Shown here: positions 1 to 64,000 of the stretch, in pieces | Numbering within the stretch: the first letter of the stretch is position 1 | Layout: the number at the start of each line of letters is the position of its first letter | Source: Roseateles sp. | GTDB lineage: Bacteria > Pseudomonadota > Gammaproteobacteria > Burkholderiales > Burkholderiaceae_C | Reading direction: 5' to 3' | Assembly (NCBI GenBank): GCA_016790285.1 | Contig: JAEUPJ010000018.1 | Coordinates: forward strand, 1-64,000 | DNA length: 64,000 bases | Made by a program: the position numbers and the translations under genes | The notes under the pieces: model-generated | The model's database searches: none | What the model was told of the DNA's origin: nothing | What the model saw: only the letters and a program-made list of their open reading frames with translations

Positions 1-22
1 TTCCACCAGGAGCGAGAGACCC

Positions 23-1300
23 ATGAGCACCACGCGCCGCCAGTTCGGCAAGACCCTCACCGCCACCACGCTGGCCCTGTCCGCACTGGGCTACAGCACG
101 CTTGCGCAGGCGCAGGAGACCATCAAGGTCGGCGTGCTGCATTCGCTGTCGGGCACGATGGCCATCTCGGAGACGGTGCTCAAGGACACCATCCTGATGG
201 AGATCGACGCCATCAACGCCAAGGGCGGCGTGCTGGGCAAGAAGCTCGAGCCCGTGGTGGTGGATCCGGCGTCCAACTGGCCGCTCTTCGCCGAGAAGAC
301 CCGCCAGCTGCTCAGCAAGGACAAGGTCGCGGTGATCTTCGGCTGCTGGACCAGCGTGTCGCGCAAGAGCGTGCTGCCGGTCGTCGAGGAACTCAACGGC
401 CTGCTGTTCTACCCCGTGCAGTACGAAGGCGAGGAGCTCAGCAAGAACGTGTTCTACACCGGCGCCGCGCCCAACCAGCAGGCCATCCCCGCCGTGGAAT
501 ACCTGATGAGCAAGGACGGCGGCAGCGCCAAGCGCTGGGTGCTGCTGGGCACCGACTACGTGTACCCGCGCACCACCAACAAGATCCTGCGCGCCTTCCT
601 GAAGAGCAAGGGCGTGGCCGAAGCCGACATCATGGAGGAGTACACCCCCTTCGGCCACGCCGACTACCAGAGCATCATCGCCAAGATCAAGAAGTTCTCG
701 TCCGAAGGCAAGAAGACGGCCGTCGTCTCCACCATCAACGGCGACAGCAACGTGCCCTTCTACAAGGAACTGGGCAACCAGGGCCTGAAGGCGACCGACG
801 TGCCGGTGGTGGCCTTCTCGGTGGGTGAAGAGGAACTGCGCGGTGTCGACACCAAGCCGCTGGTGGGCCACCTGGCCGCCTGGAACTACTTCATGTCGAT
901 CAAGAGCCCGGCCAACACCGAGTTCGTGAAGAAGTGGAGCGACTACGCCAAGGCCAAGGGCATCGCCGGCCACAAGGACAAGCCGCTGACCAACGACCCG
1001 ATGGAAGCCACCTACATCGGCATCAACATGTGGGCGCAGGCCGTCACCAAGGCCAAGAGCACCGACACCGACAAGGTCATCGCCGCCATGGCCGGCCAGA
1101 CCTTCACCGCGCCGTCGGGCATCACGTCCAAGATGGACGAGAAGAACCACCACCTGCACAAGTCGGTCTTCATCGGCGAAGTGAAGGCGGACGGCCAGTT
1201 CAACGTGGTGTGGAAGACGCCCGGCCCGGTCAAGGCCCAGCCGTGGAGCCCCTACATCCCTGAGAACAAGGGCAAGAAAGACGAACCTGAAAAGAAGTAA
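23..1300 (+). CDS. urtA: Urea ABC transporter, substrate-binding protein
   Basis: Periplasmic binding protein that captures urea (or short-chain amides) for the high-affinity ABC importer encoded by the next four genes. The 425-residue product starts with a twin-arginine-like signal (RRQFGK at residues 5-10, hydrophobic stretch, likely cleavage after AQA near residue 30). The mature part begins TIKVGVLHSLSGTMA, typical of branched-chain-amino-acid-type binding proteins of the UrtA subfamily. The start ATG follows a strong ribosome binding site, AGGAGCGAG, at 9-17. The C-terminus is lysine- and glutamate-rich. Length and gene order match known UrtA. The promoter lies outside the window. Nitrogen control through NtrC is usual for urt operons, but no site can be seen here. 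No urease genes are present in the window. Confidence 0.95.
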   Translation: MSTTRRQFGKTLTATTLALSALGYSTLAQAQETIKVGVLHSLSGTMAISETVLKDTILMEIDAINAKGGVLGKKLEPVVVDPASNWPLFAEKTRQLLSKDKVAVIFGCWTSVSRKSVLPVVEELNGLLFYPVQYEGEELSKNVFYTGAAPNQQAIPAVEYLMSKDGGSAKRWVLLGTDYVYPRTTNKILRAFLKSKGVAEADIMEEYTPFGHADYQSIIAKIKKFSSEGKKTAVVSTINGDSNVPFYKELGNQGLKATDVPVVAFSVGEEELRGVDTKPLVGHLAAWNYFMSIKSPANTEFVKKWSDYAKAKGIAGHKDKPLTNDPMEATYIGINMWAQAVTKAKSTDTDKVIAAMAGQTFTAPSGITSKMDEKNHHLHKSVFIGEVKADGQFNVVWKTPGPVKAQPWSPYIPENKGKKDEPEKK

Positions 1301-1361
1301 GCGGGTTCGCGGCCGCCCCAGCCACGCCGTGGCCCGCGGGCGGCCCTGTTTCAACTCCTGG

Positions 1362-1456
1362 AACACAGCCACAGAGGCACAGAGACACAGAGAAATGGGT
1401 CTCTGTCGAGTGACTCTGTGCTGTCTCTGTGTCTCCTTTTCTCTGTGGTCGTGTTC
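1362..1456. repeat. CACAGAG palindromic repeat, copy 1
   Basis: Imperfect palindrome between urtA and urtB. The left arm (1362-1393) is made of CACAGAG units and the right arm (about 1424-1456) of the complementary CTCTGTG units, separated by an unrelated core. Transcribed as RNA it would form a hairpin with a stem of roughly 30 pairs. The right arm ends in GTGTTC, 15 nt before the urtB ATG. It is the first of four related copies in the window. Confidence 0.85.
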
Positions 1457-1471
1457 TTCCGCTGCCGCTCC

Positions 1472-3013
1472 ATGACTCTGATTCGATGGCTTCTGTGCCT
1501 CGGCCTGCTGGCTCTGGCACCTGCCTGGGCCCTCTCGCCTGATCTGGCGACGCGTATCGCGGTCGGCGAAGGCGACGACCGCGTCGCCGCGCTGCAGCAG
1601 GCGCTGGCCGCGGGTGATGAGTCGCTCGGCCCCTTCCTGCGTGCCTTGCAGGATGGCCGCGTCCGCATCAAGGGCGGGCAGGCCCTCGTCATCGCGGAGG
1701 GCGCAGCCGCGCCCGCCGATGCGGAGGAGCCCATGCTCAACAACCGCATGCGCCGCGAGATCGAGTCGGCGCTGGCGGGCCTGAACCTGCTGTCCAAGGA
1801 CCGGGAAACGCGCGCCAAGGCCCTGGCCACGCTGCGCGACGACGCCGACGCCGGCAAGCTGCCGTTGCTGGAAAAGGCGCTGGCCGCGGAAAGCGATGCC
1901 GCCTTGCGCGCCCAGCTGAGCGCCCTGGTGGCCGGCGCCAAGCTGTCGTCCACCGACCCGTCGCAGCGGCGCATCGCCGCGACCGAACTCGCCAGCAGCG
2001 CGGACCCGGCCACCCGTGCGCTGCTGCTGGAAAAGCTGGCGGCCGAAACCGACCCCGCCGCCAGGAGCGCCATGCAGAAGGCCGTGGCCGACATCGGTGA
2101 CCGCCTGGCCTGGGGCGAGCGCGCCCAGCTGCTGTTCTCGGGCCTGAGCCTGGGTTCGGTGCTGCTGCTGGTGGCACTCGGCCTGGCCATCACCTATGGC
2201 CTGATGGGCGTCATCAACATGGCGCACGGCGAGCTGCTGATGGTGGGCGCCTACGCCACCTACAGCGTGCAGCAGGCCTTCCGGGCCTGGGCGCCGGGCG
2301 CCTTCGACTACTACCTCTGGGTGGCCCTGCCCGCCAGCTTCCTGGCCGCGGCGCTGGTGGGCGCGGCCATGGAACGCAGCGTCATCCGCTGGCTGTACGG
2401 CCGCCCGCTGGAGACGCTGCTGGCCACCTGGGGCATTTCCCTCGTGCTGATGCAGGCGGTGCGCAGCCTCTTCGGCGCACAGAACGTGGCCGTGGAGAAC
2501 CCGGGGTGGCTCTCCGGCGGCTGGGCGCTGCTGCCCAACCTGACGCTGCCCTACAACCGCCTGGCCATCCTCGCGTTTGCTGCCGTCGTGCTCGTGGGCA
2601 TGGCGCTGCTGCTGTCGCGCACGCGCCTGGGGCTGATGGTGCGCGGCGTGACGCAGAACCGCCGCATGGCCGCCTGCGTGGGCGTGAACACCTCGCGCGT
2701 CGACACCCTGGCCTTCGCGCTCGGCTCGGGCATTGCCGGCCTGGCCGGCTGCGCGCTGAGCCAGATCGGCAACGTCGGCCCCGACCTCGGCCAGAGCTAC
2801 ATCGTGGACGCCTTCATGGTGGTCGTGCTCGGTGGCGTCGGCCAGCTCGCCGGCACCGTCTACGCGGGCCTGGGCCTCGGGGTGCTGTCCAAGCTGCTCG
2901 AAGGCTGGCAGGGCGCCGTGCTCGCCAAGATTGCCCTCCTGATGCTGCTCGTGCTCGTGATCCAGAAAAAGCCGCAAGGCCTGTTCGCCCTGAAAGGCAG
3001 GGCCGTGGAATGA
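1472..3013 (+). CDS. urtB: Urea ABC transporter, permease UrtB
   Basis: Inner-membrane permease of the LivH type, pairing with UrtC. The 513-residue product has a signal-like N-terminus, then about 200 residues of soluble, alanine-rich helical region (roughly 25-215) typical of proteobacterial UrtB, then a block of eight or so transmembrane helices starting near GLSLGSVLLLVALGLAITYG. An in-frame GTG at 1418 would extend the protein through the CACAGAG repeat. I chose the ATG at 1472 because the extension is translated repeat and the ATG version begins with a normal hydrophobic signal. No obvious Shine-Dalgarno sequence precedes the ATG, which is unusual. Confidence 0.93.
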   Translation: MTLIRWLLCLGLLALAPAWALSPDLATRIAVGEGDDRVAALQQALAAGDESLGPFLRALQDGRVRIKGGQALVIAEGAAAPADAEEPMLNNRMRREIESALAGLNLLSKDRETRAKALATLRDDADAGKLPLLEKALAAESDAALRAQLSALVAGAKLSSTDPSQRRIAATELASSADPATRALLLEKLAAETDPAARSAMQKAVADIGDRLAWGERAQLLFSGLSLGSVLLLVALGLAITYGLMGVINMAHGELLMVGAYATYSVQQAFRAWAPGAFDYYLWVALPASFLAAALVGAAMERSVIRWLYGRPLETLLATWGISLVLMQAVRSLFGAQNVAVENPGWLSGGWALLPNLTLPYNRLAILAFAAVVLVGMALLLSRTRLGLMVRGVTQNRRMAACVGVNTSRVDTLAFALGSGIAGLAGCALSQIGNVGPDLGQSYIVDAFMVVVLGGVGQLAGTVYAGLGLGVLSKLLEGWQGAVLAKIALLMLLVLVIQKKPQGLFALKGRAVE

Positions 3014-3018
3014 AGTGG

Positions 3019-3117
3019 AAAACAAGGCCACAGAGGCACAGAGACACAGAGAGGTCACCACGCTCTCTGTGTGAAGGTGTGCCTTCTCTGTGCCTCTGTG
3101 TCTCTGTGGATGTGTTC
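3019..3117. repeat. CACAGAG palindromic repeat, copy 2
   Basis: Second copy, between urtB and urtC, beginning only about 6 nt after the urtB stop. The left arm (3019-3053) carries GCCACAGAGGCACAGAGACA and the right arm (about 3083-3117) its near-complement, ending GTGTTC. The ATG of urtC follows after 14 nt. The core between the arms is unrelated to that of copy 1. Confidence 0.85.
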
Positions 3118-3131
3118 ATGGGGCGCCCCGC

Positions 3132-4178
3132 ATGAAGCGACTCTTTCTCATCGTGACGGCCTTGGTGCTGCTGCTGGCACCCTTGCTTCACCTCGCCTTC
3201 CCGGCCGGACACCCGCTGCACCTCAGCGAGTTCTACGTGGGCCTGCTGGGCAAGTTCCTTTGCTTTGCCATTTGTGCCCTGGCCTTGGACCTCATCTGGG
3301 GTTTCGGCGGCATCCTGTCGCTGGGCCATGGGCTCTTCTTTGCCCTCGGGGGCTATGGCATGGGCATGTACCTCATGCGCCAGATCGGGCGCGAGGGCCA
3401 GTACCAGTCGGACCTGCCGGACTTCATGGTCTTCCTGAACTGGAAGGAGCTGCCCTGGCACTGGGCGCTCAGCGACTCCCTCGTTGGCCAGGTGTTCCTC
3501 GCGCTGGCGGTGCCGGCCTTGCTGGCGGCCGTCTTCGGCTACTTCGCCTTCCGCTCGCGCATCCAGGGCGTGTACTTCTCCATCATCACGCAGGCGCTCA
3601 CGGTGGCGGCCATGCTGCTGTTCTTCCGCAACGAGACGGGCTTCGGCGGCAACAACGGCTTCACCGACTTCAAGCGCATCGCCGGCCTGTCGCTGAACAC
3701 GCCGGGCATGAAGGTGGGCCTGTGCGTGGCCAGCGGCGTGGCGCTGATCGGCTGCTACCTCGTGGCGCGCGCGCTCACGCAAAGCCGCTGGGGCCGCATC
3801 CTGCAGGCCATCCGCGACGCCGAAGGCCGCGTGCGCTTCCTGGGCTACGACCCGGTCGCGTTCAAGCTCAGCGCCTATGTGATCTCGGCGGTGATGTGCG
3901 CGCTGGCGGGCGTGCTTTACGTGCCCCAGGTCGGCATCATCAACCCCGGCGAGATGAGCCCGGCGGCCAGCATCGAGATGGCCATCTGGGCCGCCGTCGG
4001 TGGCCGCGGCACGCTCATCGGGCCGGTGCTCGGCGCCTTCTTCGTCAACGGCACCAAGTCCGTCTTCACCGTGTGGTGGCCCGAGGGTTGGCTCTACGTG
4101 CTCGGTGCGCTCTTCATCGCCGTCACGCTCTTCCTGCCCGCCGGGCTGGTGGGGCTGGTGCGGAGGTTTAAGTCATGA
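3132..4178 (+). CDS. urtC: Urea ABC transporter, permease UrtC
   Basis: Second permease (LivM type) of the urea importer, 348 residues, multi-spanning. It opens with a signal/transmembrane helix (MKRLFLIVTALVLLLAPLL) and contains the family block DLIWGFGGILSLGHGLFFAL. An in-frame start 42 nt upstream (3090) would add residues that are only translated CACAGAG repeat, so the ATG at 3132 is preferred. The stop overlaps the urtD start (ATGA, 4175-4178), implying translational coupling. The middle region has the LivM-type cytoplasmic motif GRILQAIRDAEGRVRFLGYD. Confidence 0.94.
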   Translation: MKRLFLIVTALVLLLAPLLHLAFPAGHPLHLSEFYVGLLGKFLCFAICALALDLIWGFGGILSLGHGLFFALGGYGMGMYLMRQIGREGQYQSDLPDFMVFLNWKELPWHWALSDSLVGQVFLALAVPALLAAVFGYFAFRSRIQGVYFSIITQALTVAAMLLFFRNETGFGGNNGFTDFKRIAGLSLNTPGMKVGLCVASGVALIGCYLVARALTQSRWGRILQAIRDAEGRVRFLGYDPVAFKLSAYVISAVMCALAGVLYVPQVGIINPGEMSPAASIEMAIWAAVGGRGTLIGPVLGAFFVNGTKSVFTVWWPEGWLYVLGALFIAVTLFLPAGLVGLVRRFKS

Positions 4179-5008
4179 CCCCGGAACTGCTGGAAGCCGG
4201 CGCCGAGACCCGCTCGCGCGCCATCACCCGCATCGCCACCGCCGGCGAGCCCATCTTCAACCAGGGCGTGGCGCTGTACGTGGAAGACCTCATGGTCGCC
4301 TTCGATGGCTTCCAGGCCCTGGGCGGCCTGAGCTTCACGGTGGGTGTGGGCGAGTTGCGCTGCGTCATCGGCCCCAACGGCGCGGGCAAGACGACCACCA
4401 TGGACTGCATCACCGGCAAGACCCGGCCGGACAGCGGCCGCATCTTCTTCGGCAGCAACCTGGACCTGCGCACGATGAACGAGGCCGAGATCGCCCGCGC
4501 GGGCATTGGCCGCAAGTTCCAGAAGCCCACGGTGTTCGAGGCCCTGACCGTGGCCGAGAACCTGGAGCTCGCGCTGGCCGGCAACCGCAGCGCGCGTTTT
4601 GCGATGCGCGCCCGCCTGACGGGCGAGCAGCACGACCGAATGAACGAGCTGCTGCACACCGTGCACCTGGCCGAGGAACGCCACCGCGTGGCGGGCCTGC
4701 TCAGCCACGGCCAGAAGCAGTGGCTGGAGATCGGCATGCTGCTGGCCCAGGACCCCAAGCTGCTGCTGCTGGACGAGCCCGTGGCCGGCATGACCGACGA
4801 GGAGACGGAGCGCACGGCCGAGCTCTTCCTGAGCCTGGAGGGCAAGCACAGCCTCGTGGTCGTGGAGCACGACATGAGCTTCGTCGCCACCCTGGCGTCC
4901 ACGCACCGCACGGTGACCGTGCTGCACGAGGGCAAGACGCTGGCCGAGGGCACGATGGCCTCGGTTCAGTCAGATGAAAAGGTGATCGAGGTCTACCTTG
5001 GACGATGA
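4175..5008 (+). CDS. urtD: Urea ABC transporter, ATP-binding protein UrtD
   Basis: First of the two ATPases that power urea import. The 277-residue protein has a Walker A motif (GPNGAGKTTT, near residue 68), an ABC signature variant (LSHGQKQWLEIGM) and Walker B LLLLDEPVAGM. The LSHGQKQ form is characteristic of UrtD. It carries about 35 extra residues ahead of the usual ABC start, which could mean a later true start, but the ATGA overlap with urtC supports 4175. It lies in the urtABCDE operon. Confidence 0.95.
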   Translation: MTPELLEAGAETRSRAITRIATAGEPIFNQGVALYVEDLMVAFDGFQALGGLSFTVGVGELRCVIGPNGAGKTTTMDCITGKTRPDSGRIFFGSNLDLRTMNEAEIARAGIGRKFQKPTVFEALTVAENLELALAGNRSARFAMRARLTGEQHDRMNELLHTVHLAEERHRVAGLLSHGQKQWLEIGMLLAQDPKLLLLDEPVAGMTDEETERTAELFLSLEGKHSLVVVEHDMSFVATLASTHRTVTVLHEGKTLAEGTMASVQSDEKVIEVYLGR

Positions 5009-5012
5009 AAGC

Positions 5013-5108
5013 AAAACACGGCCACAGAGGCACAGAGCCACACAGAGGCTCAGCACTCTCGCCGCCACCGTGTTCTCTCTGTGCCTCTGTGTCTCCGTGG
5101 CTGTGTTC
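5013..5108. repeat. CACAGAG palindromic repeat, copy 3
   Basis: Third copy, between urtD and urtE, beginning about 4 nt after the urtD stop. The left arm (5013-5048) carries GGCCACAGAGGCACAGAG. The right arm (about 5074-5108) carries CTCTGTGCCTCTGTG and ends GTGTTC, 14 nt before the urtE ATG. The core is again different. Confidence 0.85.
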
Positions 5109-5122
5109 TTGAGGGCTTCGCA

Positions 5123-5827
5123 ATGACCCAACCCATCCTCGAAGTCACCGACCTGCACCAGCACTACGGCGGCTCCCACATCCTGCGGGGCCTCACCTTC
5201 GACCTCCAGCCTGGCGAGATCACCGTCGTGCTCGGCCGCAACGGCGTGGGCAAGACGACGCTGCTCAAGAGCCTGATGGGCGTCGTGCCCACCACGTCGG
5301 GCAGCATCGCGCTGGCTGGACAGGCCATCGACAAGTTGCGCACCCATCAGCGCGTGCGCGCAGGGCTGGGCTACGTGCCGCAGGGGCGCGAGATCTTCGG
5401 GCGGCTCTCGGTCGTCGAGAACCTGCAGATGGGCCTGGCCAGCCAACCGGCCGGCACGCCGCTGCCGGTGGAGCTGTTCGAGCTGTTCCCGGTGCTGGCC
5501 AAGATGCGCAGCCGCCGTGGCGGCGACCTCTCCGGCGGGCAGCAGCAGCAGCTGGCCATCGCCCGGGCGCTGGCGCCGGGGCCCAAGGTGCTGCTGCTGG
5601 ACGAGCCCACCGAAGGCATCCAGCCCAACGTCATCCAGGACATCGGCCGCGTCATCAAGCACCTGGCCCATGACAAGGGGCTGTCGGTCGTGCTGGTCGA
5701 GCAGTTCTACGACTTCGCCGAGGAGCTCGCAGACCAGTACCTGTTGATGCAGCGCGGCGAGATCGTCATGCGCGGGCGTGGCAAGGACATGGCGGCCGAC
5801 GGCGTGCGGGAGCGCCTCGCCATCTGA
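5123..5827 (+). CDS. urtE: Urea ABC transporter, ATP-binding protein UrtE
   Basis: Second ATPase of the urea importer (LivF type), 234 residues. Walker A is GRNGVGKTTLLK, the signature is LSGGQQQQLAIARAL and Walker B is LLLDEPTEGIQP, the last being typical of UrtE/LivF. An in-frame start at 5081 would add residues encoded by the CACAGAG repeat. The ATG at 5123 is preferred because GAGGG lies 8-12 nt upstream and the protein then begins in the usual family way (MTQPILEV). It closes the urt operon and meets the convergent DUF2789 gene after only 4 nt. Confidence 0.94.
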   Translation: MTQPILEVTDLHQHYGGSHILRGLTFDLQPGEITVVLGRNGVGKTTLLKSLMGVVPTTSGSIALAGQAIDKLRTHQRVRAGLGYVPQGREIFGRLSVVENLQMGLASQPAGTPLPVELFELFPVLAKMRSRRGGDLSGGQQQQLAIARALAPGPKVLLLDEPTEGIQPNVIQDIGRVIKHLAHDKGLSVVLVEQFYDFAEELADQYLLMQRGEIVMRGRGKDMAADGVRERLAI

Positions 5828-5831
5828 GGCG

Positions 5832-6083
5832 TCAGCCGGCCGCCGTGCCTGGCGTGCACAGCGCCTGCGTCAGCCATTCGGCGGGCAACGCCCAGTCGGC
5901 ATCGGCCTGGATGGCCTCGCGCAGGAAGGCCGCCTGTGCGGGCGTCCAGACGGGCGCCTCGGGCAGGGCGCAGCCCAGCGAGGCCGGCCGGTGCTGCTCG
6001 ATGAAGCGGGCGATGTCCGCCTCCGAAGCCGGCAGGCCCAGCTGCTGGAACAAGTCGCGCAATGTGGGGTGTCCGATGTCCAT
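5832..6083 (-). CDS. DUF2789 family protein
   Basis: Small soluble protein of 83 residues (MDIGHPTLRDLFQQLGLPAS...). The opening, the phrase IARFIEQHRP and the WTPAQAAFLREAI segment match the DUF2789 family as I know it. That family is widespread in gammaproteobacteria and betaproteobacteria and has no established function. It is the last gene of the nine-gene minus-strand operon, 11 nt after dps. Nothing suggests catalytic residues. A longer upstream reading frame exists but lies antisense to or out of frame with dps and is discounted. Confidence 0.8.
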   Translation of the reverse strand: MDIGHPTLRDLFQQLGLPASEADIARFIEQHRPASLGCALPEAPVWTPAQAAFLREAIQADADWALPAEWLTQALCTPGTAAG

Positions 6084-6094
6084 GGCGGCCTCGC

Positions 6095-6610
6095 TCAGCG
6101 GCGGCTGGACTCGAACAGGAACCACACGCGCTGCTCGGCCTCCTCCAGCCAGTTCTCGATGAGGCTGGCGGTGGCGACGTCGCCGTGTTCGTCGCACAGG
6201 TGGTGCGATGCGCGCAGCCAGTCCGAGAGGCGGCGGTTGTCCTCGCACAGCTCGGCCAGCATGCCCTCGGGCTGCACCAGGTCGGCGTCGTTGTCGGCCA
6301 GGCGCTGCAGCCGCGCGATGTGCCCGATGGAGCGCAGCGTGCTCCCGCCGAGCTTGCGCACGCGCTCGGCCAGCGCGTCGGTCATGGCGAAGAGCTGGGT
6401 CGACTGGTCGTCCAGCAGCGCGTGGTAGCTCGGGAACGACGGGCCCCACATGTGCCAGTGGAAGTTCTTGGTCTTGAGGTAGAGCGCCCAGACGTCGGCC
6501 GAGAGCTGGTTGAGGGCGGCAGTCAGGTCGTGGCGGGCGTCGGCGCCCAGGCTGCCGGGCGTGGCCAGCGGTGCGCTGCGGTGACGGCGGGCGGTGTCGG
6601 TGTCTTTCAT
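6095..6610 (-). CDS. dps: Dps family ferroxidase/DNA-binding protein
   Basis: Ferritin-like mini-cage protein that oxidises Fe(II) with hydrogen peroxide and shields DNA during stress. The 171 residues contain the Dps ferroxidase motifs: KTKNFHWHMWGPSFPSYH (His ligands) and the downstream LLDDQ. The N-terminus (about 25 residues) is polar and basic, as in Dps proteins that bind DNA. The start ATG overlaps the stop of the upstream MFS gene (ATGA, 6607-6610), so the two are probably translationally coupled. Catalase in the same operon would remove remaining peroxide, so a shared oxidative-stress role is a reasonable inference. Confidence 0.88.
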   Translation of the reverse strand: MKDTDTARRHRSAPLATPGSLGADARHDLTAALNQLSADVWALYLKTKNFHWHMWGPSFPSYHALLDDQSTQLFAMTDALAERVRKLGGSTLRSIGHIARLQRLADNDADLVQPEGMLAELCEDNRRLSDWLRASHHLCDEHGDVATASLIENWLEEAEQRVWFLFESSRR

Positions 6611-8223
6611 GGCGGGCTTTCGTGGAGGTCGCGGGGGGTGAGGGTGAGGAGGTGCTGCACCGACGGTGGCTGCGGCCCGCGGTGCAGCTCGCGCAGGCGG
6701 GCCTGCAGGGCGGAGGCGGCCTGGCTTGCGCGGTGGTGCTGGCGCAGGTGTTCCTGCCAGGAGGGCAGCGTGAACCACTCCACCAGCCGGGTGGGGTCTG
6801 CGGTGTCTTCGGTCAAGCCCCAGGCGCTGGCGCCGTCACCCCGGCGGTGCTGGGAGAGTTGCTGCAGCAGGGCCAGCGCGGCAGGGCGGTCAGCCGGGTC
6901 GATGGCATAGGTGACGAGCACCAGCACCGGCCCGCGGTCCGCAGCGACAGGGGCGGCGAGCGTGGGCTCGGGCCAGGCGTGGGCGGGGTCCAGCACGGCC
7001 TCGCCCGCCGGCAGCGGCCAGCGCCGCATCACGGCAGCGCCCAACACCAGCAGGGCGGCCGCCACGCCCAGGGCGGGCACCAGGCCCAGGCCTTGCGCCG
7101 TGGCGCCCCACGCGAGGCTGCCCCCGGCCAGGGCGCCGTTGAAGACGGTGAGATAGACCGCCAGCCCCCGGCCGCGCACCCAGTTCGGCAACACGGCCTG
7201 GGTGATGGCGCCCAGCGTGGTCAGGGCCACGATCCAGGCGCCGCCCAGCGCCAGCAGCGCGGCCAGCGCAACCGGCGCAGGTGGCGCACTGGCCAGCGTG
7301 GCGAGGACCGCTGCGCACGCCAGCGCAGCGCCCGCCATCAGGCCCTCCGGCCCAAGGTGGGGCCGCAGCCGCGGCAGCAGCAGCGCACCGGCGATGGCGC
7401 CCACGCCCACGGCGCCCAGCATCACGCCGTAGAAGGCCGCACCGCTGCCCAGCAGCTGGCGCCCCACCAGCGGCAACAGCGCCCAGGCCGCGCTGGACAG
7501 CGCAAAGAACACACCCGCGCGCAACAGCACCCGGCGCAGGTCGGCATTGGCCAGCGCGTGGCGCAGCCCGGTGCGCAGCGCGCCGCCGAACACTTCTGCC
7601 AGTGGGTCTGCGGGCACGGGCGGGGGGTGCCACCACAGCAGCGCGGCGATGACGAGCACGTAGGTCAGCAGGTCCACGCCGTAGGTGAAGGCCGCACCCC
7701 AGGCGGCCAGCAGCAGGCCACCGGCGGCGGGCCCGACGGCGCGCGAGAGGTTCACGCCCAGCGAGTTGAGTGCGACGGCGGAACGCAGTTGTGCCCTGGG
7801 CACGAGCGCCGGCACGATGGACTGCCAGGTCGGCGCCATCAGCGCCCCGCCCACACCGCCGACGAAGGTGAGCAGCAGCAGCCCGGTGAGGTCCAGCTGC
7901 CGGGTGTGGGCCAGCACCATCAGCGTGGCACTGACGGTCGCAAGCAGCAGCTGCACGCCGATCAGCAGGCGGCGGCGGTCGAGGATGTCGGCGAGTACGC
8001 CCGCCGGGATGGCGAACAGGAAGACGGGCAGGGCGGCCGCGGCCTGCACGGCGGCCACGGCCGTGGGGCTGGTGCTGAGCTCCGTGGCGAGCCAGGCGCT
8101 GGCGACGTCGCGCATGAAGCTGCCGACGTTGCCCAGCACGGTGGCCAGCCACAGCACGGCGAACACGCGCTCGCGCAGCGGTGCGAAGGCGCTGCTGTCG
8201 CTGGCGTCGCTGCCGCCGCTCAT
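6607..8223 (-). CDS. MFS transporter with C-terminal soluble domain
   Basis: Twelve-helix major facilitator of the MFS_3 (enterobactin-exporter-like) family, 538 residues. The N-terminal half begins LRERVFAVLWLATVLGNVGS, typical of that family. After the last helix, about 110 residues (roughly 425-538) form a soluble domain with VLVLVTYAIDPADRP and a later LVEWFTLPSWQEHLRQH. This resembles the ABM-like tail found on many MFS_3 proteins. The substrate cannot be told. It overlaps both neighbours by 4 nt (ATGA), so it is embedded in the operon. Confidence 0.85.
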   Translation of the reverse strand: MSGGSDASDSSAFAPLRERVFAVLWLATVLGNVGSFMRDVASAWLATELSTSPTAVAAVQAAAALPVFLFAIPAGVLADILDRRRLLIGVQLLLATVSATLMVLAHTRQLDLTGLLLLTFVGGVGGALMAPTWQSIVPALVPRAQLRSAVALNSLGVNLSRAVGPAAGGLLLAAWGAAFTYGVDLLTYVLVIAALLWWHPPPVPADPLAEVFGGALRTGLRHALANADLRRVLLRAGVFFALSSAAWALLPLVGRQLLGSGAAFYGVMLGAVGVGAIAGALLLPRLRPHLGPEGLMAGAALACAAVLATLASAPPAPVALAALLALGGAWIVALTTLGAITQAVLPNWVRGRGLAVYLTVFNGALAGGSLAWGATAQGLGLVPALGVAAALLVLGAAVMRRWPLPAGEAVLDPAHAWPEPTLAAPVAADRGPVLVLVTYAIDPADRPAALALLQQLSQHRRGDGASAWGLTEDTADPTRLVEWFTLPSWQEHLRQHHRASQAASALQARLRELHRGPQPPSVQHLLTLTPRDLHESPP

Positions 8224-8618
8224 GGCGCCGCCCTCGGCCCGACGAGGTCGTGCCAGGCTACCAGCGCGAAGCCGCCCGCCAGCCCCAGGTGCTCGAAGAA
8301 GGCATGCGAGGCGGCCGTGCGCGCCGGGCCGCCTTGCGCCCAGAAGTCGTTGGCCATCACGCTGGCAGCCACCGTGAACACGCAGAGCGCCAGCGCGCCC
8401 GCCCAGCGCCAGCGGCCACTGAGGATGAGGGCCGACGCGCCCAGCTCCAGCGCGATGACCGCGGCAGCGAAGGGCCCAGCCGGTTCCAGCCCGAAATGCT
8501 GCATCTCGGCGACGGCGCCGCCGAAGTCCCAGAGCTTGCCCAGGCCGCCCTCCAGGTAGGCCGCGCACAGGGCCAGCAAGGCCACGGCATGTGCGGCACG
8601 CAGCAGGCGCGGGCTCAT
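8220..8618 (-). CDS. DoxX family membrane protein
   Basis: Four-helix integral membrane protein of 132 residues in the DoxX/DoxD superfamily. It shows the N-terminal helix with GGLGKLWDFGG, three further hydrophobic segments and a C-terminal GLAGGFALVAWHD. DoxX-like proteins are often linked to thiol or oxidative stress. Here the link is supported only by context (catalase and Dps in the same operon). It overlaps the MFS gene downstream and the amidohydrolase upstream by 4 nt each. Confidence 0.82.
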   Translation of the reverse strand: MSPRLLRAAHAVALLALCAAYLEGGLGKLWDFGGAVAEMQHFGLEPAGPFAAAVIALELGASALILSGRWRWAGALALCVFTVAASVMANDFWAQGGPARTAASHAFFEHLGLAGGFALVAWHDLVGPRAAP

Positions 8619-10504
8619 ACGGCCCAGCAGGCGCAGCCCAGGGCGCCCCAGAAGCCGGCGGTGTCGTCCACCGGCGCGCTGCTCGCCCAGGCGCGGGCAT
8701 GGGCGTGGCCGTGCACCTGGCAGGCGCTGGCGCAGGCGCAGGCCGCGGCCAGCGCGGCGGCGTTCAGCGGTGCGGCACCGTCACCGCCCTCGCGGTAGGC
8801 GCCCCACGCGCCATAGCCACCCCAGCGGCGCACGGGCGACCAGTCCGGCATGGCCGGCGGCGGCGGGGCTTCGTCCAGGCTCTGGAAAGGCCCGGCGCCC
8901 CAGACGATGCGCCCACCCACCATGGTGAGCAGTGCGGTCGTGTCGGCGATGTCGGACTCGGGGCAGGCGAAGAAGTCGCGGTCGGGCACCACCAGGTCGG
9001 CGTACTGGCCCACCTCGACGCGACCCTTCTTGCCCTCCTCGTTGGAGAACCAGGTGACGTTCTCCGTCCACATACGCAGAGCTGCCTCGCGGGTGAGGCA
9101 GTTGCGCTGCGGCGTGAGTTGCAGGCCACCCACCGTCTTGCCGGTGATGAGCCAGGCGAGTGACACCCAGGGGTTGTAGGACGCGACACGCGTGGCGTCG
9201 GTGCCGGCGGAGGTGCGCACGCCCTTTTCCAGCATCTTCGCGACCGGCGGCGTGGCCTCGGCGGCACGGGCGCCGTAGCGCTCCACGAAGTACTCGCCCT
9301 GGTACGCCATGCGGTGCTGTACGGCCACGCCGCCGCCGAGGGCCGCGATGCGGTCCATGGAGCGCTCGGAGATGGTTTCGGCATGGTCGAAGAACCAGTG
9401 CAGGCCGTCGATGGGCGTGTCCCGGTGCACCTTCTCGAACACGTCCAGCGCGCGGCTGATGGTCTCGTCGTAGGTGGCGTGCATGCGCCAGGGCCACTGG
9501 TTCTGCGCCAGGATGCGCACCACCTCCTCCAGCTCCGGCTCCATCGCGGCGCTCATCTCGGGGCGGGGTTCGCGGAAGTCCTCGAAGTCGGCCGCCGAGA
9601 ACACCAGCATCTCGCCGGCGCCGTTGTGGCGGAAGTACTCGTCGCCCTGCTTGTAGGTCACGCTGCTCGTCCAGCGCAGGAAGTCGTCCTTCTCCTGCTT
9701 GGCCTTCTGCGTGAAGAGGTTGTAGGCCAGGCGCACGGTGAGCTGGCCGGCGTCGGCGAGCTGCTGGACGATGGCGTAGTCCTCGGGGTAGTTCTGAAAG
9801 CCCCCGCCGGCGTCGATGGCGCCCGTGACGCCCAGGCGGTTGAGCTCGCGCATGAAGTGGCGCGTGCTGTTGAGCTGGTAGTCGGGCGGCAGCTTCGGCC
9901 CGCGCGCGAGCGTGGCGTACAGGATGGCGGCATTGGGCTTGGCCAGCAGCAGCCCGGTCGGGTTGCCGGCGCCGTCACGCACGATCTCGCTGCCGGGAGG
10001 CGCGGGCGTGTCCTTGGTGTAGCCCACGGCGCGCAGCGCAGCGCCATTGAGCAGGGCGCGGTCGTAGAGGTGCAGGATGAAGACCGGCGTGTCGGGCGCG
10101 ACCGCATTGAGTTCGGCCAGCGTGGGCAGGCGCTTCTCGGCGAACTGGTGCTCGGTGAAGCCACCCACCACGCGCACCCACTGCGGCGCCGGGGTCACGT
10201 CCACCTGCGCCTTGAGCATGGCCATGGCGTCGGCCAGGCTCTTCACGCCATCCCAGCGCAGTTCGAGGTTGTAGTTCAGGCCACCGCGGATCAGGTGCAG
10301 GTGGTTGTCGATCAGGCCGGGCAGGGCGGCGCGGCCCTGCAGGTCCACGCGCCGGGTGGCGGGGCCGGCGAGTGCCAGCACGTCTTCGTTGCTGCCCACG
10401 GCCAGGAAGCGGCCGTCGGCGATCGCGACGGCCGACGCTTGCGGCTGGGCGCGGTTGAGCGTGGTGAAGCGGCCGTTGAAGAGGATGAGGTCGGGTTCAG
10501 CCAT
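8615..10504 (-). CDS. YtcJ-like amidohydrolase (Amidohydro_3)
   Basis: Metal-dependent hydrolase of 629 residues. The N-terminal beta-sandwich (LILFNGRFTTLNRAQ) leads to the metal-binding motif DNHLHLIRGG, which replaces the usual DxHxH. Later segments include HATYDE, HWFFDHAE and SAGTDATR (the conserved Asp). The composite C-terminal sandwich is visible in QYADLVVPDRD. The last 50 residues are unusual, rich in Ala and Cys (AAACACASACQVHGHAHA), and may be a family-specific tail. The substrate is unknown. Related genes are often found with isochorismatase-like and XapX genes, as here. It overlaps the XapX gene by 8 nt. Confidence 0.85.
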   Translation of the reverse strand: MAEPDLILFNGRFTTLNRAQPQASAVAIADGRFLAVGSNEDVLALAGPATRRVDLQGRAALPGLIDNHLHLIRGGLNYNLELRWDGVKSLADAMAMLKAQVDVTPAPQWVRVVGGFTEHQFAEKRLPTLAELNAVAPDTPVFILHLYDRALLNGAALRAVGYTKDTPAPPGSEIVRDGAGNPTGLLLAKPNAAILYATLARGPKLPPDYQLNSTRHFMRELNRLGVTGAIDAGGGFQNYPEDYAIVQQLADAGQLTVRLAYNLFTQKAKQEKDDFLRWTSSVTYKQGDEYFRHNGAGEMLVFSAADFEDFREPRPEMSAAMEPELEEVVRILAQNQWPWRMHATYDETISRALDVFEKVHRDTPIDGLHWFFDHAETISERSMDRIAALGGGVAVQHRMAYQGEYFVERYGARAAEATPPVAKMLEKGVRTSAGTDATRVASYNPWVSLAWLITGKTVGGLQLTPQRNCLTREAALRMWTENVTWFSNEEGKKGRVEVGQYADLVVPDRDFFACPESDIADTTALLTMVGGRIVWGAGPFQSLDEAPPPPAMPDWSPVRRWGGYGAWGAYREGGDGAAPLNAAALAAACACASACQVHGHAHARAWASSAPVDDTAGFWGALGCACWAV

Positions 10505-10781
10505 GGCGGCTCTCCGGGTCGGGGCGGGTCGTGGGCGCGGTGTCAGCGCAACGGGGCAGTTCGCCGAACATGTGCGGCTTGACCTGGTGGTGCAGCCAGG
10601 AGGTCTCGGTCGTGTTGGGCGCCATCCAGCGCTTGACCAGCGGCGGGATCTGCTCGCCCGCCAGGATGCCCAGCAGCCCGACGAGCGCGATCACCGGCGG
10701 CGCCGGCGAGCGCACGTTGAACAGGGCATAGATGACGCCGACGAGCAGACCGACCGCGGCGGAGAGGAGGTAGGGCTTCAT
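10497..10781 (-). CDS. XapX domain membrane protein
   Basis: Small membrane protein of 94 residues. The N-terminal ~45 residues are the XapX domain (MKPYLLSAAVGLLVGVIYAL, then NVRSPAPPVIALVGLLGILAGEQ) with two short hydrophobic segments. The remainder is a soluble tail. XapX is a short motif of unknown function seen in proteobacterial membrane proteins. Position between the isochorismatase-like hydrolase and the amidohydrolase is a recurring arrangement. It overlaps the downstream gene by 8 nt. Confidence 0.85.
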   Translation of the reverse strand: MKPYLLSAAVGLLVGVIYALFNVRSPAPPVIALVGLLGILAGEQIPPLVKRWMAPNTTETSWLHHQVKPHMFGELPRCADTAPTTRPDPESRHG

Positions 10782-10808
10782 CGTCGGCGTCCTTCAGTGC
10801 TTGCGCGG

Positions 10809-11465
10809 TCAGCCCTCGTGGGCGCCGAACATGGTCTTGGCGTAGGTCACGCCGATGCCGTAGCCGCCGCCCACCTTCTTGGCGATGCCGGTGGTCAGCT
10901 CATAGGTCTCGCCACGGGCCCAGTCCCGCTGCAGCTCCAGCAGGTATTGCAGCGACGTGATGGGCTGGGCGCCGGCCTGAACCATGCGAGTGACGGCGCG
11001 CTCATGCGCCTCGGCAGAGACGTCGCCACAGGCGTCGGTGATGACGTAGACCTCGAAGCCCTGGTCGAGCGCCGAGAGGGCCGGGCCGACGATGCAGACG
11101 CTGGTCCACAGGCCCGACAGCACGATGCGCTTCTTGGCGATGCGGTTGACTTCCTGGATGACGGCCACGTCTTCCCAGGTGTTCATGGACGTGCGGTCCA
11201 GCATCTTCTGGCCGCCGAAGGGGGCGGTGACCTCGTCGAACATCGGGCCGGAGAAGCTCTTCTCGGCGACCGTGGTGAGGATGGTCGGCACCTTGAAGCC
11301 CGCGGCGGCCTGGGCCACGAGCGAGGCGTTGTTGCGCAGCTCGATGATCGGGATGGAGTGCGTGGCAAACGCCATCTGCGATTGGAAGTCGATCATGACC
11401 AGCAGGTGGTCGGTCGGGTTCAGCAGCTTGGCGCCGGGGGTGGCGGAGGCGGTGGGCGTGGTCAT
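10809..11465 (-). CDS. Isochorismatase-like cysteine hydrolase (YcaC type)
   Basis: Alpha/beta hydrolase of the isochorismatase superfamily, 218 residues, close in layout to YcaC. The catalytic Asp sits in LLVMIDFQSQM (D26) and the catalytic Cys in GLWTSVCIVGPAL (C124). The region between them (LDRTSMNTWED) occupies the place of the third catalytic residue. The true substrate of YcaC-type enzymes is unsettled. The gene lies 31 nt downstream of catalase and 27 nt upstream of the XapX gene, in the same operon. Confidence 0.87.
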   Translation of the reverse strand: MTTPTASATPGAKLLNPTDHLLVMIDFQSQMAFATHSIPIIELRNNASLVAQAAAGFKVPTILTTVAEKSFSGPMFDEVTAPFGGQKMLDRTSMNTWEDVAVIQEVNRIAKKRIVLSGLWTSVCIVGPALSALDQGFEVYVITDACGDVSAEAHERAVTRMVQAGAQPITSLQYLLELQRDWARGETYELTTGIAKKVGGGYGIGVTYAKTMFGAHEG

Positions 11466-11496
11466 GGTGGTTTCCTTCTGAGGTGGGGGACGGGAT

Positions 11497-12933
11497 TCAG
11501 ATGAGGCCGAGGGCGACGGCGACGCCGGCGCCGTAGGCCGGGTCGGCGCGGCAGCAGTTCTCGACGTGGCGCTCGCGCACCTCGCGGCTCACGCCTTGCA
11601 TGGCGCGGGCGGTGTTGTCGAAGAGGCGCTGGCGCTCGTCGGCGCGCAGCAGTCGGAAGAGGGCAGCGGCCTGGCTGTAGCAGTCGTCATCCGCGCGGTG
11701 GTCCCAGTGCGTGGCCGTGCCTTCGAGCGGCAGCGGCGGCTCGGCCGGGTGCTGGCGGTCGGGCCACAGGCCCAGGCTGTTGGGCACGTAGCCGGGTGTC
11801 GCGCCATGGTTGCCGTCCACGCGCATCGCGCCGTCGCGGTGGAAGCTGTGCACGGGGCAGCGCGGCGCGTTCACCGGGATCTGGTTGAAGTTCACACCCA
11901 GTCGGTAGCGCAGCGCGTCGCCGTAGCTGAAGAGCCGCGCCTGCAGCATCTTGTCGGGCGAGAAGCCAATGCCCGGCACCACGTGCGCTGGCGAAAAGCC
12001 CGCCTGCTCGACTTCGGCAAAGTAGTTCTCTGGGTTGCGGTTGAGCTCCAGCACCCCCACCTCGTGCAGCGGGTACTCCGCGTGAGGCCAGACCTTGGTG
12101 AGGTCGAAGGGGTTGAAGGGGCAGGCCTCGGCCTGGGCTTCGGTCATCAACTGCACGCACAGCGTCCAGCGCGGGAAGTCGCCGCGGGCGATGGCGTCGA
12201 ACAGGTCGCGCTGGGCGCTCTCGCGGTCGCGCCCGATGAGGGCCTCTGCCTGTGCGTCGCTCAGCCAGCGCACGCCCTGCTGGCTGCGGAAGTGGAACTT
12301 GACCCAGTGCCGCTCACCCTCGACGTTGATGAAGCTGAAGGTGTGGCTGCCGAAGCCGTGCATGTAGCGGTAGCCGTCGGGCAGGCCGCGGTCGCTCATC
12401 AGGATCGTGACCTGGTGCAGCGCCTCGGGCATCAGGGTCCAGAAGTCCCAGTTGCTCTGCGCATTGCGCAGGTTGGTGCAGGGGTCGCGCTTGACGGCGT
12501 GGTTCAGGTCCGGGAAGCGCAGCGGGTCGCGCATGAAGAACACCGGCGTGTTGTTGCCCACCAGGTCCCAGTTGCCTTCGTTCGTGTAGAACTTGACCGC
12601 GAAGCCTCGGATGTCGCGCTCGGCGTCTGCCGCGCCACGCTCGCCCGCGACGGTGGAGAAGCGCAGGAACACGTCGGTCTGTTTGCCCACGGCCGAGAAC
12701 AGGTCCGCCTGGGTGTAGCGGCTGATGTCCTGCGTGACGGTGAAGGTGCCGTAGGCCCCCGAGCCCTTGGCGTGCATGCGGCGCTCGGGGATGACCTCGC
12801 GGTCGAAGTGGGCGAGCTTTTCCAGCAGCCAGATGTCTTGGAGCAGCGCCGGCCCGCGTGGCCCGGCGGTCTGGATGTTGAGGTTGTCCGCCACCGGCGC
12901 GCCGTTGGCGTGGGTCAGGCGCTGCGTGCTCAT
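11497..12933 (-). CDS. katA: Haem catalase (monofunctional, small subunit)
   Basis: Breaks down hydrogen peroxide to water and oxygen. At 478 residues it has the size of a clade 3 small-subunit catalase. Catalytic residues are visible: His54 in [12 protein letters not shown], Asn127 in [10 protein letters not shown], and the proximal haem ligand Tyr in RLFSYGD near residue 337. There is no signal peptide, so it is cytoplasmic. It follows the alpha/beta hydrolase gene by 5 nt in the stress operon. The symbol follows usual naming and is not proven by synteny. Confidence 0.92.
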
Positions 12934-12938
12934 GGCGG

Positions 12939-13943
12939 TTAGCCCTTGATGAAGGCCAGCAGGTCGGCGTTGAGCACGTCGGCGTTCACCGTCAGCATGC
13001 CGTGCGAGTAGCCCTTGTAGACCTTGAGCGTGCCGTTCTTGAGCAGCTTCACGGCCTTGAGCGCCGAGTTGGCGATCGGCACGATCTGGTCGTCGTCACC
13101 GTGCATGACGAGGGTGGGCACGGTGATGGCCTTGAGGTCCTCGGTCTGGTCGGTCTCGGAGAAGGCCTTGATGCCGTCGTAGTGGGCCTTGGCGCTGCCC
13201 ATCATGCCCTGGCGCCACCAGTTGTTGATGACGCCCGGCAGGGGCTTCACACCCGGCCGGTTGAAGCCGTAGAACGGACCGGCGGGCACGTCCATGAACA
13301 TCTGCGCACGGTTGTCGGCCACGCCCTTGCGGAAGCCATCGAAGACCTCGATCGGCAGGTGGTCGGGGTAGGCCGCCGTCTTGGCCATGATGGGCGGCAC
13401 CGCGGCCACCAGCACTGCCTTGGCCACGCGGCCGGACGGCTGGCCGTGCTTGGCGACATAACGCGCAACTTCACCGCCGCCGGTGGAGTGGCCGATGTGC
13501 ACGGCATTGCGCAGGTTCAGGTGTTCGACGACGGCGAAGGCGTCGGCGGCGTAGTGGTCCATGTCATGGCCTTCGCTGACCTGGGCCGAGCGGCCGTGGC
13601 CGCGCCGGTCGTGCGCGACGACGCGAAAGCCGCGCTGCACGAAGAACAGCAGCTGGGCGTCCCAGTCGTCGCTGGACAGCGGCCAGCCGTGGTGGAAGAC
13701 GATGGGCTGGGCGTTCTTGGGGCCCCAGTCCTTGTAGAAGATCGTGGTGCCGTCCTTGGTGGTGATGGTGCTCATGGTCATGCCTTGCTTGGGGGTGGAG
13801 GAGCTGGAGGTGGCGGCTTGCGCATCGCCGGTGGCTGCCAGGGTGGCGGCCGTGGGAAGGGCCAGTGCGGTGCCCAGCCCAGCGCCGAGCACGAGGATCT
13901 GCCGGCGTTGGGGTTCGGTGGATTCGCTCAGTGGGTGGGTCAT
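12939..13943 (-). CDS. Exported alpha/beta hydrolase (non-haem chloroperoxidase/esterase family)
   Basis: Serine hydrolase of 334 residues. An N-terminal export signal with a twin-arginine-like start ([19 protein letters not shown]) ends near AQA. The hydrolase domain follows: [15 protein letters not shown] (oxyanion hole), nucleophile Ser in [10 protein letters not shown], Asp in [11 protein letters not shown] and His in GYSHGM. This set matches the chloroperoxidase-type arylesterases. The ATG at 13943 is preferred over one 27 nt upstream because an AAGGA precedes it. It is the first gene of the nine-gene operon, with a 226-nt control region upstream. Confidence 0.85.
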
Positions 13944-14008
13944 GTCGCAGTCCTTGGATGAGTGGTGCACGCAGAAGTGATGCTAGGAATCAACCCGCCC
14001 ACCGCCGA

Positions 14009-14046
14009 TCCCCATTCGGGGAAATGGATCTAGCTCCTTGGGGGTA
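14009..14046. promoter_or_regulatory. Candidate response-regulator operator upstream of the nine-gene operon
   Basis: TCCCC-ATTC-GGGGA (14009-14022) is a palindrome closely matching the TACCC-TTTC-GGGTA palindrome in front of the two-component genes. A half-site GGGTA lies at 14042-14046, centred about 24 bp away, echoing the 23-bp spacing of the pair at 14883-14919. It lies 66-103 bp upstream of the first gene of the operon. TACCC half-sites are typical of NarL-family regulators. Binding is inferred, not shown. Confidence 0.5.
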
Positions 14047-14076
14047 GACGGCCGCGGCCCGGCACGCGGCGAGGGC

Positions 14077-14120
14077 GGATGCAGCTGGGCGAATGCAGGT
14101 GTATGCAGGCGAGCGCAGGC
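14077..14120. repeat. Short 10-bp tandem direct repeats
   Basis: Three adjoining 10-mers, GAATGCAGGT, GTATGCAGGC and GAGCGCAGGC (14091-14120), are preceded by a looser match, GGATGCAGCT (14077-14086). The 10-bp period puts each copy on the same face of the helix. They lie downstream of the response regulator gene and upstream of the stress-operon control region. No function is known, and chance in GC-rich DNA is possible. Confidence 0.5.
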
Positions 14121-14169
14121 CCGGCGAGGCGCCATGGCGTCACCGTCGAGCAGGGCGGCAGGGGTGGGG

Positions 14170-14802
14170 CTAGAGCTGCAGCAGGCCGCGCTGCAGCGAG
14201 ATCGTCACCGCGTGCGTGCGGTCACGCGCGTGGAGCTTGAGCAGGATGGATTTCACGCGTGCCTTGATGGTGTCCTCGGTCACCGACAGCAGCGCACCGA
14301 TCTCTCGGTTGGAGTGCCCGAGCGCGATGCAGCGCACCACCTCGATCTCGCGCTCGGTCAGCATCTCGTCGCCCGCATGGCGCGCCAGGTCCACGGCAAT
14401 GTCGGAGGGCACCCAGCGGTTGCCCGCGTGCACGGTGCGGATGGCCTCCACGAGCGACGAGCGCAGCGTGGTCTTCACGAGATAACCCGCGGCACCCTCC
14501 TTCAGCGCTCGCCAGGCCTGGATGTCACCGCGGTAGGTCGTCAGCACCAGCAGGCGTGCATCGGGCCACTTGCCGCGGATGAGCTGGATCGCGTCCAGGC
14601 CATCCATGCGCGGCATCTGCAGGTCCATGAGGGTCACGTCCGGCCGCAGCTCGCCGTAGCGTTCCACGGCTTCAACCCCATTGGCCGCCTCGCCCACGAC
14701 GACCATGTCCGGCTGCCCCTGCAGCACGGCGGCGATGCCTTCGCGCATCAGGGGGTGGTCGTCGACGAGGAGCAGGCGAACCTGTGGGAGGGCCGAATTC
14801 AT
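14170..14802 (-). CDS. NarL/FixJ-family response regulator
   Basis: DNA-binding response regulator of 210 residues. The receiver domain has the acidic pair DD (14-15), phospho-acceptor Asp60 in VTLMDLQMPRMDG and the conserved Lys in GYLVKTT. The C-terminal LuxR-type helix-turn-helix reads LTEREIEVVRCIALGHSNREIG. An in-frame start 39 nt upstream is possible, but MNSALPQ at 14802 gives a normal receiver start. It is divergent from the atypical LuxR protein and the histidine kinase gene, its likely partner. Regulation of itself and of the stress operon through the TACCC palindromes is inferred. Confidence 0.9.
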   Translation of the reverse strand: MNSALPQVRLLLVDDHPLMREGIAAVLQGQPDMVVVGEAANGVEAVERYGELRPDVTLMDLQMPRMDGLDAIQLIRGKWPDARLLVLTTYRGDIQAWRALKEGAAGYLVKTTLRSSLVEAIRTVHAGNRWVPSDIAVDLARHAGDEMLTEREIEVVRCIALGHSNREIGALLSVTEDTIKARVKSILLKLHARDRTHAVTISLQRGLLQL

Positions 14803-14882
14803 GCAAAAGCGCGTGAGTGTAGGGAGCGAAAGGGCCGGCAACGGCCGCCAGGCAGGGGTTGGCGCCCCGCAAAGTCCAGACC

Positions 14883-14919
14883 TACCCTTTCGGGTATCCC
14901 GGCTTCACCCTTTTGGGGC
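14883..14919. promoter_or_regulatory. Paired TACCC-N4-GGGTA palindromes in the divergent control region
   Basis: A perfect palindrome TACCC-TTTC-GGGTA (14883-14896) is followed by CACCC-TTTT-GGGGC (14906-14919), centre to centre 23 bp. They lie between the response regulator gene (starts 14802, minus) and the LuxR/kinase operon (starts 14955, plus), so one pair could serve both promoters. The form fits a NarL-family operator. A similar site stands upstream of the stress operon at 14009. Confidence 0.55.
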
Positions 14920-14954
14920 TGCTGGGTCTGGATCTTCGACGCCAACATGGGCGT

Positions 14955-15635
14955 ATGCAAATCCCATGCAATGCGAGTGATGGCGAGGCCCGCCGGCCTG
15001 CGGGGGCCGGGCCTGGCATCGATGTGCAGGTCACGCATGCGAACGCCTTGCTGGCGGCGGGGATCCGGGCCACGTTGTCAGCCGGCTGGGGCCGCGACTG
15101 CGCGTCCCCGACCGGGGCGACGCCCCGCTTCGGCGCGCCGGGCCTGATCGTCACCGACCTGGGGCAGGCGCTGCACGCGAAGACGGACGCTGCCGTGCTG
15201 GTGGTGGAGTTCGGGCTGTCGGTCCAGAAGGTCAGGGCCGTGCTGCAGGCGGGGCTCAAGGGCTGCGTGAGTGCCGAAGGCGCACCGGCGCAGTTGCGCG
15301 CTGCAGCTGGCGCGCTGATGTTGGGGCAGACGTATTACTGCCCTGTGACGAGCGGCCTGCTGGCCGAAGGCCTGGTGCAGGCTGAGTTGACGTGCCGCGA
15401 ACAGCAAGTGCTGGCCCTGCTGTGCGATGGCCTGGACAACAAGTCCATCGCCGCGCGCATGCAGATCGCGACGGCCACGGTGAAGTGCCACGTGAAATCC
15501 ATCCTCGGCAAGACGGGCGCGCGGACCCGCACGGCGTTGGCAGCGCGCGCGATTCGGCAGGGTTTGAGTCCCGTGGCCTGCACGGCATGGGGCGACCCGC
15601 CGGGCGTCTTCACCGAGTCCGCGCTGACGTCCTGA
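14955..15635 (+). CDS. Atypical LuxR-type regulator with degenerate receiver
   Basis: Protein of about 226 residues with a clear C-terminal LuxR/NarL helix-turn-helix (LTCREQQVLALLCDGLDNKSIA, then KCHVKSILGKTGARTRT). The N-terminal part is receiver-like in pattern (VQVTHANALLAAGIRATLS; GLKGCVSAEGAPAQL), but the acidic pocket and the usual Asp-x-x-MP and Lys signatures are missing. It therefore probably does not take phosphate in the usual way. The start is uncertain: 14955 is preferred because an upstream start at 14859 would place the paired palindromes inside the gene. Its stop overlaps the kinase start (TGATG), implying coupling. Confidence 0.75.
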   Translation: MQIPCNASDGEARRPAGAGPGIDVQVTHANALLAAGIRATLSAGWGRDCASPTGATPRFGAPGLIVTDLGQALHAKTDAAVLVVEFGLSVQKVRAVLQAGLKGCVSAEGAPAQLRAAAGALMLGQTYYCPVTSGLLAEGLVQAELTCREQQVLALLCDGLDNKSIAARMQIATATVKCHVKSILGKTGARTRTALAARAIRQGLSPVACTAWGDPPGVFTESALTS

Positions 15636-18600
15636 TGCATCGGAGCGCGCCGTGGTGGCCAGAACGCGTGGCGCTCGCCTTCGCGCTGGCGTTGCTGCTG
15701 CTGGTGGCCCCGCGCATGGCCCTGGCGGTCGGCGCGGCGCCGGCCATGACCACGCCCGTGGCGCTCGTGGAGTTCAAGCATCAGGCCTGGTCGATCGAGC
15801 AGGGCGCGCCCAGCCGCATCAATTCCATCGCGCAGACGCGTGACGGGTTCCTGTGGATCGGCAGCGTGGAAGGGCTGTTCCGATTCGACGGCATGACGTT
15901 CGAGGCGGTGCGCATGCCGGGGGCGCAGGCGCCGCGGCTGGTGGTGTCGAGCCTGCGTGTGGCGCGCTCGGGCGAGCTGTGGGTGGGGCTGGCGCGCGGG
16001 CGCGGGGTGGCCCGCGTGGACAACGGTGCCTTGCTCGACATGCAGATGCCCAATCCCTCGCGCGAGGTGAACGACATCCAGGAGGACGCCCAGGGCGGCG
16101 TCTGGGTCGTGCGTGGCGGGCGCAGCGATCGCACGCTGGCCCGCTTCCACGACGGGCGCTGGCAGGAGGTGGGACCGGAGCAAGGCCTGCCGGCGCAACC
16201 CGCCTGGGCACTGCTGTTCGCGCGGGACGGCACGATGTGGGTGGTGCTGTCCAGGACGCTGGCGTTCCGCCGCCCGGGTGATGCGCGATTCACCGATGCC
16301 GGCATCAGCGTCACGCCGCGTGCCAGCTTGTCGGAGGATCCGGCCGGTCAGATCTGGGTGTCGGACGCCGACGGCACGCGCCCCTTGCGCGAACCGCGGG
16401 CCTCGGAGCGATTCATCGCCCACCCGGGTCGCATCGGCGGCTCGCGGATGCTCTTTGACACGCGTGGCGACCTGTGGACCACCACCTGGAACAGCGGCGT
16501 GCTGCGCATCAGCGCGCCGGCCGAGCCCGGTGCCACGGCGCGCGCCGAGCCTCGTCGTGTCGGCGTGTTCAACGCGGCGGCGGGGTTGACGTCCGACCAG
16601 TCGCGCGCGCTGTTCCAGGACCGCGAGGGCAATGTGTGGGTGGGCACGGAGCTGGGGCTGGACCAGCTGCGGCCGGCCCGGCTGGTTGCCGAGCCGGCGT
16701 TGCCCGCCAACTCGCCGACGAGTTATCGCATGGCCGTGGCCGGGGATGGCACGGTGTACGTGGCCGACGCCGATGCGCTGTATGCCATCCCGGCTGGCCA
16801 GGCGCCACGGCGTGTCTCGGGGCATGACTCACCCGCGGAGGCACTGTGCGCTGCGGGGCGAGGCGGGGTGTGGCTCTTCCTCGCTGACCGGGTGCTTCGC
16901 GTGGAGGGAGGCCCGCAGGCGTGGACCGTCCAGCGCCAGCCGAAGCCACCGGGTTCGACGGCCTATGGCTGCATCGAGGATGCCGCGGGGCGCTTGTGGA
17001 TGCCCGGCCTGGAGCGGGGCCTGCACTGGCGGGAAGCCTCGGCGGGCGGCGGCGGATGGCATCGGTGGCCCGAGCAGGAGCCGTCAGCGTCCTTGCCGGC
17101 CAACGCGGCTGCGGGCCCCGACGGGCGCGCAGCGATCCTGTTCCGCGGCGAGCCGCCCTCGGGGGAGCTTCCCTTCCTGGGCGTCGGGGCCGCCCAGTCA
17201 CGGGCGGGCAGCGTCGAGGGGCTGCTGCCGAGCGACGCCGGGTTGCTCGTGAGCGGCCACCGGGGTCTGGCGCCGGCGGGCGACCAGAGCGGCCACCTGC
17301 TGCCGGTCCAGCAGCACCCCTGGGCGGCGTCGCTCAACGGCCTGGCCCAGACCCGCGGCGGCCAGACCTGGGCGGTGGGCGATGCCGGCATCGTGCGCAT
17401 GGCCTCCGCCGACCTGGCCGAGGCCTTGCGCACCGGGGCCGATGAACTGCCGCACCAGGTGTTCGATTTCGAGGACGGGCTCAACAGCTTCGCCCAGAAA
17501 GCGCCTGGCGCGCAGGTGGTCGTCGGCGGGGACGGGCGGGTCTGGTTCCTGACCCGGCGCAACGTGCTGCGGCTGGACCCGGCAGCCATCTCACCGAACG
17601 CGCTCAAGCCGCCCGTGCTCGTCCGATCGGTGGAAGCCGCCGGGCGCAGGTTTGCGGCTGAGGTCGGCGCCCAGGTGCCGCTGCTGCTGCCTGCGGGCAC
17701 GACGACCGTGCGCATCAACTACACGGCGCCGAGCCTGACCGTGCCCAGGCGCGTGAAGTTCCGTCATCGTTTGGTGGGCGGGGACGAGGCGTGGAGCACG
17801 CCCGATGGCGCGCGCAGCGTGCTGCTGTCGGACCTGGGCCCCGGCCGCTACCGGTTCGAGGTGATGGCGGCCAACGACGATGGGCTCTGGAGCGACGAGG
17901 CCGCGTCGGTGACCTTGGAGATCCCGGCGACGTTCGTGCAGTCGCTGGCGTTCAAGGTCGCGGCGGTGGTGCTGGGCGGGTTGCTGCTGTATGGCCTGTA
18001 CCTGCTGCGCGTGCGGCAGTTGCTGGCGCGCATCCGGGAGCGCGCCGAGGAGCGCAGCCGCGAGCGCGAGCGCATCGCCCGCGACATGCACGACACGCTG
18101 CTGCAGAGCGTGCAGGGGCTGATCCTGCGGTTCCAGGCGGCGGCGGACCGGCTGCAAGGCGACGCGCAGACCCAGCAGGTGCTCAACCAGGCGCTGGACC
18201 GTGCCGAAGCCGTGCTGGTGGACGGGCGCGAGCGTCTGCAGGGGCTGCGCCGGGTGGAGGCGAGCGACTTCCAGGACGAGGTGCGCCGCCTTCTGGCCGA
18301 GCAGCCTTTCGCGCAAGGCACGCAGCTCAGCGTGTCGACCAAGGGCCATCGCCGCCGCTTGCGGCCGAGCGTGTTCGATGAGCTGCTGTGCATCGTCAAC
18401 GAGGCTTTGTTCAACGCCGCCAGGCATGCGCAGGCGCGGGTCGTCGAGGTGCAGATCGACTACGGCGGGCGATGGTTGTTCGTCAGCGTGCGCGATGACG
18501 GCGTGGGCATCGACGACGAAGCGGCCGAGCGCGCCGGCCGCGCGGGGCACTTCGGCATGCTGGGCATGCGCGAGCGCGCCGAGCGCATTGGCGCGCAATT

Positions 18601-18685
18601 CCGCATCCTGGGGCAGGCGGGCGAGGGCACGCTGCTGACGCTGCGGCTGCGGGCCGGCATTGCCTACGCCCGCGAGGCTGCGTGA
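15635..18685 (+). CDS. Propeller-domain sensor histidine kinase
   Basis: Large membrane sensor kinase of 1016 residues. After a signal segment, the sensor is a beta-propeller of two-component-regulator-propeller repeats (DGFLWIGSVEGLFRFDG, GNVWVGTELGLDQL and others), followed by a Y_Y_Y-type domain around residues 690-765. One transmembrane helix is near residue 770. The kinase core is HisKA_3/HATPase: phospho-acceptor His near 819 in RDMHDTLLQSVQGL, and a nucleotide-binding G box DDGVGID near 953. HisKA_3 kinases pair with NarL-type regulators, fitting the divergent regulator at 14170. The ligand is unknown. Confidence 0.9.
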   Translation: MHRSAPWWPERVALAFALALLLLVAPRMALAVGAAPAMTTPVALVEFKHQAWSIEQGAPSRINSIAQTRDGFLWIGSVEGLFRFDGMTFEAVRMPGAQAPRLVVSSLRVARSGELWVGLARGRGVARVDNGALLDMQMPNPSREVNDIQEDAQGGVWVVRGGRSDRTLARFHDGRWQEVGPEQGLPAQPAWALLFARDGTMWVVLSRTLAFRRPGDARFTDAGISVTPRASLSEDPAGQIWVSDADGTRPLREPRASERFIAHPGRIGGSRMLFDTRGDLWTTTWNSGVLRISAPAEPGATARAEPRRVGVFNAAAGLTSDQSRALFQDREGNVWVGTELGLDQLRPARLVAEPALPANSPTSYRMAVAGDGTVYVADADALYAIPAGQAPRRVSGHDSPAEALCAAGRGGVWLFLADRVLRVEGGPQAWTVQRQPKPPGSTAYGCIEDAAGRLWMPGLERGLHWREASAGGGGWHRWPEQEPSASLPANAAAGPDGRAAILFRGEPPSGELPFLGVGAAQSRAGSVEGLLPSDAGLLVSGHRGLAPAGDQSGHLLPVQQHPWAASLNGLAQTRGGQTWAVGDAGIVRMASADLAEALRTGADELPHQVFDFEDGLNSFAQKAPGAQVVVGGDGRVWFLTRRNVLRLDPAAISPNALKPPVLVRSVEAAGRRFAAEVGAQVPLLLPAGTTTVRINYTAPSLTVPRRVKFRHRLVGGDEAWSTPDGARSVLLSDLGPGRYRFEVMAANDDGLWSDEAASVTLEIPATFVQSLAFKVAAVVLGGLLLYGLYLLRVRQLLARIRERAEERSRERERIARDMHDTLLQSVQGLILRFQAAADRLQGDAQTQQVLNQALDRAEAVLVDGRERLQGLRRVEASDFQDEVRRLLAEQPFAQGTQLSVSTKGHRRRLRPSVFDELLCIVNEALFNAARHAQARVVEVQIDYGGRWLFVSVRDDGVGIDDEAAERAGRAGHFGMLGMRERAERIGAQFRILGQAGEGTLLTLRLRAGIAYAREAA

Positions 18686-18722
18686 CGCCGCCGCCCGCGG
18701 CCGGCCGCGCGCAGAGCCGGGC

Positions 18723-19697
18723 TCACACCGGGCGCGGCCCCTGCAGCCACAGCAGTGCGAACCAGCCGTTCGCGTCTGTCCACACGGCACCCGGCTTGAA
18801 ACCGGCGCGCTCGGCCATCGCCTGGAAGCCCGTCACCGTGTACTTGTGCGAGTGCTCGGTGTGCAGGGTCTCGCCTTCGAGGAAGTGGTAGCGCTCGCCG
18901 TCGAGTTGCAGCGTCAGCGGCCGGGTGGCGCGCAGGTGCATCTCGATGCGCCGGTAGGCTGGGTTGTAGAAGGCCAGGTGCTCGAAGCCGTCGTCGGGGA
19001 ACTCGGCGCCGAGCTCCCGGCGGGCGCGTTCGAGCACGTTGAGGTTGAAGGCGGCCGTGACGCCGGCGGCGTCGTTGTAGGCCGCGTGCAGCACGGCGTG
19101 GTCCTTGACGAGGTCGATGCCGATGAGCAGCCCGCCGCCGGCCAGCTCGGCCGCCGCCAGGCGCAGGAAGGCGTCGGCCTCGGCGGGCGTGAAGTTGCCG
19201 ATGCTCGAACCCGGGAAGAAGCCCACGCGGCGTGTGGCGGCCGGGCAGGGCGGCAGGGTGTGCGGGCGGGTGAAGTCGGCCACCAGGGGCTGGATGGCCA
19301 GGCCCGGGAAATCGCTCGCCAGCGCGTCGCAGGCGCCCAGCAGGTGCGGGCCGGAGATGTCCACCGGCACGAACTGCACGCTGTCGCGCGGCATGGCCTG
19401 CAGCAGCAGCCGCACCTTGCGCAAGGCACCGGCGCCGTACTCCACCAACTGCACCTGCTCGCCCATCTGTGCGGCCATGTCGCCGGCATGCGCCTGCAGC
19501 AGCGCGAGCTCGGTGCGGGTGGGGTAGTACTCGGGCAGGTCGCAGATCTGCTCGAAAAGCCGTGAGCCGGCCTCGTCGTAGAAGTACTTCGGCGAGATGG
19601 CCTTGGGCGTGCGGCCGAGGGCGGCATGCAGGTCGGCGGCGAATTGGGCGTTGTCGGCCTCGGCGCGGGCCTGGCGCCATTCGATTCCGGGTTTCAT
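18723..19697 (-). CDS. egtD: L-histidine N(alpha)-methyltransferase
   Basis: Makes hercynine (trimethylhistidine) from histidine with three S-adenosylmethionine, the first step of ergothioneine synthesis. The 324-residue protein shows the EgtD signature: SPKYFYDEAGSRLFEQICDL, the SAM-binding VEYGAGALRKVRLLL, VGFFPGSSIGNF and the late NLNVLERAR with HTEHSHKYT. The start ATG overlaps the egtB stop (ATGA). It follows egtB in a two-gene unit and ends close to the convergent kinase gene. Confidence 0.93.
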   Translation of the reverse strand: MKPGIEWRQARAEADNAQFAADLHAALGRTPKAISPKYFYDEAGSRLFEQICDLPEYYPTRTELALLQAHAGDMAAQMGEQVQLVEYGAGALRKVRLLLQAMPRDSVQFVPVDISGPHLLGACDALASDFPGLAIQPLVADFTRPHTLPPCPAATRRVGFFPGSSIGNFTPAEADAFLRLAAAELAGGGLLIGIDLVKDHAVLHAAYNDAAGVTAAFNLNVLERARRELGAEFPDDGFEHLAFYNPAYRRIEMHLRATRPLTLQLDGERYHFLEGETLHTEHSHKYTVTGFQAMAERAGFKPGAVWTDANGWFALLWLQGPRPV

Positions 19698-20836
19698 CGT
19701 GCGAGCCTCACTCCACTGAACTGCCAGCGCGCGGCTGGCGGGAAGAAATTGCGGTAGGTCGGTCGTGCATGGCCGGCTGGTGTGGCGAGGCTGCCACCGC
19801 GCAGCACCTGCTGGCCGACCATGAACTTGCCGTTGTATTCGCCGACGGCGCCTGCTGCGGGCTTGAAGCCCGGGTAGGGCGCGTAGCTGGAGCGGGTCCA
19901 CTGCCAGGCCTGGTCGGCGGCCTGGGCGAAGCCGGGCAATCCGCATGCCGTCTCCCACTCGAACTCGGTCGGCAGGCGTGCACCGGCCCATTCGGCGTAG
20001 GCGCAGGCTTCGTAGAAGCTCAGCTGCATGACGGGGGCATCGGGGTCCATGGGGTGCGGCCCCTGCAGGCCGAACACCTGCCCGTCTTCCAGCCAATACG
20101 CCGGGCGCTGCCAGCCCTGGGCCTGCACGGCTGCCCAGCCGTCGGACAGCCACAGCAGTGGCTCGCGGTAGCCGCCGGCCTCGATGAAATCGGCGTACTC
20201 GCCGCAAGTGACGAGCCGGTTGCTGATCTCGAAGGGCGCCAGCAGCGCCGCGTGCCGCGGCCCTTCGTTGTCGAAGGCGAAGCCCGCGCCGCCGTGGCCG
20301 ATGTCGTTGATGCCGCCGTCATGCCGCAGCCAGGCCTGCGCGGGCGGGTAGACCCGGGCGGGTGCCCGCGTGTAGTAGGCAGGCAGCAGCGGGTTGCACG
20401 AGAAGGCATGCAGGATGTCGGTGAGCAGCAGTTCCTGGTGCTGCTGCTCGTGGTGGCAGCCCAGCTCGATGAGGGCCAGCGCCTCGGCCGGTGCCTGCGG
20501 CAGCAGGTCCCACAGCGCTGCGTCCACGTGCGCGCGGTAGGCCTTCACCTCCGCGAGCGTCGGCCGGCTCAGCAACCCGCGCTGGGGCCGGGCGTGGCGC
20601 GGGCCGAGGCTTTCGTAGTAGGAGTTGAAGAGCCGCGGCCAGCGTTCATCGAAGACGCGGTAGCCGTTCAGGTAGGGCGTCAGCACCAGGGTCTCGAAGA
20701 ACCAGGTGGTGTGCGCCAGGTGCCATTTGGCGGGGCTGGCGTCGGGCATGGACTGCAGCTGCGCGTCTTCGGCGGTCAGCGGCGCAGCCAGGGCCAGCGA
20801 ATGGGCGCGCGTGGCGCGCAGCAACTCGGTCAACAT
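19694..20836 (-). CDS. egtB: Ergothioneine biosynthesis sulfoxide synthase EgtB
   Basis: Non-haem iron enzyme joining hercynine to a thiol donor (cysteine or gamma-glutamylcysteine) through a sulfoxide. The 380 residues comprise a DinB-like N-terminal domain with the iron ligands His42 (HLAHTTWFFE) and His129/His133 (HHEQQHQE). A formylglycine-generating-enzyme-type C-terminal domain follows (LPTEFEWETA ... LRGGSLAT). The ATG at 20836 is preferred over an upstream TTG (20866). It overlaps egtD. No EgtA, EgtC or EgtE lies nearby, so later steps must be encoded elsewhere or handled by general enzymes. Confidence 0.92.
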   Translation of the reverse strand: MLTELLRATRAHSLALAAPLTAEDAQLQSMPDASPAKWHLAHTTWFFETLVLTPYLNGYRVFDERWPRLFNSYYESLGPRHARPQRGLLSRPTLAEVKAYRAHVDAALWDLLPQAPAEALALIELGCHHEQQHQELLLTDILHAFSCNPLLPAYYTRAPARVYPPAQAWLRHDGGINDIGHGGAGFAFDNEGPRHAALLAPFEISNRLVTCGEYADFIEAGGYREPLLWLSDGWAAVQAQGWQRPAYWLEDGQVFGLQGPHPMDPDAPVMQLSFYEACAYAEWAGARLPTEFEWETACGLPGFAQAADQAWQWTRSSYAPYPGFKPAAGAVGEYNGKFMVGQQVLRGGSLATPAGHARPTYRNFFPPAARWQFSGVRLAR

Positions 20837-20939
20837 GGTGGGCACCGTAGCGCAAACTGCTGCCAACGGTATGTCAGTGAAGGACTACATCGTCCCTGAC
20901 AGCCCCCCTAAGCTGAAGACCTCCCCGCTCGCAGGGTCT

Positions 20940-21332
20940 TCAGGGCCGGCGTTCCGGCGGCGCCCATCGCGCCAGGGGCCAGGCGGCCAGCAGCCCCAGC
21001 GCGATGCCCAGGCCGTCGGCCAGCACGTCGGACGCGTCGGCGCTGCGCGGCGGCAGGAAGCCCTGCGCCACCTCGATGCCGCAGCCGTAGCCGAGCAGCA
21101 CCAACACGAGCACCAGCCACTGCCGTGGCTGGCGCCACTGCGCCCACACGCCGGTGAAGGCCAGCGCGGCAAAGGCGAGCAGGTGGTTGGTCTTGTCCCA
21201 GCCCGTGCTCACGCCCTGGGGCGGGTCGGGCACCAGGGCGAGCCAGGTGATGGCGATGAAGAGCACGGCGAGCAGCGCGCGCCACAGGCGGCGCTGCCCG
21301 GGAGCGGCGGCGAATCGGATCAGGCGAAGCAT
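20940..21332 (-). CDS. VanZ-like membrane protein
   Basis: Membrane protein of 130 residues with four predicted helices. It shows the VanZ-type features: DKTNHLLAFAALAF after the first loop, and GCGIEVAQGFLPPRSADASDVLADGLG before the last helix. VanZ confers low-level teicoplanin resistance in enterococci, but most proteobacterial homologues have no known role. It stands alone between egtB and the patatin-like gene, 26 nt downstream of the latter. Confidence 0.82.
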   Translation of the reverse strand: MLRLIRFAAAPGQRRLWRALLAVLFIAITWLALVPDPPQGVSTGWDKTNHLLAFAALAFTGVWAQWRQPRQWLVLVLVLLGYGCGIEVAQGFLPPRSADASDVLADGLGIALGLLAAWPLARWAPPERRP

Positions 21333-21358
21333 CAGGCCGGATTGTGGCCGCTACCCCT

Positions 21359-23677
21359 TCACTTCATCAGCAGCAGCCAGCCCTTGGCCTGGCGCAGGTG
21401 CTGCGCCAGCTGGGTCTGGGCCAGGGCCGCTTCTGCGTCGTTGCCCGTGCGCTTTTCCAGCAGGGCCGCGTCGATCTGCTCCCGCGAGGCGGCGTTGAGC
21501 ATCCAGTTCATCGAGGGTGGCCGTTGGCCCGCCACGGCCGGCAGGCGCAACTCGGCCACCTGGCCGCAGCCGCCGACGCGCTTGATGAGGTCGACGGCCG
21601 AGTCGCGGGCGCGCGCTTCGTTGCTGTTGAGGATGCCTTGTGCCGGGGCGACGACCTCGTTGAGGCCCATGTGTGTGGCGCGGTAGCGGCGGCCATCCTG
21701 GGGGGGCGCGTCCGCCGCGGTGGGGGCGTCGCGGCAGAGCCAGTCGTCCACCTGCGACGGCGAGTTGACCAGCAGCAGCAGGCGCAGCCGCGAGCGGTCC
21801 AGGATGCCCTGGCGCGCGCAGTCGTCTTCGGGCTTGCACACCTTGAGCCGGCCCCCGGCCTCCAGGTCGCGCAGCAGGTCCGACAGCGTCAGGGTGCCGC
21901 TGGACTCCACGTAGCCGCCATCGCCCAGGCGGTCCCAGAGGCGGCCGACGTCGCCGCTGTCCGGGTCCTTGTGGGGCTCCTGGAACAGCACGGCCCCGGC
22001 CGGGCTGATGTAGGGGAAGCGGGCGCTGTTGTGCACGGCCTGCGCCAGCGTGATGCGGTCGATCTCCAGGCCAATGGCTGCGTCGAAGGGGTCGATGCCA
22101 TCGGCGGCCGGCATGAGGAAGTCGGTCTGGTAGACCCGCTGTCCCCGCGACAGGGCGGAGGTGTTCAGGGCCAGCAGCGGCAGCCATTGCGCGTCATTGG
22201 CGCGCGTGCGCAGGACGGTGAGCGGCTGGCTCCAGGGGTTGGGCAGCGGCTTGGCCCCGGGCGGGCACTGGCTGGCCAGCGCCTGCGGCCAGTCGCGCGT
22301 CCAGACCTGCTCGAGCGCCAGCGAGCGGTCCGCACCGGCGAAGGCCATGGGCAGGAAGCGCTGGGCGAGGTCGGGGTAGAGCATGTAGCCCACCGGAGTG
22401 GCGAGGTGGTCGCGGCCGGTGAAGTCGCGCACGAGCTTCCAGGGCGTGCACGCGGCCGCGTCAGCCGCCTGGCGGCGGGCGTCCAGGGCAGCGACGAAGG
22501 TGGCCGCCCCGAGTGCGCCGCCCGAGGTGCCGCTGATGGCGAACACCGAGTCGGCAAAGTTGACGCCTTGCTCCTCGCCCAGCGCCTGCAGCCGCGCGAG
22601 CGACGCGCTGCCCCAGTAGGCCGCGCGCGAGGCGCCGCCGGTCACGGCCACCAGCACCAACGGCCGCTTGCCGTCCGCGCCCACGGTGCGCATCCAGGTC
22701 TGCAGCCAGGCGTCGGTGGGCTGGCGCGGCGCGATGGGCATGGCGGCGCTGCGCTCGGGGTCGGCCACGCGGTGGTTGTCGTTGAACGGCGAGAAGGCCA
22801 CGAACAGCAGCACGGGCAGGGCGGTCAGCGGCACGCGGATCAAGGCCTTGGCCGCATAGGTGAGCAGGATGCCGCCGAAGACCGTCCAGCTGCCCATGGC
22901 CAGCAGCACGAGGGCGGGTGACCCGATGGCGCGCGCCGTGGCCTCGGGCCAGATGAGCAGCGCGGCGAAGATGCCCCATTGCAGCAGCAGCACGAGCACG
23001 ACGAGGGCGCGCGAGGGCGTGCTCATGCGGTCCTCGCGCGCCATCGATGCCATGGCTTCTCGTCGCACGTCCAGGCACAGCAGCCGGGCCAGCCAGGAGC
23101 CGTCGCCCAGCTTGAGCAGCCACTGGCGGCGCTTGCAGACGAAGAGGTACAGCCCGGCCGTCACGAGCAGCAGCGCCACGCCGATGAGGCGCTCGCGGGA
23201 CTGCAGCAGGAAGAACGCGGCAATGGGCAGCCCGCCGCCCAGCACGAGGACGCGCGGCAGCCAGCGGCGCAGGCCCTCGGCAAAGCGCGGGTGCATGCAT
23301 TCACCGAGGGTGTCGGGCTTGAAGCGCCGGTCCAGCAGCAGGCGGCTGGTGTACCAGGACAGCATCAGCCACAGCGCGAAGGCGAACACGAGCACGGCGG
23401 TCTGCACGCTGCCCACTTCGAGCGCCAGCAGCGTCTCGCGGGCCTGGTCGAGCTTGAGCAGCACGATGACGCCCGCGACGACGACGCCCACCGGGAAGGC
23501 GCACAGGCCCAGCACGCGCGCCAGGTAGAGCATGCGCGGCACGTCACCCTCGGGCGCGGGGCCAGGGGAGGGGGGCTCGGGCGGGGCGGGCGGCTGCGGC
23601 GCGTCGGGCGACGGCGGCGGGGAGAACGTCGGCGGCGGCGCGGGATCGTGGGGCGGGTAGACGACCGGAATCAGCAT
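21359..23677 (-). CDS. Membrane-anchored patatin-like phospholipase domain protein
   Basis: Protein of 772 residues with a proline-rich N-terminus (about 45 residues), six or more transmembrane helices up to about residue 310, then a soluble domain. The soluble part has patatin-type features: an oxyanion-like VTGGASRAAYWG, the nucleophile elbow ISGTSGGALGA (GxSxG) and a late DGGYVESSG that would supply the catalytic Asp (DGG). Such proteins are probable lipid acyl hydrolases at the membrane. The substrate is unknown. The start at 23677 removes an implausible 37-residue extension. It is likely co-transcribed with the VanZ-like gene. Confidence 0.75.
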   Translation of the reverse strand: MLIPVVYPPHDPAPPPTFSPPPSPDAPQPPAPPEPPSPGPAPEGDVPRMLYLARVLGLCAFPVGVVVAGVIVLLKLDQARETLLALEVGSVQTAVLVFAFALWLMLSWYTSRLLLDRRFKPDTLGECMHPRFAEGLRRWLPRVLVLGGGLPIAAFFLLQSRERLIGVALLLVTAGLYLFVCKRRQWLLKLGDGSWLARLLCLDVRREAMASMAREDRMSTPSRALVVLVLLLQWGIFAALLIWPEATARAIGSPALVLLAMGSWTVFGGILLTYAAKALIRVPLTALPVLLFVAFSPFNDNHRVADPERSAAMPIAPRQPTDAWLQTWMRTVGADGKRPLVLVAVTGGASRAAYWGSASLARLQALGEEQGVNFADSVFAISGTSGGALGAATFVAALDARRQAADAAACTPWKLVRDFTGRDHLATPVGYMLYPDLAQRFLPMAFAGADRSLALEQVWTRDWPQALASQCPPGAKPLPNPWSQPLTVLRTRANDAQWLPLLALNTSALSRGQRVYQTDFLMPAADGIDPFDAAIGLEIDRITLAQAVHNSARFPYISPAGAVLFQEPHKDPDSGDVGRLWDRLGDGGYVESSGTLTLSDLLRDLEAGGRLKVCKPEDDCARQGILDRSRLRLLLLVNSPSQVDDWLCRDAPTAADAPPQDGRRYRATHMGLNEVVAPAQGILNSNEARARDSAVDLIKRVGGCGQVAELRLPAVAGQRPPSMNWMLNAASREQIDAALLEKRTGNDAEAALAQTQLAQHLRQAKGWLLLMK

Positions 23678-23805
23678 GGGCAGGACTCTATCTGGCGCCT
23701 GCGGGGCGTCCAAGGCGGCGCACCCCTCCTGGGAAACCCTGGCACCGGTGCCTGCGGGCTGGCGCGCTCGTACATTTGCAAACGACAACGACGTCTGGGA
23801 GGACC

Positions 23806-24180
23806 ATGAACAACACGGAACTGCTGCCCCTGCTGGGTGGTGCGCTGGTCGGCATCGGGCTCGGGGCGGGCGCCACGTTCTTCTGGCTGTCCGGCCAGCT
23901 CAAGCGCGAGCGGCAGCGGGTCCAGAACGTGGAACAGGCCCGCCAGCTCGCTGCGCAGCAGGTCACACAGGCGCGCAAGCAGGTCGAGCAGCTGCAGCGC
24001 GAGAACCATGAGCTGCGCCTGGCGGTGCGGCCGGCGCCGCGGCCTGCGCCGCAGCCGGAGCCTGCCGTCGACCCCGCCGAAGCCGCACGCCTGTACGCCG
24101 AATCCAAGCTGAACCCGCAGGCGCCCAAGGAAGAGCCGAAAGGCTTCAAGGACACCGTCATCCTCAAGCGCGGCGAGTAG
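23806..24180 (+). CDS. Small membrane-anchored coiled-coil protein
   Basis: Protein of 124 residues of no recognised family. One N-terminal transmembrane helix (LLPLLGGALVGIGLGAGATFFWLSG) is followed by a heptad-rich charged stretch (RERQRVQNVEQARQLAAQQV..., to about residue 75), then a proline-rich linker and a lysine-rich tail ending KDTVILKRGE. The ATG is preceded by an excellent Shine-Dalgarno sequence (GGGAGG). It resembles DUF1043/YhcB-like anchors in layout only. Divergent from the patatin-like gene, with about 128 nt between them. Confidence 0.75.
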   Translation: MNNTELLPLLGGALVGIGLGAGATFFWLSGQLKRERQRVQNVEQARQLAAQQVTQARKQVEQLQRENHELRLAVRPAPRPAPQPEPAVDPAEAARLYAESKLNPQAPKEEPKGFKDTVILKRGE

Positions 24181-24189
24181 GCCGGCGGC

Positions 24190-24250
24190 CTTGTCACTGC
24201 CGGGACAAGACCTCGGCGCGGCCGCTGCCTAGAATCGAACGGTCGTTCTA
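24190..24250. promoter_or_regulatory. Control region of the beta-oxidation operon with TetR-type palindrome
   Basis: GAACG-GT-CGTTC (24237-24248) is a perfect 5+2+5 palindrome of the kind bound by TetR-family regulators of fatty-acid and CoA-ester genes. Just upstream is a -10-like TAGAAT (24230-24235) within CCTAGAAT. A second inverted repeat, CTTGTC-N8-GACAAG (24190-24209), lies further up. No convincing -35 is seen at the right distance. No TetR gene is in the window. Confidence 0.45.
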
Positions 24251-24304
24251 TTTCTGGGCCGGCTGCAGGAGACGCGGCACGGCCCGCCAACCGAGGTCGT
24301 GCCC

Positions 24305-26398
<2,094 letters not shown>

Positions 26399-26408
26399 TC
26401 AAGGTCCG

Positions 26409-26500
26409 AACAACACAGCCACAGAGACACAGAGGCACAGAGAACATGCAGCGAGCTCAGAGTTCTTTCTCTGTGTCTCTGTGTCTCTGTGGCTTTGTTC
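26409..26500. repeat. CACAGAG palindromic repeat, copy 4
   Basis: Fourth copy, between the bifunctional beta-oxidation gene and thiolase, about 11 nt after the first stop. The left arm (26409-26443) contains CAGCCACAGAGACACAGAGG. The right arm (about 26465-26500) is CTCTGTG units and ends TTTGTTC. The thiolase ATG follows after 16 nt. It shows the element is not confined to the urt operon. Confidence 0.85.
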
Positions 26501-26516
26501 GCATTGAGGAATTCAC

Positions 26517-27692
26517 ATGAGCAACGCACTGATCGTCTCCACCGCCCGCACCCCGCTGACCAAGAGCTGGAAGGGCGCCTTCAACATGACCCATGGCGCC
26601 ACGCTGGGCGGCTGGGCCGTCAAGGCCGCCGTCGAGCGCGCGGGCATCGAGGCCGGCGCCATCGAGGACGTGCTGATGGGCTGCGCCAACCCCGAGGGGG
26701 CCACGGGTGCCAACATCGCCCGCCAGATCGCGCTCAAGGCCGGCCTGCCAGTCACGGTGAGCGGCGTCACCATCAACCGCTTCTGTTCCAGCGGCCTGCA
26801 GACCATCGCCATGGCCGCCCAGCGCATCATCGCCGGCGAGGGCGATGTCTATGTGGCGGGTGGCGTGGAGAGCATCTCCTGCGTGCAGCAGGAGATGAAC
26901 AAGCACATGCTGTCGGACCCGTCGCTGTTGAAGATCAAGCCCGAGATCTACTGGAGCATGCTGCAGACCGCCGAGAACGTGGCCAAGCGCTACAACATCT
27001 CGCGCGAGCGCATGGACCAGTACGGCGCGGCCAGCCAGCAAAAGGCCTGTGCCGCCCAGGCCGCGGGCAAGTTCGCTGACGAGATGATCACGGTGACCGC
27101 GACCATGGGCGTGGCCGACAAGGTCATGGGCCTGATGAGCAAGGAAGTCACCGTGTCGGCCGACGAAGGCCTGCGCGAAGGCACGACGTTTGATTCCATC
27201 AAGGACCTGCGCACCGCGCTGCCGGGCGGCGTCATCAGCGCCGGCAACGCCAGCCAGTTCAGCGACGGCGCCGGCGCCTGCGCACTCGTGAGCGAGCAGT
27301 ACGCCTCGGCCCACAACCTGAAGCCCATCGGCCGCTTCCTCGGCTTTGCCGTGGCCGGCTGCGAGCCCGACGAAATGGGCATCGGCCCGGTGTTCGCCGT
27401 GCCCAAGGTGCTCAAGAAGCTGGGCCTGACGGTGGCCGACATCGACCTGTGGGAGCTCAACGAAGCCTTCGCCGTGCAGGTGCTGTACTGCGCCGACACG
27501 CTGGGCATCCCGATGGACCGCCTGAACGTCAACGGCGGCGCCATCGCGGTCGGCCACCCCTACGGCGTGTCGGGCCAGCGCCTGACGGGCCATGCCCTCA
27601 TCGAAGGCAAGCGCCGTGGTGCCAAGCGCGTCTGCGTGACGATGTGCATCGGCGGTGGCATGGGTGCTGCAGGCGTTTTCGAAGTGCTGTGA
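26517..27692 (+). CDS. Acetyl-CoA C-acyltransferase (thiolase)
   Basis: Final step of beta-oxidation, cleaving 3-ketoacyl-CoA with CoA. The 391 residues carry the thiolase catalytic set: nucleophile Cys in [12 protein letters not shown] near residue 88, the NEAF and GHPYG His motifs ([17 protein letters not shown]) and the second Cys in [10 protein letters not shown]. It lies in the beta-oxidation operon behind a CACAGAG repeat, with GAGGA as the ribosome binding site inside the 16-nt spacer. The chain-length preference cannot be read from sequence. Confidence 0.93.
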
Positions 27693-27696
27693 CGGG

Positions 27697-28122
27697 ATGA
27701 GCGTCTCGCCGGAAGTCTTCTTGCAGATGGGGCGGGACGTGCTTGCCCAGCAGCCGTTCAGCCGGCTGCTGGGGGCCGAACTCGCGGCCCTGGCGCCGGG
27801 CCAGGTCGAGTTGCAGCTGCCGTTGCGCGACGACCTGCTGCAGCAGAACGGCTTTGCGCACGGTGGCGTCGTCAGCTACCTGGCCGACAACGCGCTGACC
27901 TTCGCCGGCGGCACGGCGATGCAGGTGCCCGTCGTGACTTCCGAGTTCAAGATCAACTACGTGCGCCCCGCCGTGGGCGAGCGGCTGATCGCCCGGGCCG
28001 AGGCGCAGGCGGTCAGCAAGTCGCAGGCCGTGTGCCGCTGCGAAGTGTTTGCGGTCAAGGACGGCAGCGAGAAGCTCTGCGCGCGGGCCCAGGGCACCAT
28101 CGTGCGGCTCGCACAGGAATGA
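27697..28122 (+). CDS. PaaI-type hotdog thioesterase (first of three)
   Basis: Hotdog-fold thioesterase of 141 residues that probably hydrolyses acyl-CoA. The active-site helix motif is GFAHGGVVSYLADNALTF, with the HGG typical of PaaI-like enzymes. The start at 27697, 4 nt after the thiolase stop, is preferred over an upstream in-frame start inside thiolase. It is followed after 1 nt by a second hotdog gene. Confidence 0.85.
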   Translation: MSVSPEVFLQMGRDVLAQQPFSRLLGAELAALAPGQVELQLPLRDDLLQQNGFAHGGVVSYLADNALTFAGGTAMQVPVVTSEFKINYVRPAVGERLIARAEAQAVSKSQAVCRCEVFAVKDGSEKLCARAQGTIVRLAQE

Positions 28123-28123
28123 C

Positions 28124-28540
28124 ATGAAGCTCGACCTGGAGACCCTGCGCGGCTTCTTTCGCGCAGCGCCGTTCATGGCGGACCTCGGTGTCGAGCCGAC
28201 GGCCGTGGAGCCGGGGCGCGTGCACACGCGGCTCGACATCGCGCCGCGGCACCGCCAGCACACCGGGGTCGTGCATGCCGGCGTGATCGCGGCGCTCGCT
28301 GACCACACGATGGGTGCCGCCGCACAGACCCAGGCGCCGGAAGGCTGCTGGGTGCTGACGGCCGAATTCAAGACCAGCCTGCTGCGCGGCGCCGCCGGCG
28401 AGCAGCTGGAATGCGAAGCCTGGGTGCTCAAGCCCGGGCGACAACTCTCTTTCACCGAAGCTGAGGTGTACGCGGTGGCGGGCGGCGAGCGCAGGCTCGT
28501 GGCCAAGGCCAGCGGCACCATGGCCCTGACCGCGGCCTGA
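28124..28540 (+). CDS. PaaI-type hotdog thioesterase (second of three)
   Basis: Protein of 138 residues with the hotdog motif TGVVHAGVIAALADHTMGAA, in which HAG replaces the common HGG. It is distinct from, but related in fold to, the preceding gene and begins 1 nt after that gene's stop. The presence of two adjacent small hotdog genes may reflect a heteromeric enzyme or different chain-length preferences. Both ideas are inference. Confidence 0.85.
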   Translation: MKLDLETLRGFFRAAPFMADLGVEPTAVEPGRVHTRLDIAPRHRQHTGVVHAGVIAALADHTMGAAAQTQAPEGCWVLTAEFKTSLLRGAAGEQLECEAWVLKPGRQLSFTEAEVYAVAGGERRLVAKASGTMALTAA

Positions 28541-28545
28541 ACCCC

Positions 28546-30345
<1,800 letters not shown>

Positions 30346-30362
30346 TTCCGGAGACACACCCC

Positions 30363-31154
30363 ATGAGCACCCCCGTCCAATCCCTGTTCGACCTCACCGG
30401 CCAGGTGGCCCTCGTCACGGGCGGCTCGCGCGGCCTGGGCCTGCAGATCGCCGAAGCCCTCGGCGAAGCGGGCGCCAAGATCATGCTGACCTCGCGCAAG
30501 GCGGCCGACCTGGAGGAGGCCACGGCGCACCTGCAGGCGCGCGGCATCGACGCCCGCTGGATCGCTGCCGACGCGGCCAATCCCGAGGAGGCGCACCGCG
30601 TGGTGGCCGAGACGATGGAGCGCCTGGGCCAGATCGACATCCTCGTCAACAACGCCGGTGCCACGTGGGGCGCCCCGGCCGAAGACCACCCGCTGCAAGC
30701 CTGGGACAAGGTCATGGACCTGAACATCCGCAGCCTGTTCGTCTTTGCGCAGGCCGTGGCCAAGGCCAGCATGATCCCGCGCAAGTCGGGCCGCATCATC
30801 AACGTGGCGTCCATCGCCGGCCTCTCGGGCAACCTCGGCGCGATGAAGACCATCGCCTACAACACCAGCAAGGGCGCCGCGGTGAACTTCACGCGGGCGC
30901 TGGCCGGCGAGTGGGGCCAGTACGGCATCACCGTCAACGCGCTGGCGCCGGGCTTCTTCCCGAGCAAGATGACCAAGGGGCTGCTGGCCGCCGTGGGCGA
31001 GGAGAAGATGGCCGCCCACGCGCCGCTGAACCGCATCGGCGACGACGACGACCTCAAGGGCGCTGCGCTGCTGTTCGCGTCCAAGGCGGGCAAGCACATC
31101 ACCGGGCAGATCCTGGCGGTGGATGGCGGCGTCAGCGCGGTGCACGGCGGCTGA
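30363..31154 (+). CDS. Short-chain dehydrogenase/reductase
   Basis: Rossmann-fold NAD(P)-dependent oxidoreductase of 263 residues. It has the cofactor motif VTGGSRGLG, the structural NNAG, catalytic Ser in VASIAG and the YNTSKG (YxxxK) pair. It is likely a 3-ketoacyl or alcohol dehydrogenase acting within the beta-oxidation operon. The substrate is undefined. The ATG at 30363 follows a GGAG 17 nt after the preceding stop. Confidence 0.9.
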   Translation: MSTPVQSLFDLTGQVALVTGGSRGLGLQIAEALGEAGAKIMLTSRKAADLEEATAHLQARGIDARWIAADAANPEEAHRVVAETMERLGQIDILVNNAGATWGAPAEDHPLQAWDKVMDLNIRSLFVFAQAVAKASMIPRKSGRIINVASIAGLSGNLGAMKTIAYNTSKGAAVNFTRALAGEWGQYGITVNALAPGFFPSKMTKGLLAAVGEEKMAAHAPLNRIGDDDDLKGAALLFASKAGKHITGQILAVDGGVSAVHGG

Positions 31155-31172
31155 CCCGCAGAGAATGCGCTC

Positions 31173-31658
31173 ATGACCCGCCCCGCACCGCCGCTCCATT
31201 TCCCCGTCCGCATCCCGTTCGTGCAGCAGCTCGGCCTGGAGCTGCACAGCCTCGGCCATGGCGAGGCCGAGTTGCGCGTGGACCTGCAGGAAGGTCACCT
31301 CAACTCCTGGGAAGTGGCGCATGGCGGCGTGCTGATGACGCTGCTGGACGTGGCCATGGCCCACGCCGCGCGCAGCATCCACCGCCACGACCCCGGCATG
31401 GGCCCGGGCGTCGTGACGGTGGAGATGAAGACCAGCTTCATGCGCCCGGGCGAGGGCGAGCTGCGCTGCCACGGCAAGCTGCTGCACCGCTCCACGACGA
31501 TGGCCTTCTGCGAGGGCTCGGTGTTCGGCGACGACGGCAAGCTCGTCGCCCACGCCACCGGCACCTTCAAATACCTCAAGGCCCTGCCCACCCAGGGGCG
31601 CCGCCTGAACAAGCTCACGCCGACCGCGCCCGCGCCGGATGGGGACAGCGCGGCCTGA
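31173..31658 (+). CDS. PaaI-type hotdog thioesterase (third of three)
   Basis: Hotdog-fold protein of 161 residues with active-site motif EVAHGGVLMTLLDVAMAHAA. It closes the beta-oxidation operon, 18 nt after the SDR gene. It is the longest of the three hotdog proteins and has an N-terminal extension of about 15 residues before the fold, plus a polar tail. Confidence 0.85.
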   Translation: MTRPAPPLHFPVRIPFVQQLGLELHSLGHGEAELRVDLQEGHLNSWEVAHGGVLMTLLDVAMAHAARSIHRHDPGMGPGVVTVEMKTSFMRPGEGELRCHGKLLHRSTTMAFCEGSVFGDDGKLVAHATGTFKYLKALPTQGRRLNKLTPTAPAPDGDSAA

Positions 31659-31903
31659 CCCCGCTTCGCGCTCGGGATTGAGCGAGTTTTCTGAAACGCC
31701 GTTCCAATAACGGGCACAATCCGGTCAGCGTCTGCACCTCGCCCGGCGGGGTGCGCGGTTGGCCAGGGGGCGGTCCGGACCATGCAGTCCGGCGCCCGGC
31801 ATGGGGCTCGCCCCTGGCATGACGGCCGGCGCCGGCAGCCCCTCTGGCTGCGGCGCCCCGGCCCTTCGCCCACCTCCAGACCCGTCCCCGAAAGCCCTCC
31901 GCC
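31659..31903. other. Leader region of the RpiB-like gene
   Basis: Non-coding stretch of 245 nt. An inverted repeat CCGTT-CCAAT-AACGG (31699-31713) directly precedes a -10-like CACAAT (31715-31720), suggesting an operator and a start of transcription. Between about 31735 and 31880 several GC-rich stem-loops follow one another, such as CACCTCGCCCGGCGGGGTG. No known riboswitch family is recognised. Confidence 0.4.
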
Positions 31904-32542
31904 ATGAAGATCGCCCTCATCATCGAGAACAGCCAGGCCGCCAAGTCCGAGATCGTCCACAACGCGCTCAAGACCGTGGTCGAGCCCCTGGGCCACAGCG
32001 TCCACCACTACGGCATGTACGCGCCGGAAGACAAGGCGTCCCTCACCTACGTGATGAACGGCCTGCTGGCCGGCATCCTGCTCAACAGCAAGGCCGCCGA
32101 TTTCGTCGTCACCGGCTGCGGCACCGGCATGGGCTCCATGCTGGCCTGCAACAGCATGCCGGGCGTGTTCTGCGGCCTGGTCATCGACCCGACCGACGCC
32201 TTCCTGTTCGGCCAGATCAACGACGGCAACTGCCTGTCCATGCCCTACGCCAAGGGCTTCGGCTGGGCGGCCGAGCTGAACCTGCAGGACTGCTACCGCA
32301 AGCTGTTCGAGAACGAGCGCGGCGCCGGCTACCCCAAGGAGCGCGCGGCCATCATGGCCAAGAACCGCGGCATCCTGAAGGACCTCAAGGCCGCGTCCTG
32401 CAAGGACATGCTGACGGTGCTCAAGAGCGTCGACCAGGACCTGCTCAAGGCCGCCGTGTCGGGCGAGAAGTTCCAGGACCTGTTCTTCACGAACTGCCAG
32501 GACGACGCCATCGCCGCCCACATCAAGGGCGTGCTGGCCTGA
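31904..32542 (+). CDS. RpiB/LacA/LacB-family sugar-phosphate isomerase
   Basis: Protein of 212 residues. Residues 1-145 match the RpiB/LacAB fold: KIALIIENSQAAKSEIV at the start, the active-site Cys in VVTGCGTGMGSMLACN, and ARxxNxxN-like NDGNCLSM. The remaining ~65 residues are an extra helical tail absent from classical RpiB (about 150 residues). The enzyme probably isomerises a pentose or hexose phosphate, but family members with such tails are not characterised. It has its own leader upstream. Confidence 0.8.
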   Translation: MKIALIIENSQAAKSEIVHNALKTVVEPLGHSVHHYGMYAPEDKASLTYVMNGLLAGILLNSKAADFVVTGCGTGMGSMLACNSMPGVFCGLVIDPTDAFLFGQINDGNCLSMPYAKGFGWAAELNLQDCYRKLFENERGAGYPKERAAIMAKNRGILKDLKAASCKDMLTVLKSVDQDLLKAAVSGEKFQDLFFTNCQDDAIAAHIKGVLA

Positions 32543-32582
32543 CCTTGGCCGCGACGGTCTCGCGGCCTGCGAGACTGTCGCG

Positions 32583-34880
32583 ATGTCTGCCGCTCCCCAC
32601 CTCACCCTGCGCACGCTGAGCCGCGGCGATGGCCTGCTCGGCCTGCGCCCGCGCGGGGCCCTGGGGCCCCGGGGAGAGCAGGTGACCGTGGCCCTGCTCG
32701 TCGGCGGCGATGCCGCGGCGGAGCAGGTGCTGGCGCAACACGGCCTGGTGCGCCTGGACCCGGCGCTGCTGCAATGGCGCGGCGCGCCGCAGCCGATGGC
32801 GGGGTCGCTGTGGACCACGCCGCAGGAAGAGTTCTTCGGCGACTTCCACGCCGACCACGTGCCCGAACTCCTCGCCCTGGGCTGGCAGGTGGGCACCGAC
32901 CCGGGCTTTGCCCACCACAGCCAGTTCGTCAGCGGCTGGCAGCTGGGCGTGGCCGAGCAGGCCGCGGACGATGCACCCCAGCCGAGCCGCCGCGTCGAAG
33001 GCCTGGGGCTGGAGCGACGGCGCGGCGCCTGGCTCGTGAGCCTGGGCATGGAGGTGGAGGGCCAGCGCATCGACCTGGCTCCGCTCATCGCCAACCTGTT
33101 GCGGCGCGACAAGCGCTGGCTGGACGCGGTGGCCATCTCGGCCATCGAGGACGACGCCATCGTCTCGTTGCGGGCCCCCGGCGGGCGCCGCTATCACGCC
33201 AGCGCCGCGCCGCTCAAGGCCATGATGCTGGCGCTGCTGGACCTGCTCAAGCCTGCGGAGCTTGAGAAGGGCAAGCCGCTGAAGCTGGACGCGTGGGACG
33301 CGGCCCGCCTGCGTGGGCTGGACGAGGACGGCCGGGGGCGCTGGCAGATCGAGGGCGACGCGGGCCTGCGGGCCCTGGGCGAGCGGCTGCTGGCCGCCGG
33401 CCCGCCTGCACCGGTGCCCCAGCCGGCGAGCGTGATGCTGCCGCTGCGGCCCTACCAGCTGCAGGGCCTGGCCTGGCTGCAGCACCTGCGTGAGCAGGAG
33501 CTGGCCGGCATCCTGGCCGACGACATGGGCCTGGGCAAGACGGCCCAGGCGCTGGCGCATATCGCCCAGGAACACGCCTCGGGCCGGCTCGACCGGCCTG
33601 CGCTGGTCATCGTGCCGACCTCGTTGCTGTTCAACTGGCAGCAGGAGGCCGCGCGCATCACGCCGGCCCTGCGGCTCGTCACCTGGCACGGTGCCGACCG
33701 CGACGCGGCCGCCCTGGCGCAGGCGGACATCGTGCTGACCACGTACGCGCTGGCCTGGCGTGACCTGCGCACGCTCGCGGCCCGGCCCTGGCATCTGCTC
33801 ATCCTGGACGAGGCCCAGGCCGTCAAGAACGCCCAGGCCCGTGCGGCGCGGGCACTGCGGCGCCTGGACGTGCGCCACCGGCTGGCGCTCACCGGCACGC
33901 CGCTGGAAAACCACCTGGGCGAGTTGTGGGCGCTGTTCGACCTGTTGATGCCGGGTTTCCTGGGCGACTCGCGCACCTTCGCGCGCCACTGGCGCAAGCC
34001 CATCGAGGTCAACCGCGACGGCCCGCGCGCGCGACTGCTGGCTGCGCGCGTGCGCCCCTTCATCCTGCGCCGTCTCAAGACCGAGGTCGCCACCGAGCTG
34101 CCCCCGCTCACCGAGCTGGTCAAGCGCGTGCCGCTGCTCGGCCACCAGAAGCAGCTCTACGAGAGCGTGCGCGTGGCGGCCGACCACATGGTGCGCCGCA
34201 TCCTGCAGCGGGATGGCTTCACGGCGACGAGCCTGATCAGCGTGCTCGACGCGATGCTCAAGCTGCGCCAGGTCTGCTGCGACCCCCGGCTGGTCAAGGG
34301 GGTGGACATGGCCCCGCACACCGAACGTGCCAAGCTCGAGTGGCTGCGCGAGCACCTGCCGGATTTCGTCGAGCAGGGGCGGCGGCTGCTGGTGTTCTCG
34401 CAGTTCACCGAGATGCTGGCGCTGATCTCGGCGGAACTCGACAGCCTGCAGCTGCCGCACCTGTGCCTGACCGGCCAGACACCGGCGTCGCAGCGCGGCG
34501 ACATCGTGCGGCGCTTCCAGGCGCGCGAGGCGCCCCTGCTGCTGGCCAGCCTCAAGGCCGGTGGGGTGGGCCTGAACCTCACGGCGGCCGACACGGTCAT
34601 CCACGTGGACCCCTGGTGGAACCCGGCCGTGCAGGCCCAGGCCAGCGCGCGCGCCCATCGCATCGGGCAGGACCAGCCCGTCTTCGTCTACCAGCTCGTC
34701 GCCGAGGGCAGCATCGAGGAACGCATGCTGGCGCTGCAGGCGAGCAAGCGCGCCCTGGCGGACGGGCTGCTGGGCAGCGACGACGGGACGGCGCTGCGCA
34801 AGTTCAGCGCCCCCGAGATCGAGCGCTTGCTGGCACCACTGGGTGACGAGCTGCCGGGCTCCGGCGAGCCGGACGACTGA
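32583..34880 (+). CDS. SNF2/RapA-like DEAD/DEAH-box helicase
   Basis: Swi2/Snf2-family ATPase of 765 residues that probably remodels nucleic-acid-protein complexes. Motif I is ADDMGLGKTAQAL, motif II LILDEAQAVKN, motif III LALTGTPLENHLGELW and motif VI ARAHRIGQDQPV. About 280 N-terminal residues precede the helicase and show no recognised domain. It follows the RpiB-like gene by 40 nt. Gene ends run toward the convergent EAL gene. Confidence 0.9.
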   Translation: MSAAPHLTLRTLSRGDGLLGLRPRGALGPRGEQVTVALLVGGDAAAEQVLAQHGLVRLDPALLQWRGAPQPMAGSLWTTPQEEFFGDFHADHVPELLALGWQVGTDPGFAHHSQFVSGWQLGVAEQAADDAPQPSRRVEGLGLERRRGAWLVSLGMEVEGQRIDLAPLIANLLRRDKRWLDAVAISAIEDDAIVSLRAPGGRRYHASAAPLKAMMLALLDLLKPAELEKGKPLKLDAWDAARLRGLDEDGRGRWQIEGDAGLRALGERLLAAGPPAPVPQPASVMLPLRPYQLQGLAWLQHLREQELAGILADDMGLGKTAQALAHIAQEHASGRLDRPALVIVPTSLLFNWQQEAARITPALRLVTWHGADRDAAALAQADIVLTTYALAWRDLRTLAARPWHLLILDEAQAVKNAQARAARALRRLDVRHRLALTGTPLENHLGELWALFDLLMPGFLGDSRTFARHWRKPIEVNRDGPRARLLAARVRPFILRRLKTEVATELPPLTELVKRVPLLGHQKQLYESVRVAADHMVRRILQRDGFTATSLISVLDAMLKLRQVCCDPRLVKGVDMAPHTERAKLEWLREHLPDFVEQGRRLLVFSQFTEMLALISAELDSLQLPHLCLTGQTPASQRGDIVRRFQAREAPLLLASLKAGGVGLNLTAADTVIHVDPWWNPAVQAQASARAHRIGQDQPVFVYQLVAEGSIEERMLALQASKRALADGLLGSDDGTALRKFSAPEIERLLAPLGDELPGSGEPDD

Positions 34881-34905
34881 GCCGCTGGGCTGCGCAGACC
34901 GGCGT

Positions 34906-35802
34906 TCAGGCGCCGGCCAGGCCTGCCCGGGGCGGGAGCATCGGCAGCGCGGGGGCAGCGGCGGGCGCGGGTGTCGTGAGCTTGAGCAAGGCCTCGAACT
35001 CGGCCGCCGGCATCGGCTTGTGGAACAGGAAGCCCTGGCCGAACACGCAACCGGCGTCGGCGAGGAACTCGAGCTGGGCCGCGGTCTCGATGCCCTCGGC
35101 CGTCACATGGAAGCCCAGGCTCTGGCTCATGGCGAGGATGGCGCGCACGATGGCGGCGTCGCTGGCCTGCTCGGGCAGGTCGCGCACGAAGGCACGGTCG
35201 ATCTTGAGGTGGTTGACGGGCAGGGTCTTGAGGTAGGCCAGTGACGAGTAGCCGGTGCCGAAATCATCGATGGCGACCGACAGCCCCAGCTCGCGGATCT
35301 CGCCCAGCATGCGCTTGGCGCGCTCGGCGTCGGCCATGAACAGGCTCTCCGTCACCTCGATCTCCAGCATGTGGCGTGGCACCTCGACGTCGGCCAGGAT
35401 GTCGCGCAGCTCGCCGACGAGGTTGCCGCGTTCGATCTGCGGTGTGGCCACGTTCATGCTCAGCTTGCCGAAGTCCAGCCCCTGGGCGTGCCACCGGCGG
35501 GCGTGGCCGATGACCTGCTCGATGACGGTGCGGCCCAGCTTGTGGATGAGCGGCGAGCGCTCCGCCAGCGGGATGAAGACGCCCGGCGACACCAGGCCCT
35601 GCTCGGGGTCGCGCCAGCGCACGAGGCCCTCGGCGCCGATGATGCGCCGGCTGCGCAGGTCCACGCGCGGCTGGAACCACACTTCGAAGTGCCCGGCCTC
35701 CAGGCTCAGGCGCATGCGCTGCTCCATCAGCAGGCGCTCGCGCACGGCGCGGGTCGTCCCAGATGTCTGAGCTTTGCATGTTGCCCACCTGGTTGGAGCC
35801 AT
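34906..35802 (-). CDS. EAL-domain cyclic-di-GMP phosphodiesterase (no GGDEF)
   Basis: Protein of 298 residues that is almost only an EAL domain. Catalytic and metal-binding residues look complete: EGL (variant of EAL) in GAEGLVRW, the Asn of SMNVATP, Glu in EVTESLF, DDFGTGYSSL, Lys in LKIDRAFV, Glu in AEGIET and Gln in GQGF. It is therefore likely active in breaking down c-di-GMP. The first 20 residues are odd. A second reading frame overlapping the 5' end (from 35818) gives a more natural N-terminus, so a frameshift near 35760 or a start at the internal Met26 are possible. It may be a remnant of a larger GGDEF-EAL protein. Confidence 0.82.
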   Translation of the reverse strand: MAPTRWATCKAQTSGTTRAVRERLLMEQRMRLSLEAGHFEVWFQPRVDLRSRRIIGAEGLVRWRDPEQGLVSPGVFIPLAERSPLIHKLGRTVIEQVIGHARRWHAQGLDFGKLSMNVATPQIERGNLVGELRDILADVEVPRHMLEIEVTESLFMADAERAKRMLGEIRELGLSVAIDDFGTGYSSLAYLKTLPVNHLKIDRAFVRDLPEQASDAAIVRAILAMSQSLGFHVTAEGIETAAQLEFLADAGCVFGQGFLFHKPMPAAEFEALLKLTTPAPAAAPALPMLPPRAGLAGA

Positions 35803-36136
35803 CGGCGGCCAGGGCCATGGCGAAGGTTCAAGGGATGGGGCGACTCTAGGTTTCGGCCTCTTTGACCCCCGAAGAAGCCGACGAGTTGACTGAATGCAGC
35901 AACGAAACGTACCCCTGAGTTCATGGGTTGTTGTCGCCGCCGCCAGTCAAGTGGTGCCGCTTTTGGGCGCACTCGATGTCGAACCAGGCACTTTGGGTCT
36001 GGTAGGCCCGCCAGAGGCGCGAACTCGTGCCCGGTCGTGGCGCGGTCATGGCCCCGGGGAGGCGTTTCGTCGCAATCCCTGGCTCCTCAGGGCCCCGACG
36101 GCATCCTGAGCCTGTCCGGTTCATCGAGGAATTCAG
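35803..36136. other. Divergent intergenic region
   Basis: About 330 nt between the EAL gene and the small paralog A gene. It contains an imperfect stem near 35851-35882 (TCGGCCTCTT ... AAGAAGCCGA) and the GAGGA ribosome binding site of the downstream gene at 36126-36130. No gene, clear promoter or flagellar-type promoter was recognised. Confidence 0.3.
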
Positions 36137-36544
36137 ATGTCTGCCGCCAGCTCAGGTCTCGTCATTTCCTTTCATGCTTCCCGCACTTCTGGCGCGGCCG
36201 CCAGTCCTCCCGTGATGGCAGTCGTTCCAGCCAGTCGTCTGGCCGGCGCGACCCTGGGCCGCCAGCGCACACGCGCCGAAGCGCTGGGCCTTGTGCATGA
36301 CGCCGTCAGCGCTGCGCTGGCGGGTGACGAGGCCCTGTGTGGCCTGCGCCAGCAGCAGCTGCTGGCGCTTTGTGCCGATCGGCCTCATGCGGCTTGGGCG
36401 GCCCGGCAGGAGATCGCGCGTGTGCTGTGTGTGGATATCGTTGCGCGGCACCTTCGCGGATGCGATCGGCGTCGACGCATGCAAAGAGAGATAAATCAAC
36501 TCGCCGTCACCCTGCGCCAAATGGCAGCACCAACCACCGCCTGA
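36137..36544 (+). CDS. Small protein of unknown family, paralog A
   Basis: Protein of 135 residues without a recognised domain. Its C-terminal ~85 residues align without gaps to the protein at 39815-40237. Shared features are HDAVSAAL versus QEAVCAAM, LLxxCAxRP, and a closing motif DIVxRHxxxCDxRRRxQR near residues 99-117. The N-terminal ~45 residues are unrelated and alanine-rich. There is no signal or membrane segment, so it is probably cytoplasmic. GAGGA precedes the ATG. Its position in a c-di-GMP and chemotaxis gene patch hints at a signalling role, but no function is claimed. Confidence 0.7.
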   Translation: MSAASSGLVISFHASRTSGAAASPPVMAVVPASRLAGATLGRQRTRAEALGLVHDAVSAALAGDEALCGLRQQQLLALCADRPHAAWAARQEIARVLCVDIVARHLRGCDRRRRMQREINQLAVTLRQMAAPTTA

Positions 36545-36660
36545 ACGCAAGGCGGGCCCATGAAGTCGAGCCGCTCGCCGCGCGGAAAGCATGACATCTG
36601 GCATGTGCGCGACGAGCTTGGTGGGAGGGCTGGGATGGCGCCGCCGGCCGCAAGGCAGCT

Positions 36661-37179
36661 TCATGCGCGCCTGCTCGTGCCGAGATAGGTGGACAGCGTG
36701 AAGGCCGACGGATTGCTCCGCATGCTGCGGGTCAGGCTTTCCTGGAGGGATCGGTTGCTTTCGATGCGATAGAAGCGTTCGTCCAGATCCCGGAAGTCGG
36801 GGCGCGCCCGCAGCAGGGTCTCAAACCGTTCTCCGCGATCCAGGCTGGGGTGGCCGCCCATGCGCTGGGCCGACTCCGCGAGAATTTCTGCAACGTCGTG
36901 CTCGCCGAACACGCGGAACCCGGCCAGCGCATCTTTCCAGACGATGCCCACGTTGTTCGCGTAGAACTGATCGTGGCCACCGTTGTTGACCTCGCCGATG
37001 TAGCACATGCAGGCAAAGAGATGGCGTTGCGAGTTGGAGTAGCGCTGGAGGTCCCGCTCGTATTGCACGGGGCCGTCGTAGACGCTGACGTTCCACCAGA
37101 GGGGCTCAATGACTTCCCACGGGGTTCGAGTGGCGATGAACTTCGCGTCGATCTCAGTTGGCGCCAAGGGCGTGTTCAT
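36661..37179 (-). CDS. DMP19/DUF4375-like protein
   Basis: Protein of 172 residues. The central region with YSNSQRHLFACMCYIGEVNNGGHDQFYANN matches the core of the DMP19 (DUF4375) family (GEVNNGGxxQF). The family is of unknown function; one Neisseria member, DMP19, is a DNA mimic. The start at 37179 trims an arginine- and proline-rich extension that is poor coding sequence. It may follow the minus-strand coiled-coil gene upstream (113 nt away). The DNA-mimic role is not transferable from sequence alone. Confidence 0.72.
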   Translation of the reverse strand: MNTPLAPTEIDAKFIATRTPWEVIEPLWWNVSVYDGPVQYERDLQRYSNSQRHLFACMCYIGEVNNGGHDQFYANNVGIVWKDALAGFRVFGEHDVAEILAESAQRMGGHPSLDRGERFETLLRARPDFRDLDERFYRIESNRSLQESLTRSMRSNPSAFTLSTYLGTSRRA

Positions 37180-37292
37180 GAGAGGCTGGGCCGAGTTCGA
37201 TGGGCGAGGCTTTGGGTCGAGGCGCGGTCCCTGCAGCGGTTCATGAACTGCCGTCCAGGGGCCGGAGCTGCGTGGCTGTGAGGCGTTCGAGT

Positions 37293-37766
37293 TCAAGGTG
37301 CTGCCTTGCGTCGCGTGGCCGCTGCACTGAGCATGGCCTTGTCGAGCGACAACTCCGCCACGGTGAGCTTGAGATTGCGGATCTCCTCGTGCAGGTCCAG
37401 CAGCTGGCATCTGGACGCGGCCTCGGAAAGGCAGCGTCGTTGGGCTTCGGCGCTGACTTCGGCGGCATCGAGCCCCGCCGCAGCTGCGAGGTCGCCGGCC
37501 ACGAGGGAGACGACGCGCCGCTGGACTTGATGGCGAGGCTCGGGCGACCAGGAGGCCCAGCGTGATGCACCAGGGCTGACGGGCGGTGGGGCGATGTGGC
37601 GCTGAGAGCTGTGGGTTTTTGCGGGCGTGATCTCAGGCAAGGCGTCGGCCAGCCGGGACCGCAGAGCGAGGTTTCGTTGCTTGAGCCATTGGTAGCGCCA
37701 CATGAGCGCTACCAGCAAGACGTTGACGCCAACCCAGGCGAGCAAGACGGTGGTCCAGAAGTTCAT
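37293..37766 (-). CDS. Hypothetical membrane-anchored coiled-coil protein
   Basis: Protein of 157 residues, no recognised family. One N-terminal transmembrane helix (FWTTVLLAWVGVNVLLVALMW) is followed by a basic stretch, a proline-rich linker and a C-terminal helix with heptads (LLDLHEEIRNLKLTVAELSL). It probably sits in the inner membrane facing the cytoplasm. It lies in the patch of signalling genes but shows no link to any of them by overlap. Confidence 0.55.
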   Translation of the reverse strand: MNFWTTVLLAWVGVNVLLVALMWRYQWLKQRNLALRSRLADALPEITPAKTHSSQRHIAPPPVSPGASRWASWSPEPRHQVQRRVVSLVAGDLAAAAGLDAAEVSAEAQRRCLSEAASRCQLLDLHEEIRNLKLTVAELSLDKAMLSAAATRRKAAP

Positions 37767-38218
37767 CTGCAGCGTGTCCCGACGCCCTTGCGCCGGTACT
37801 CCTCCTGGTGATGAACACTACCGGCCGACGTGGGGCCACCGTGAATATCTGACGAAATGGCGCCGGTCGGCATGAACCGGTGTTGACGAACCATCAGCGC
37901 CGAGGCAGTGCCCAGTTTCTGGGGTGTGTCGCCCCAGGCTTGCGGGACGGGCCAGGACTGCATTGCCGTACATCACTCCCCAATTTTGGCGATGGTCTCC
38001 CGAAGGCCCCTCGTGGCCCGAATTGCAGGTTTCGTCGCAAACAGGGGATGGGGATGTCTTGCCAACGGACCATGCCGCCGTGTGTTGAAGGGCGGTCCTA
38101 CTTGCACCAGCACCCGCGCGGCGGGTGCCCGCCAACGGGGCTGCACTTTCCGCACGGAGACCCGCAGAGGTCACCTGGAGGGAATGGTTCGACAGTTCTT
38201 CTGAATCTCGGGGGTGCC
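37767..38218. other. Long intergenic region upstream of the chemotaxis receptor
   Basis: About 450 nt with no convincing gene. Open frames through it lack a good start and resemble no protein. A -35-like TTGACG occurs at 37883-37888 without a matching -10. GGGGGTG at 38210-38216, just before the ATG at 38219, may serve as a ribosome binding site. The stretch likely holds the receptor promoter and perhaps decayed sequence. Confidence 0.3.
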
Positions 38219-39772
38219 ATGTTCTCAATGCAGTGGTTTCGACAGGTACAGGTAGGTACGCGACTGGGTGCGCTGACGCTGATGAGCGTGCTGGCGACGA
38301 TGCTGGCCGCGGCGGTGGGCTTGTGGTCGGCGGGTCGGCTGACGACGCTGGGCGCCGAGGTGATCCAGTCCAAGGACATGGTGGCCGACGTGCTACCGCC
38401 GCCGCTGTACCTCATCGAGGCGCGGCTGGTGGTGTCGCAGGCTGTCGAGGGCCTGATGTCGCCGCCGGAGGCTCGCCGTGAACTGGAGCGGCTCGCATCC
38501 GAGCATGATGCGCGCGAGCGCTACTGGCGCGCCAACCCGGTGGATGGCGTGCCTGCCCACCTGCTCTCCGCGCAATACGACACCGCGCATCGGTTCATCA
38601 CGGCAGCGCATGCGTTGCTGGACGACAGTCTGCGAGGGGATTCCGCGGAGCGGGGGGAGCGGATGCGGCAGCTGCACGCGCTCTATCTTGAGCACCGCGG
38701 CGCAGTGGACAAAACCGTGCAGGTGAGTTCGGCGCTGGCCGAACGGGCCATCGGGGACCTCACGGCCGTGATTGCTACCAGCCGCCACCTGCTGTGGGTC
38801 ACGCTGATCGTGACGCCGCTGTCCATCGGGCTGCTGTCGCTGCTGGTCGCACGCTCCATCCTGCTGCCGCTGCGGGAATCCATCCGCAGCGTCCGCCATG
38901 TGGCCAACGGCGACCTGAGCCGCCCGGTCGAGCTCCAGGGGCGGGATGAACTCAACGAACTGCAGCAAGCCCTGCATGACATGCAGACCTCGTTGTCGGG
39001 CATCGTGCGCGCCGTGCGCGCCAATGCGGATGGCGTGGCAACGGCCAGCACGCAGATCTCGGAAGGCAACAACGACCTTTGCTCGCGAACCGAGGCGCAG
39101 GCCAGCGCCCTTCAGCAGACCGCAGCCACACTGGAAGAGCTGGGCGTCACGGTCCAGGGCAACGCAGAGCAGGCCCGCGAGGCCAGCCTGGTGGCGATCG
39201 GCGCCCGGGAGGTGGCCGAGGAGGGCGGGCGGCTCATGGCCGAGGTCGTGCAGACCATGGGCGGCATCAGCGACAGCTCCCGCCGCATCGGCGACATCGT
39301 CGGCGTCATCAACGACATCGCTTTCCAGACCAACATCCTGGCGCTAAATGCCGCGGTCGAGGCAGCCCGGGCGGGTGCACAGGGGCGGGGTTTTGCGGTC
39401 GTTGCGGCCGAGGTGCGGACCTTGTCGCAGCGTACCGCCCAGTCGGCGCGTGAGATCACGCAGCTCATCGAGACGTGCACGGCGCGCGTGGATGGTGGCG
39501 CGCGGCTGGTCCAGGGGGCCGGTCAGACCATGCAGCGCATCGTGGATGCCATCCGTGATGTCAACGCCACCGTGCTGCAGATCAGCTCGGCCAGCAGCGA
39601 GCAAAGCGAGGGCGTCCTTCAGGTCGGCGCCACCGTCAGCCGGCTCGACGAGAACACGCAGCGCAATGCCGCGCTGGTGGTGCAGAGCGCCGCCGCTGCC
39701 GACAGCCTTCGCCTCGAATCGGCACGCCTGGTCGAGATGGTCCAGAGCTTCACCTTGAGCGCCGAGCACTGA
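38219..39772 (+). CDS. Methyl-accepting chemotaxis protein
   Basis: Chemoreceptor of 517 residues. A first transmembrane helix (residues about 15-37) is followed by a four-helix-type periplasmic sensor up to about 190, a second helix (LLWVTLIVTPLSIGLLSLLVA) and a HAMP linker. The cytoplasmic signalling domain has its hairpin tip DIAFQTNILALNAAVEAARA. The tip is highly conserved, so it should couple to CheA and CheW. The usual GEQGRGFAVVA reads GAQGRGFAVVA. No C-terminal CheR-binding pentapeptide is present. Paralog B follows 42 nt downstream and may share its transcript. Confidence 0.92.
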   Translation: MFSMQWFRQVQVGTRLGALTLMSVLATMLAAAVGLWSAGRLTTLGAEVIQSKDMVADVLPPPLYLIEARLVVSQAVEGLMSPPEARRELERLASEHDARERYWRANPVDGVPAHLLSAQYDTAHRFITAAHALLDDSLRGDSAERGERMRQLHALYLEHRGAVDKTVQVSSALAERAIGDLTAVIATSRHLLWVTLIVTPLSIGLLSLLVARSILLPLRESIRSVRHVANGDLSRPVELQGRDELNELQQALHDMQTSLSGIVRAVRANADGVATASTQISEGNNDLCSRTEAQASALQQTAATLEELGVTVQGNAEQAREASLVAIGAREVAEEGGRLMAEVVQTMGGISDSSRRIGDIVGVINDIAFQTNILALNAAVEAARAGAQGRGFAVVAAEVRTLSQRTAQSAREITQLIETCTARVDGGARLVQGAGQTMQRIVDAIRDVNATVLQISSASSEQSEGVLQVGATVSRLDENTQRNAALVVQSAAAADSLRLESARLVEMVQSFTLSAEH

Positions 39773-39814
39773 CGGCGCCCCTCTCTTTTCACATGTCTTG
39801 AAAGGTTCCAACCC

Positions 39815-40237
39815 ATGTCAGTTCTCGAAGCCTTCATGCCCCTCGCTGCGGGCGCCGCCACCCGGTACGCCGGCCCCGAACGTCGTCGCTACGCGGGTGG
39901 GGAACCGCTGGACTCCGGCGGGCAATCCGATGATGCATCGCGAGCGCAGCAGGCCCTGTCTCCGGCGGTCGAACGCTCGCTCGTGGTCGACGAGGTGCAG
40001 GAAGCGGTGTGTGCGGCGATGTCGGGAGAGACGCCCCTGTTCGAGCTCATGAAGCGGCGCCTGCTGCTGCATTGCGCCCGCCGCCCCGAAGTGGGCCCGC
40101 CGGCAGCGGCCGAAGTGCTGCGCCTGTTGTCCATCGACATCGTGCAGCGCCACTTCCACGCCTGTGACAAGCGACGCCGCCTGCAGCGCCAACTGGCGGA
40201 CCTCGCCAGTGGCCTTCAGTCGCCCTCGCGGGCCTGA
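39815..40237 (+). CDS. Small protein of unknown family, paralog B
   Basis: Protein of 140 residues, no recognised domain, aligning gap-free over about 80 residues with the protein at 36137-36544. Its matching C-terminal motif is DIVQRHFHACDKRRRLQR. The N-terminal part includes RYAGPERRRYAGGE, close to the AGPERRR-type motif seen at the head of some diguanylate cyclase and PilZ-linked proteins. It lies directly behind the chemotaxis receptor and is probably co-transcribed with it. A role in chemotaxis or c-di-GMP signalling is inferred only. Confidence 0.72.
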   Translation: MSVLEAFMPLAAGAATRYAGPERRRYAGGEPLDSGGQSDDASRAQQALSPAVERSLVVDEVQEAVCAAMSGETPLFELMKRRLLLHCARRPEVGPPAAAEVLRLLSIDIVQRHFHACDKRRRLQRQLADLASGLQSPSRA

Positions 40238-40268
40238 TCGCTGACCCGCACGTCGCGCGATGCGCGCC

Positions 40269-40781
40269 TCAGGCCCCCTGGCGCATGGCCAGGCTTTGCT
40301 GGGCGGCTTGCGACAGCTCGGTCCCGCTGGGGCCGCAGTCGGGGTACACGGCTTCGCCCATGGCCACCGCCAGGTAGGCCAGCCGCCCTTCCAGCTCGTA
40401 GGCGCCCGTGAGCGTGCGCCGCAGCCGGTGCGCCACGAGCCCGGCTTCGGACGCGCCGGCCGCCGGCAGCAGCACGGCAAAGCCGATGTCGCCGACCTGC
40501 ACGACTTCGTCCGTGCCGCGCACGCGGTTGCGCACGCGCAAGCTGGCGGTGCGCATCAGCTCGATGCGGTGGTCGGGCGGCACGTCCGCGCGTGGGGACG
40601 GCAGGGGGTCGATCTCGATCCACAGCATGGCCAGTTGCTCGCCGGCGCGCCGGCAACGGGCCAGGCGGCGTGACAGGTAGGGCGCCAGTTCGGCCAACGA
40701 GGCCACCTGCGGCAGCGTTGGTGCGTAGCCGTGGCGGGTGACGGGGCCGGCAAAGTGTGTGACAAGTGGGGTGACGGTCAT
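40269..40781 (-). CDS. Degenerate GGDEF-like domain protein
   Basis: Protein of 170 residues with a GGDEF-like layout: an early YLSRRLARCRRAGEQLAMLWIEID, then RNRVRGTDEVVQVGDIGFAVLLP where active cyclases have GGDEFA, then a strand-helix end (LEGRLAYLAVAMGEAVYP). The signature is replaced by GDIGFA, so catalysis is unlikely and a binding or scaffold role is possible. The start at 40781 trims a 37-residue extension. It is convergent with paralog B. Confidence 0.65.
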   Translation of the reverse strand: MTVTPLVTHFAGPVTRHGYAPTLPQVASLAELAPYLSRRLARCRRAGEQLAMLWIEIDPLPSPRADVPPDHRIELMRTASLRVRNRVRGTDEVVQVGDIGFAVLLPAAGASEAGLVAHRLRRTLTGAYELEGRLAYLAVAMGEAVYPDCGPSGTELSQAAQQSLAMRQGA

Positions 40782-40951
40782 GGGCAGCTCCAGGGACGGT
40801 CGAACCCGCCGTGCGGGGAACGCACGAAGGTCTTCATCTTTCAAGAACGCAGCCCCTGAACCAAACCCGACATCGGCCCAAAAAAACTTCACGCAGGCCG
40901 CCCGCGTTTGTCCTCGAACGGGTGGCGTAACCTGCCGTTACAGTGCAGCGC

Positions 40952-41503
40952 GTGCAAGAGATCACGCAATTGCTGAAGGCAGCCCAAGCGGGCGACCGCG
41001 TCGCCGCCGACGAGGTCGTGGCGCGGCTCTACGCCGACCTGCAGCGTCTGGCGCGGGGCAGCCTGCGGCGTGCGGGTGAGCTGACCCTGCTGGACACGCA
41101 GGCTCTCGTCCATGAGGCCTGGCTGCGCCTGGACGGGGTGGCGGGTGCCGAGTTCCCGGATCGCCGGCATTTCCTCGCCTATGCAGCGCGGGCGATGCGC
41201 AGCGTCGTCATTGACCTGGTGCGCGCGCGTCAGGCCGAAAGGCGGGGAGGCGGCGTGCAGGCGCTCACGCTCAACACGGCCATTGCCGAGCTGGCGCCCC
41301 AGGACGAGACGCACGTGCTGCGCGTTCATGAGGCGCTGGAGGAGTTGGCCCAGCTGGAGCCGCGCCTGGCGCAGGTGGTGGAGATGCGCTACTTTGGCGG
41401 CCTGCTCGAGCAGGAGATCGCCCAGGCCCTGGGCGTGACGGAACGCACCGTGCAGCGCGATTGGCAGAAGGCGCGGCTCTTCCTGGCGATGAGTCTCACA
41501 TGA
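40952..41503 (+). CDS. ECF-type RNA polymerase sigma factor
   Basis: Sigma-70 family protein of about 183 residues. It has region 2 (DTQALVHEAWLRL, RHFLAYAARAMRSVVIDLVRARQ) and region 4 (LEPRLAQVVEMRYFGGLLEQEIAQALGVTERTVQRDW). The pattern is that of the ECF subgroup (TIGR02999) that is paired with serine/threonine kinases. The start is a GTG, at either 40952 or 40943; 40952 gives the family-typical opening QEITQLLKAAQAGD. Its stop overlaps the kinase start (ATGA), so the kinase is the probable regulator. Confidence 0.88.
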   Translation: MQEITQLLKAAQAGDRVAADEVVARLYADLQRLARGSLRRAGELTLLDTQALVHEAWLRLDGVAGAEFPDRRHFLAYAARAMRSVVIDLVRARQAERRGGGVQALTLNTAIAELAPQDETHVLRVHEALEELAQLEPRLAQVVEMRYFGGLLEQEIAQALGVTERTVQRDWQKARLFLAMSLT

Positions 41504-44175
41504 GCGGGCCCGGCAAGCATCGATGGAGCGTCCTGAGCCCGCTGTTGGATGAACTCCTGGACCTGGACGCCGATGGCCGCGCGCAGCGCCTGCAGGCGCT
41601 GGCAGCCGAAGACGCCGAGCTGGCGGGCGAATTGCGTGTCCTGCTGGCCAAGGAGGAGGCGCTGAGCCACCAGGGGTTCATGGGGCGGCCCGTGGCCGAG
41701 GCCCTGAATCTGGCGCCCCAGGCGAGCATCGTCGAGGGCATGACCCTCGGCCCCTATCGCCTCGAGAAGGAGCTGGGGCAGGGCGGCATGGGCACGGTCT
41801 GGACAGCGCTGCGGGCCGACGGGCGGTTCGACGGTCGCGTGGCCGTGAAGTTCCTCAAGAGCGGCCTGTTGGCCGGCGGCGACACCGGCCGCTTCGCACG
41901 GGAGGGCCAGATCCTCGCGCGGCTGTCGCACCCGCACATCGCGCGCCTGCTGGACGCAGGTGTCGTTGAAGGCCAGCCCTACCTGGTGCTGGAGTACGTG
42001 GACGGAGACCCCATCGACGTCCATTGCCGCGAGCGCGGGCTGGGCGTCCAGGCGCGGGTGCGGCTGTTCCTGGACGTGCTCGCGGCCGTGGGCCACGCGC
42101 ATGCGCGGTTGATCCTGCACCGTGACCTCAAGCCCAGCAACATCCTCGTCACGCGAGAGGGCGACGTGAAGCTGCTGGATTTCGGCATCGCCAAGCTGCT
42201 GGACGATGCCACCACCGGCGCGGGCAGCACCGAGCTGACCCAGCTCGCCGGGCATGCCTACACGCCGCAGTACGCCGCCCCGGAGCAGGTGCAGCAGACC
42301 GAAGTCACCACCGCGACCGACGTCTACGCGCTGGGCGTGCTGCTCTACCAGTTGCTGGGCGGCGGCCACCCGACGGCGGCCGACACGCAGATGCGGCTGG
42401 ACCAGCTCAAGGCGGTGGTGGAGCACGTGCCACGCCGCCTGTCGGACGCCGCAGCGCAGGGCGACGACCCGCAACTGGCTCCCGCGGCGCGGCTGTTGCG
42501 TGGCGACCTGGACACCATCGTCGCCAAGGCGCTGAAGAAGCCGGCCGCCGAACGCTACCCGAACGCGCAGGCCCTGGCCGACGACCTGCAGCGCTGGCTG
42601 GCCCACGAGCCCATCAGCGCGCGGCCGGACAGCCGGCTGTACGTGATCGGGCGTTTCGTGCGGCGCCACCGCTGGGCGGTTGCCGCCGGCACGACCGCCC
42701 TGCTCGCGCTGATGAGCCTCACGGTCGTCAGCGCGCTGCAGGCGCGGCGCGCCGAGGCGGCCGAGCAGCGGGCGGAGCAGGGGCGCCGGGAGTCGGACGA
42801 GTTGCTGGCCTACATGCTCGGCGAGTTCGCCGACAAGCTGCGGCCCATCGGCCGGCTGGAGCTGCTCGACAGCATCGGCGGCAAGGCGCTCGGACACCTC
42901 GCCGCGCGCAGCGAGGCCCGCCCCGCGGAGCGGCTGAACCGGGCCAAGGCACTGGCCGTGATTGGTGAAGTACGCGTCGCACGGCGCGAGCTCGATGCCG
43001 CGCGCGAGCCCCTGCAGGCAGCCGTTCAACTGCTGGACGGCGACCCGCCCGAGGCGGCGCTCACCGCGGCCTGGCGCAAGGGGCAGGGCGCGGCGCATTT
43101 CTGGCTCGGCCAGGTGCTGTTCCTGCAGCGTGACATGGAGGGCGCGCAGCAGTCATGGAGCCGTTACCGAGCGGTCTGCGAGGCCTGGATCCAGGCGCTG
43201 CCGCAAGACAGCGACGCGAAGATCGAGCTGTCCTACTCCCTGACCAACCTCGGCAGCCTCGCCTTGGCTGCCGGTCGCCTGGAGGCCGCGGAGGGCGCGT
43301 TCAACCAGGCAGCGGACGTCAAGCGCCAGCTGCTGCCCAGGCTCGATGACGACGCCCGTGCGCGGCTGCGGGGTGAGCTGGCAAACGACCTCAGCTGGTC
43401 GGGCCAGGCACGCCTGTGGCAAGGCCAGTTCGGCGCGGCGGGGGCGGCCTTCGGCGAGGCGCTCACGCTCGTCGAGGCCCTGCAGCGCGCCGCGCCGAAC
43501 GACGCCCAGTGGGCGCACCGGCTGGCCGTGTTGCAGCGCTGGCAGGCGCAGACCCGTCTGCAGGCGGGCGAGGTGGCCCCGGCGCTGGCACTCATGACGC
43601 AGGCTGAACGGGGCCTGGAGGCCTTGGTGCGGCAGGATCCGGCGAACCGCGCCTGGGAAGGCGACCTGCTGGTCACGCAGCTGTACCGCGTGGAGGCCAT
43701 GCCCGCAGCAGAGCGGGCTGTGGCCCTGCGCGAGCGCCTGCCGCTACTCACTGCGGCCCTGGAGAAGGCCGAGTCGAAGGGCGGCGAGGCCATGCGCGTG
43801 CGGCGGTTGACCGAGCGGGCCCGGTGGGCGCGGCTGAAGGCCCAGTCGCTGGCCGCGCAGCCATCGGACGCTGCTGCGCTGCTGGAGGACACCCTGTCCC
43901 GGTTGCGGACGGCCTGGCGGGCACGCCCTTCGGAGCTGCGGTTGGCGCGCGCACTGGCCGAGACGGCCGTCGCAGCCTGGCGCCAAGGCGAGTCGGCGGG
44001 GCGCGAGCAGCGCGCGCTTTGCAGCGCCCTGGACGCCGACTTCGACGGCATGCGTGCACTATTGCGCGTGGACTTCGAGATCACGCGTGCCTGGGTCGAC
44101 CTGCAGCCCTGTTGGCGTGCAGATGAGATGTTACAAATCGCGTCCGCCCGGGAATGGCTAGCAACGCGACGTTAG
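41500..44175 (+). CDS. Membrane Ser/Thr protein kinase
   Basis: Eukaryotic-like kinase of 891 residues. An N-terminal ~85-residue helical region precedes the kinase domain: GQGGMGTVW (P-loop), VAVKFLK (Lys), HRDLKPSNILV (catalytic loop) and DFGIAKL (DFG), with APE at AAPEQVQ. A transmembrane helix (AVAAGTTALLALMSLTVVSAL) near residue 405 leads to a long, helical TPR-like C-terminal region outside the membrane. Kinase and ECF sigma in one unit implies phosphorylation control of the sigma factor or of the sensor. The C-terminal ligand is unknown. Confidence 0.9.
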   Translation: MSGPGKHRWSVLSPLLDELLDLDADGRAQRLQALAAEDAELAGELRVLLAKEEALSHQGFMGRPVAEALNLAPQASIVEGMTLGPYRLEKELGQGGMGTVWTALRADGRFDGRVAVKFLKSGLLAGGDTGRFAREGQILARLSHPHIARLLDAGVVEGQPYLVLEYVDGDPIDVHCRERGLGVQARVRLFLDVLAAVGHAHARLILHRDLKPSNILVTREGDVKLLDFGIAKLLDDATTGAGSTELTQLAGHAYTPQYAAPEQVQQTEVTTATDVYALGVLLYQLLGGGHPTAADTQMRLDQLKAVVEHVPRRLSDAAAQGDDPQLAPAARLLRGDLDTIVAKALKKPAAERYPNAQALADDLQRWLAHEPISARPDSRLYVIGRFVRRHRWAVAAGTTALLALMSLTVVSALQARRAEAAEQRAEQGRRESDELLAYMLGEFADKLRPIGRLELLDSIGGKALGHLAARSEARPAERLNRAKALAVIGEVRVARRELDAAREPLQAAVQLLDGDPPEAALTAAWRKGQGAAHFWLGQVLFLQRDMEGAQQSWSRYRAVCEAWIQALPQDSDAKIELSYSLTNLGSLALAAGRLEAAEGAFNQAADVKRQLLPRLDDDARARLRGELANDLSWSGQARLWQGQFGAAGAAFGEALTLVEALQRAAPNDAQWAHRLAVLQRWQAQTRLQAGEVAPALALMTQAERGLEALVRQDPANRAWEGDLLVTQLYRVEAMPAAERAVALRERLPLLTAALEKAESKGGEAMRVRRLTERARWARLKAQSLAAQPSDAAALLEDTLSRLRTAWRARPSELRLARALAETAVAAWRQGESAGREQRALCSALDADFDGMRALLRVDFEITRAWVDLQPCWRADEMLQIASAREWLATRR

Positions 44176-44216
44176 GCCTGGTGCGGGTATCGACAACCCA
44201 CGCATCGAGTTTGACC

Positions 44217-44597
44217 ATGCCGAATCAGTACTTCGTCCGCGCCTCCGTCGACCCGACCAACGAGTACGCGGTCTGCACCTACTACTACGATCAAGCGGGC
44301 CAGCAGCCCGTCGGTGGCTCGGAGCTGACGATCAGTGAAACTGCAGGCAGCTGCGCCATCGGCAGCGCCGACGGCAGCTCGCTGGCCTTGCTCGCAGCCA
44401 CGTTCAAGACGATCGGCGCTCCGGCGAGCATGAGCGGCCGCAATTTCGTGTCGACCGACGACAACGGCTTCATCCAGGTGCCCATGCCGACCGACACCGT
44501 CGTGCATAAGGGCGTGGTGCTGCTGTTCTCCACCCCGGACGAGGTGGAGTGCCTGTACGCGAGCGCCGACCCGGTGGTCGTGAACAGCGACGACTGA
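44217..44597 (+). CDS. Small hypothetical protein after the kinase
   Basis: Protein of 126 residues, no known family. It has no signal peptide and reads as beta-rich and acidic, with three Cys and a closing VVVNSDD. The ATG at 44217 gives the natural start MPNQYFVRASVDPTNEYAVC; an in-frame extension would overlap the kinase gene. It lies 41 nt behind the kinase and probably belongs to the same transcript, which makes it a candidate output of the sigma factor or a target of the kinase. That is inference. Confidence 0.6.
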   Translation: MPNQYFVRASVDPTNEYAVCTYYYDQAGQQPVGGSELTISETAGSCAIGSADGSSLALLAATFKTIGAPASMSGRNFVSTDDNGFIQVPMPTDTVVHKGVVLLFSTPDEVECLYASADPVVVNSDD

Positions 44598-44622
44598 CCA
44601 CCCCACTGCCGGGGTGGGGCGC

Positions 44623-45474
44623 CTACTTGAGCCCCAGCCCGGTCAGCCGTTGGTAGCGTCGGCGCAGGAAGTCGGCGGCCATCTGGGCGTCACTGCCCAC
44701 GCGTTCGCCGATGTAGAGCTCCTGGCGCCGCTCGGCGATCTGTGCGCGCAGACGCGCGGCCATGATCTCCAGCGGGCGCATGCCGCCCACCTCCGCGCGT
44801 TCCACGGAGATGCGCAGTTCGTGCATCTGCTGCGACTGCAGCAGCGCCATCTGGGCCTGAACGATGCGGATGCGGCTTTGCACCATGTGCTCGCACAGGC
44901 CGAGCCAGGCGCGCACCGCGTCGGCGGGGCCGCCGATGACCTTCTCGGGCAGCTCGCCAGCGGCCAGCAGCAGCGACTCCAGGCGCGCGCGGTCGCCGCT
45001 GCCATAGGCCTCGTTGACAACCATCATGCGCTGTTCACACACCTCTCGCTCTGGCCCGGACGGCGCCAGGTCGGGGTGAAAGCGCATGGCCGCGCGCCGG
45101 TACAGCGTCTTGAGGCTGGGTGGCGGCAGGTCCGTCATGGGGCCCGTGGGCTCGGGCGGCAGTGGTGTGGCCTCGGGCAGGGCAGGGATGTCGGGCCAGG
45201 CCTTGCTGCGGGGTGCGGCTGACATCGGCACGTCCACGCCCTGGCGCTTGAGGGTGTCCGACAGCACGGAGGTGGCCTGGTGGAGTTGCGCTTCGAGCTC
45301 GTCGAGCTCGCGCATCAAGGGGCCGAGGGCCTCGAGGTAGCGCTGGCGAAAGCCCAGCAGCTTGGCGCGGGCGCCGTCATGGTCGGCCTCCAGCACGGCC
45401 AGGTAGCGCTGCAGGTCGTGCAGCTGCTCGCGCCGCCGCGTCAGGTCGTGCCTCGTGATTGCCATGCTCGCCAT
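44623..45474 (-). CDS. DnaJ-domain protein
   Basis: Protein of 283 residues. A long N-terminal coiled-coil (about 1-75) is followed by a proline-rich linker and a J-domain-like segment, LKTLYRRAAMRFHPDLAPS, with the HPD motif for stimulating an Hsp70. A long C-terminal helical region follows. The start is at 45474, with an alternative at 45465. Its Hsp70 partner is unknown. It lies downstream of hppA beyond a strong terminator, so it is probably transcribed on its own. Confidence 0.72.
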   Translation of the reverse strand: MASMAITRHDLTRRREQLHDLQRYLAVLEADHDGARAKLLGFRQRYLEALGPLMRELDELEAQLHQATSVLSDTLKRQGVDVPMSAAPRSKAWPDIPALPEATPLPPEPTGPMTDLPPPSLKTLYRRAAMRFHPDLAPSGPEREVCEQRMMVVNEAYGSGDRARLESLLLAAGELPEKVIGGPADAVRAWLGLCEHMVQSRIRIVQAQMALLQSQQMHELRISVERAEVGGMRPLEIMAARLRAQIAERRQELYIGERVGSDAQMAADFLRRRYQRLTGLGLK

Positions 45475-45504
45475 GAGGGACGATTTTGCCTGGGCTGGAC
45501 GGAC

Positions 45505-45540
45505 AAACGGCCCGGGAAGTGGACCTTCCCGGGCCGTTTT
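45505..45540. terminator. Strong hairpin terminator after hppA
   Basis: Perfect 15-bp stem AAACGGCCCGGGAAG (45505-45519), loop TGGAC and CTTCCCGGGCCGTTT (45525-45539). The stem is flanked by A/T runs on both sides, so it could work in either direction. It separates hppA from the DnaJ-like gene. Confidence 0.9.
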
Positions 45541-45559
45541 ACATCGGATTTACCCGCGC

Positions 45560-47755
45560 TTACTGCGAGGCGGCCGAGGCTGGTGCCTCCGTCATGCTGG
45601 CCGCGGGTGTGGCGGGCGCCGTGAAGGCCGGGGCGCTGGCTTGCGTGGGCGAGGGCATGGGCGTGGGCTCCGGCGCCTTGCTTCCGGCCGGCAGCGGCAG
45701 CAGCGGCACGATGAGCAGGGCCACGATGTTGATGATCTTGATGAGCGGGTTCACGGCCGGGCCGGCGGTGTCCTTGTAGGGGTCGCCCACGGTGTCGCCG
45801 GTGACGGCGGCCTTGTGCGCTTCCGAGCCCTTCTTGTGCAGCACGCCCTTGTCGTCGGTGAAGCCTTCCTCGATGAGCTTCTTGGCGTTGTCCCAGGCGC
45901 CGCCACCGGTGCACATGGAGATGCCGACGAAGAGGCCCGTCACGATGGTGCCCATCAGCAGGCCGCCGAGGGCAGCCGGGCCGAGGGTCAGGCCCACGAT
46001 GATGGGCGCGGCCACTGGCAGCAACGACGGCACGATCATTTCCTTGATGGCGGCCGTGGTGAGCATGTCCACCGCGGCGCTGTAGTCGGGCTTGCGCTGC
46101 CCGGCCATGATGGCGCCGTCGGCGAACTGCTTGCGCACCTCCACCACCACCGCACCCGCTGCGCGGCCCACGGCTTCCATGGCCATGGCACCGAACAGGT
46201 AGGGAATGAGGCCGCCGATGAAGAGGCCCAGGATGACGGTGTGGTCGGACAGGTCGAAGCTGATGTGCGCGCCACGCGCTTCCAGCGCGTGGGTGTAGTC
46301 GGCAAACAGCACCAGCGCGGCCAGGCCCGCCGAGCCGATGGCGTAGCCCTTGGTGACGGCCTTGGTGGTGTTGCCCACCGCATCCAGCGGGTCGGTCACG
46401 TCCCGCACCGAGGCGGGCAGCTCGGCCATCTCGGCGATGCCGCCGGCGTTGTCGGTGATGGGGCCGTAGGCGTCCAGGGCCACGATGATGCCGGCCATGC
46501 TCAGCATGGAGGTCGCCGCGATGGCGATGCCGTACAGGCCCGCCAGCGCGTAGGCCGCGTAGATGGCCGCGCAGACGAAGAGCACCGGCCAGGCGGTGGA
46601 CTTCATCGACACGCCCAGGCCGGCGATCACGTTCGTGCCGTGGCCGGTGGTGGAGGCCTGCGCCACGTGCTGCACCGGGTGGTACTGGGTGCCGGTGTAG
46701 TACTCCGTGATCCAGACCATGGCGGCCGTCAGCACAAGGCCCACGACACAGGCGCCGAACAGGGCCATGGCGGTCGTCTTGGCGCCACCGGTCAGTTCCA
46801 CCTCACCGGGGAACATGGCCTTGGTGACGAAGAAGAAGGCGATCAGGCTGAGCACGCCCGCCACGATCAGGCCCTTGTAGAGCGCCGGCATCACGTTCTT
46901 CATGCCCTCGCTGGCCTTCACGAAGAAGCAGCCGATGATGGACGCGATGATGGACACGCCGCCGAGCGCCAGGGGGTACACGACGCCGGCCTGGGCCGAG
47001 CTGCCCATCACCATCAGGGCGCCCAGCGCCATCGCGGCGATCAGCGTCACGGCGTAGGTCTCGAACAGGTCGGCGGCCATGCCGGCGCAGTCGCCGACGT
47101 TGTCGCCCACGTTGTCGGCAATGACCGCGGGGTTGCGCGGGTCGTCTTCCGGGATGCCGGCCTCGACCTTGCCCACCAGGTCGGCGCCCACGTCGGCGCC
47201 CTTGGTGAAGATGCCGCCGCCCAGCCGCGCGAAGATGGAGATGAGCGAGGAGCCGAAGGCCAGGCCGAGCATGGGCTTCAAGGCCGTGCTGTCATGCCCG
47301 CCGCCGATGGCGAGGTAGAAGCCCCCGACGCCCAGCAGCCCCAGGCCCACCACCAGCATGCCGGTGATGGCGCCACCCTTGAAGGCCACGTCCAGCGCCG
47401 GGCCGATGCCTTTGGAGGCCGCTTGCGCGGTGCGCACGTTGGCACGCACCGAGATGTTCATGCCGATGAAGCCGCAGATGCCCGAGAGCACCGCACCCAT
47501 GACGAAGCCGACGGCTGTCGTCGTGCCCAGGCCCGAGACCGCGATGGCAATTGCCAGCACGACCCCGACCATGGCAATGGTGCGGTACTGCCGGCCCAGG
47601 TAGGCGGCAGCACCCTGCTGGATCGCCGCGGCGATCTCCTGCATGCGGGCATTGCCCGCGTCCTGACTCAGGATCCAGCTTCGTTGAATGAAGCCATAAA
47701 GAACGGCCGCGAGGCCGCAGGCCAGCGCGAAATACAGCGCCATCTCCGTCGACAT
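45560..47755 (-). CDS. hppA: Proton-pumping membrane pyrophosphatase, K+-independent
   Basis: Inner-membrane pyrophosphatase that pumps H+ using the energy of pyrophosphate. The 731 residues span the membrane about 16 times. Family motifs are visible: [20 protein letters not shown] and [10 protein letters not shown]. The cation-type position reads [10 protein letters not shown], with Lys and Thr where K+-dependent enzymes have Ala and Gly, so it should be K+-independent. The C-terminus is extended by about 40 residues of alanine/proline-rich sequence with no known role. AGGAG precedes the ATG. It is divergent from the soluble pyrophosphatase gene ppa. Confidence 0.94.
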
Positions 47756-47871
47756 GAATAAGTCTCCTCAGGTGCGTGTGATTTGTCGGGCCCGAGCGGG
47801 CTGCAGCGGGCCTGCGCGGCGGAGCTTAAGTGCGGGGTTGTCGCTGTCAGCTGAGCGTTTACCAGCAAACC

Positions 47872-47877
47872 TAGAAT
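47872..47877 (+). promoter_or_regulatory. -10-like TAGAAT upstream of ppa
   Basis: CCTAGAAT (47870-47877) lies 31 nt before the ppa ATG, in the 153-nt divergent region shared with hppA. No good -35 is visible at 16-18 bp. The same octamer stands upstream of the beta-oxidation operon and, on the minus strand, the PEP-CTERM gene. Confidence 0.35.
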
Positions 47878-47908
47878 CGGGGTTTTCCTTAGCCCTAAAA
47901 CGACGACC

Positions 47909-48439
47909 ATGAGCCTGCACAACGTGTCCCCCGGCGCCAAGGCGCCCGATGAATTCAACGTCATCATCGAGATCCCGATGAATGCCGACCCGATCAAGTA
48001 CGAGGTCGACAAGGAAACCGGCGCGCTGTTCGTCGACCGTTTCCTGACCACGCCGATGTACTACCCCTGCAACTACGGGTACATCCCCAGGACGCTGGCG
48101 GATGACGGCGATCCGGTGGACGTGCTGGTCATCACGCCCTTCGCGCTGCAGCCCGGCGTGGTCGTCACCTGCCGCCCGCTCGGCGTGCTGATGATGGACG
48201 ACGAAGCCGGCGGCGACGCCAAGCTGCTGGCCGTGCCCACCAGCAAGATCCTGGCGATGTACGACCACTGGCAGCAGATCGGCGACGTGAACCCCGCCCG
48301 CCTGGCCGCCATCCAGCACTTCTTCGAGCACTACAAGGACCTGGAGAAGGGCAAGTGGGTCAAGGTCAAGGGCTGGGAAGGTGTGGACGCCGCCAAGCGC
48401 GAGATCACCGAAGGCGTGGCCAACTACAACAAGGCCTGA
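47909..48439 (+). CDS. ppa: Soluble inorganic pyrophosphatase
   Basis: Family I soluble pyrophosphatase of 176 residues that pulls biosynthetic reactions forward by removing pyrophosphate. It has the family motifs [37 protein letters not shown] (metal-binding Asp residues) and [10 protein letters not shown]. The length is typical. It is divergent from hppA, so soluble and membrane-coupled pyrophosphate use lie side by side. A strong terminator follows. Confidence 0.95.
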
Positions 48440-48459
48440 CCCGCAGCCTCGCCCAAGAA

Positions 48460-48489
48460 AAAAACCCCGCCGGGTCCGGCGGGGTTTTT
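48460..48489. terminator. Rho-independent terminator between ppa and the secreted Fn3 gene
   Basis: AAAACCCCGCCGG (48461-48473) pairs with CCGGCGGGGTTTT (48476-48488), with A and T runs on both sides. It can stop ppa transcription on the plus strand and the convergent Fn3 gene on the minus strand. Confidence 0.9.
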
Positions 48490-48511
48490 CGTTGTCGCTA
48501 CCGGCTTGGCT

Positions 48512-51286
48512 TTACGGAACCAGGAAGGTGCGCACCTCGCCCGGATACAGGTCCATGCGCAGCTTCATGGATGCATGCACGGTGCCGGTCAGCAGGTCCT
48601 TGACCCGGGTTCCTGGGAAGGTGATGTTGACCATGCTTTGCGACTGCTGGCTCGGGTTCACGACTGCGTAGTAGGTGCCATTGGCGGTGACCGCCGTCTG
48701 GCGCACGACGACTTGCGCGTTGTCGCTCATGCCCGTGGCCGTGGTCAAGGGCATCGCCGGCAGCGAGAGCAGCGCCTGGTTGAAGCGACGCACGTAGACC
48801 GGGAAGCCGCGGCTCATGCTGGAGGACTCCAGGTAGCCGATGTTGACCGGGTTACCCTGGGCCAGTGCCCGGGCCTCGGCGATGACGCTGTAGGGGCCTT
48901 CGCGCTCCACAGCCACCGACAAATAGCCGAACTTGGCGTTGAAGGCGTCAGACAGTGAGACCGGGCGGCGGGTCGTGCAGCTGTTGTTCTCGAAGCCGTT
49001 GCCATCGTCCTCGTTGAGCGGGTAGTGGTGGACGAGGCTGGCGCCCGCAGCGTTGGTGTACTCGTCCAGCAGCGCTGCGTCATCCACGGTGTAGAGGCCG
49101 TTGCCGAACTGCAGTGTCATGGCCAGGCCGTCGTCCTGGCGATAGCGCGCAGGGTCGGCGGGGGGCGTGCTGTGGCCGAACTCGGGCCAGTTGCTGGCCC
49201 AGTTGTTGTAGGGACGCTTGAACAGGGTCAGGCCGTTGCGGTGGATGCGGTCGGTCAGGCTGGCGGCCGGGGTCTTGGCGCTCCACTGCCACTTGAACCA
49301 GCCGTTGTCGCCAGTGCCGGACAGGCCGGACGCATAGGTGCTCCACCAGGCCGGGTCGTCGCTGACGAGGTTCAGCGGCGTGCTCTTCTCCGTCGGGTTG
49401 GGCCCATAGGCGCGCGGCACCGGCTCGTCGGCGTAGGCGCTGAAGTGCACTTGCAGGCTGTTGTCACCCAGCTGCGTGCGCACATGGTCCCGGATGGCCT
49501 TCAGGAAGGCGCGTCGCTTGCCGTACCACCAGTCGTAGTAGCTGGCGCGCGAAGCCTCGTCATTGCGCAGCTGCGTGATCGTGCGCGGGTTGGCCGGGTT
49601 GTCGTTGTTGTAGCGGGCGAGGGTAGCGGCCGAGAAGCTCATGGGCAGCTTGGTCTGGCGCATGCGCAGCCATACACCCATGAAGTTGGCCTGGGCCTTG
49701 TACTGCACGAGCAGCTTGTCGGTCATCTTCAAGACGTCGGTCAGCGTGTCAGGGTCGGTGAGGTCCGCTGACTTGTCCTCGGTCCACCAGACGTCGGTAT
49801 AGCTGTTCTTGGCTGATTCGCCGTTGCCCGCGTAGACACCGTGAAAGAGCTTCTCCGTGCGCCGCTGGTAGCCCAGGCTCTTGTAGTTGCCGGCACTCTT
49901 GTCGCAGGGTTGGCCCGCCGAGCAGTTGGAGCCGAGGCTGCCACCGTATTCCAGGTAGGGCAGCAGGTAGAGGTTGCGCTGGGCGGCCTGCGCGACGATC
50001 TGGCTCCAGATGTCCGTCATCAGGCCCTGGGCGTTGTACATCCAGACGGGGTCGCGTGAGTCGAAGCCCTGGTTGAAGCCCCACTCGAGCATGTCCTTGC
50101 CAACGGTGTTGAAGCCGAGGGCGCGGCCCAGGTCCATCTTGAAGGTGAACCAGTCGATGGGATGGGTCACCGCACGCTTGGCAGGCGTGCTGCCCATGAC
50201 GGCCTCATCGGCCATTTCCTCGCGCCAGTAGACGTGGCGTCGCGGCAGTGAAGCCGGGTAGTTGATGGCGGCGGGCAGCTTGTCCGGGTTGAGGACCTTG
50301 TACAGACGGATCTTGCCGACGGCCAGCCCGTTGGAGCGCGGGTCGTTCAGGCTGCTGGCCTGGAACAGCGTGACGTCGAAGCCGTCAGCGGGCAGCAGGC
50401 TGCGGTTGGCGCACTCGGCGTTGCGCTGGGCCACCAGCGGGGAGAAGCGCTCATGCAGGTAGAACAGGCTGCGGTAGTTCTTCCAGGTGCCTGTCTGCGG
50501 GTAGGCGATGGATTCCAGCGTGGACGTGGTGTAGGTGCGCCGCACGTCGCCGATGGCGGTGCCGGTCGCGAAGCCGCGCACGAAGTCGGCGCCGCGGTTG
50601 GCCACGAAGATCGCGCGGGCCACATCGTCGGGGTACTCGATGTCCAGCACATAGGCCTGCTTGGCCACCAGCCCCTTGCCGGCGCCGATGCGCCAGGTCA
50701 AGAAGCGCGCGGTGTCGCCGGGCAGCACGGTCCGGGCGCTGCGGCCGAGCACGGCCTGCACGCTGCTGGTGGCAGCCGGGATCTGCTGGCTGGGTGCGAC
50801 GACGGCGGTGTCGATCTCGTCCACCAGTTGCAGTTCGCCAAACGGGCGCTCCGACACCGGCAGAGTCACCACCGGCACGACCGGCTCGCTCGCGCCCTGG
50901 GTGCTGGCCGTCAGCACCGCGCTGGCGGGCGAGCGATTGTTGGCCGCGTCGACGGCGCGCACGGTGATGGCGTAAGCGGTGGAAGGGCTGAGCGCGCCCA
51001 GCGTGAAGCTGGTGCCGGTCGGGGATCCGACCTGGGTACTCCCACGGAAAACCTGGTACTTGACGACGCCCACGTCATCGGTGCTCGGGTTCCACCGGAA
51101 GGTGAGGCTGTTTGAAGTGACTCCCGTGAGCATGAGGCCGGCGGGAGTGGACGGTGCGGTCGTGTCCGCTGCTGCGGAAGTGACCTGAGCCCGCACGGCC
51201 TCTGCCGCAACGATGCCGCAACCGGCCAAAGCCACGCTGATCTTCAGCGTCAGGGTAAGGAGAGGGTGTTTTCTTGGACGAGTCAT
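48512..51286 (-). CDS. Large secreted fibronectin-III protein of unknown function
   Basis: Exported protein of 924 residues. Signal peptide about 1-34 (ending VRAQ), then a fibronectin type III domain at about 42-125 (TTAPSTPAGLMLTGVTSNSL ... YAITVRAVDAANNRSPAS). The rest is large, aromatic-rich and has no domain I recognise. Repeated elements such as YLEYGG, WWSTYASGL and GWFKWQWSAKT look like a carbohydrate-active or other secreted enzyme barrel, and Fn3 modules are common in such enzymes. This is inference. It stands between two intergenic regions and is transcribed alone. Confidence 0.7.
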   Translation of the reverse strand: MTRPRKHPLLTLTLKISVALAGCGIVAAEAVRAQVTSAAADTTAPSTPAGLMLTGVTSNSLTFRWNPSTDDVGVVKYQVFRGSTQVGSPTGTSFTLGALSPSTAYAITVRAVDAANNRSPASAVLTASTQGASEPVVPVVTLPVSERPFGELQLVDEIDTAVVAPSQQIPAATSSVQAVLGRSARTVLPGDTARFLTWRIGAGKGLVAKQAYVLDIEYPDDVARAIFVANRGADFVRGFATGTAIGDVRRTYTTSTLESIAYPQTGTWKNYRSLFYLHERFSPLVAQRNAECANRSLLPADGFDVTLFQASSLNDPRSNGLAVGKIRLYKVLNPDKLPAAINYPASLPRRHVYWREEMADEAVMGSTPAKRAVTHPIDWFTFKMDLGRALGFNTVGKDMLEWGFNQGFDSRDPVWMYNAQGLMTDIWSQIVAQAAQRNLYLLPYLEYGGSLGSNCSAGQPCDKSAGNYKSLGYQRRTEKLFHGVYAGNGESAKNSYTDVWWTEDKSADLTDPDTLTDVLKMTDKLLVQYKAQANFMGVWLRMRQTKLPMSFSAATLARYNNDNPANPRTITQLRNDEASRASYYDWWYGKRRAFLKAIRDHVRTQLGDNSLQVHFSAYADEPVPRAYGPNPTEKSTPLNLVSDDPAWWSTYASGLSGTGDNGWFKWQWSAKTPAASLTDRIHRNGLTLFKRPYNNWASNWPEFGHSTPPADPARYRQDDGLAMTLQFGNGLYTVDDAALLDEYTNAAGASLVHHYPLNEDDGNGFENNSCTTRRPVSLSDAFNAKFGYLSVAVEREGPYSVIAEARALAQGNPVNIGYLESSSMSRGFPVYVRRFNQALLSLPAMPLTTATGMSDNAQVVVRQTAVTANGTYYAVVNPSQQSQSMVNITFPGTRVKDLLTGTVHASMKLRMDLYPGEVRTFLVP

Positions 51287-51477
51287 GCTGAAGGCTCCCG
51301 CGGGTCAGAGGTGGGAAAACCAGGCAGCCGGACTGCGCTGCCAGGACACCCAACAGGCGTCAGGGGCGCATTGGATCAACGCATGACAGCGGTGTCAGTC
51401 ATTGCTGCAATGCGTTGCCGGCAGGCACGAACAGATACGAATGGTCAGCGGCGTGATCGTTGTGTCACCAGATGCAA

Positions 51478-52678
51478 TCAGGCATCCGGCGAGTCGCCTG
51501 GCGCGGCTGTGCGGCCCTGCTTGAAGGGCAGGTGCTCGTGCAATTCGTCCAGGTAGCCCGCCATCGCCTCGCCCTCCCGCGCCAGGAAGTCATTCACGGC
51601 GTCGGCGAAGGACGGGTGAGCGAGCCAGTGGCTCGACGCGGTCGGCGTTGGCGCGAGGCCGCGAGCCATCTTGTGCTCCCCCTGCGCGCCGCCCTCGAAG
51701 CGCTGGTAGCCGTGCTCGATGCACCAGGCCAGCGGCTGGTAGTAGCAGGCATCGAAGTGCAGGTTGGGGATGTGCTCCACGGCGCCCCAGTACCGCCCGA
51801 ACGCCGCGCGCCGCGCGGGGTCCAGTGCAATGAGCGAGCACGCCACCCGCTCACCCCCGCGGCGAGCGGTGAAGAGCAGCCAGTGCTCGGGCATCTCGCG
51901 CGCCATGCGGGCGAAGAAATTCCGGGTCAGGTAGGGCTTGCTGTGGTGCGCGCGGTAGGTGAGCTGGTAGCAGCGGTAGAAAAAGTCCCAGTCGTCCTCG
52001 GAGAGCTCGGCGCCTGTGCGGGCCTCGAATGCCACGCCCGCGTCGCGCACGCGGCGCTGCTCCTGCTGGATCTTCTTGCGCTTGTCGCGCTGCAGGCGCC
52101 CGAGGAAGCCGGCGAAATCGGTGTCGCCTTGTGCCGTCCAGTGGAACTGCACGCCCGTGCGCGCGGCGCAGCCTGCGTCGGCCAGGGCGGCCTGGTCGGC
52201 CTCGTCGCCGAACAGCACGTGCAGCGAGGAGGCCTGCGTCTCGCGCGCCAGCGCGCGCAAGGCCCGCGCGAGCATCGCCCGCGCTTCGTCGTCCACGGCC
52301 AGCAGCCGGCTGCCTGGCACGGGCGTGAACGGCACCGCCACGAGGAGCTTGGGGTAGTAGGCCAGGCCATGGCGCTGGTAGGCATCGGCCCAGGCCCAGT
52401 CGAATACGTACTCGCCGTAGCTGTGGGACTTCAGGTACGCCGGGCAGGCGGCCAGCAGGGTGTCGCCGCGCCACAGGGAGACGAACTGCGGCTGCCAGCC
52501 CGTCTTGACCGTCGCGCTGCCGCTCGCGTGCAGTGCGCGCAGGTAGGCCAGGCGCATGAACGGCGTGGGCCGCGCCTGCTGCGCAAGCAGCGCGTCCCAG
52601 GCGCCTTCAGGCAGCGCCGCAGGGTCTTCGTCGACCCGAATGACAATGCTGGTTTCCGGTACTGAATCGCTGTCGCCC

Positions 52679-52680
<2 letters not shown>
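51478..52680 (-). CDS. GNAT-family protein (FemAB-like, COG3146 type)
   Basis: Protein of 400 residues. Its long middle region with YLKSHSYGEYVFDWAWADAY, LQRDKRKKIQQEQRRVRDAG and HFDACYYQPLAWCIEHGYQRFEGGAQGEHKMARG fits the COG3146 group of GNAT-like proteins, described as related to FemAB peptidyltransferases. The precise substrate is unknown. Its start codon (complement of CAT, 52678-52680) overlaps the nadE start codon on the other strand. No promoter space exists between the two genes. Confidence 0.8.
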
Positions 52681-54716
<2,036 letters not shown>

Positions 54717-54723
54717 CGCGGGC

Positions 54724-55335
54724 TCAGCGGGGCGTCAGCGCCAGCTTGGCGCCCAGCCCCACGAACGTCAGCGCGAAGCTGCGGCGCAGCCAGGCCATGA
54801 CGGTCGGGTTGCCCAGCACCTGGGCCCGCATGCGCGCGGCAAAGCTGCCGTAGAGCACGAACACGGCGAAGGTCATCGCCATGAACACCGCCGACAACTG
54901 CAGCAGCGTCAGTGTCGGGTCCGTGGCGTGCGGGCCGACGAACTGCGGCAGGAAGGCCAGGAAGAAGATCGACAGCTTGGGGTTGAGCAGGTTCACGAGC
55001 ACCGCGTGCCGGATGGCCGCGCCGTCCGATCGGGCGGCGTCGTCCGCTGTCACGGCGAGCACGCCCTGTTCGCGCCAGGTCATCCACGCCAGATAGAGCA
55101 GGTAGGCCACGCCTGCGGCCTTGATGCCTTCGAAGGCCAATGCGCTGGCATGCAGCAGCGCTGCCAGGCCGGTGATGGCCGCCAGCATGTGCGGCACGAT
55201 GCCCAGCGTGCAGCCGAAGGCGGCGACCCAGGCGCCCCGTGTGCCGCGTGACAGGCCGGCGGCAATCGTCACGGCCGCCCCCGTGCCGGGCGATGCGATC
55301 ACGAGCAGGGAGACGGTCAGGAATTCGAGGTTCAT
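54724..55335 (-). CDS. LysE/RhtB-family amino-acid exporter
   Basis: Six-helix exporter of 203 residues. It shows the family features: a first helix with VIASPGTGAAVTIAAGLSRG and ALLVNLLNPKLSIFFLAFLPQ (NPK motif). It probably exports an amino acid or derivative. The start at 55335 is preceded by GGAG. An AraC-type regulator lies directly upstream on the same strand and may control it. Confidence 0.87.
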   Translation of the reverse strand: MNLEFLTVSLLVIASPGTGAAVTIAAGLSRGTRGAWVAAFGCTLGIVPHMLAAITGLAALLHASALAFEGIKAAGVAYLLYLAWMTWREQGVLAVTADDAARSDGAAIRHAVLVNLLNPKLSIFFLAFLPQFVGPHATDPTLTLLQLSAVFMAMTFAVFVLYGSFAARMRAQVLGNPTVMAWLRRSFALTFVGLGAKLALTPR

Positions 55336-55399
55336 GCGGGCACTCCGGAGTGGGAGCGCCATGCTCGGCTGCCTCGCGCAGGCCGTCTTGAACGAAATT

Positions 55400-56191
55400 T
55401 CAGCGGAGCACGAAGGCGCCGGGCGTCAGGCCCACGGTGCGCACGAAGCAGCGCGTCATGTGGCTCTGGTCCGCAAAGCCGCTGGCCGTGGCGGCCTCAG
55501 CCAGCGCCACGCCGCCGCGCACCAGTTGGCGGGCACGCTGTACGCGCCGCTGCAGCAGGTAGGCATGCGGTGGCAGGCCGGTCAGGCGCGTGAAGGCGCG
55601 CAGGAACTGGTAGCGGCTCAGCCCGGCGTCGGCGGCCAGGCCGGCCAGCGTGGGCGACGCGGCCGGGTCGTCGTGCATGCGTTCGCGAGCAGCCCGCAGG
55701 GCGGCGCTGGTGGGTGACACGGGGCGTGTGGTTGTCGGGCGCAGCAGGCCAGCCGCAAGCTGCAACAGGGCGGCTTCGGCCTGCAAGCCGGTGTCGTCCG
55801 CCTGGACGGCGTCGAACAGCGCGCGGAACCGCGACACCAGCGAAGCCATCCGCAGGACTGGTTGGGTGAACTCGAAGGCAGCACCCGGCACGACATCGGT
55901 GGCGGCCGCCAGCAGGGTGTGAGGCTCGATGTAGAGCATCCGCCAGCGCCGCCCGGCGGCATCCATGGGCCGGCCGTCATGCACTTCGCCCGGGTTCACG
56001 GTGATCAGGTCGCCCGCAATCGCTTCCACGGTGCCCCGGCCGCTGGCGGACTTCTGGGCGCCACGCTCGATGAGGCCGATGCCGAAGTCCTCGTGCATGT
56101 GGCGGCCGAAGGCGTGGGCCGAGTCGGCGACGACGGCTTCGAAGCCCGGTGTGACCACGTGCAGTCGCTGGAAGCCCCGGTCCTTGCGCAT
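55400..56191 (-). CDS. AraC-family transcriptional regulator
   Basis: Protein of 263 residues with a cupin-like N-terminal AraC ligand domain (HMHEDFGIGLIERG, NPGEVHDGRPM) and a C-terminal double helix-turn-helix (LAADAGLSRYQFLRAFTRLTGLPPHAYLLQRR and AAATASGFADQSHMTRCF). It likely controls the neighbouring LysE-type exporter. The ligand is unknown. Confidence 0.9.
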   Translation of the reverse strand: MRKDRGFQRLHVVTPGFEAVVADSAHAFGRHMHEDFGIGLIERGAQKSASGRGTVEAIAGDLITVNPGEVHDGRPMDAAGRRWRMLYIEPHTLLAAATDVVPGAAFEFTQPVLRMASLVSRFRALFDAVQADDTGLQAEAALLQLAAGLLRPTTTRPVSPTSAALRAARERMHDDPAASPTLAGLAADAGLSRYQFLRAFTRLTGLPPHAYLLQRRVQRARQLVRGGVALAEAATASGFADQSHMTRCFVRTVGLTPGAFVLR

Positions 56192-56205
56192 GGCCGGGAT
56201 CGTGC

Positions 56206-56595
56206 TCAGTGCAGGTGCTGCGAGGCGTACTGCCAGAGGGCAGCGCCCCAGATGCCACCGGCCAGCAGCAGCGACATGAGCACGGCAGCGCTGGCGATGT
56301 CCTTTGCGCGCTTGGACAGCTCATGGCGCTCGAAGGACACGCGGTCCACCACGGCCTCGATCGCCGAGTTCAGCAGCTCGACGATCAGCACCAGCAGCAA
56401 CGAACCCAGCAGCAGCGCCGCCTGCTCCCAGCTCCGGGCCAGCCAGTAGCTCAGCGGCGCCGCGACGATGCACAGCCACGTTTCCTGCCGGAAGGCGCTT
56501 TCACCGGTGTAGGCGGCCTTCAGGCCAGCCCAGGAGTAGCCGGCGGCATGGATGATGCGGTCCAGGCCGGTGCGGCCCTTGTGGGGGTTGCTCAT
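56206..56595 (-). CDS. dgkA: Diacylglycerol kinase
   Basis: Small membrane kinase of 129 residues that recycles diacylglycerol to phosphatidate. Family signatures AFRQETWLCIV and LLVLIVELLNSAIEAVVDRV (with the ENAIEAVVD-type motif) are present, with three predicted helices. The ATGA overlap with the upstream RDD gene implies coupling. Confidence 0.93.
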   Translation of the reverse strand: MSNPHKGRTGLDRIIHAAGYSWAGLKAAYTGESAFRQETWLCIVAAPLSYWLARSWEQAALLLGSLLLVLIVELLNSAIEAVVDRVSFERHELSKRAKDIASAAVLMSLLLAGGIWGAALWQYASQHLH

Positions 56596-57104
56596 GAGGG
56601 CTGCGGAAGCTGGGTGATGACACGCGAGCCGCAGATCGCGTCGTGCAGGAATTGTCGCTGCGGGTGCAGCCGTGCGATCAGCAGGTAGGCCAGAACGCCC
56701 GCGATCAAACTGCCGACGATGGCGCCGCCACTGTGAAGGCCGATCAGCCGCACGCTCACCAGCGCCGGCAGGAACCACAGCCAGCTGAGCAGGTAGCGCG
56801 CGATCGCGCGCACGATGCTGAGCGGGCGCCCGGCTGCGTCGACGACGCGCAGGTGCCAGGTTTTCATGGCCAGCGTCTGGCCCGAGCGTGTCCAGAACCA
56901 GACGAAATACAGGCCCATGACCAGGAAGAGCATGAGGCCCATGCCGGTGCGGCCTTGCAGCGCGTGCTGCTGGCGGGTCAGGATGGAGTAGAGCAGCCCG
57001 GCAAAGAAGACCACGCCGAACAGCAGCACGCCTTCGTAGAGGAAGGCCGCGAATCGCCGCGCCAGGCCGGGCGGCGTGGCGACGGGGTCGACCACGGCCG
57101 TCAT
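56592..57104 (-). CDS. RDD-family membrane protein
   Basis: Integral membrane protein of 170 residues. The RDD domain is seen in its opening PPGLARRFAAFLYEGVLLFG and in RSGQTLAMKTWHLRVVDAAG; the Arg-Asp-Asp core is modified in this copy. The function of this family is mostly unknown. It overlaps DUF3106 upstream and dgkA downstream by 4 nt each. Confidence 0.87.
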   Translation of the reverse strand: MTAVVDPVATPPGLARRFAAFLYEGVLLFGVVFFAGLLYSILTRQQHALQGRTGMGLMLFLVMGLYFVWFWTRSGQTLAMKTWHLRVVDAAGRPLSIVRAIARYLLSWLWFLPALVSVRLIGLHSGGAIVGSLIAGVLAYLLIARLHPQRQFLHDAICGSRVITQLPQPS

Positions 57105-57934
57105 GTGCGCGGTGCGGGCCCGGTAGGCGCCTTCAGGGATTTGGGCAGCAGGGTCTTGGGGTCCACCAGCGCGGGGTCGGCAACAACCTTGGCCTCGCCG
57201 GCGGCGTGGTGGCTCGGCAGGGCCAGGCCACGGTTGATGAGGACGGTCGTGGCGCCAGGCTTGGCCTGGATGAGGCTGCCGGTGACGGCCACCGGTGCGA
57301 CGAGCTTGGGAGCCGCGGGCACGATGTTGGATTTGGGCGCTGCGGCGAACGGCTTGGCCTGGGGGCCGGTGGCCTTGGTCTGCGCCTGGCGGCGCGCGGC
57401 GGCTTTGTCGGCGAGTTCCTGGCGCTTCTCGGGCGGCAGGGCCTGGTAGGCCTCCCACTTGGCCTGGCGTTGCTCGGCATCGACCTGCTTGGCCACCTGG
57501 AAGCTGATGCGGGCGTTGGCCCGCTCGCTGGGGGTCAGGTGGGCCCAGTCGCGCATGCGCTCATGCAGGCGGGCGAGTTCCGGGGCGGGGAGGGCGGCCA
57601 GGCGGGGGGTGGCGTTCAGCCACTTGCTGCGCTGGGTCGGGCCGAGCTTGTCCCAATCGTTGGCCAGCGGGGCCAGCAGCTCGCGCTGGGCGGGCGTCAA
57701 GGTTTGCCATGTCGGAGCAGCTGCCAGGGCCGAGACCGGCGGCAGGACCGGTGCGGGCGGTCGTGCGGCCGGGGCTGGGGCTGGGGCTGATGCCGCCGGT
57801 GGAGCTTGGGTCGCTTCAGGCGCCGAGGCCGCTTCCGGTGCCTGCGCAAAAGCAGAAAACCCCGCCGCGCTGAGCAGCAGGGTCGTCAACAGACGGGAGA
57901 GGGAGACGGCTGGCGCCAGCGCGGCTCGGGTCAT
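57101..57934 (-). CDS. DUF3106 exported protein
   Basis: Exported protein of 277 residues. Signal peptide 1-30 (ending AFAQA), a proline/alanine linker, then the DUF3106 core with LTPAQRELLAPLANDWDKLG, TQRSKWL and WAHLTPSERANARISFQ, reminiscent of Spy/CpxP-like helical proteins. A long C-terminal region is rich in Lys, Pro and Ala. The gene is typical of betaproteobacteria next to ilvI. It lies in the sigma factor operon; an envelope role is inferred. Confidence 0.82.
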   Translation of the reverse strand: MTRAALAPAVSLSRLLTTLLLSAAGFSAFAQAPEAASAPEATQAPPAASAPAPAPAARPPAPVLPPVSALAAAPTWQTLTPAQRELLAPLANDWDKLGPTQRSKWLNATPRLAALPAPELARLHERMRDWAHLTPSERANARISFQVAKQVDAEQRQAKWEAYQALPPEKRQELADKAAARRQAQTKATGPQAKPFAAAPKSNIVPAAPKLVAPVAVTGSLIQAKPGATTVLINRGLALPSHHAAGEAKVVADPALVDPKTLLPKSLKAPTGPAPRT

Positions 57935-57944
57935 GCGGGTCCGT

Positions 57945-58433
57945 TCATTCTTGGCTGTCCCTCAGGTACTCGGCAAAGCCCGGGTCGCTGAAGGCTGCAG
58001 GGGGCAGGTTGTCGCTGAGCAAGGCAGTGTCGACCTCCGCGGCCGCCACGATCTGCTCATGCAGTTGGCCTTGCTGCATCAGCAGCAGGCCGGCCAACAG
58101 GGCCAGCAGGGGCAGGGCGGAAATGAGCTTGGCCCACAGGCCGTTGCTGCCTTGGCCGCCCGTCCCGGGCATGCCCGCCGACGGACCGCTCGTGGCGAGT
58201 ACGGCGCCCATCTGCACCACCGTGGGGCTGACAGTCGCCGTCGCCGTGCGGGCGGCGCGTGCCTGGGAAGCCCGGGCGAGGGCCTGTTCGCGTGCGAAGC
58301 GCAGGCGCTCGGTCACGTCGTGCGGGAGTTCGGCGCTGCGCTCGTTCAGGCTGGCGGCGATGCGTTGGCCAAAGCGAGCAACGCGGGCGTCCAGGTCGGC
58401 GACGGGGGCGGAAACGTTCGACGGCGAGTTCAT
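57945..58433 (-). CDS. DUF3619 protein, candidate anti-sigma factor
   Basis: Protein of 162 residues with about 110 soluble N-terminal residues, one transmembrane helix (LISALPLLALLAGLLLM) and a short periplasmic tail. This is the layout of membrane anti-sigma factors. Its start overlaps the sigma factor stop (ATGA), the usual arrangement of sigma/anti-sigma pairs. DUF3619 has no established function to my knowledge, so the anti-sigma role is inferred. Confidence 0.75.
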   Translation of the reverse strand: MNSPSNVSAPVADLDARVARFGQRIAASLNERSAELPHDVTERLRFAREQALARASQARAARTATATVSPTVVQMGAVLATSGPSAGMPGTGGQGSNGLWAKLISALPLLALLAGLLLMQQGQLHEQIVAAAEVDTALLSDNLPPAAFSDPGFAEYLRDSQE

Positions 58434-58996
58434 AGCGTGATTCCTTTGGCCTTCAGCGACTTTGCCAACGCGTGAACGGCTCGGGAACAGTGAGTTTTGA
58501 CACTCCCTTCCGAGCAGCCCATGACGGCAGCGGTCTCTGCAACATCCAGTTCCTCCCAGTAACGCAGGAGGAAGGCCTCGCGTTGACGTGCCGGCAACTG
58601 TTCGACTTCCGATTCGATCCTTTGCAAGATTTGCGCCCGGCTGACCTCGTCTGCCGCGCTTGCGGCACCCAGGGCGCCCTCCTGGCTTTCGAAGATCTCC
58701 AGCAGGTCAAAGTCGCCGTCCCCATCGCTGCCCTCGAAGTCAGACATGTTCGTCATGACGGCATTGCGTGTCTTCTGGCGACGGAAATGATCCATCGTTG
58801 CGTTGGACAAGATGCGCTGGAACAGCAACGGCAACTCGGCCGCCGGGCGGTCGAAGTAGTTTTCGGCCAGCTTGATCATGGCCTCCTGCACGATATCCAG
58901 GGCGGAATCGTCGTCACGAACGAGGTAGGCCGTGCGCTTGAAGGCACGGCGATCCACGGTGCGCAGGAAATCGTTGAGTTCTTTGTCGGTGGCCAA
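58430..58996 (-). CDS. ECF-type RNA polymerase sigma factor (ilv-linked)
   Basis: Sigma factor of 188 residues. Region 2 is seen in ALDIVQEAMIKLAENY and LFQRILSNATMDHFRRQKTRN. Region 4 is LPARQREAFLLRYWEELDVAETAAVMGCSEGSVKTH. It heads the seven-gene minus-strand run. The block of sigma factor, DUF3619 and DUF3106 beside ilvI is a recurrent betaproteobacterial arrangement. It is divergent from ilvI with about 228 nt between. Confidence 0.9.
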   Translation of the reverse strand: MATDKELNDFLRTVDRRAFKRTAYLVRDDDSALDIVQEAMIKLAENYFDRPAAELPLLFQRILSNATMDHFRRQKTRNAVMTNMSDFEGSDGDGDFDLLEIFESQEGALGAASAADEVSRAQILQRIESEVEQLPARQREAFLLRYWEELDVAETAAVMGCSEGSVKTHCSRAVHALAKSLKAKGITL

Positions 58997-59224
58997 GGCG
59001 GAGAGCGGGTCCGGACAGCAGCGCGGATTATGGCATTCGTCTGATACGAAGGCTCAACCATTTTTGATGGGCATAATGCTGCTTCGCACAAAGAGTCATT
59101 GCTCTCTCCATGGCCGCCCGACTGGGGCCCCACTGGCTGACTGCGCAGGTTCCGAATCCGCCTCACGAGGGCGAGAAGAGGGGCACCAATGGTTTTTCGT
59201 TAGAGAAATTCACAGAGGTTCGAA

Positions 59225-61009
59225 ATGGACATGTCCGCCGCCGAAATGAAGCGCGCCGCCCTGGCGCAACAGGCTTCCTCCCCCAATTCCTCCACCGCGG
59301 AGCTCAACGGCTCCGAGATCCTCGTTCGCTGCCTGCAGGCCGAAGGGGTGCGCCACCTCTGGGGTTACCCAGGCGGCGCGGTGCTCTACATCTACGACGC
59401 CCTCTACAAGCAGGAGAGCATCCAGCACGTGCTGGTGCGCCATGAGCAGGCCGCCGTGCATGCGGCCGACGGCTTTGCGCGCGCCAGCGGCGAAGTCGGC
59501 GTGGCGCTGGTCACTTCGGGCCCTGGGGTCACGAATGCGATCACCGGCATCGCCACCGCCTACATGGACTCGATCCCGATGGTCATCATCACGGGTCAGG
59601 TCCCCACGCCCGCGATCGGCCTGGACGCCTTCCAGGAGTGCGACACCGTCGGCATCACGCGCCCCATCGTCAAGCACAACTTCCTCGTGAAGGATGTGCG
59701 CGACCTGGCGCTGACGCTGAAAAAGGCCTTCCACATCGCCCGCACCGGCCGCCCTGGCCCGGTCGTCGTGGACATCCCGAAGGACGTCTCGCTCGCCAAG
59801 ACCACCTTCAGCTACCCGGACCGCATTGAGATGCGCTCCTACAACCCGGTGAAGAAGGGCCACAGCGGCCAGATCCGCAAGGCCGTGCAGCTGCTGCTGC
59901 AGGCCAAGCGGCCCTACATCTACACCGGCGGCGGCGTCATCCTGGGCGAGGCCACGGCCGAGCTGCGCCAGCTCGTGGACCTGCTCGGCTTCCCCTGCAC
60001 GAACACGTTGATGGGCCTGGGCGCCATGCCCGGCACCGACCCGCGCTTCCTGGGCATGCTCGGCATGCACGGCACCTACGAAGCCAACATGACCATGCAG
60101 CACTGTGACGTGCTGCTGGCCGTGGGCGCGCGCTTCGACGACCGCGTGATCGGCAACCCCAAGCACTTCGGTTCGGTGGAGCGCAAGATCATCCACGTGG
60201 ACATCGACCCCTCGTCGATCTCCAAGCGCGTGCGCGTCGATATCCCCATCGTGGGCGACGTGAAGGACGTGCTGCAGGAGCTGATCGCCCAGCTCAAGGA
60301 AGCGCAGGCCAAGCCCGACGCCAACGCCGTCAACGCCTGGTGGAACCAGATCAACGAATGGCGCCGCAAGGACTGCCTCGTCTACAAGAACTCCGACGAG
60401 GTCATCAAGCCGCAGATGGTGGTCGACACCCTCTGGCGCCTGACCCGCGACCGTGACACCTACATCACGTCCGACGTCGGCCAGCACCAGATGTGGGCCG
60501 CGCAGTACTACAAGTTCGACGAGCCGCGCCGCTGGATCAACTCCGGCGGCCTGGGCACCATGGGCGTGGGCCTGCCCTACGCCATGGGCATCAAGCTCGC
60601 CAAGCCCGAGTCCGATGTCTTCTGCATCACCGGCGAAGGCAGCATCCAGATGTGCATCCAGGAGCTGTCGACCTGCTTCCAGTACAAGACGCCGGTCAAG
60701 ATCGTCTCGCTGAACAACCGCTACCTCGGCATGGTGCGCCAGTGGCAGGAACTCGACTACGAGGGCCGCTACTCGCACAGCTACATGGACGCGCTGCCCA
60801 ACTTCGTGAAGCTGGCCGAGGCCTATGGCCACGTCGGCATCCTGGTCGAGAAGCCGTCCGACGTGGAGGGCGCGCTCAAGGAGGCCATGCGCCTGACCGA
60901 CCGTACCGTGTTCCTCGACATCCGCACCGATCCGACCGAGAACGTCTGGCCCATGGTCAAGGCGGGCAAGGGCATTTCGGAAATGCTGCTGGGCTCGGAA
61001 GACCTGTGA
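59225..61009 (+). CDS. ilvI: Acetolactate synthase, large (catalytic) subunit
   Basis: First committed step of valine, leucine and isoleucine synthesis. The 594-residue enzyme carries the ThDP-enzyme domains: Pyr domain with GYPGGAVLYIYDAL and the catalytic Glu (VRHEQAAVHAADG), the FAD-type middle domain, and the PP domain with the GEGSIQMCIQEL ThDP-binding site. GAGG at 59215-59218 precedes the ATG. It lies in the order ilvI-ilvH-ilvC. The 5' leader (about 228 nt) may hold an attenuator, but none is clear. Confidence 0.95.
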   Translation: MDMSAAEMKRAALAQQASSPNSSTAELNGSEILVRCLQAEGVRHLWGYPGGAVLYIYDALYKQESIQHVLVRHEQAAVHAADGFARASGEVGVALVTSGPGVTNAITGIATAYMDSIPMVIITGQVPTPAIGLDAFQECDTVGITRPIVKHNFLVKDVRDLALTLKKAFHIARTGRPGPVVVDIPKDVSLAKTTFSYPDRIEMRSYNPVKKGHSGQIRKAVQLLLQAKRPYIYTGGGVILGEATAELRQLVDLLGFPCTNTLMGLGAMPGTDPRFLGMLGMHGTYEANMTMQHCDVLLAVGARFDDRVIGNPKHFGSVERKIIHVDIDPSSISKRVRVDIPIVGDVKDVLQELIAQLKEAQAKPDANAVNAWWNQINEWRRKDCLVYKNSDEVIKPQMVVDTLWRLTRDRDTYITSDVGQHQMWAAQYYKFDEPRRWINSGGLGTMGVGLPYAMGIKLAKPESDVFCITGEGSIQMCIQELSTCFQYKTPVKIVSLNNRYLGMVRQWQELDYEGRYSHSYMDALPNFVKLAEAYGHVGILVEKPSDVEGALKEAMRLTDRTVFLDIRTDPTENVWPMVKAGKGISEMLLGSEDL

Positions 61010-61174
61010 CCGGCTGAAGCCGCAGGTCCTGGGGCGCGTTACCGCGCGCACTGGGGCCGGCGGCGGATGCAGGGCGCAGCCGACGAAGGCAAACCTCCTC
61101 AACGATTCGAACCCGCCGCCAAGGTGCCGTGGTTACCGCCCCGGCCACTGAAGAGCGCGAAGGACGTTCATCCC

Positions 61175-61666
61175 ATGAAACACATCATCGCTTTGCTCAT
61201 CGAGAACGAGCCGGGCGCGCTGTCGCGCGTCGTGGCGCTGTTCTCGGCCCGTGGCTACAACATCGAGAGCCTCACCGTCGCGCCAACGGAGGACGCGTCG
61301 CTCTCGCGCATGACCATCGTCACCACCGGCAGTGACGAGGTCATCGAGCAGATCACCAAGCACCTGAACCGCCTCATCGAGGTCGTGAAGGTCGTCGACC
61401 TGACCGAAGGCAACTACACCGAGCGTGAGCTAATGCTCATCAAGGTGCGGGCTGTCGGCAAGGAGCGCGAAGAGATCAAGCGCACCGCCGACATCTTCCG
61501 CGGCCGCGTCATCGACGTCACCGAGAAAACCTACACCATCGAGCTGACCGGCGATGCGAGCAAGCTCGACGCCTTCATTGACGCCATCGACCGCGCGTCA
61601 ATTCTTGAAACCGTCCGCACCGGCGCCAGCGGCATCGGCCGTGGCGAGCGCATCCTCCGCGTCTGA
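61175..61666 (+). CDS. ilvH: Acetolactate synthase, small regulatory subunit
   Basis: Regulatory subunit of 163 residues conferring valine feedback inhibition. The N-terminal ACT domain starts HIIALLIENEPGALSRVVALFSARGYNIESL and the C-terminal domain follows. The start at 61175 removes a long implausible extension from 61067. The 165-nt gap from ilvI is longer than usual and has GC-rich inverted repeats, possibly a processing or regulatory site. Confidence 0.94.
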   Translation: MKHIIALLIENEPGALSRVVALFSARGYNIESLTVAPTEDASLSRMTIVTTGSDEVIEQITKHLNRLIEVVKVVDLTEGNYTERELMLIKVRAVGKEREEIKRTADIFRGRVIDVTEKTYTIELTGDASKLDAFIDAIDRASILETVRTGASGIGRGERILRV

Positions 61667-62728
<1,062 letters not shown>

Positions 62729-62776
62729 TGTGGAAAAGGCGGCTCCATCCGGGGCCGCTGACAAACCGCCAAGACA

Positions 62777-62810
62777 AAGGCCGGCACCGCGAGGTGTCGG
62801 CCTTCTCTTT
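62777..62810 (+). terminator. Terminator of the ilvIHC operon
   Basis: AAGGCCGGCACC (62777-62788), loop GCGA, then GGTGTCGGCCTT (62793-62804), followed by CTCTTT. It pairs over 12 positions with one G-T wobble. It lies 48 nt after the ilvC stop. Confidence 0.85.
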
Positions 62811-62883
62811 TGGCGCGCGCGGCGCCTGTCCGATCCCGGTCGCAACTGCATCGCACGTGCTGACCCGGCCCCGAGCGCCCACG

Positions 62884-62912
62884 AAAAAGGGCCACCCGTC
62901 GGGTGGCCCTTG
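62884..62912 (-). terminator. Terminator of the PEP-CTERM gene
   Basis: AAGGGCCACCC and GGGTGGCCCTT around a short loop form an 11-bp stem. On the minus strand it is followed by a T run (complement of AAAAA at 62884-62888). It lies 28 nt past the minus-strand stop of the gene at 62941. Confidence 0.85.
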
Positions 62913-62940
62913 AATGCGCGGCGCGTGACGCCGCCGTCGA

Positions 62941-63780
62941 TCAGGCCCGGCGGCGAGCCACGGCGCCGGCGAGGCCAGCCAGCAGCACCAGAGCCAGAGC
63001 CGACGGCTCAGGCAGGCGGCCCGGCGCAGCACTCAGGTTGAACTCGGCACCGAGCAGCAGGCCGCCACCGAAGCCGCTGATGGTGCTGGTCGACAGCAGG
63101 GCGCCGGTGCGGCTGTACTGGTAGAAGAAGTGCGAGTCACCGGAGCCGCCGTAGTTGAACGTCCAGAAGGTGTCGTCCGCGGCGTCGTAGGCCAGGGCAT
63201 AGGCCAGGTTGGCGTCGGGGAGCAGGTCCACCGTGCTCAGGAGCGCGCCCGACATGCTGTACTGCTGCATCGCCGTGCCGGAGCCCACGGTGTTGAGCGT
63301 CCACAGGGTGTTGCTGGTCTTGTCGTAGGTGATGCCCGAGCTGCGCGTGGTGGGGGCGAACAGCGCCGTGCCGTTGCTCCAGTTGCGATCGAAGCGGTAG
63401 ACCGCGAAGCCGGAATTGAAGTTGTTGTGATCGATCGTGTAGTTGTACTGGCCGTCGGTCGTGCCGTCGTAGAAGTTCGCGATGCCCGCCGGGGTGCTGT
63501 AGACGCTGGCGGCGAGCAGGTTGCCAGCCAGGTCGTAGCGGCTGCCCGTCGCGCCAGCCATGTCGCCCATCGTGCGCACGTCACCGTCCACGGCGATCGC
63601 CGACTCGCGACCGTTCGGGTTGCTGAACGACGAGACGATCGCATTGCCCTGCACCACGTAGGTCTTGGACGACGAATTGAAGTCGGAAGTGACGTACAGC
63701 GTGCTCACAGGGCCGGCCAGGGTGATCGTGGACAGGCAGGTGAGCGCGGCGCCCAGGAGGCTCTTGGTCAGGGACGGCAT
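62941..63780 (-). CDS. PEP-CTERM-sorted exported protein
   Basis: Exported protein of 279 residues. The signal peptide is about 1-22 (ending TLAG). The beta-rich mature part is rich in Ser, Thr, Asn and Asp. A C-terminal PEP-CTERM signal follows: LPEPSALALVLLAGLAGAVARRRA, with Pro-Glu-Pro, hydrophobic helix and Arg-rich end. Such proteins are processed by exosortase and are usual in Burkholderiales that make exopolysaccharide. No exosortase is in the window. The function of the mature part is unknown. Confidence 0.87.
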   Translation of the reverse strand: MPSLTKSLLGAALTCLSTITLAGPVSTLYVTSDFNSSSKTYVVQGNAIVSSFSNPNGRESAIAVDGDVRTMGDMAGATGSRYDLAGNLLAASVYSTPAGIANFYDGTTDGQYNYTIDHNNFNSGFAVYRFDRNWSNGTALFAPTTRSSGITYDKTSNTLWTLNTVGSGTAMQQYSMSGALLSTVDLLPDANLAYALAYDAADDTFWTFNYGGSGDSHFFYQYSRTGALLSTSTISGFGGGLLLGAEFNLSAAPGRLPEPSALALVLLAGLAGAVARRRA

Positions 63781-63893
63781 CGATTTTTCCTAGTTTGTCG
63801 TTATTGGTGGAGGCGAGCGCGCCGCTCGGCGCGCCCTGCCGCAGGGCCTGGATGCTCCCGACAAGGAAGCCATACCGCGGCGATGCACACCAA

Positions 63894-63921
63894 ATTCTAG
63901 GGATTGCCTTCTGAGTGTCAC
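63894..63921 (-). promoter_or_regulatory. Candidate promoter of the PEP-CTERM gene
   Basis: On the minus strand GTGACA (63916-63921) and TAGAAT (63894-63899) stand 16 bp apart, a fair sigma-70 match, 114 nt upstream of the start at 63780. The -10 lies inside CCTAGAAT, an octamer that also precedes ppa and the beta-oxidation operon. Confidence 0.5.
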
Positions 63922-64000
63922 CCCAGCGTGCCGGGGGGTGACACGGCTCGGGTGTTGAGTTTTCACGGTGCGTTGTCGAGGGCGGATGACGGCTCGGCAC

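What the first reader, a model, noticed from the sequence alone, without database searches (positions are those of the whole stretch)
1362..5108. CACAGAG palindromes end at a near-fixed distance before start codons in the urt operon
Three imperfect palindromes of about 95 bp sit in three of the four urt gene junctions (1362-1456, 3019-3117, 5013-5108), with unrelated cores but conserved arms. The right arm ends in GTGTTC exactly 15, 14 and 14 nt before the ATG of urtB, urtC and urtE. The distance to the preceding stop varies (about 62, 6 and 4 nt). The fixed downstream distance suggests a function in translation or mRNA processing, or a mobile element that targets the site just 5' of ribosome binding sites. 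The fourth urt junction (urtC-urtD) has overlapping genes and no room for one.
Basis: partly seen in the sequence, partly recalled or inferred. Interest (0 to 1): 0.78.

Follow-up and report, generated by a model that had tools for sequence, protein, structure and literature searches.

The report
Palindromes paired with a nuclease gene
The repeated palindromes between these urea-transport genes belong to a family of small, probably mobile DNA hairpins found across many bacteria, whose full-length form carries one small gene for a predicted DNA-cutting enzyme; they look unlike translation signals, and the pairing resembles a known repeat-and-enzyme partnership but with a different kind of enzyme.

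Summary
The three urt palindromes are real (fold z about -6) and belong to a dispersed family. I examined 62 copies of this genome (a subset): 31-nt period-8 arms, unrelated cores. 59 of 62 lie between co-directional genes, 2 convergent, 1 divergent. The fixed 14-15 nt to ATG fails genome-wide (13 of 59 in the bin). Arms show no compensatory changes and G:U equals A:C (50 vs 46), against an RNA role. Eleven of 15 genomes of the genus lack the urtB-urtC copy.

Key discovery: one copy (G000:C74) has the same arms around a GxxExxY gene, the genome's only PF13366 match, predicted to have a Cas4/lambda-exonuclease-like PD-(D/E)XK fold. Of 78 testable GxxExxY loci from many phyla, 65 have the gene between inverted arms. 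In 19 of 23 chosen genomes the commonest of three arm types is that of the nuclease's own arms. The nuclease is under purifying selection here.

Best reading: a two-component system like REPIN-RAYT with a RecB/Cas4-like nuclease instead of the HUH transposase. Action of the nuclease on the arms is inferred, not shown.

The parts
1361..1456 (.). CACAGAG palindrome in the urtA-urtB junction (arms 1361-1393 / 1424-1456)
   Evidence: copy present at the same junction in G018 and G009
3019..3117 (.). CACAGAG palindrome in the urtB-urtC junction
   Evidence: present in G018, G013, G009 and absent in the 11 other congeners with a urtC orthologue, where urtB and urtC overlap at ATGA (10) or TTGA (G017)
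5013..5108 (.). CACAGAG palindrome in the urtD-urtE junction
   Evidence: present in G018, G009, G019; G013 has another insert; empty in the other 10 congeners with a urtC orthologue
26410..26501 (.). fourth CACAGAG palindrome, between co-directional genes 24305-26398 and 26517-27692
   Evidence: present in G009
1457..1471 (+). 15-nt spacer between right arm and urtB ATG
3118..3131 (+). 14-nt spacer between right arm and urtC ATG; no clear counterpart in the empty sites
5109..5122 (+). 14-nt spacer between right arm and urtE ATG; no clear counterpart in the empty sites
23..1300 (+). urtA (name taken from the finding)
   Evidence: gene call
1472..3013 (+). urtB (name taken from the finding)
   Evidence: gene call
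3132..4178 (+). urtC (name taken from the finding)
   Evidence: orthologues at 92-96% identity in 14 congeners
4175..5008 (+). urtD (name taken from the finding)
5123..5827 (+). urtE (name taken from the finding)
   Evidence: gene call

Best explanation
The palindromes are non-autonomous copies of a small palindromic element whose full-length form encodes one protein, a GxxExxY PD-(D/E)XK nuclease of the RecB/Cas4/lambda-exonuclease type, between the same period-8 inverted arms. As in REPIN-RAYT, a nuclease gene (one per genome in this genus where present, up to five elsewhere) acts on arms of its own type, occasionally copying a whole palindrome to a new place and helping to keep the arms uniform. 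In this genus copies sit mainly just after stop codons in operon junctions. Shown: arm-nuclease nesting, match of arm type, insertion polymorphism between species, one shared-core pair of copies, conserved arms over drifting cores, purifying selection on the nuclease. Inferred: that the nuclease cuts the arms and drives copying or homogenisation.
Against: Short cores are not fragments of the nuclease gene and are unrelated between copies in five genomes (1 pair of 2722 shares a core), so recent copying is rare. No clean target-site duplication was found. Some copy-rich genomes lack the nuclease (G019; G153 and G192), and 13 of 19 nuclease-positive genomes of the class sample lack the CACRGAG pattern (other arm types were not sought there). 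13 of 78 loci do not pass the arm test. No Foldseek match to a solved structure reaches E 0.001 (best 2.2e-3), and a sequence search of solved structures gave only a chance globin hit at E 0.47. No biochemical evidence exists here.
Confidence: 0.66

Rival explanations
1. The palindromes are RNA hairpins in the operon mRNA that tune translation or processing of the downstream gene.
For: 59 of 62 copies lie between co-directional genes, where they would be transcribed; strong predicted hairpins for the three urt copies; arms kept over large synonymous divergence.
Against: No fixed distance to start (13 of 59); own-arm complementarity lower than swapped (0.860 vs 0.871) and G:U 50 vs A:C 46, so no sign of RNA-pair selection; absent from urtB-urtC in 11 of 15 genomes of the genus.
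Confidence: 0.1
2. The palindromes are old MITEs of an unrelated transposase; the GxxExxY gene is a passenger or a defence nuclease that merely inserted in one of them.
For: No direct evidence of nuclease action; cores not derived from the nuclease gene; no clear target duplication.
Against: 65 of 78 loci from many phyla have the nuclease inside arms, with arm type mostly matching dispersed copies of the same genome; no arms at the four Y1_Tnp loci of this genome. I tested no other transposase family.
Confidence: 0.14
3. The palindromes are host DNA sites (for example for a structuring or repair protein) kept by selection at each site, and the nuclease is their dedicated binding protein rather than a mover.
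For: Arms held at consensus while cores drift; the nuclease and many copies stay in place between species; purifying selection; arms less self-complementary than chance.
Against: A shared-core pair in G009 shows that whole elements can be duplicated; 0 to about 290 arm hits within one genus is not what an essential site would show.
Confidence: 0.1

Closest known systems
REPIN-RAYT systems (REP palindromes with the REP-associated tyrosine transposase)
   Same: Many short intergenic palindromes per genome, a vertically kept nuclease gene flanked by the same palindromes, more copies in genomes that have the gene, very rare recent copying (comparison statements from passages of PMC8049555).
   Different: The enzyme is a PD-(D/E)XK nuclease, not an HUH/Y1 transposase; arms are tandem 8-10 nt units, not GTAG/CGTC-tagged stems; cores unrelated; no arms at the four Y1_Tnp loci here; one to five nuclease genes per genome rather than always one.
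MITE / insertion sequence pairs
   Same: A full-length form with one ORF between terminal inverted arms, and many short forms without the ORF; presence/absence between species.
   Different: Cores are not internal deletions of the full-length form; no clear target-site duplication; the ORF is not a known transposase.
GxxExxY protein family (TIGR04256, PF13366 PDDEXK_3)
   Same: The encoded protein is a member (E 3.7e-44 and 4.7e-44), with D..ExK..QxxxY kept.
   Different: The two passages I read that mention it do not connect it with palindromic arms.
Cas4 / lambda exonuclease / RecB-type nucleases
   Different: Only about 135 aa; the neighbours of the copy described here look like branched-chain amino-acid transporter genes, by eye, not cas or helicase genes.

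Membership tests
REPIN-RAYT | Cognate HUH/Y1 (RAYT) transposase gene flanked by the repeats | tested here: not met
   Four Y1_Tnp matches in G000; none of the 4 loci (about 1.5 kb each side) has an arm-like 15-mer at up to 2 mismatches.
REPIN-RAYT | GTAG- or CGTC-type tag next to the palindrome | tested here: not met
   Consensus ends are AACACAGCC..GGCTGTGTT in 57 parsed copies of 62; tag definition from the title and passages of PMC3733652.
REPIN-RAYT | Single-copy, vertically inherited nuclease gene with many dispersed palindromes | tested here: met
   In this genus: one PF13366 gene in each of G000, G018, G009, G013 at the same place with arms; dN/dS 0.03-0.07. Not general: G058 has 5, and 8 of 20 positive genomes of the class sample have more than one match, some of them fragments.
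GxxExxY / PDDEXK_3 | Profile match above curated cut-off and catalytic D, ExK | tested here: met
   TIGR04256 149.8 bits vs 35; PF13366 149.9 vs 22; D79, K91, Q103, Y107 invariant and E89 nearly so in 81 sequences.
MITE of a DNA transposon | Target-site duplication flanking each copy | tested here: inconclusive
   Own-flank similarity slightly above swapped (6.68 vs 6.17, p 0.004) but 0 of 62 at or above the 99th percentile; ATGAAG on both sides at urtB-urtC; no duplication evident at L229:889.
MITE of a DNA transposon | Short copies derive by internal deletion from the full-length element | tested here: not met
   61 cores vs nuclease interior: mean score 7.41 vs 7.20 shuffled (largest 13 vs 10).
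Structured cis-regulatory RNA | Compensatory base changes in the stem | tested here: not met
   Own-arm complementarity 0.860 vs swapped 0.871 (57 copies); G:U 50 vs A:C 46 (54 copies).
Structured cis-regulatory RNA | Match to a described RNA family | tested here: not met
   0 Rfam matches at gathering score in the window.

The most novel reading that the evidence does not exclude
A separate, phylum-spanning class of bacterial and archaeal genetic element: short-period palindromes copied and kept uniform by a Cas4/RecB-like GxxExxY nuclease. It would be the non-HUH counterpart of REPIN-RAYT and would account for the CACAGAG-, CACGGAG-, CGCAGAG- and CACAAAG-type palindromes of many genomes and for the function of the GxxExxY family.
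Probability: 0.45. Interest if true: 0.9.

Novelty: new variant of a known kind. Interest (0 to 1): 0.78.

Why it matters
If the nuclease acts on the arms, it gives a function to a widespread nuclease family for which my searches found no described role, and an origin to a large set of intergenic palindromes in many phyla. It would also show that the REPIN-RAYT way of life has arisen with an unrelated enzyme, so the general question of why bacteria keep such a nuclease with a population of palindromes could be tested in a second, independent system. It also warns that short operon-junction hairpins with neat spacing to a start codon need not be regulatory.

Tried and rejected
RNA-regulatory reading: rejected on distance, covariation and wobble tests. 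Rfam: no match in the window. RAYT reading: the four Y1_Tnp loci have no arms. Short cores as deletion remnants of the nuclease gene: not supported. Target-site duplication: weak statistical signal only; the sites in relatives that correspond to the G009 duplicate (68-82% identity) were too diverged to define it. Solved structures by sequence: only a globin at E 0.47. My first gene caller was misled by antisense ORFs and was replaced by one trained on the urt genes, with a repeat in G018 and G009: 28 of 32 and 25 of 28 co-directional, one G018 copy called inside a gene (many of these copies are orthologous to G000's, so not independent). In one search the empty junctions were shown with no gap because anchors overlapped; one search corrects this. 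In one search one start distance (1245 nt, L036) is probably a missed gene and some other starts are uncertain. One 'empty' row (L260 vs L043) looks like a paralogous match and is not used. Literature: GxxExxY 2 papers (one passage each read), PF13366 1 paper (listing only), TIGR04256 0, repeat sequences 106 papers of which 25 listed with no relevant title, PDDEXK with MITE and palindrome terms 0 (also listings 9 and 95); only open-access papers are covered. The match list was cut, so the 62 copies are a subset chosen from its listed 0- and 1-mismatch places. Dropped before counts: 3 non-tandem copies; 5 of 62 unparsed copies; only 54 of the 59 co-directional copies parsed; 32 of 116 site pairs unparsed or repeated (its 84 rows still hold some pairs in both directions; 62 unique pairs); 2 of 80 loci with too little flank. 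L097 in that set is not independent (see noticed). In one search no family is excluded by its absence from the list.
Full report
OBSERVATION. The palindromes at 1361-1456, 3019-3117 and 5013-5108 are there as described, with GTGTTC 15, 14 and 14 nt before the ATGs of urtB, urtC and urtE. They fold with z-scores of -5.8 to -6.6. A fourth copy lies at 26410-26501. Arm-like 15-mers number 27 in the window against 8.1 expected.

GENOME-WIDE FAMILY. The genome has 90 matches per strand of the arm pattern at up to one mismatch, against 1 and 3 for the reversed control (one arm can count more than once). I fetched the surroundings of 58 copies, 62 with the window's four; this is a subset, as the list was cut. 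The arm is AACACAGCCACAGAGgCACAGAGaCACAGAG, 31 nt, repeating every 8 nt. Cores are 5-68 nt and unrelated, with one exception of 373 nt (57 parsed copies).

GENE CONTEXT. With a codon-based gene caller trained on the urt genes, 59 of 62 copies lie between co-directional genes, 2 are convergent, 1 divergent and 0 inside genes. Junctions without a copy in the same loci are 180 co-directional, 27 convergent and 22 divergent of 229 (binomial p 0.0003 against gap counts, 1e-9 against intergenic bases). Distance from stop to element: median 14, IQR 11-21. Element to start: median 24, IQR 17-42, with 13 of 59 in the 14-17 bin, 9 of 55 outside the window. G018 and G009 repeat the pattern (28 of 32 and 25 of 28 co-directional; 3 of 28 and 3 of 25 in the bin).

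EMPTY SITES. Fifteen genomes of the genus, the own one included, have a urtC orthologue at 92% identity or more. The urtB-urtC palindrome is present in G000, G018, G013 and G009. In the 11 others the genes overlap, at ATGA in 10 and at TTGA in G017. In the filled site of G000 ATGAAG stands on both sides of the element, and 14 nt next to the right arm have no clear counterpart in the empty site. At urtD-urtE the element is in G000, G018, G009 and G019; G013 has another insert; 10 are empty, where urtE seems to start at a TTG inside urtD (start inferred). A third junction of overlapping genes (L068) behaves alike, and at L229:889 the element sits right after the stop while a spacer like the original 20 nt remains. 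So the short, near-fixed spacing in urt is best read as a by-product of insertion into junctions with almost no room.

NOT RNA. Left and right arms do not covary. Their complementarity (0.860) is below that of swapped arms (0.871; 99.9% of 2000 swaps reach it), mainly at two positions. In sense orientation G:U pairs number 50 and A:C mismatches 46 (54 copies). Selection on an RNA stem would favour G:U.

ARMS HELD, CORES DRIFT. At orthologous filled sites of G000, G018, G009 and other congeners the arms are 0.92 identical, the same as between non-orthologous copies (0.916). Cores are 0.67 against 0.45, with flanks at 90% (84 rows, some in both directions). At two loci the orthologous cores are inverted (L052/L247 and L048/L214; 5 of 62 pairs beyond the 99th percentile of a null, three of them from one further locus group). 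Within five genomes only one pair of copies among 2722 compared shares its core: G009 L247:841 and L241:904, 17 of 18 bases, with some likeness about 10 nt beyond the arms. Whole elements thus can be duplicated, but rarely. The G062 and G065 families show the same design with other outer ends.

A GENERAL RULE. Of the 78 with enough flank, 65 have upstream and downstream sequences that form an inverted repeat scoring at or above 13.0, the 99th percentile of 298 same-locus controls shifted by 0.9-1.3 kb (largest 13.5). Median 21.75 against 8.5. By eye, most of these arms are 8-10 nt units of the kind CACAGAG, CACGGAG, CGCAGAG, CACAAAG or CACGAAG; a few passing repeats (such as L112) are not. Genome G058 has five nucleases, each in its own arms by eye. 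In 47 of 69 loci with a detected arm unit the nuclease reading frame is open through the arm.

ARM TYPE MATCHES DISPERSED COPIES. I searched the genomes of 23 of these 80 loci, chosen for clear arms, and G058 with three arm patterns. Type CACAGAG (9 genomes): 13, 2, 34, 23, 1, 35, 3, 11, 43 matches of its own pattern. Type CACGGAG (4): 13, 9, 17, 30. Type CRCRAAG (10): 12, 9, 6, 0, 1, 5, 86, 4, 2, 0. Off-type matches are mostly fewer: 19 of 23 genomes have their own type commonest (permutation mean 8.0, 0 of 20000 reach it); after subtracting two for the nuclease's own arms 13 of 23 (p 0.0007). Against: several low counts may be only the nuclease's own arms, G069 has more CACAGAG than CACGGAG matches (14 vs 13), G064 more CRCRAAG than CACAGAG (3 vs 1), G076 and G082 have none, and the types were read from the nuclease arms by eye. 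G058 has 7, 30 and 74.

PRESENCE. In the genus the five nuclease-bearing genomes have 70-293 arm hits (both strands), the 15 others 0-103 (2 of 15504 permutations; relatedness not corrected). G019 (103) is the exception. In a class-wide sample of 140 genomes, without G000, 6 of 19 PF13366-positive and 9 of 120 negative genomes have CACRGAG triplets (p 0.007); G153 and G192 are rich without the gene. Eight of the 20 positive genomes (G000 included) have more than one PF13366 match.

MECHANISM. The most likely reading is a two-component system: a palindrome population plus a cognate nuclease that recognises the arms. Steps shown: nesting, type matching, insertion polymorphism, rare whole-copy duplication, arm conservation with core drift. 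Steps inferred: cutting of the arm or cruciform by the nuclease, repair from another copy (which would both spread elements and homogenise arms), and survival mainly in operon junctions because insertion elsewhere is harmful. The near-absence from divergent junctions suggests harm to promoters or a target preference for stop/start junctions; I cannot separate these.

KNOWN OR NEW. It works like REPIN-RAYT (single-copy, vertically inherited enzyme; more palindromes where the enzyme is present; passages of PMC8049555) but is not a member: the enzyme differs and the four Y1_Tnp loci here carry no arms. In the open-access library GxxExxY appears in 2 papers (one passage each read, no link with palindromes) and PF13366 in 1 (listing only); other searches listed nothing that looked relevant by title, apart from the REP and RAYT papers. 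Subscription papers and database notes were not searchable, so prior description cannot be excluded. I recall that proteins with such repeat-encoded N-termini are common mis-annotations; that comes from no call.

Noticed in passing
L097:2501-2905: A 'Methylotenera' MAG contig (JAIPCJ010000039.1) carries a GxxExxY gene with no difference to that of congener G013 over the compared codons (dN and dS 0); probably a misbinned contig.
   Followed up: partly
L179 (G013 urtD-urtE junction): In place of the CACAGAG element a different 126-nt GC-rich insert occupies the same junction, so this operon junction has been hit by two kinds of insert.
   Followed up: no
L272:420-541 (G062): One arm has eight tandem CACAGAGG units against three in the other arm, which points to slippage within arms.
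   Followed up: no
L092 (G031): A GxxExxY gene without visible arms has G in place of the catalytic D; perhaps a decayed or repurposed copy.
   Followed up: no
57 parsed copies of G000, window copies included: Left and right arms differ from each other more often than chance at positions 4 and 23 of the arm counted from 0 (own match 0.42 vs 0.54 and 0.23 vs 0.40), as if perfect palindromes were avoided.
   Followed up: partly
L052:4591-4670 / L247:841; L048:3029-3108 / L214:887: Cores of orthologous copies are inverted relative to each other, suggesting recombination between the arms.
   Followed up: partly
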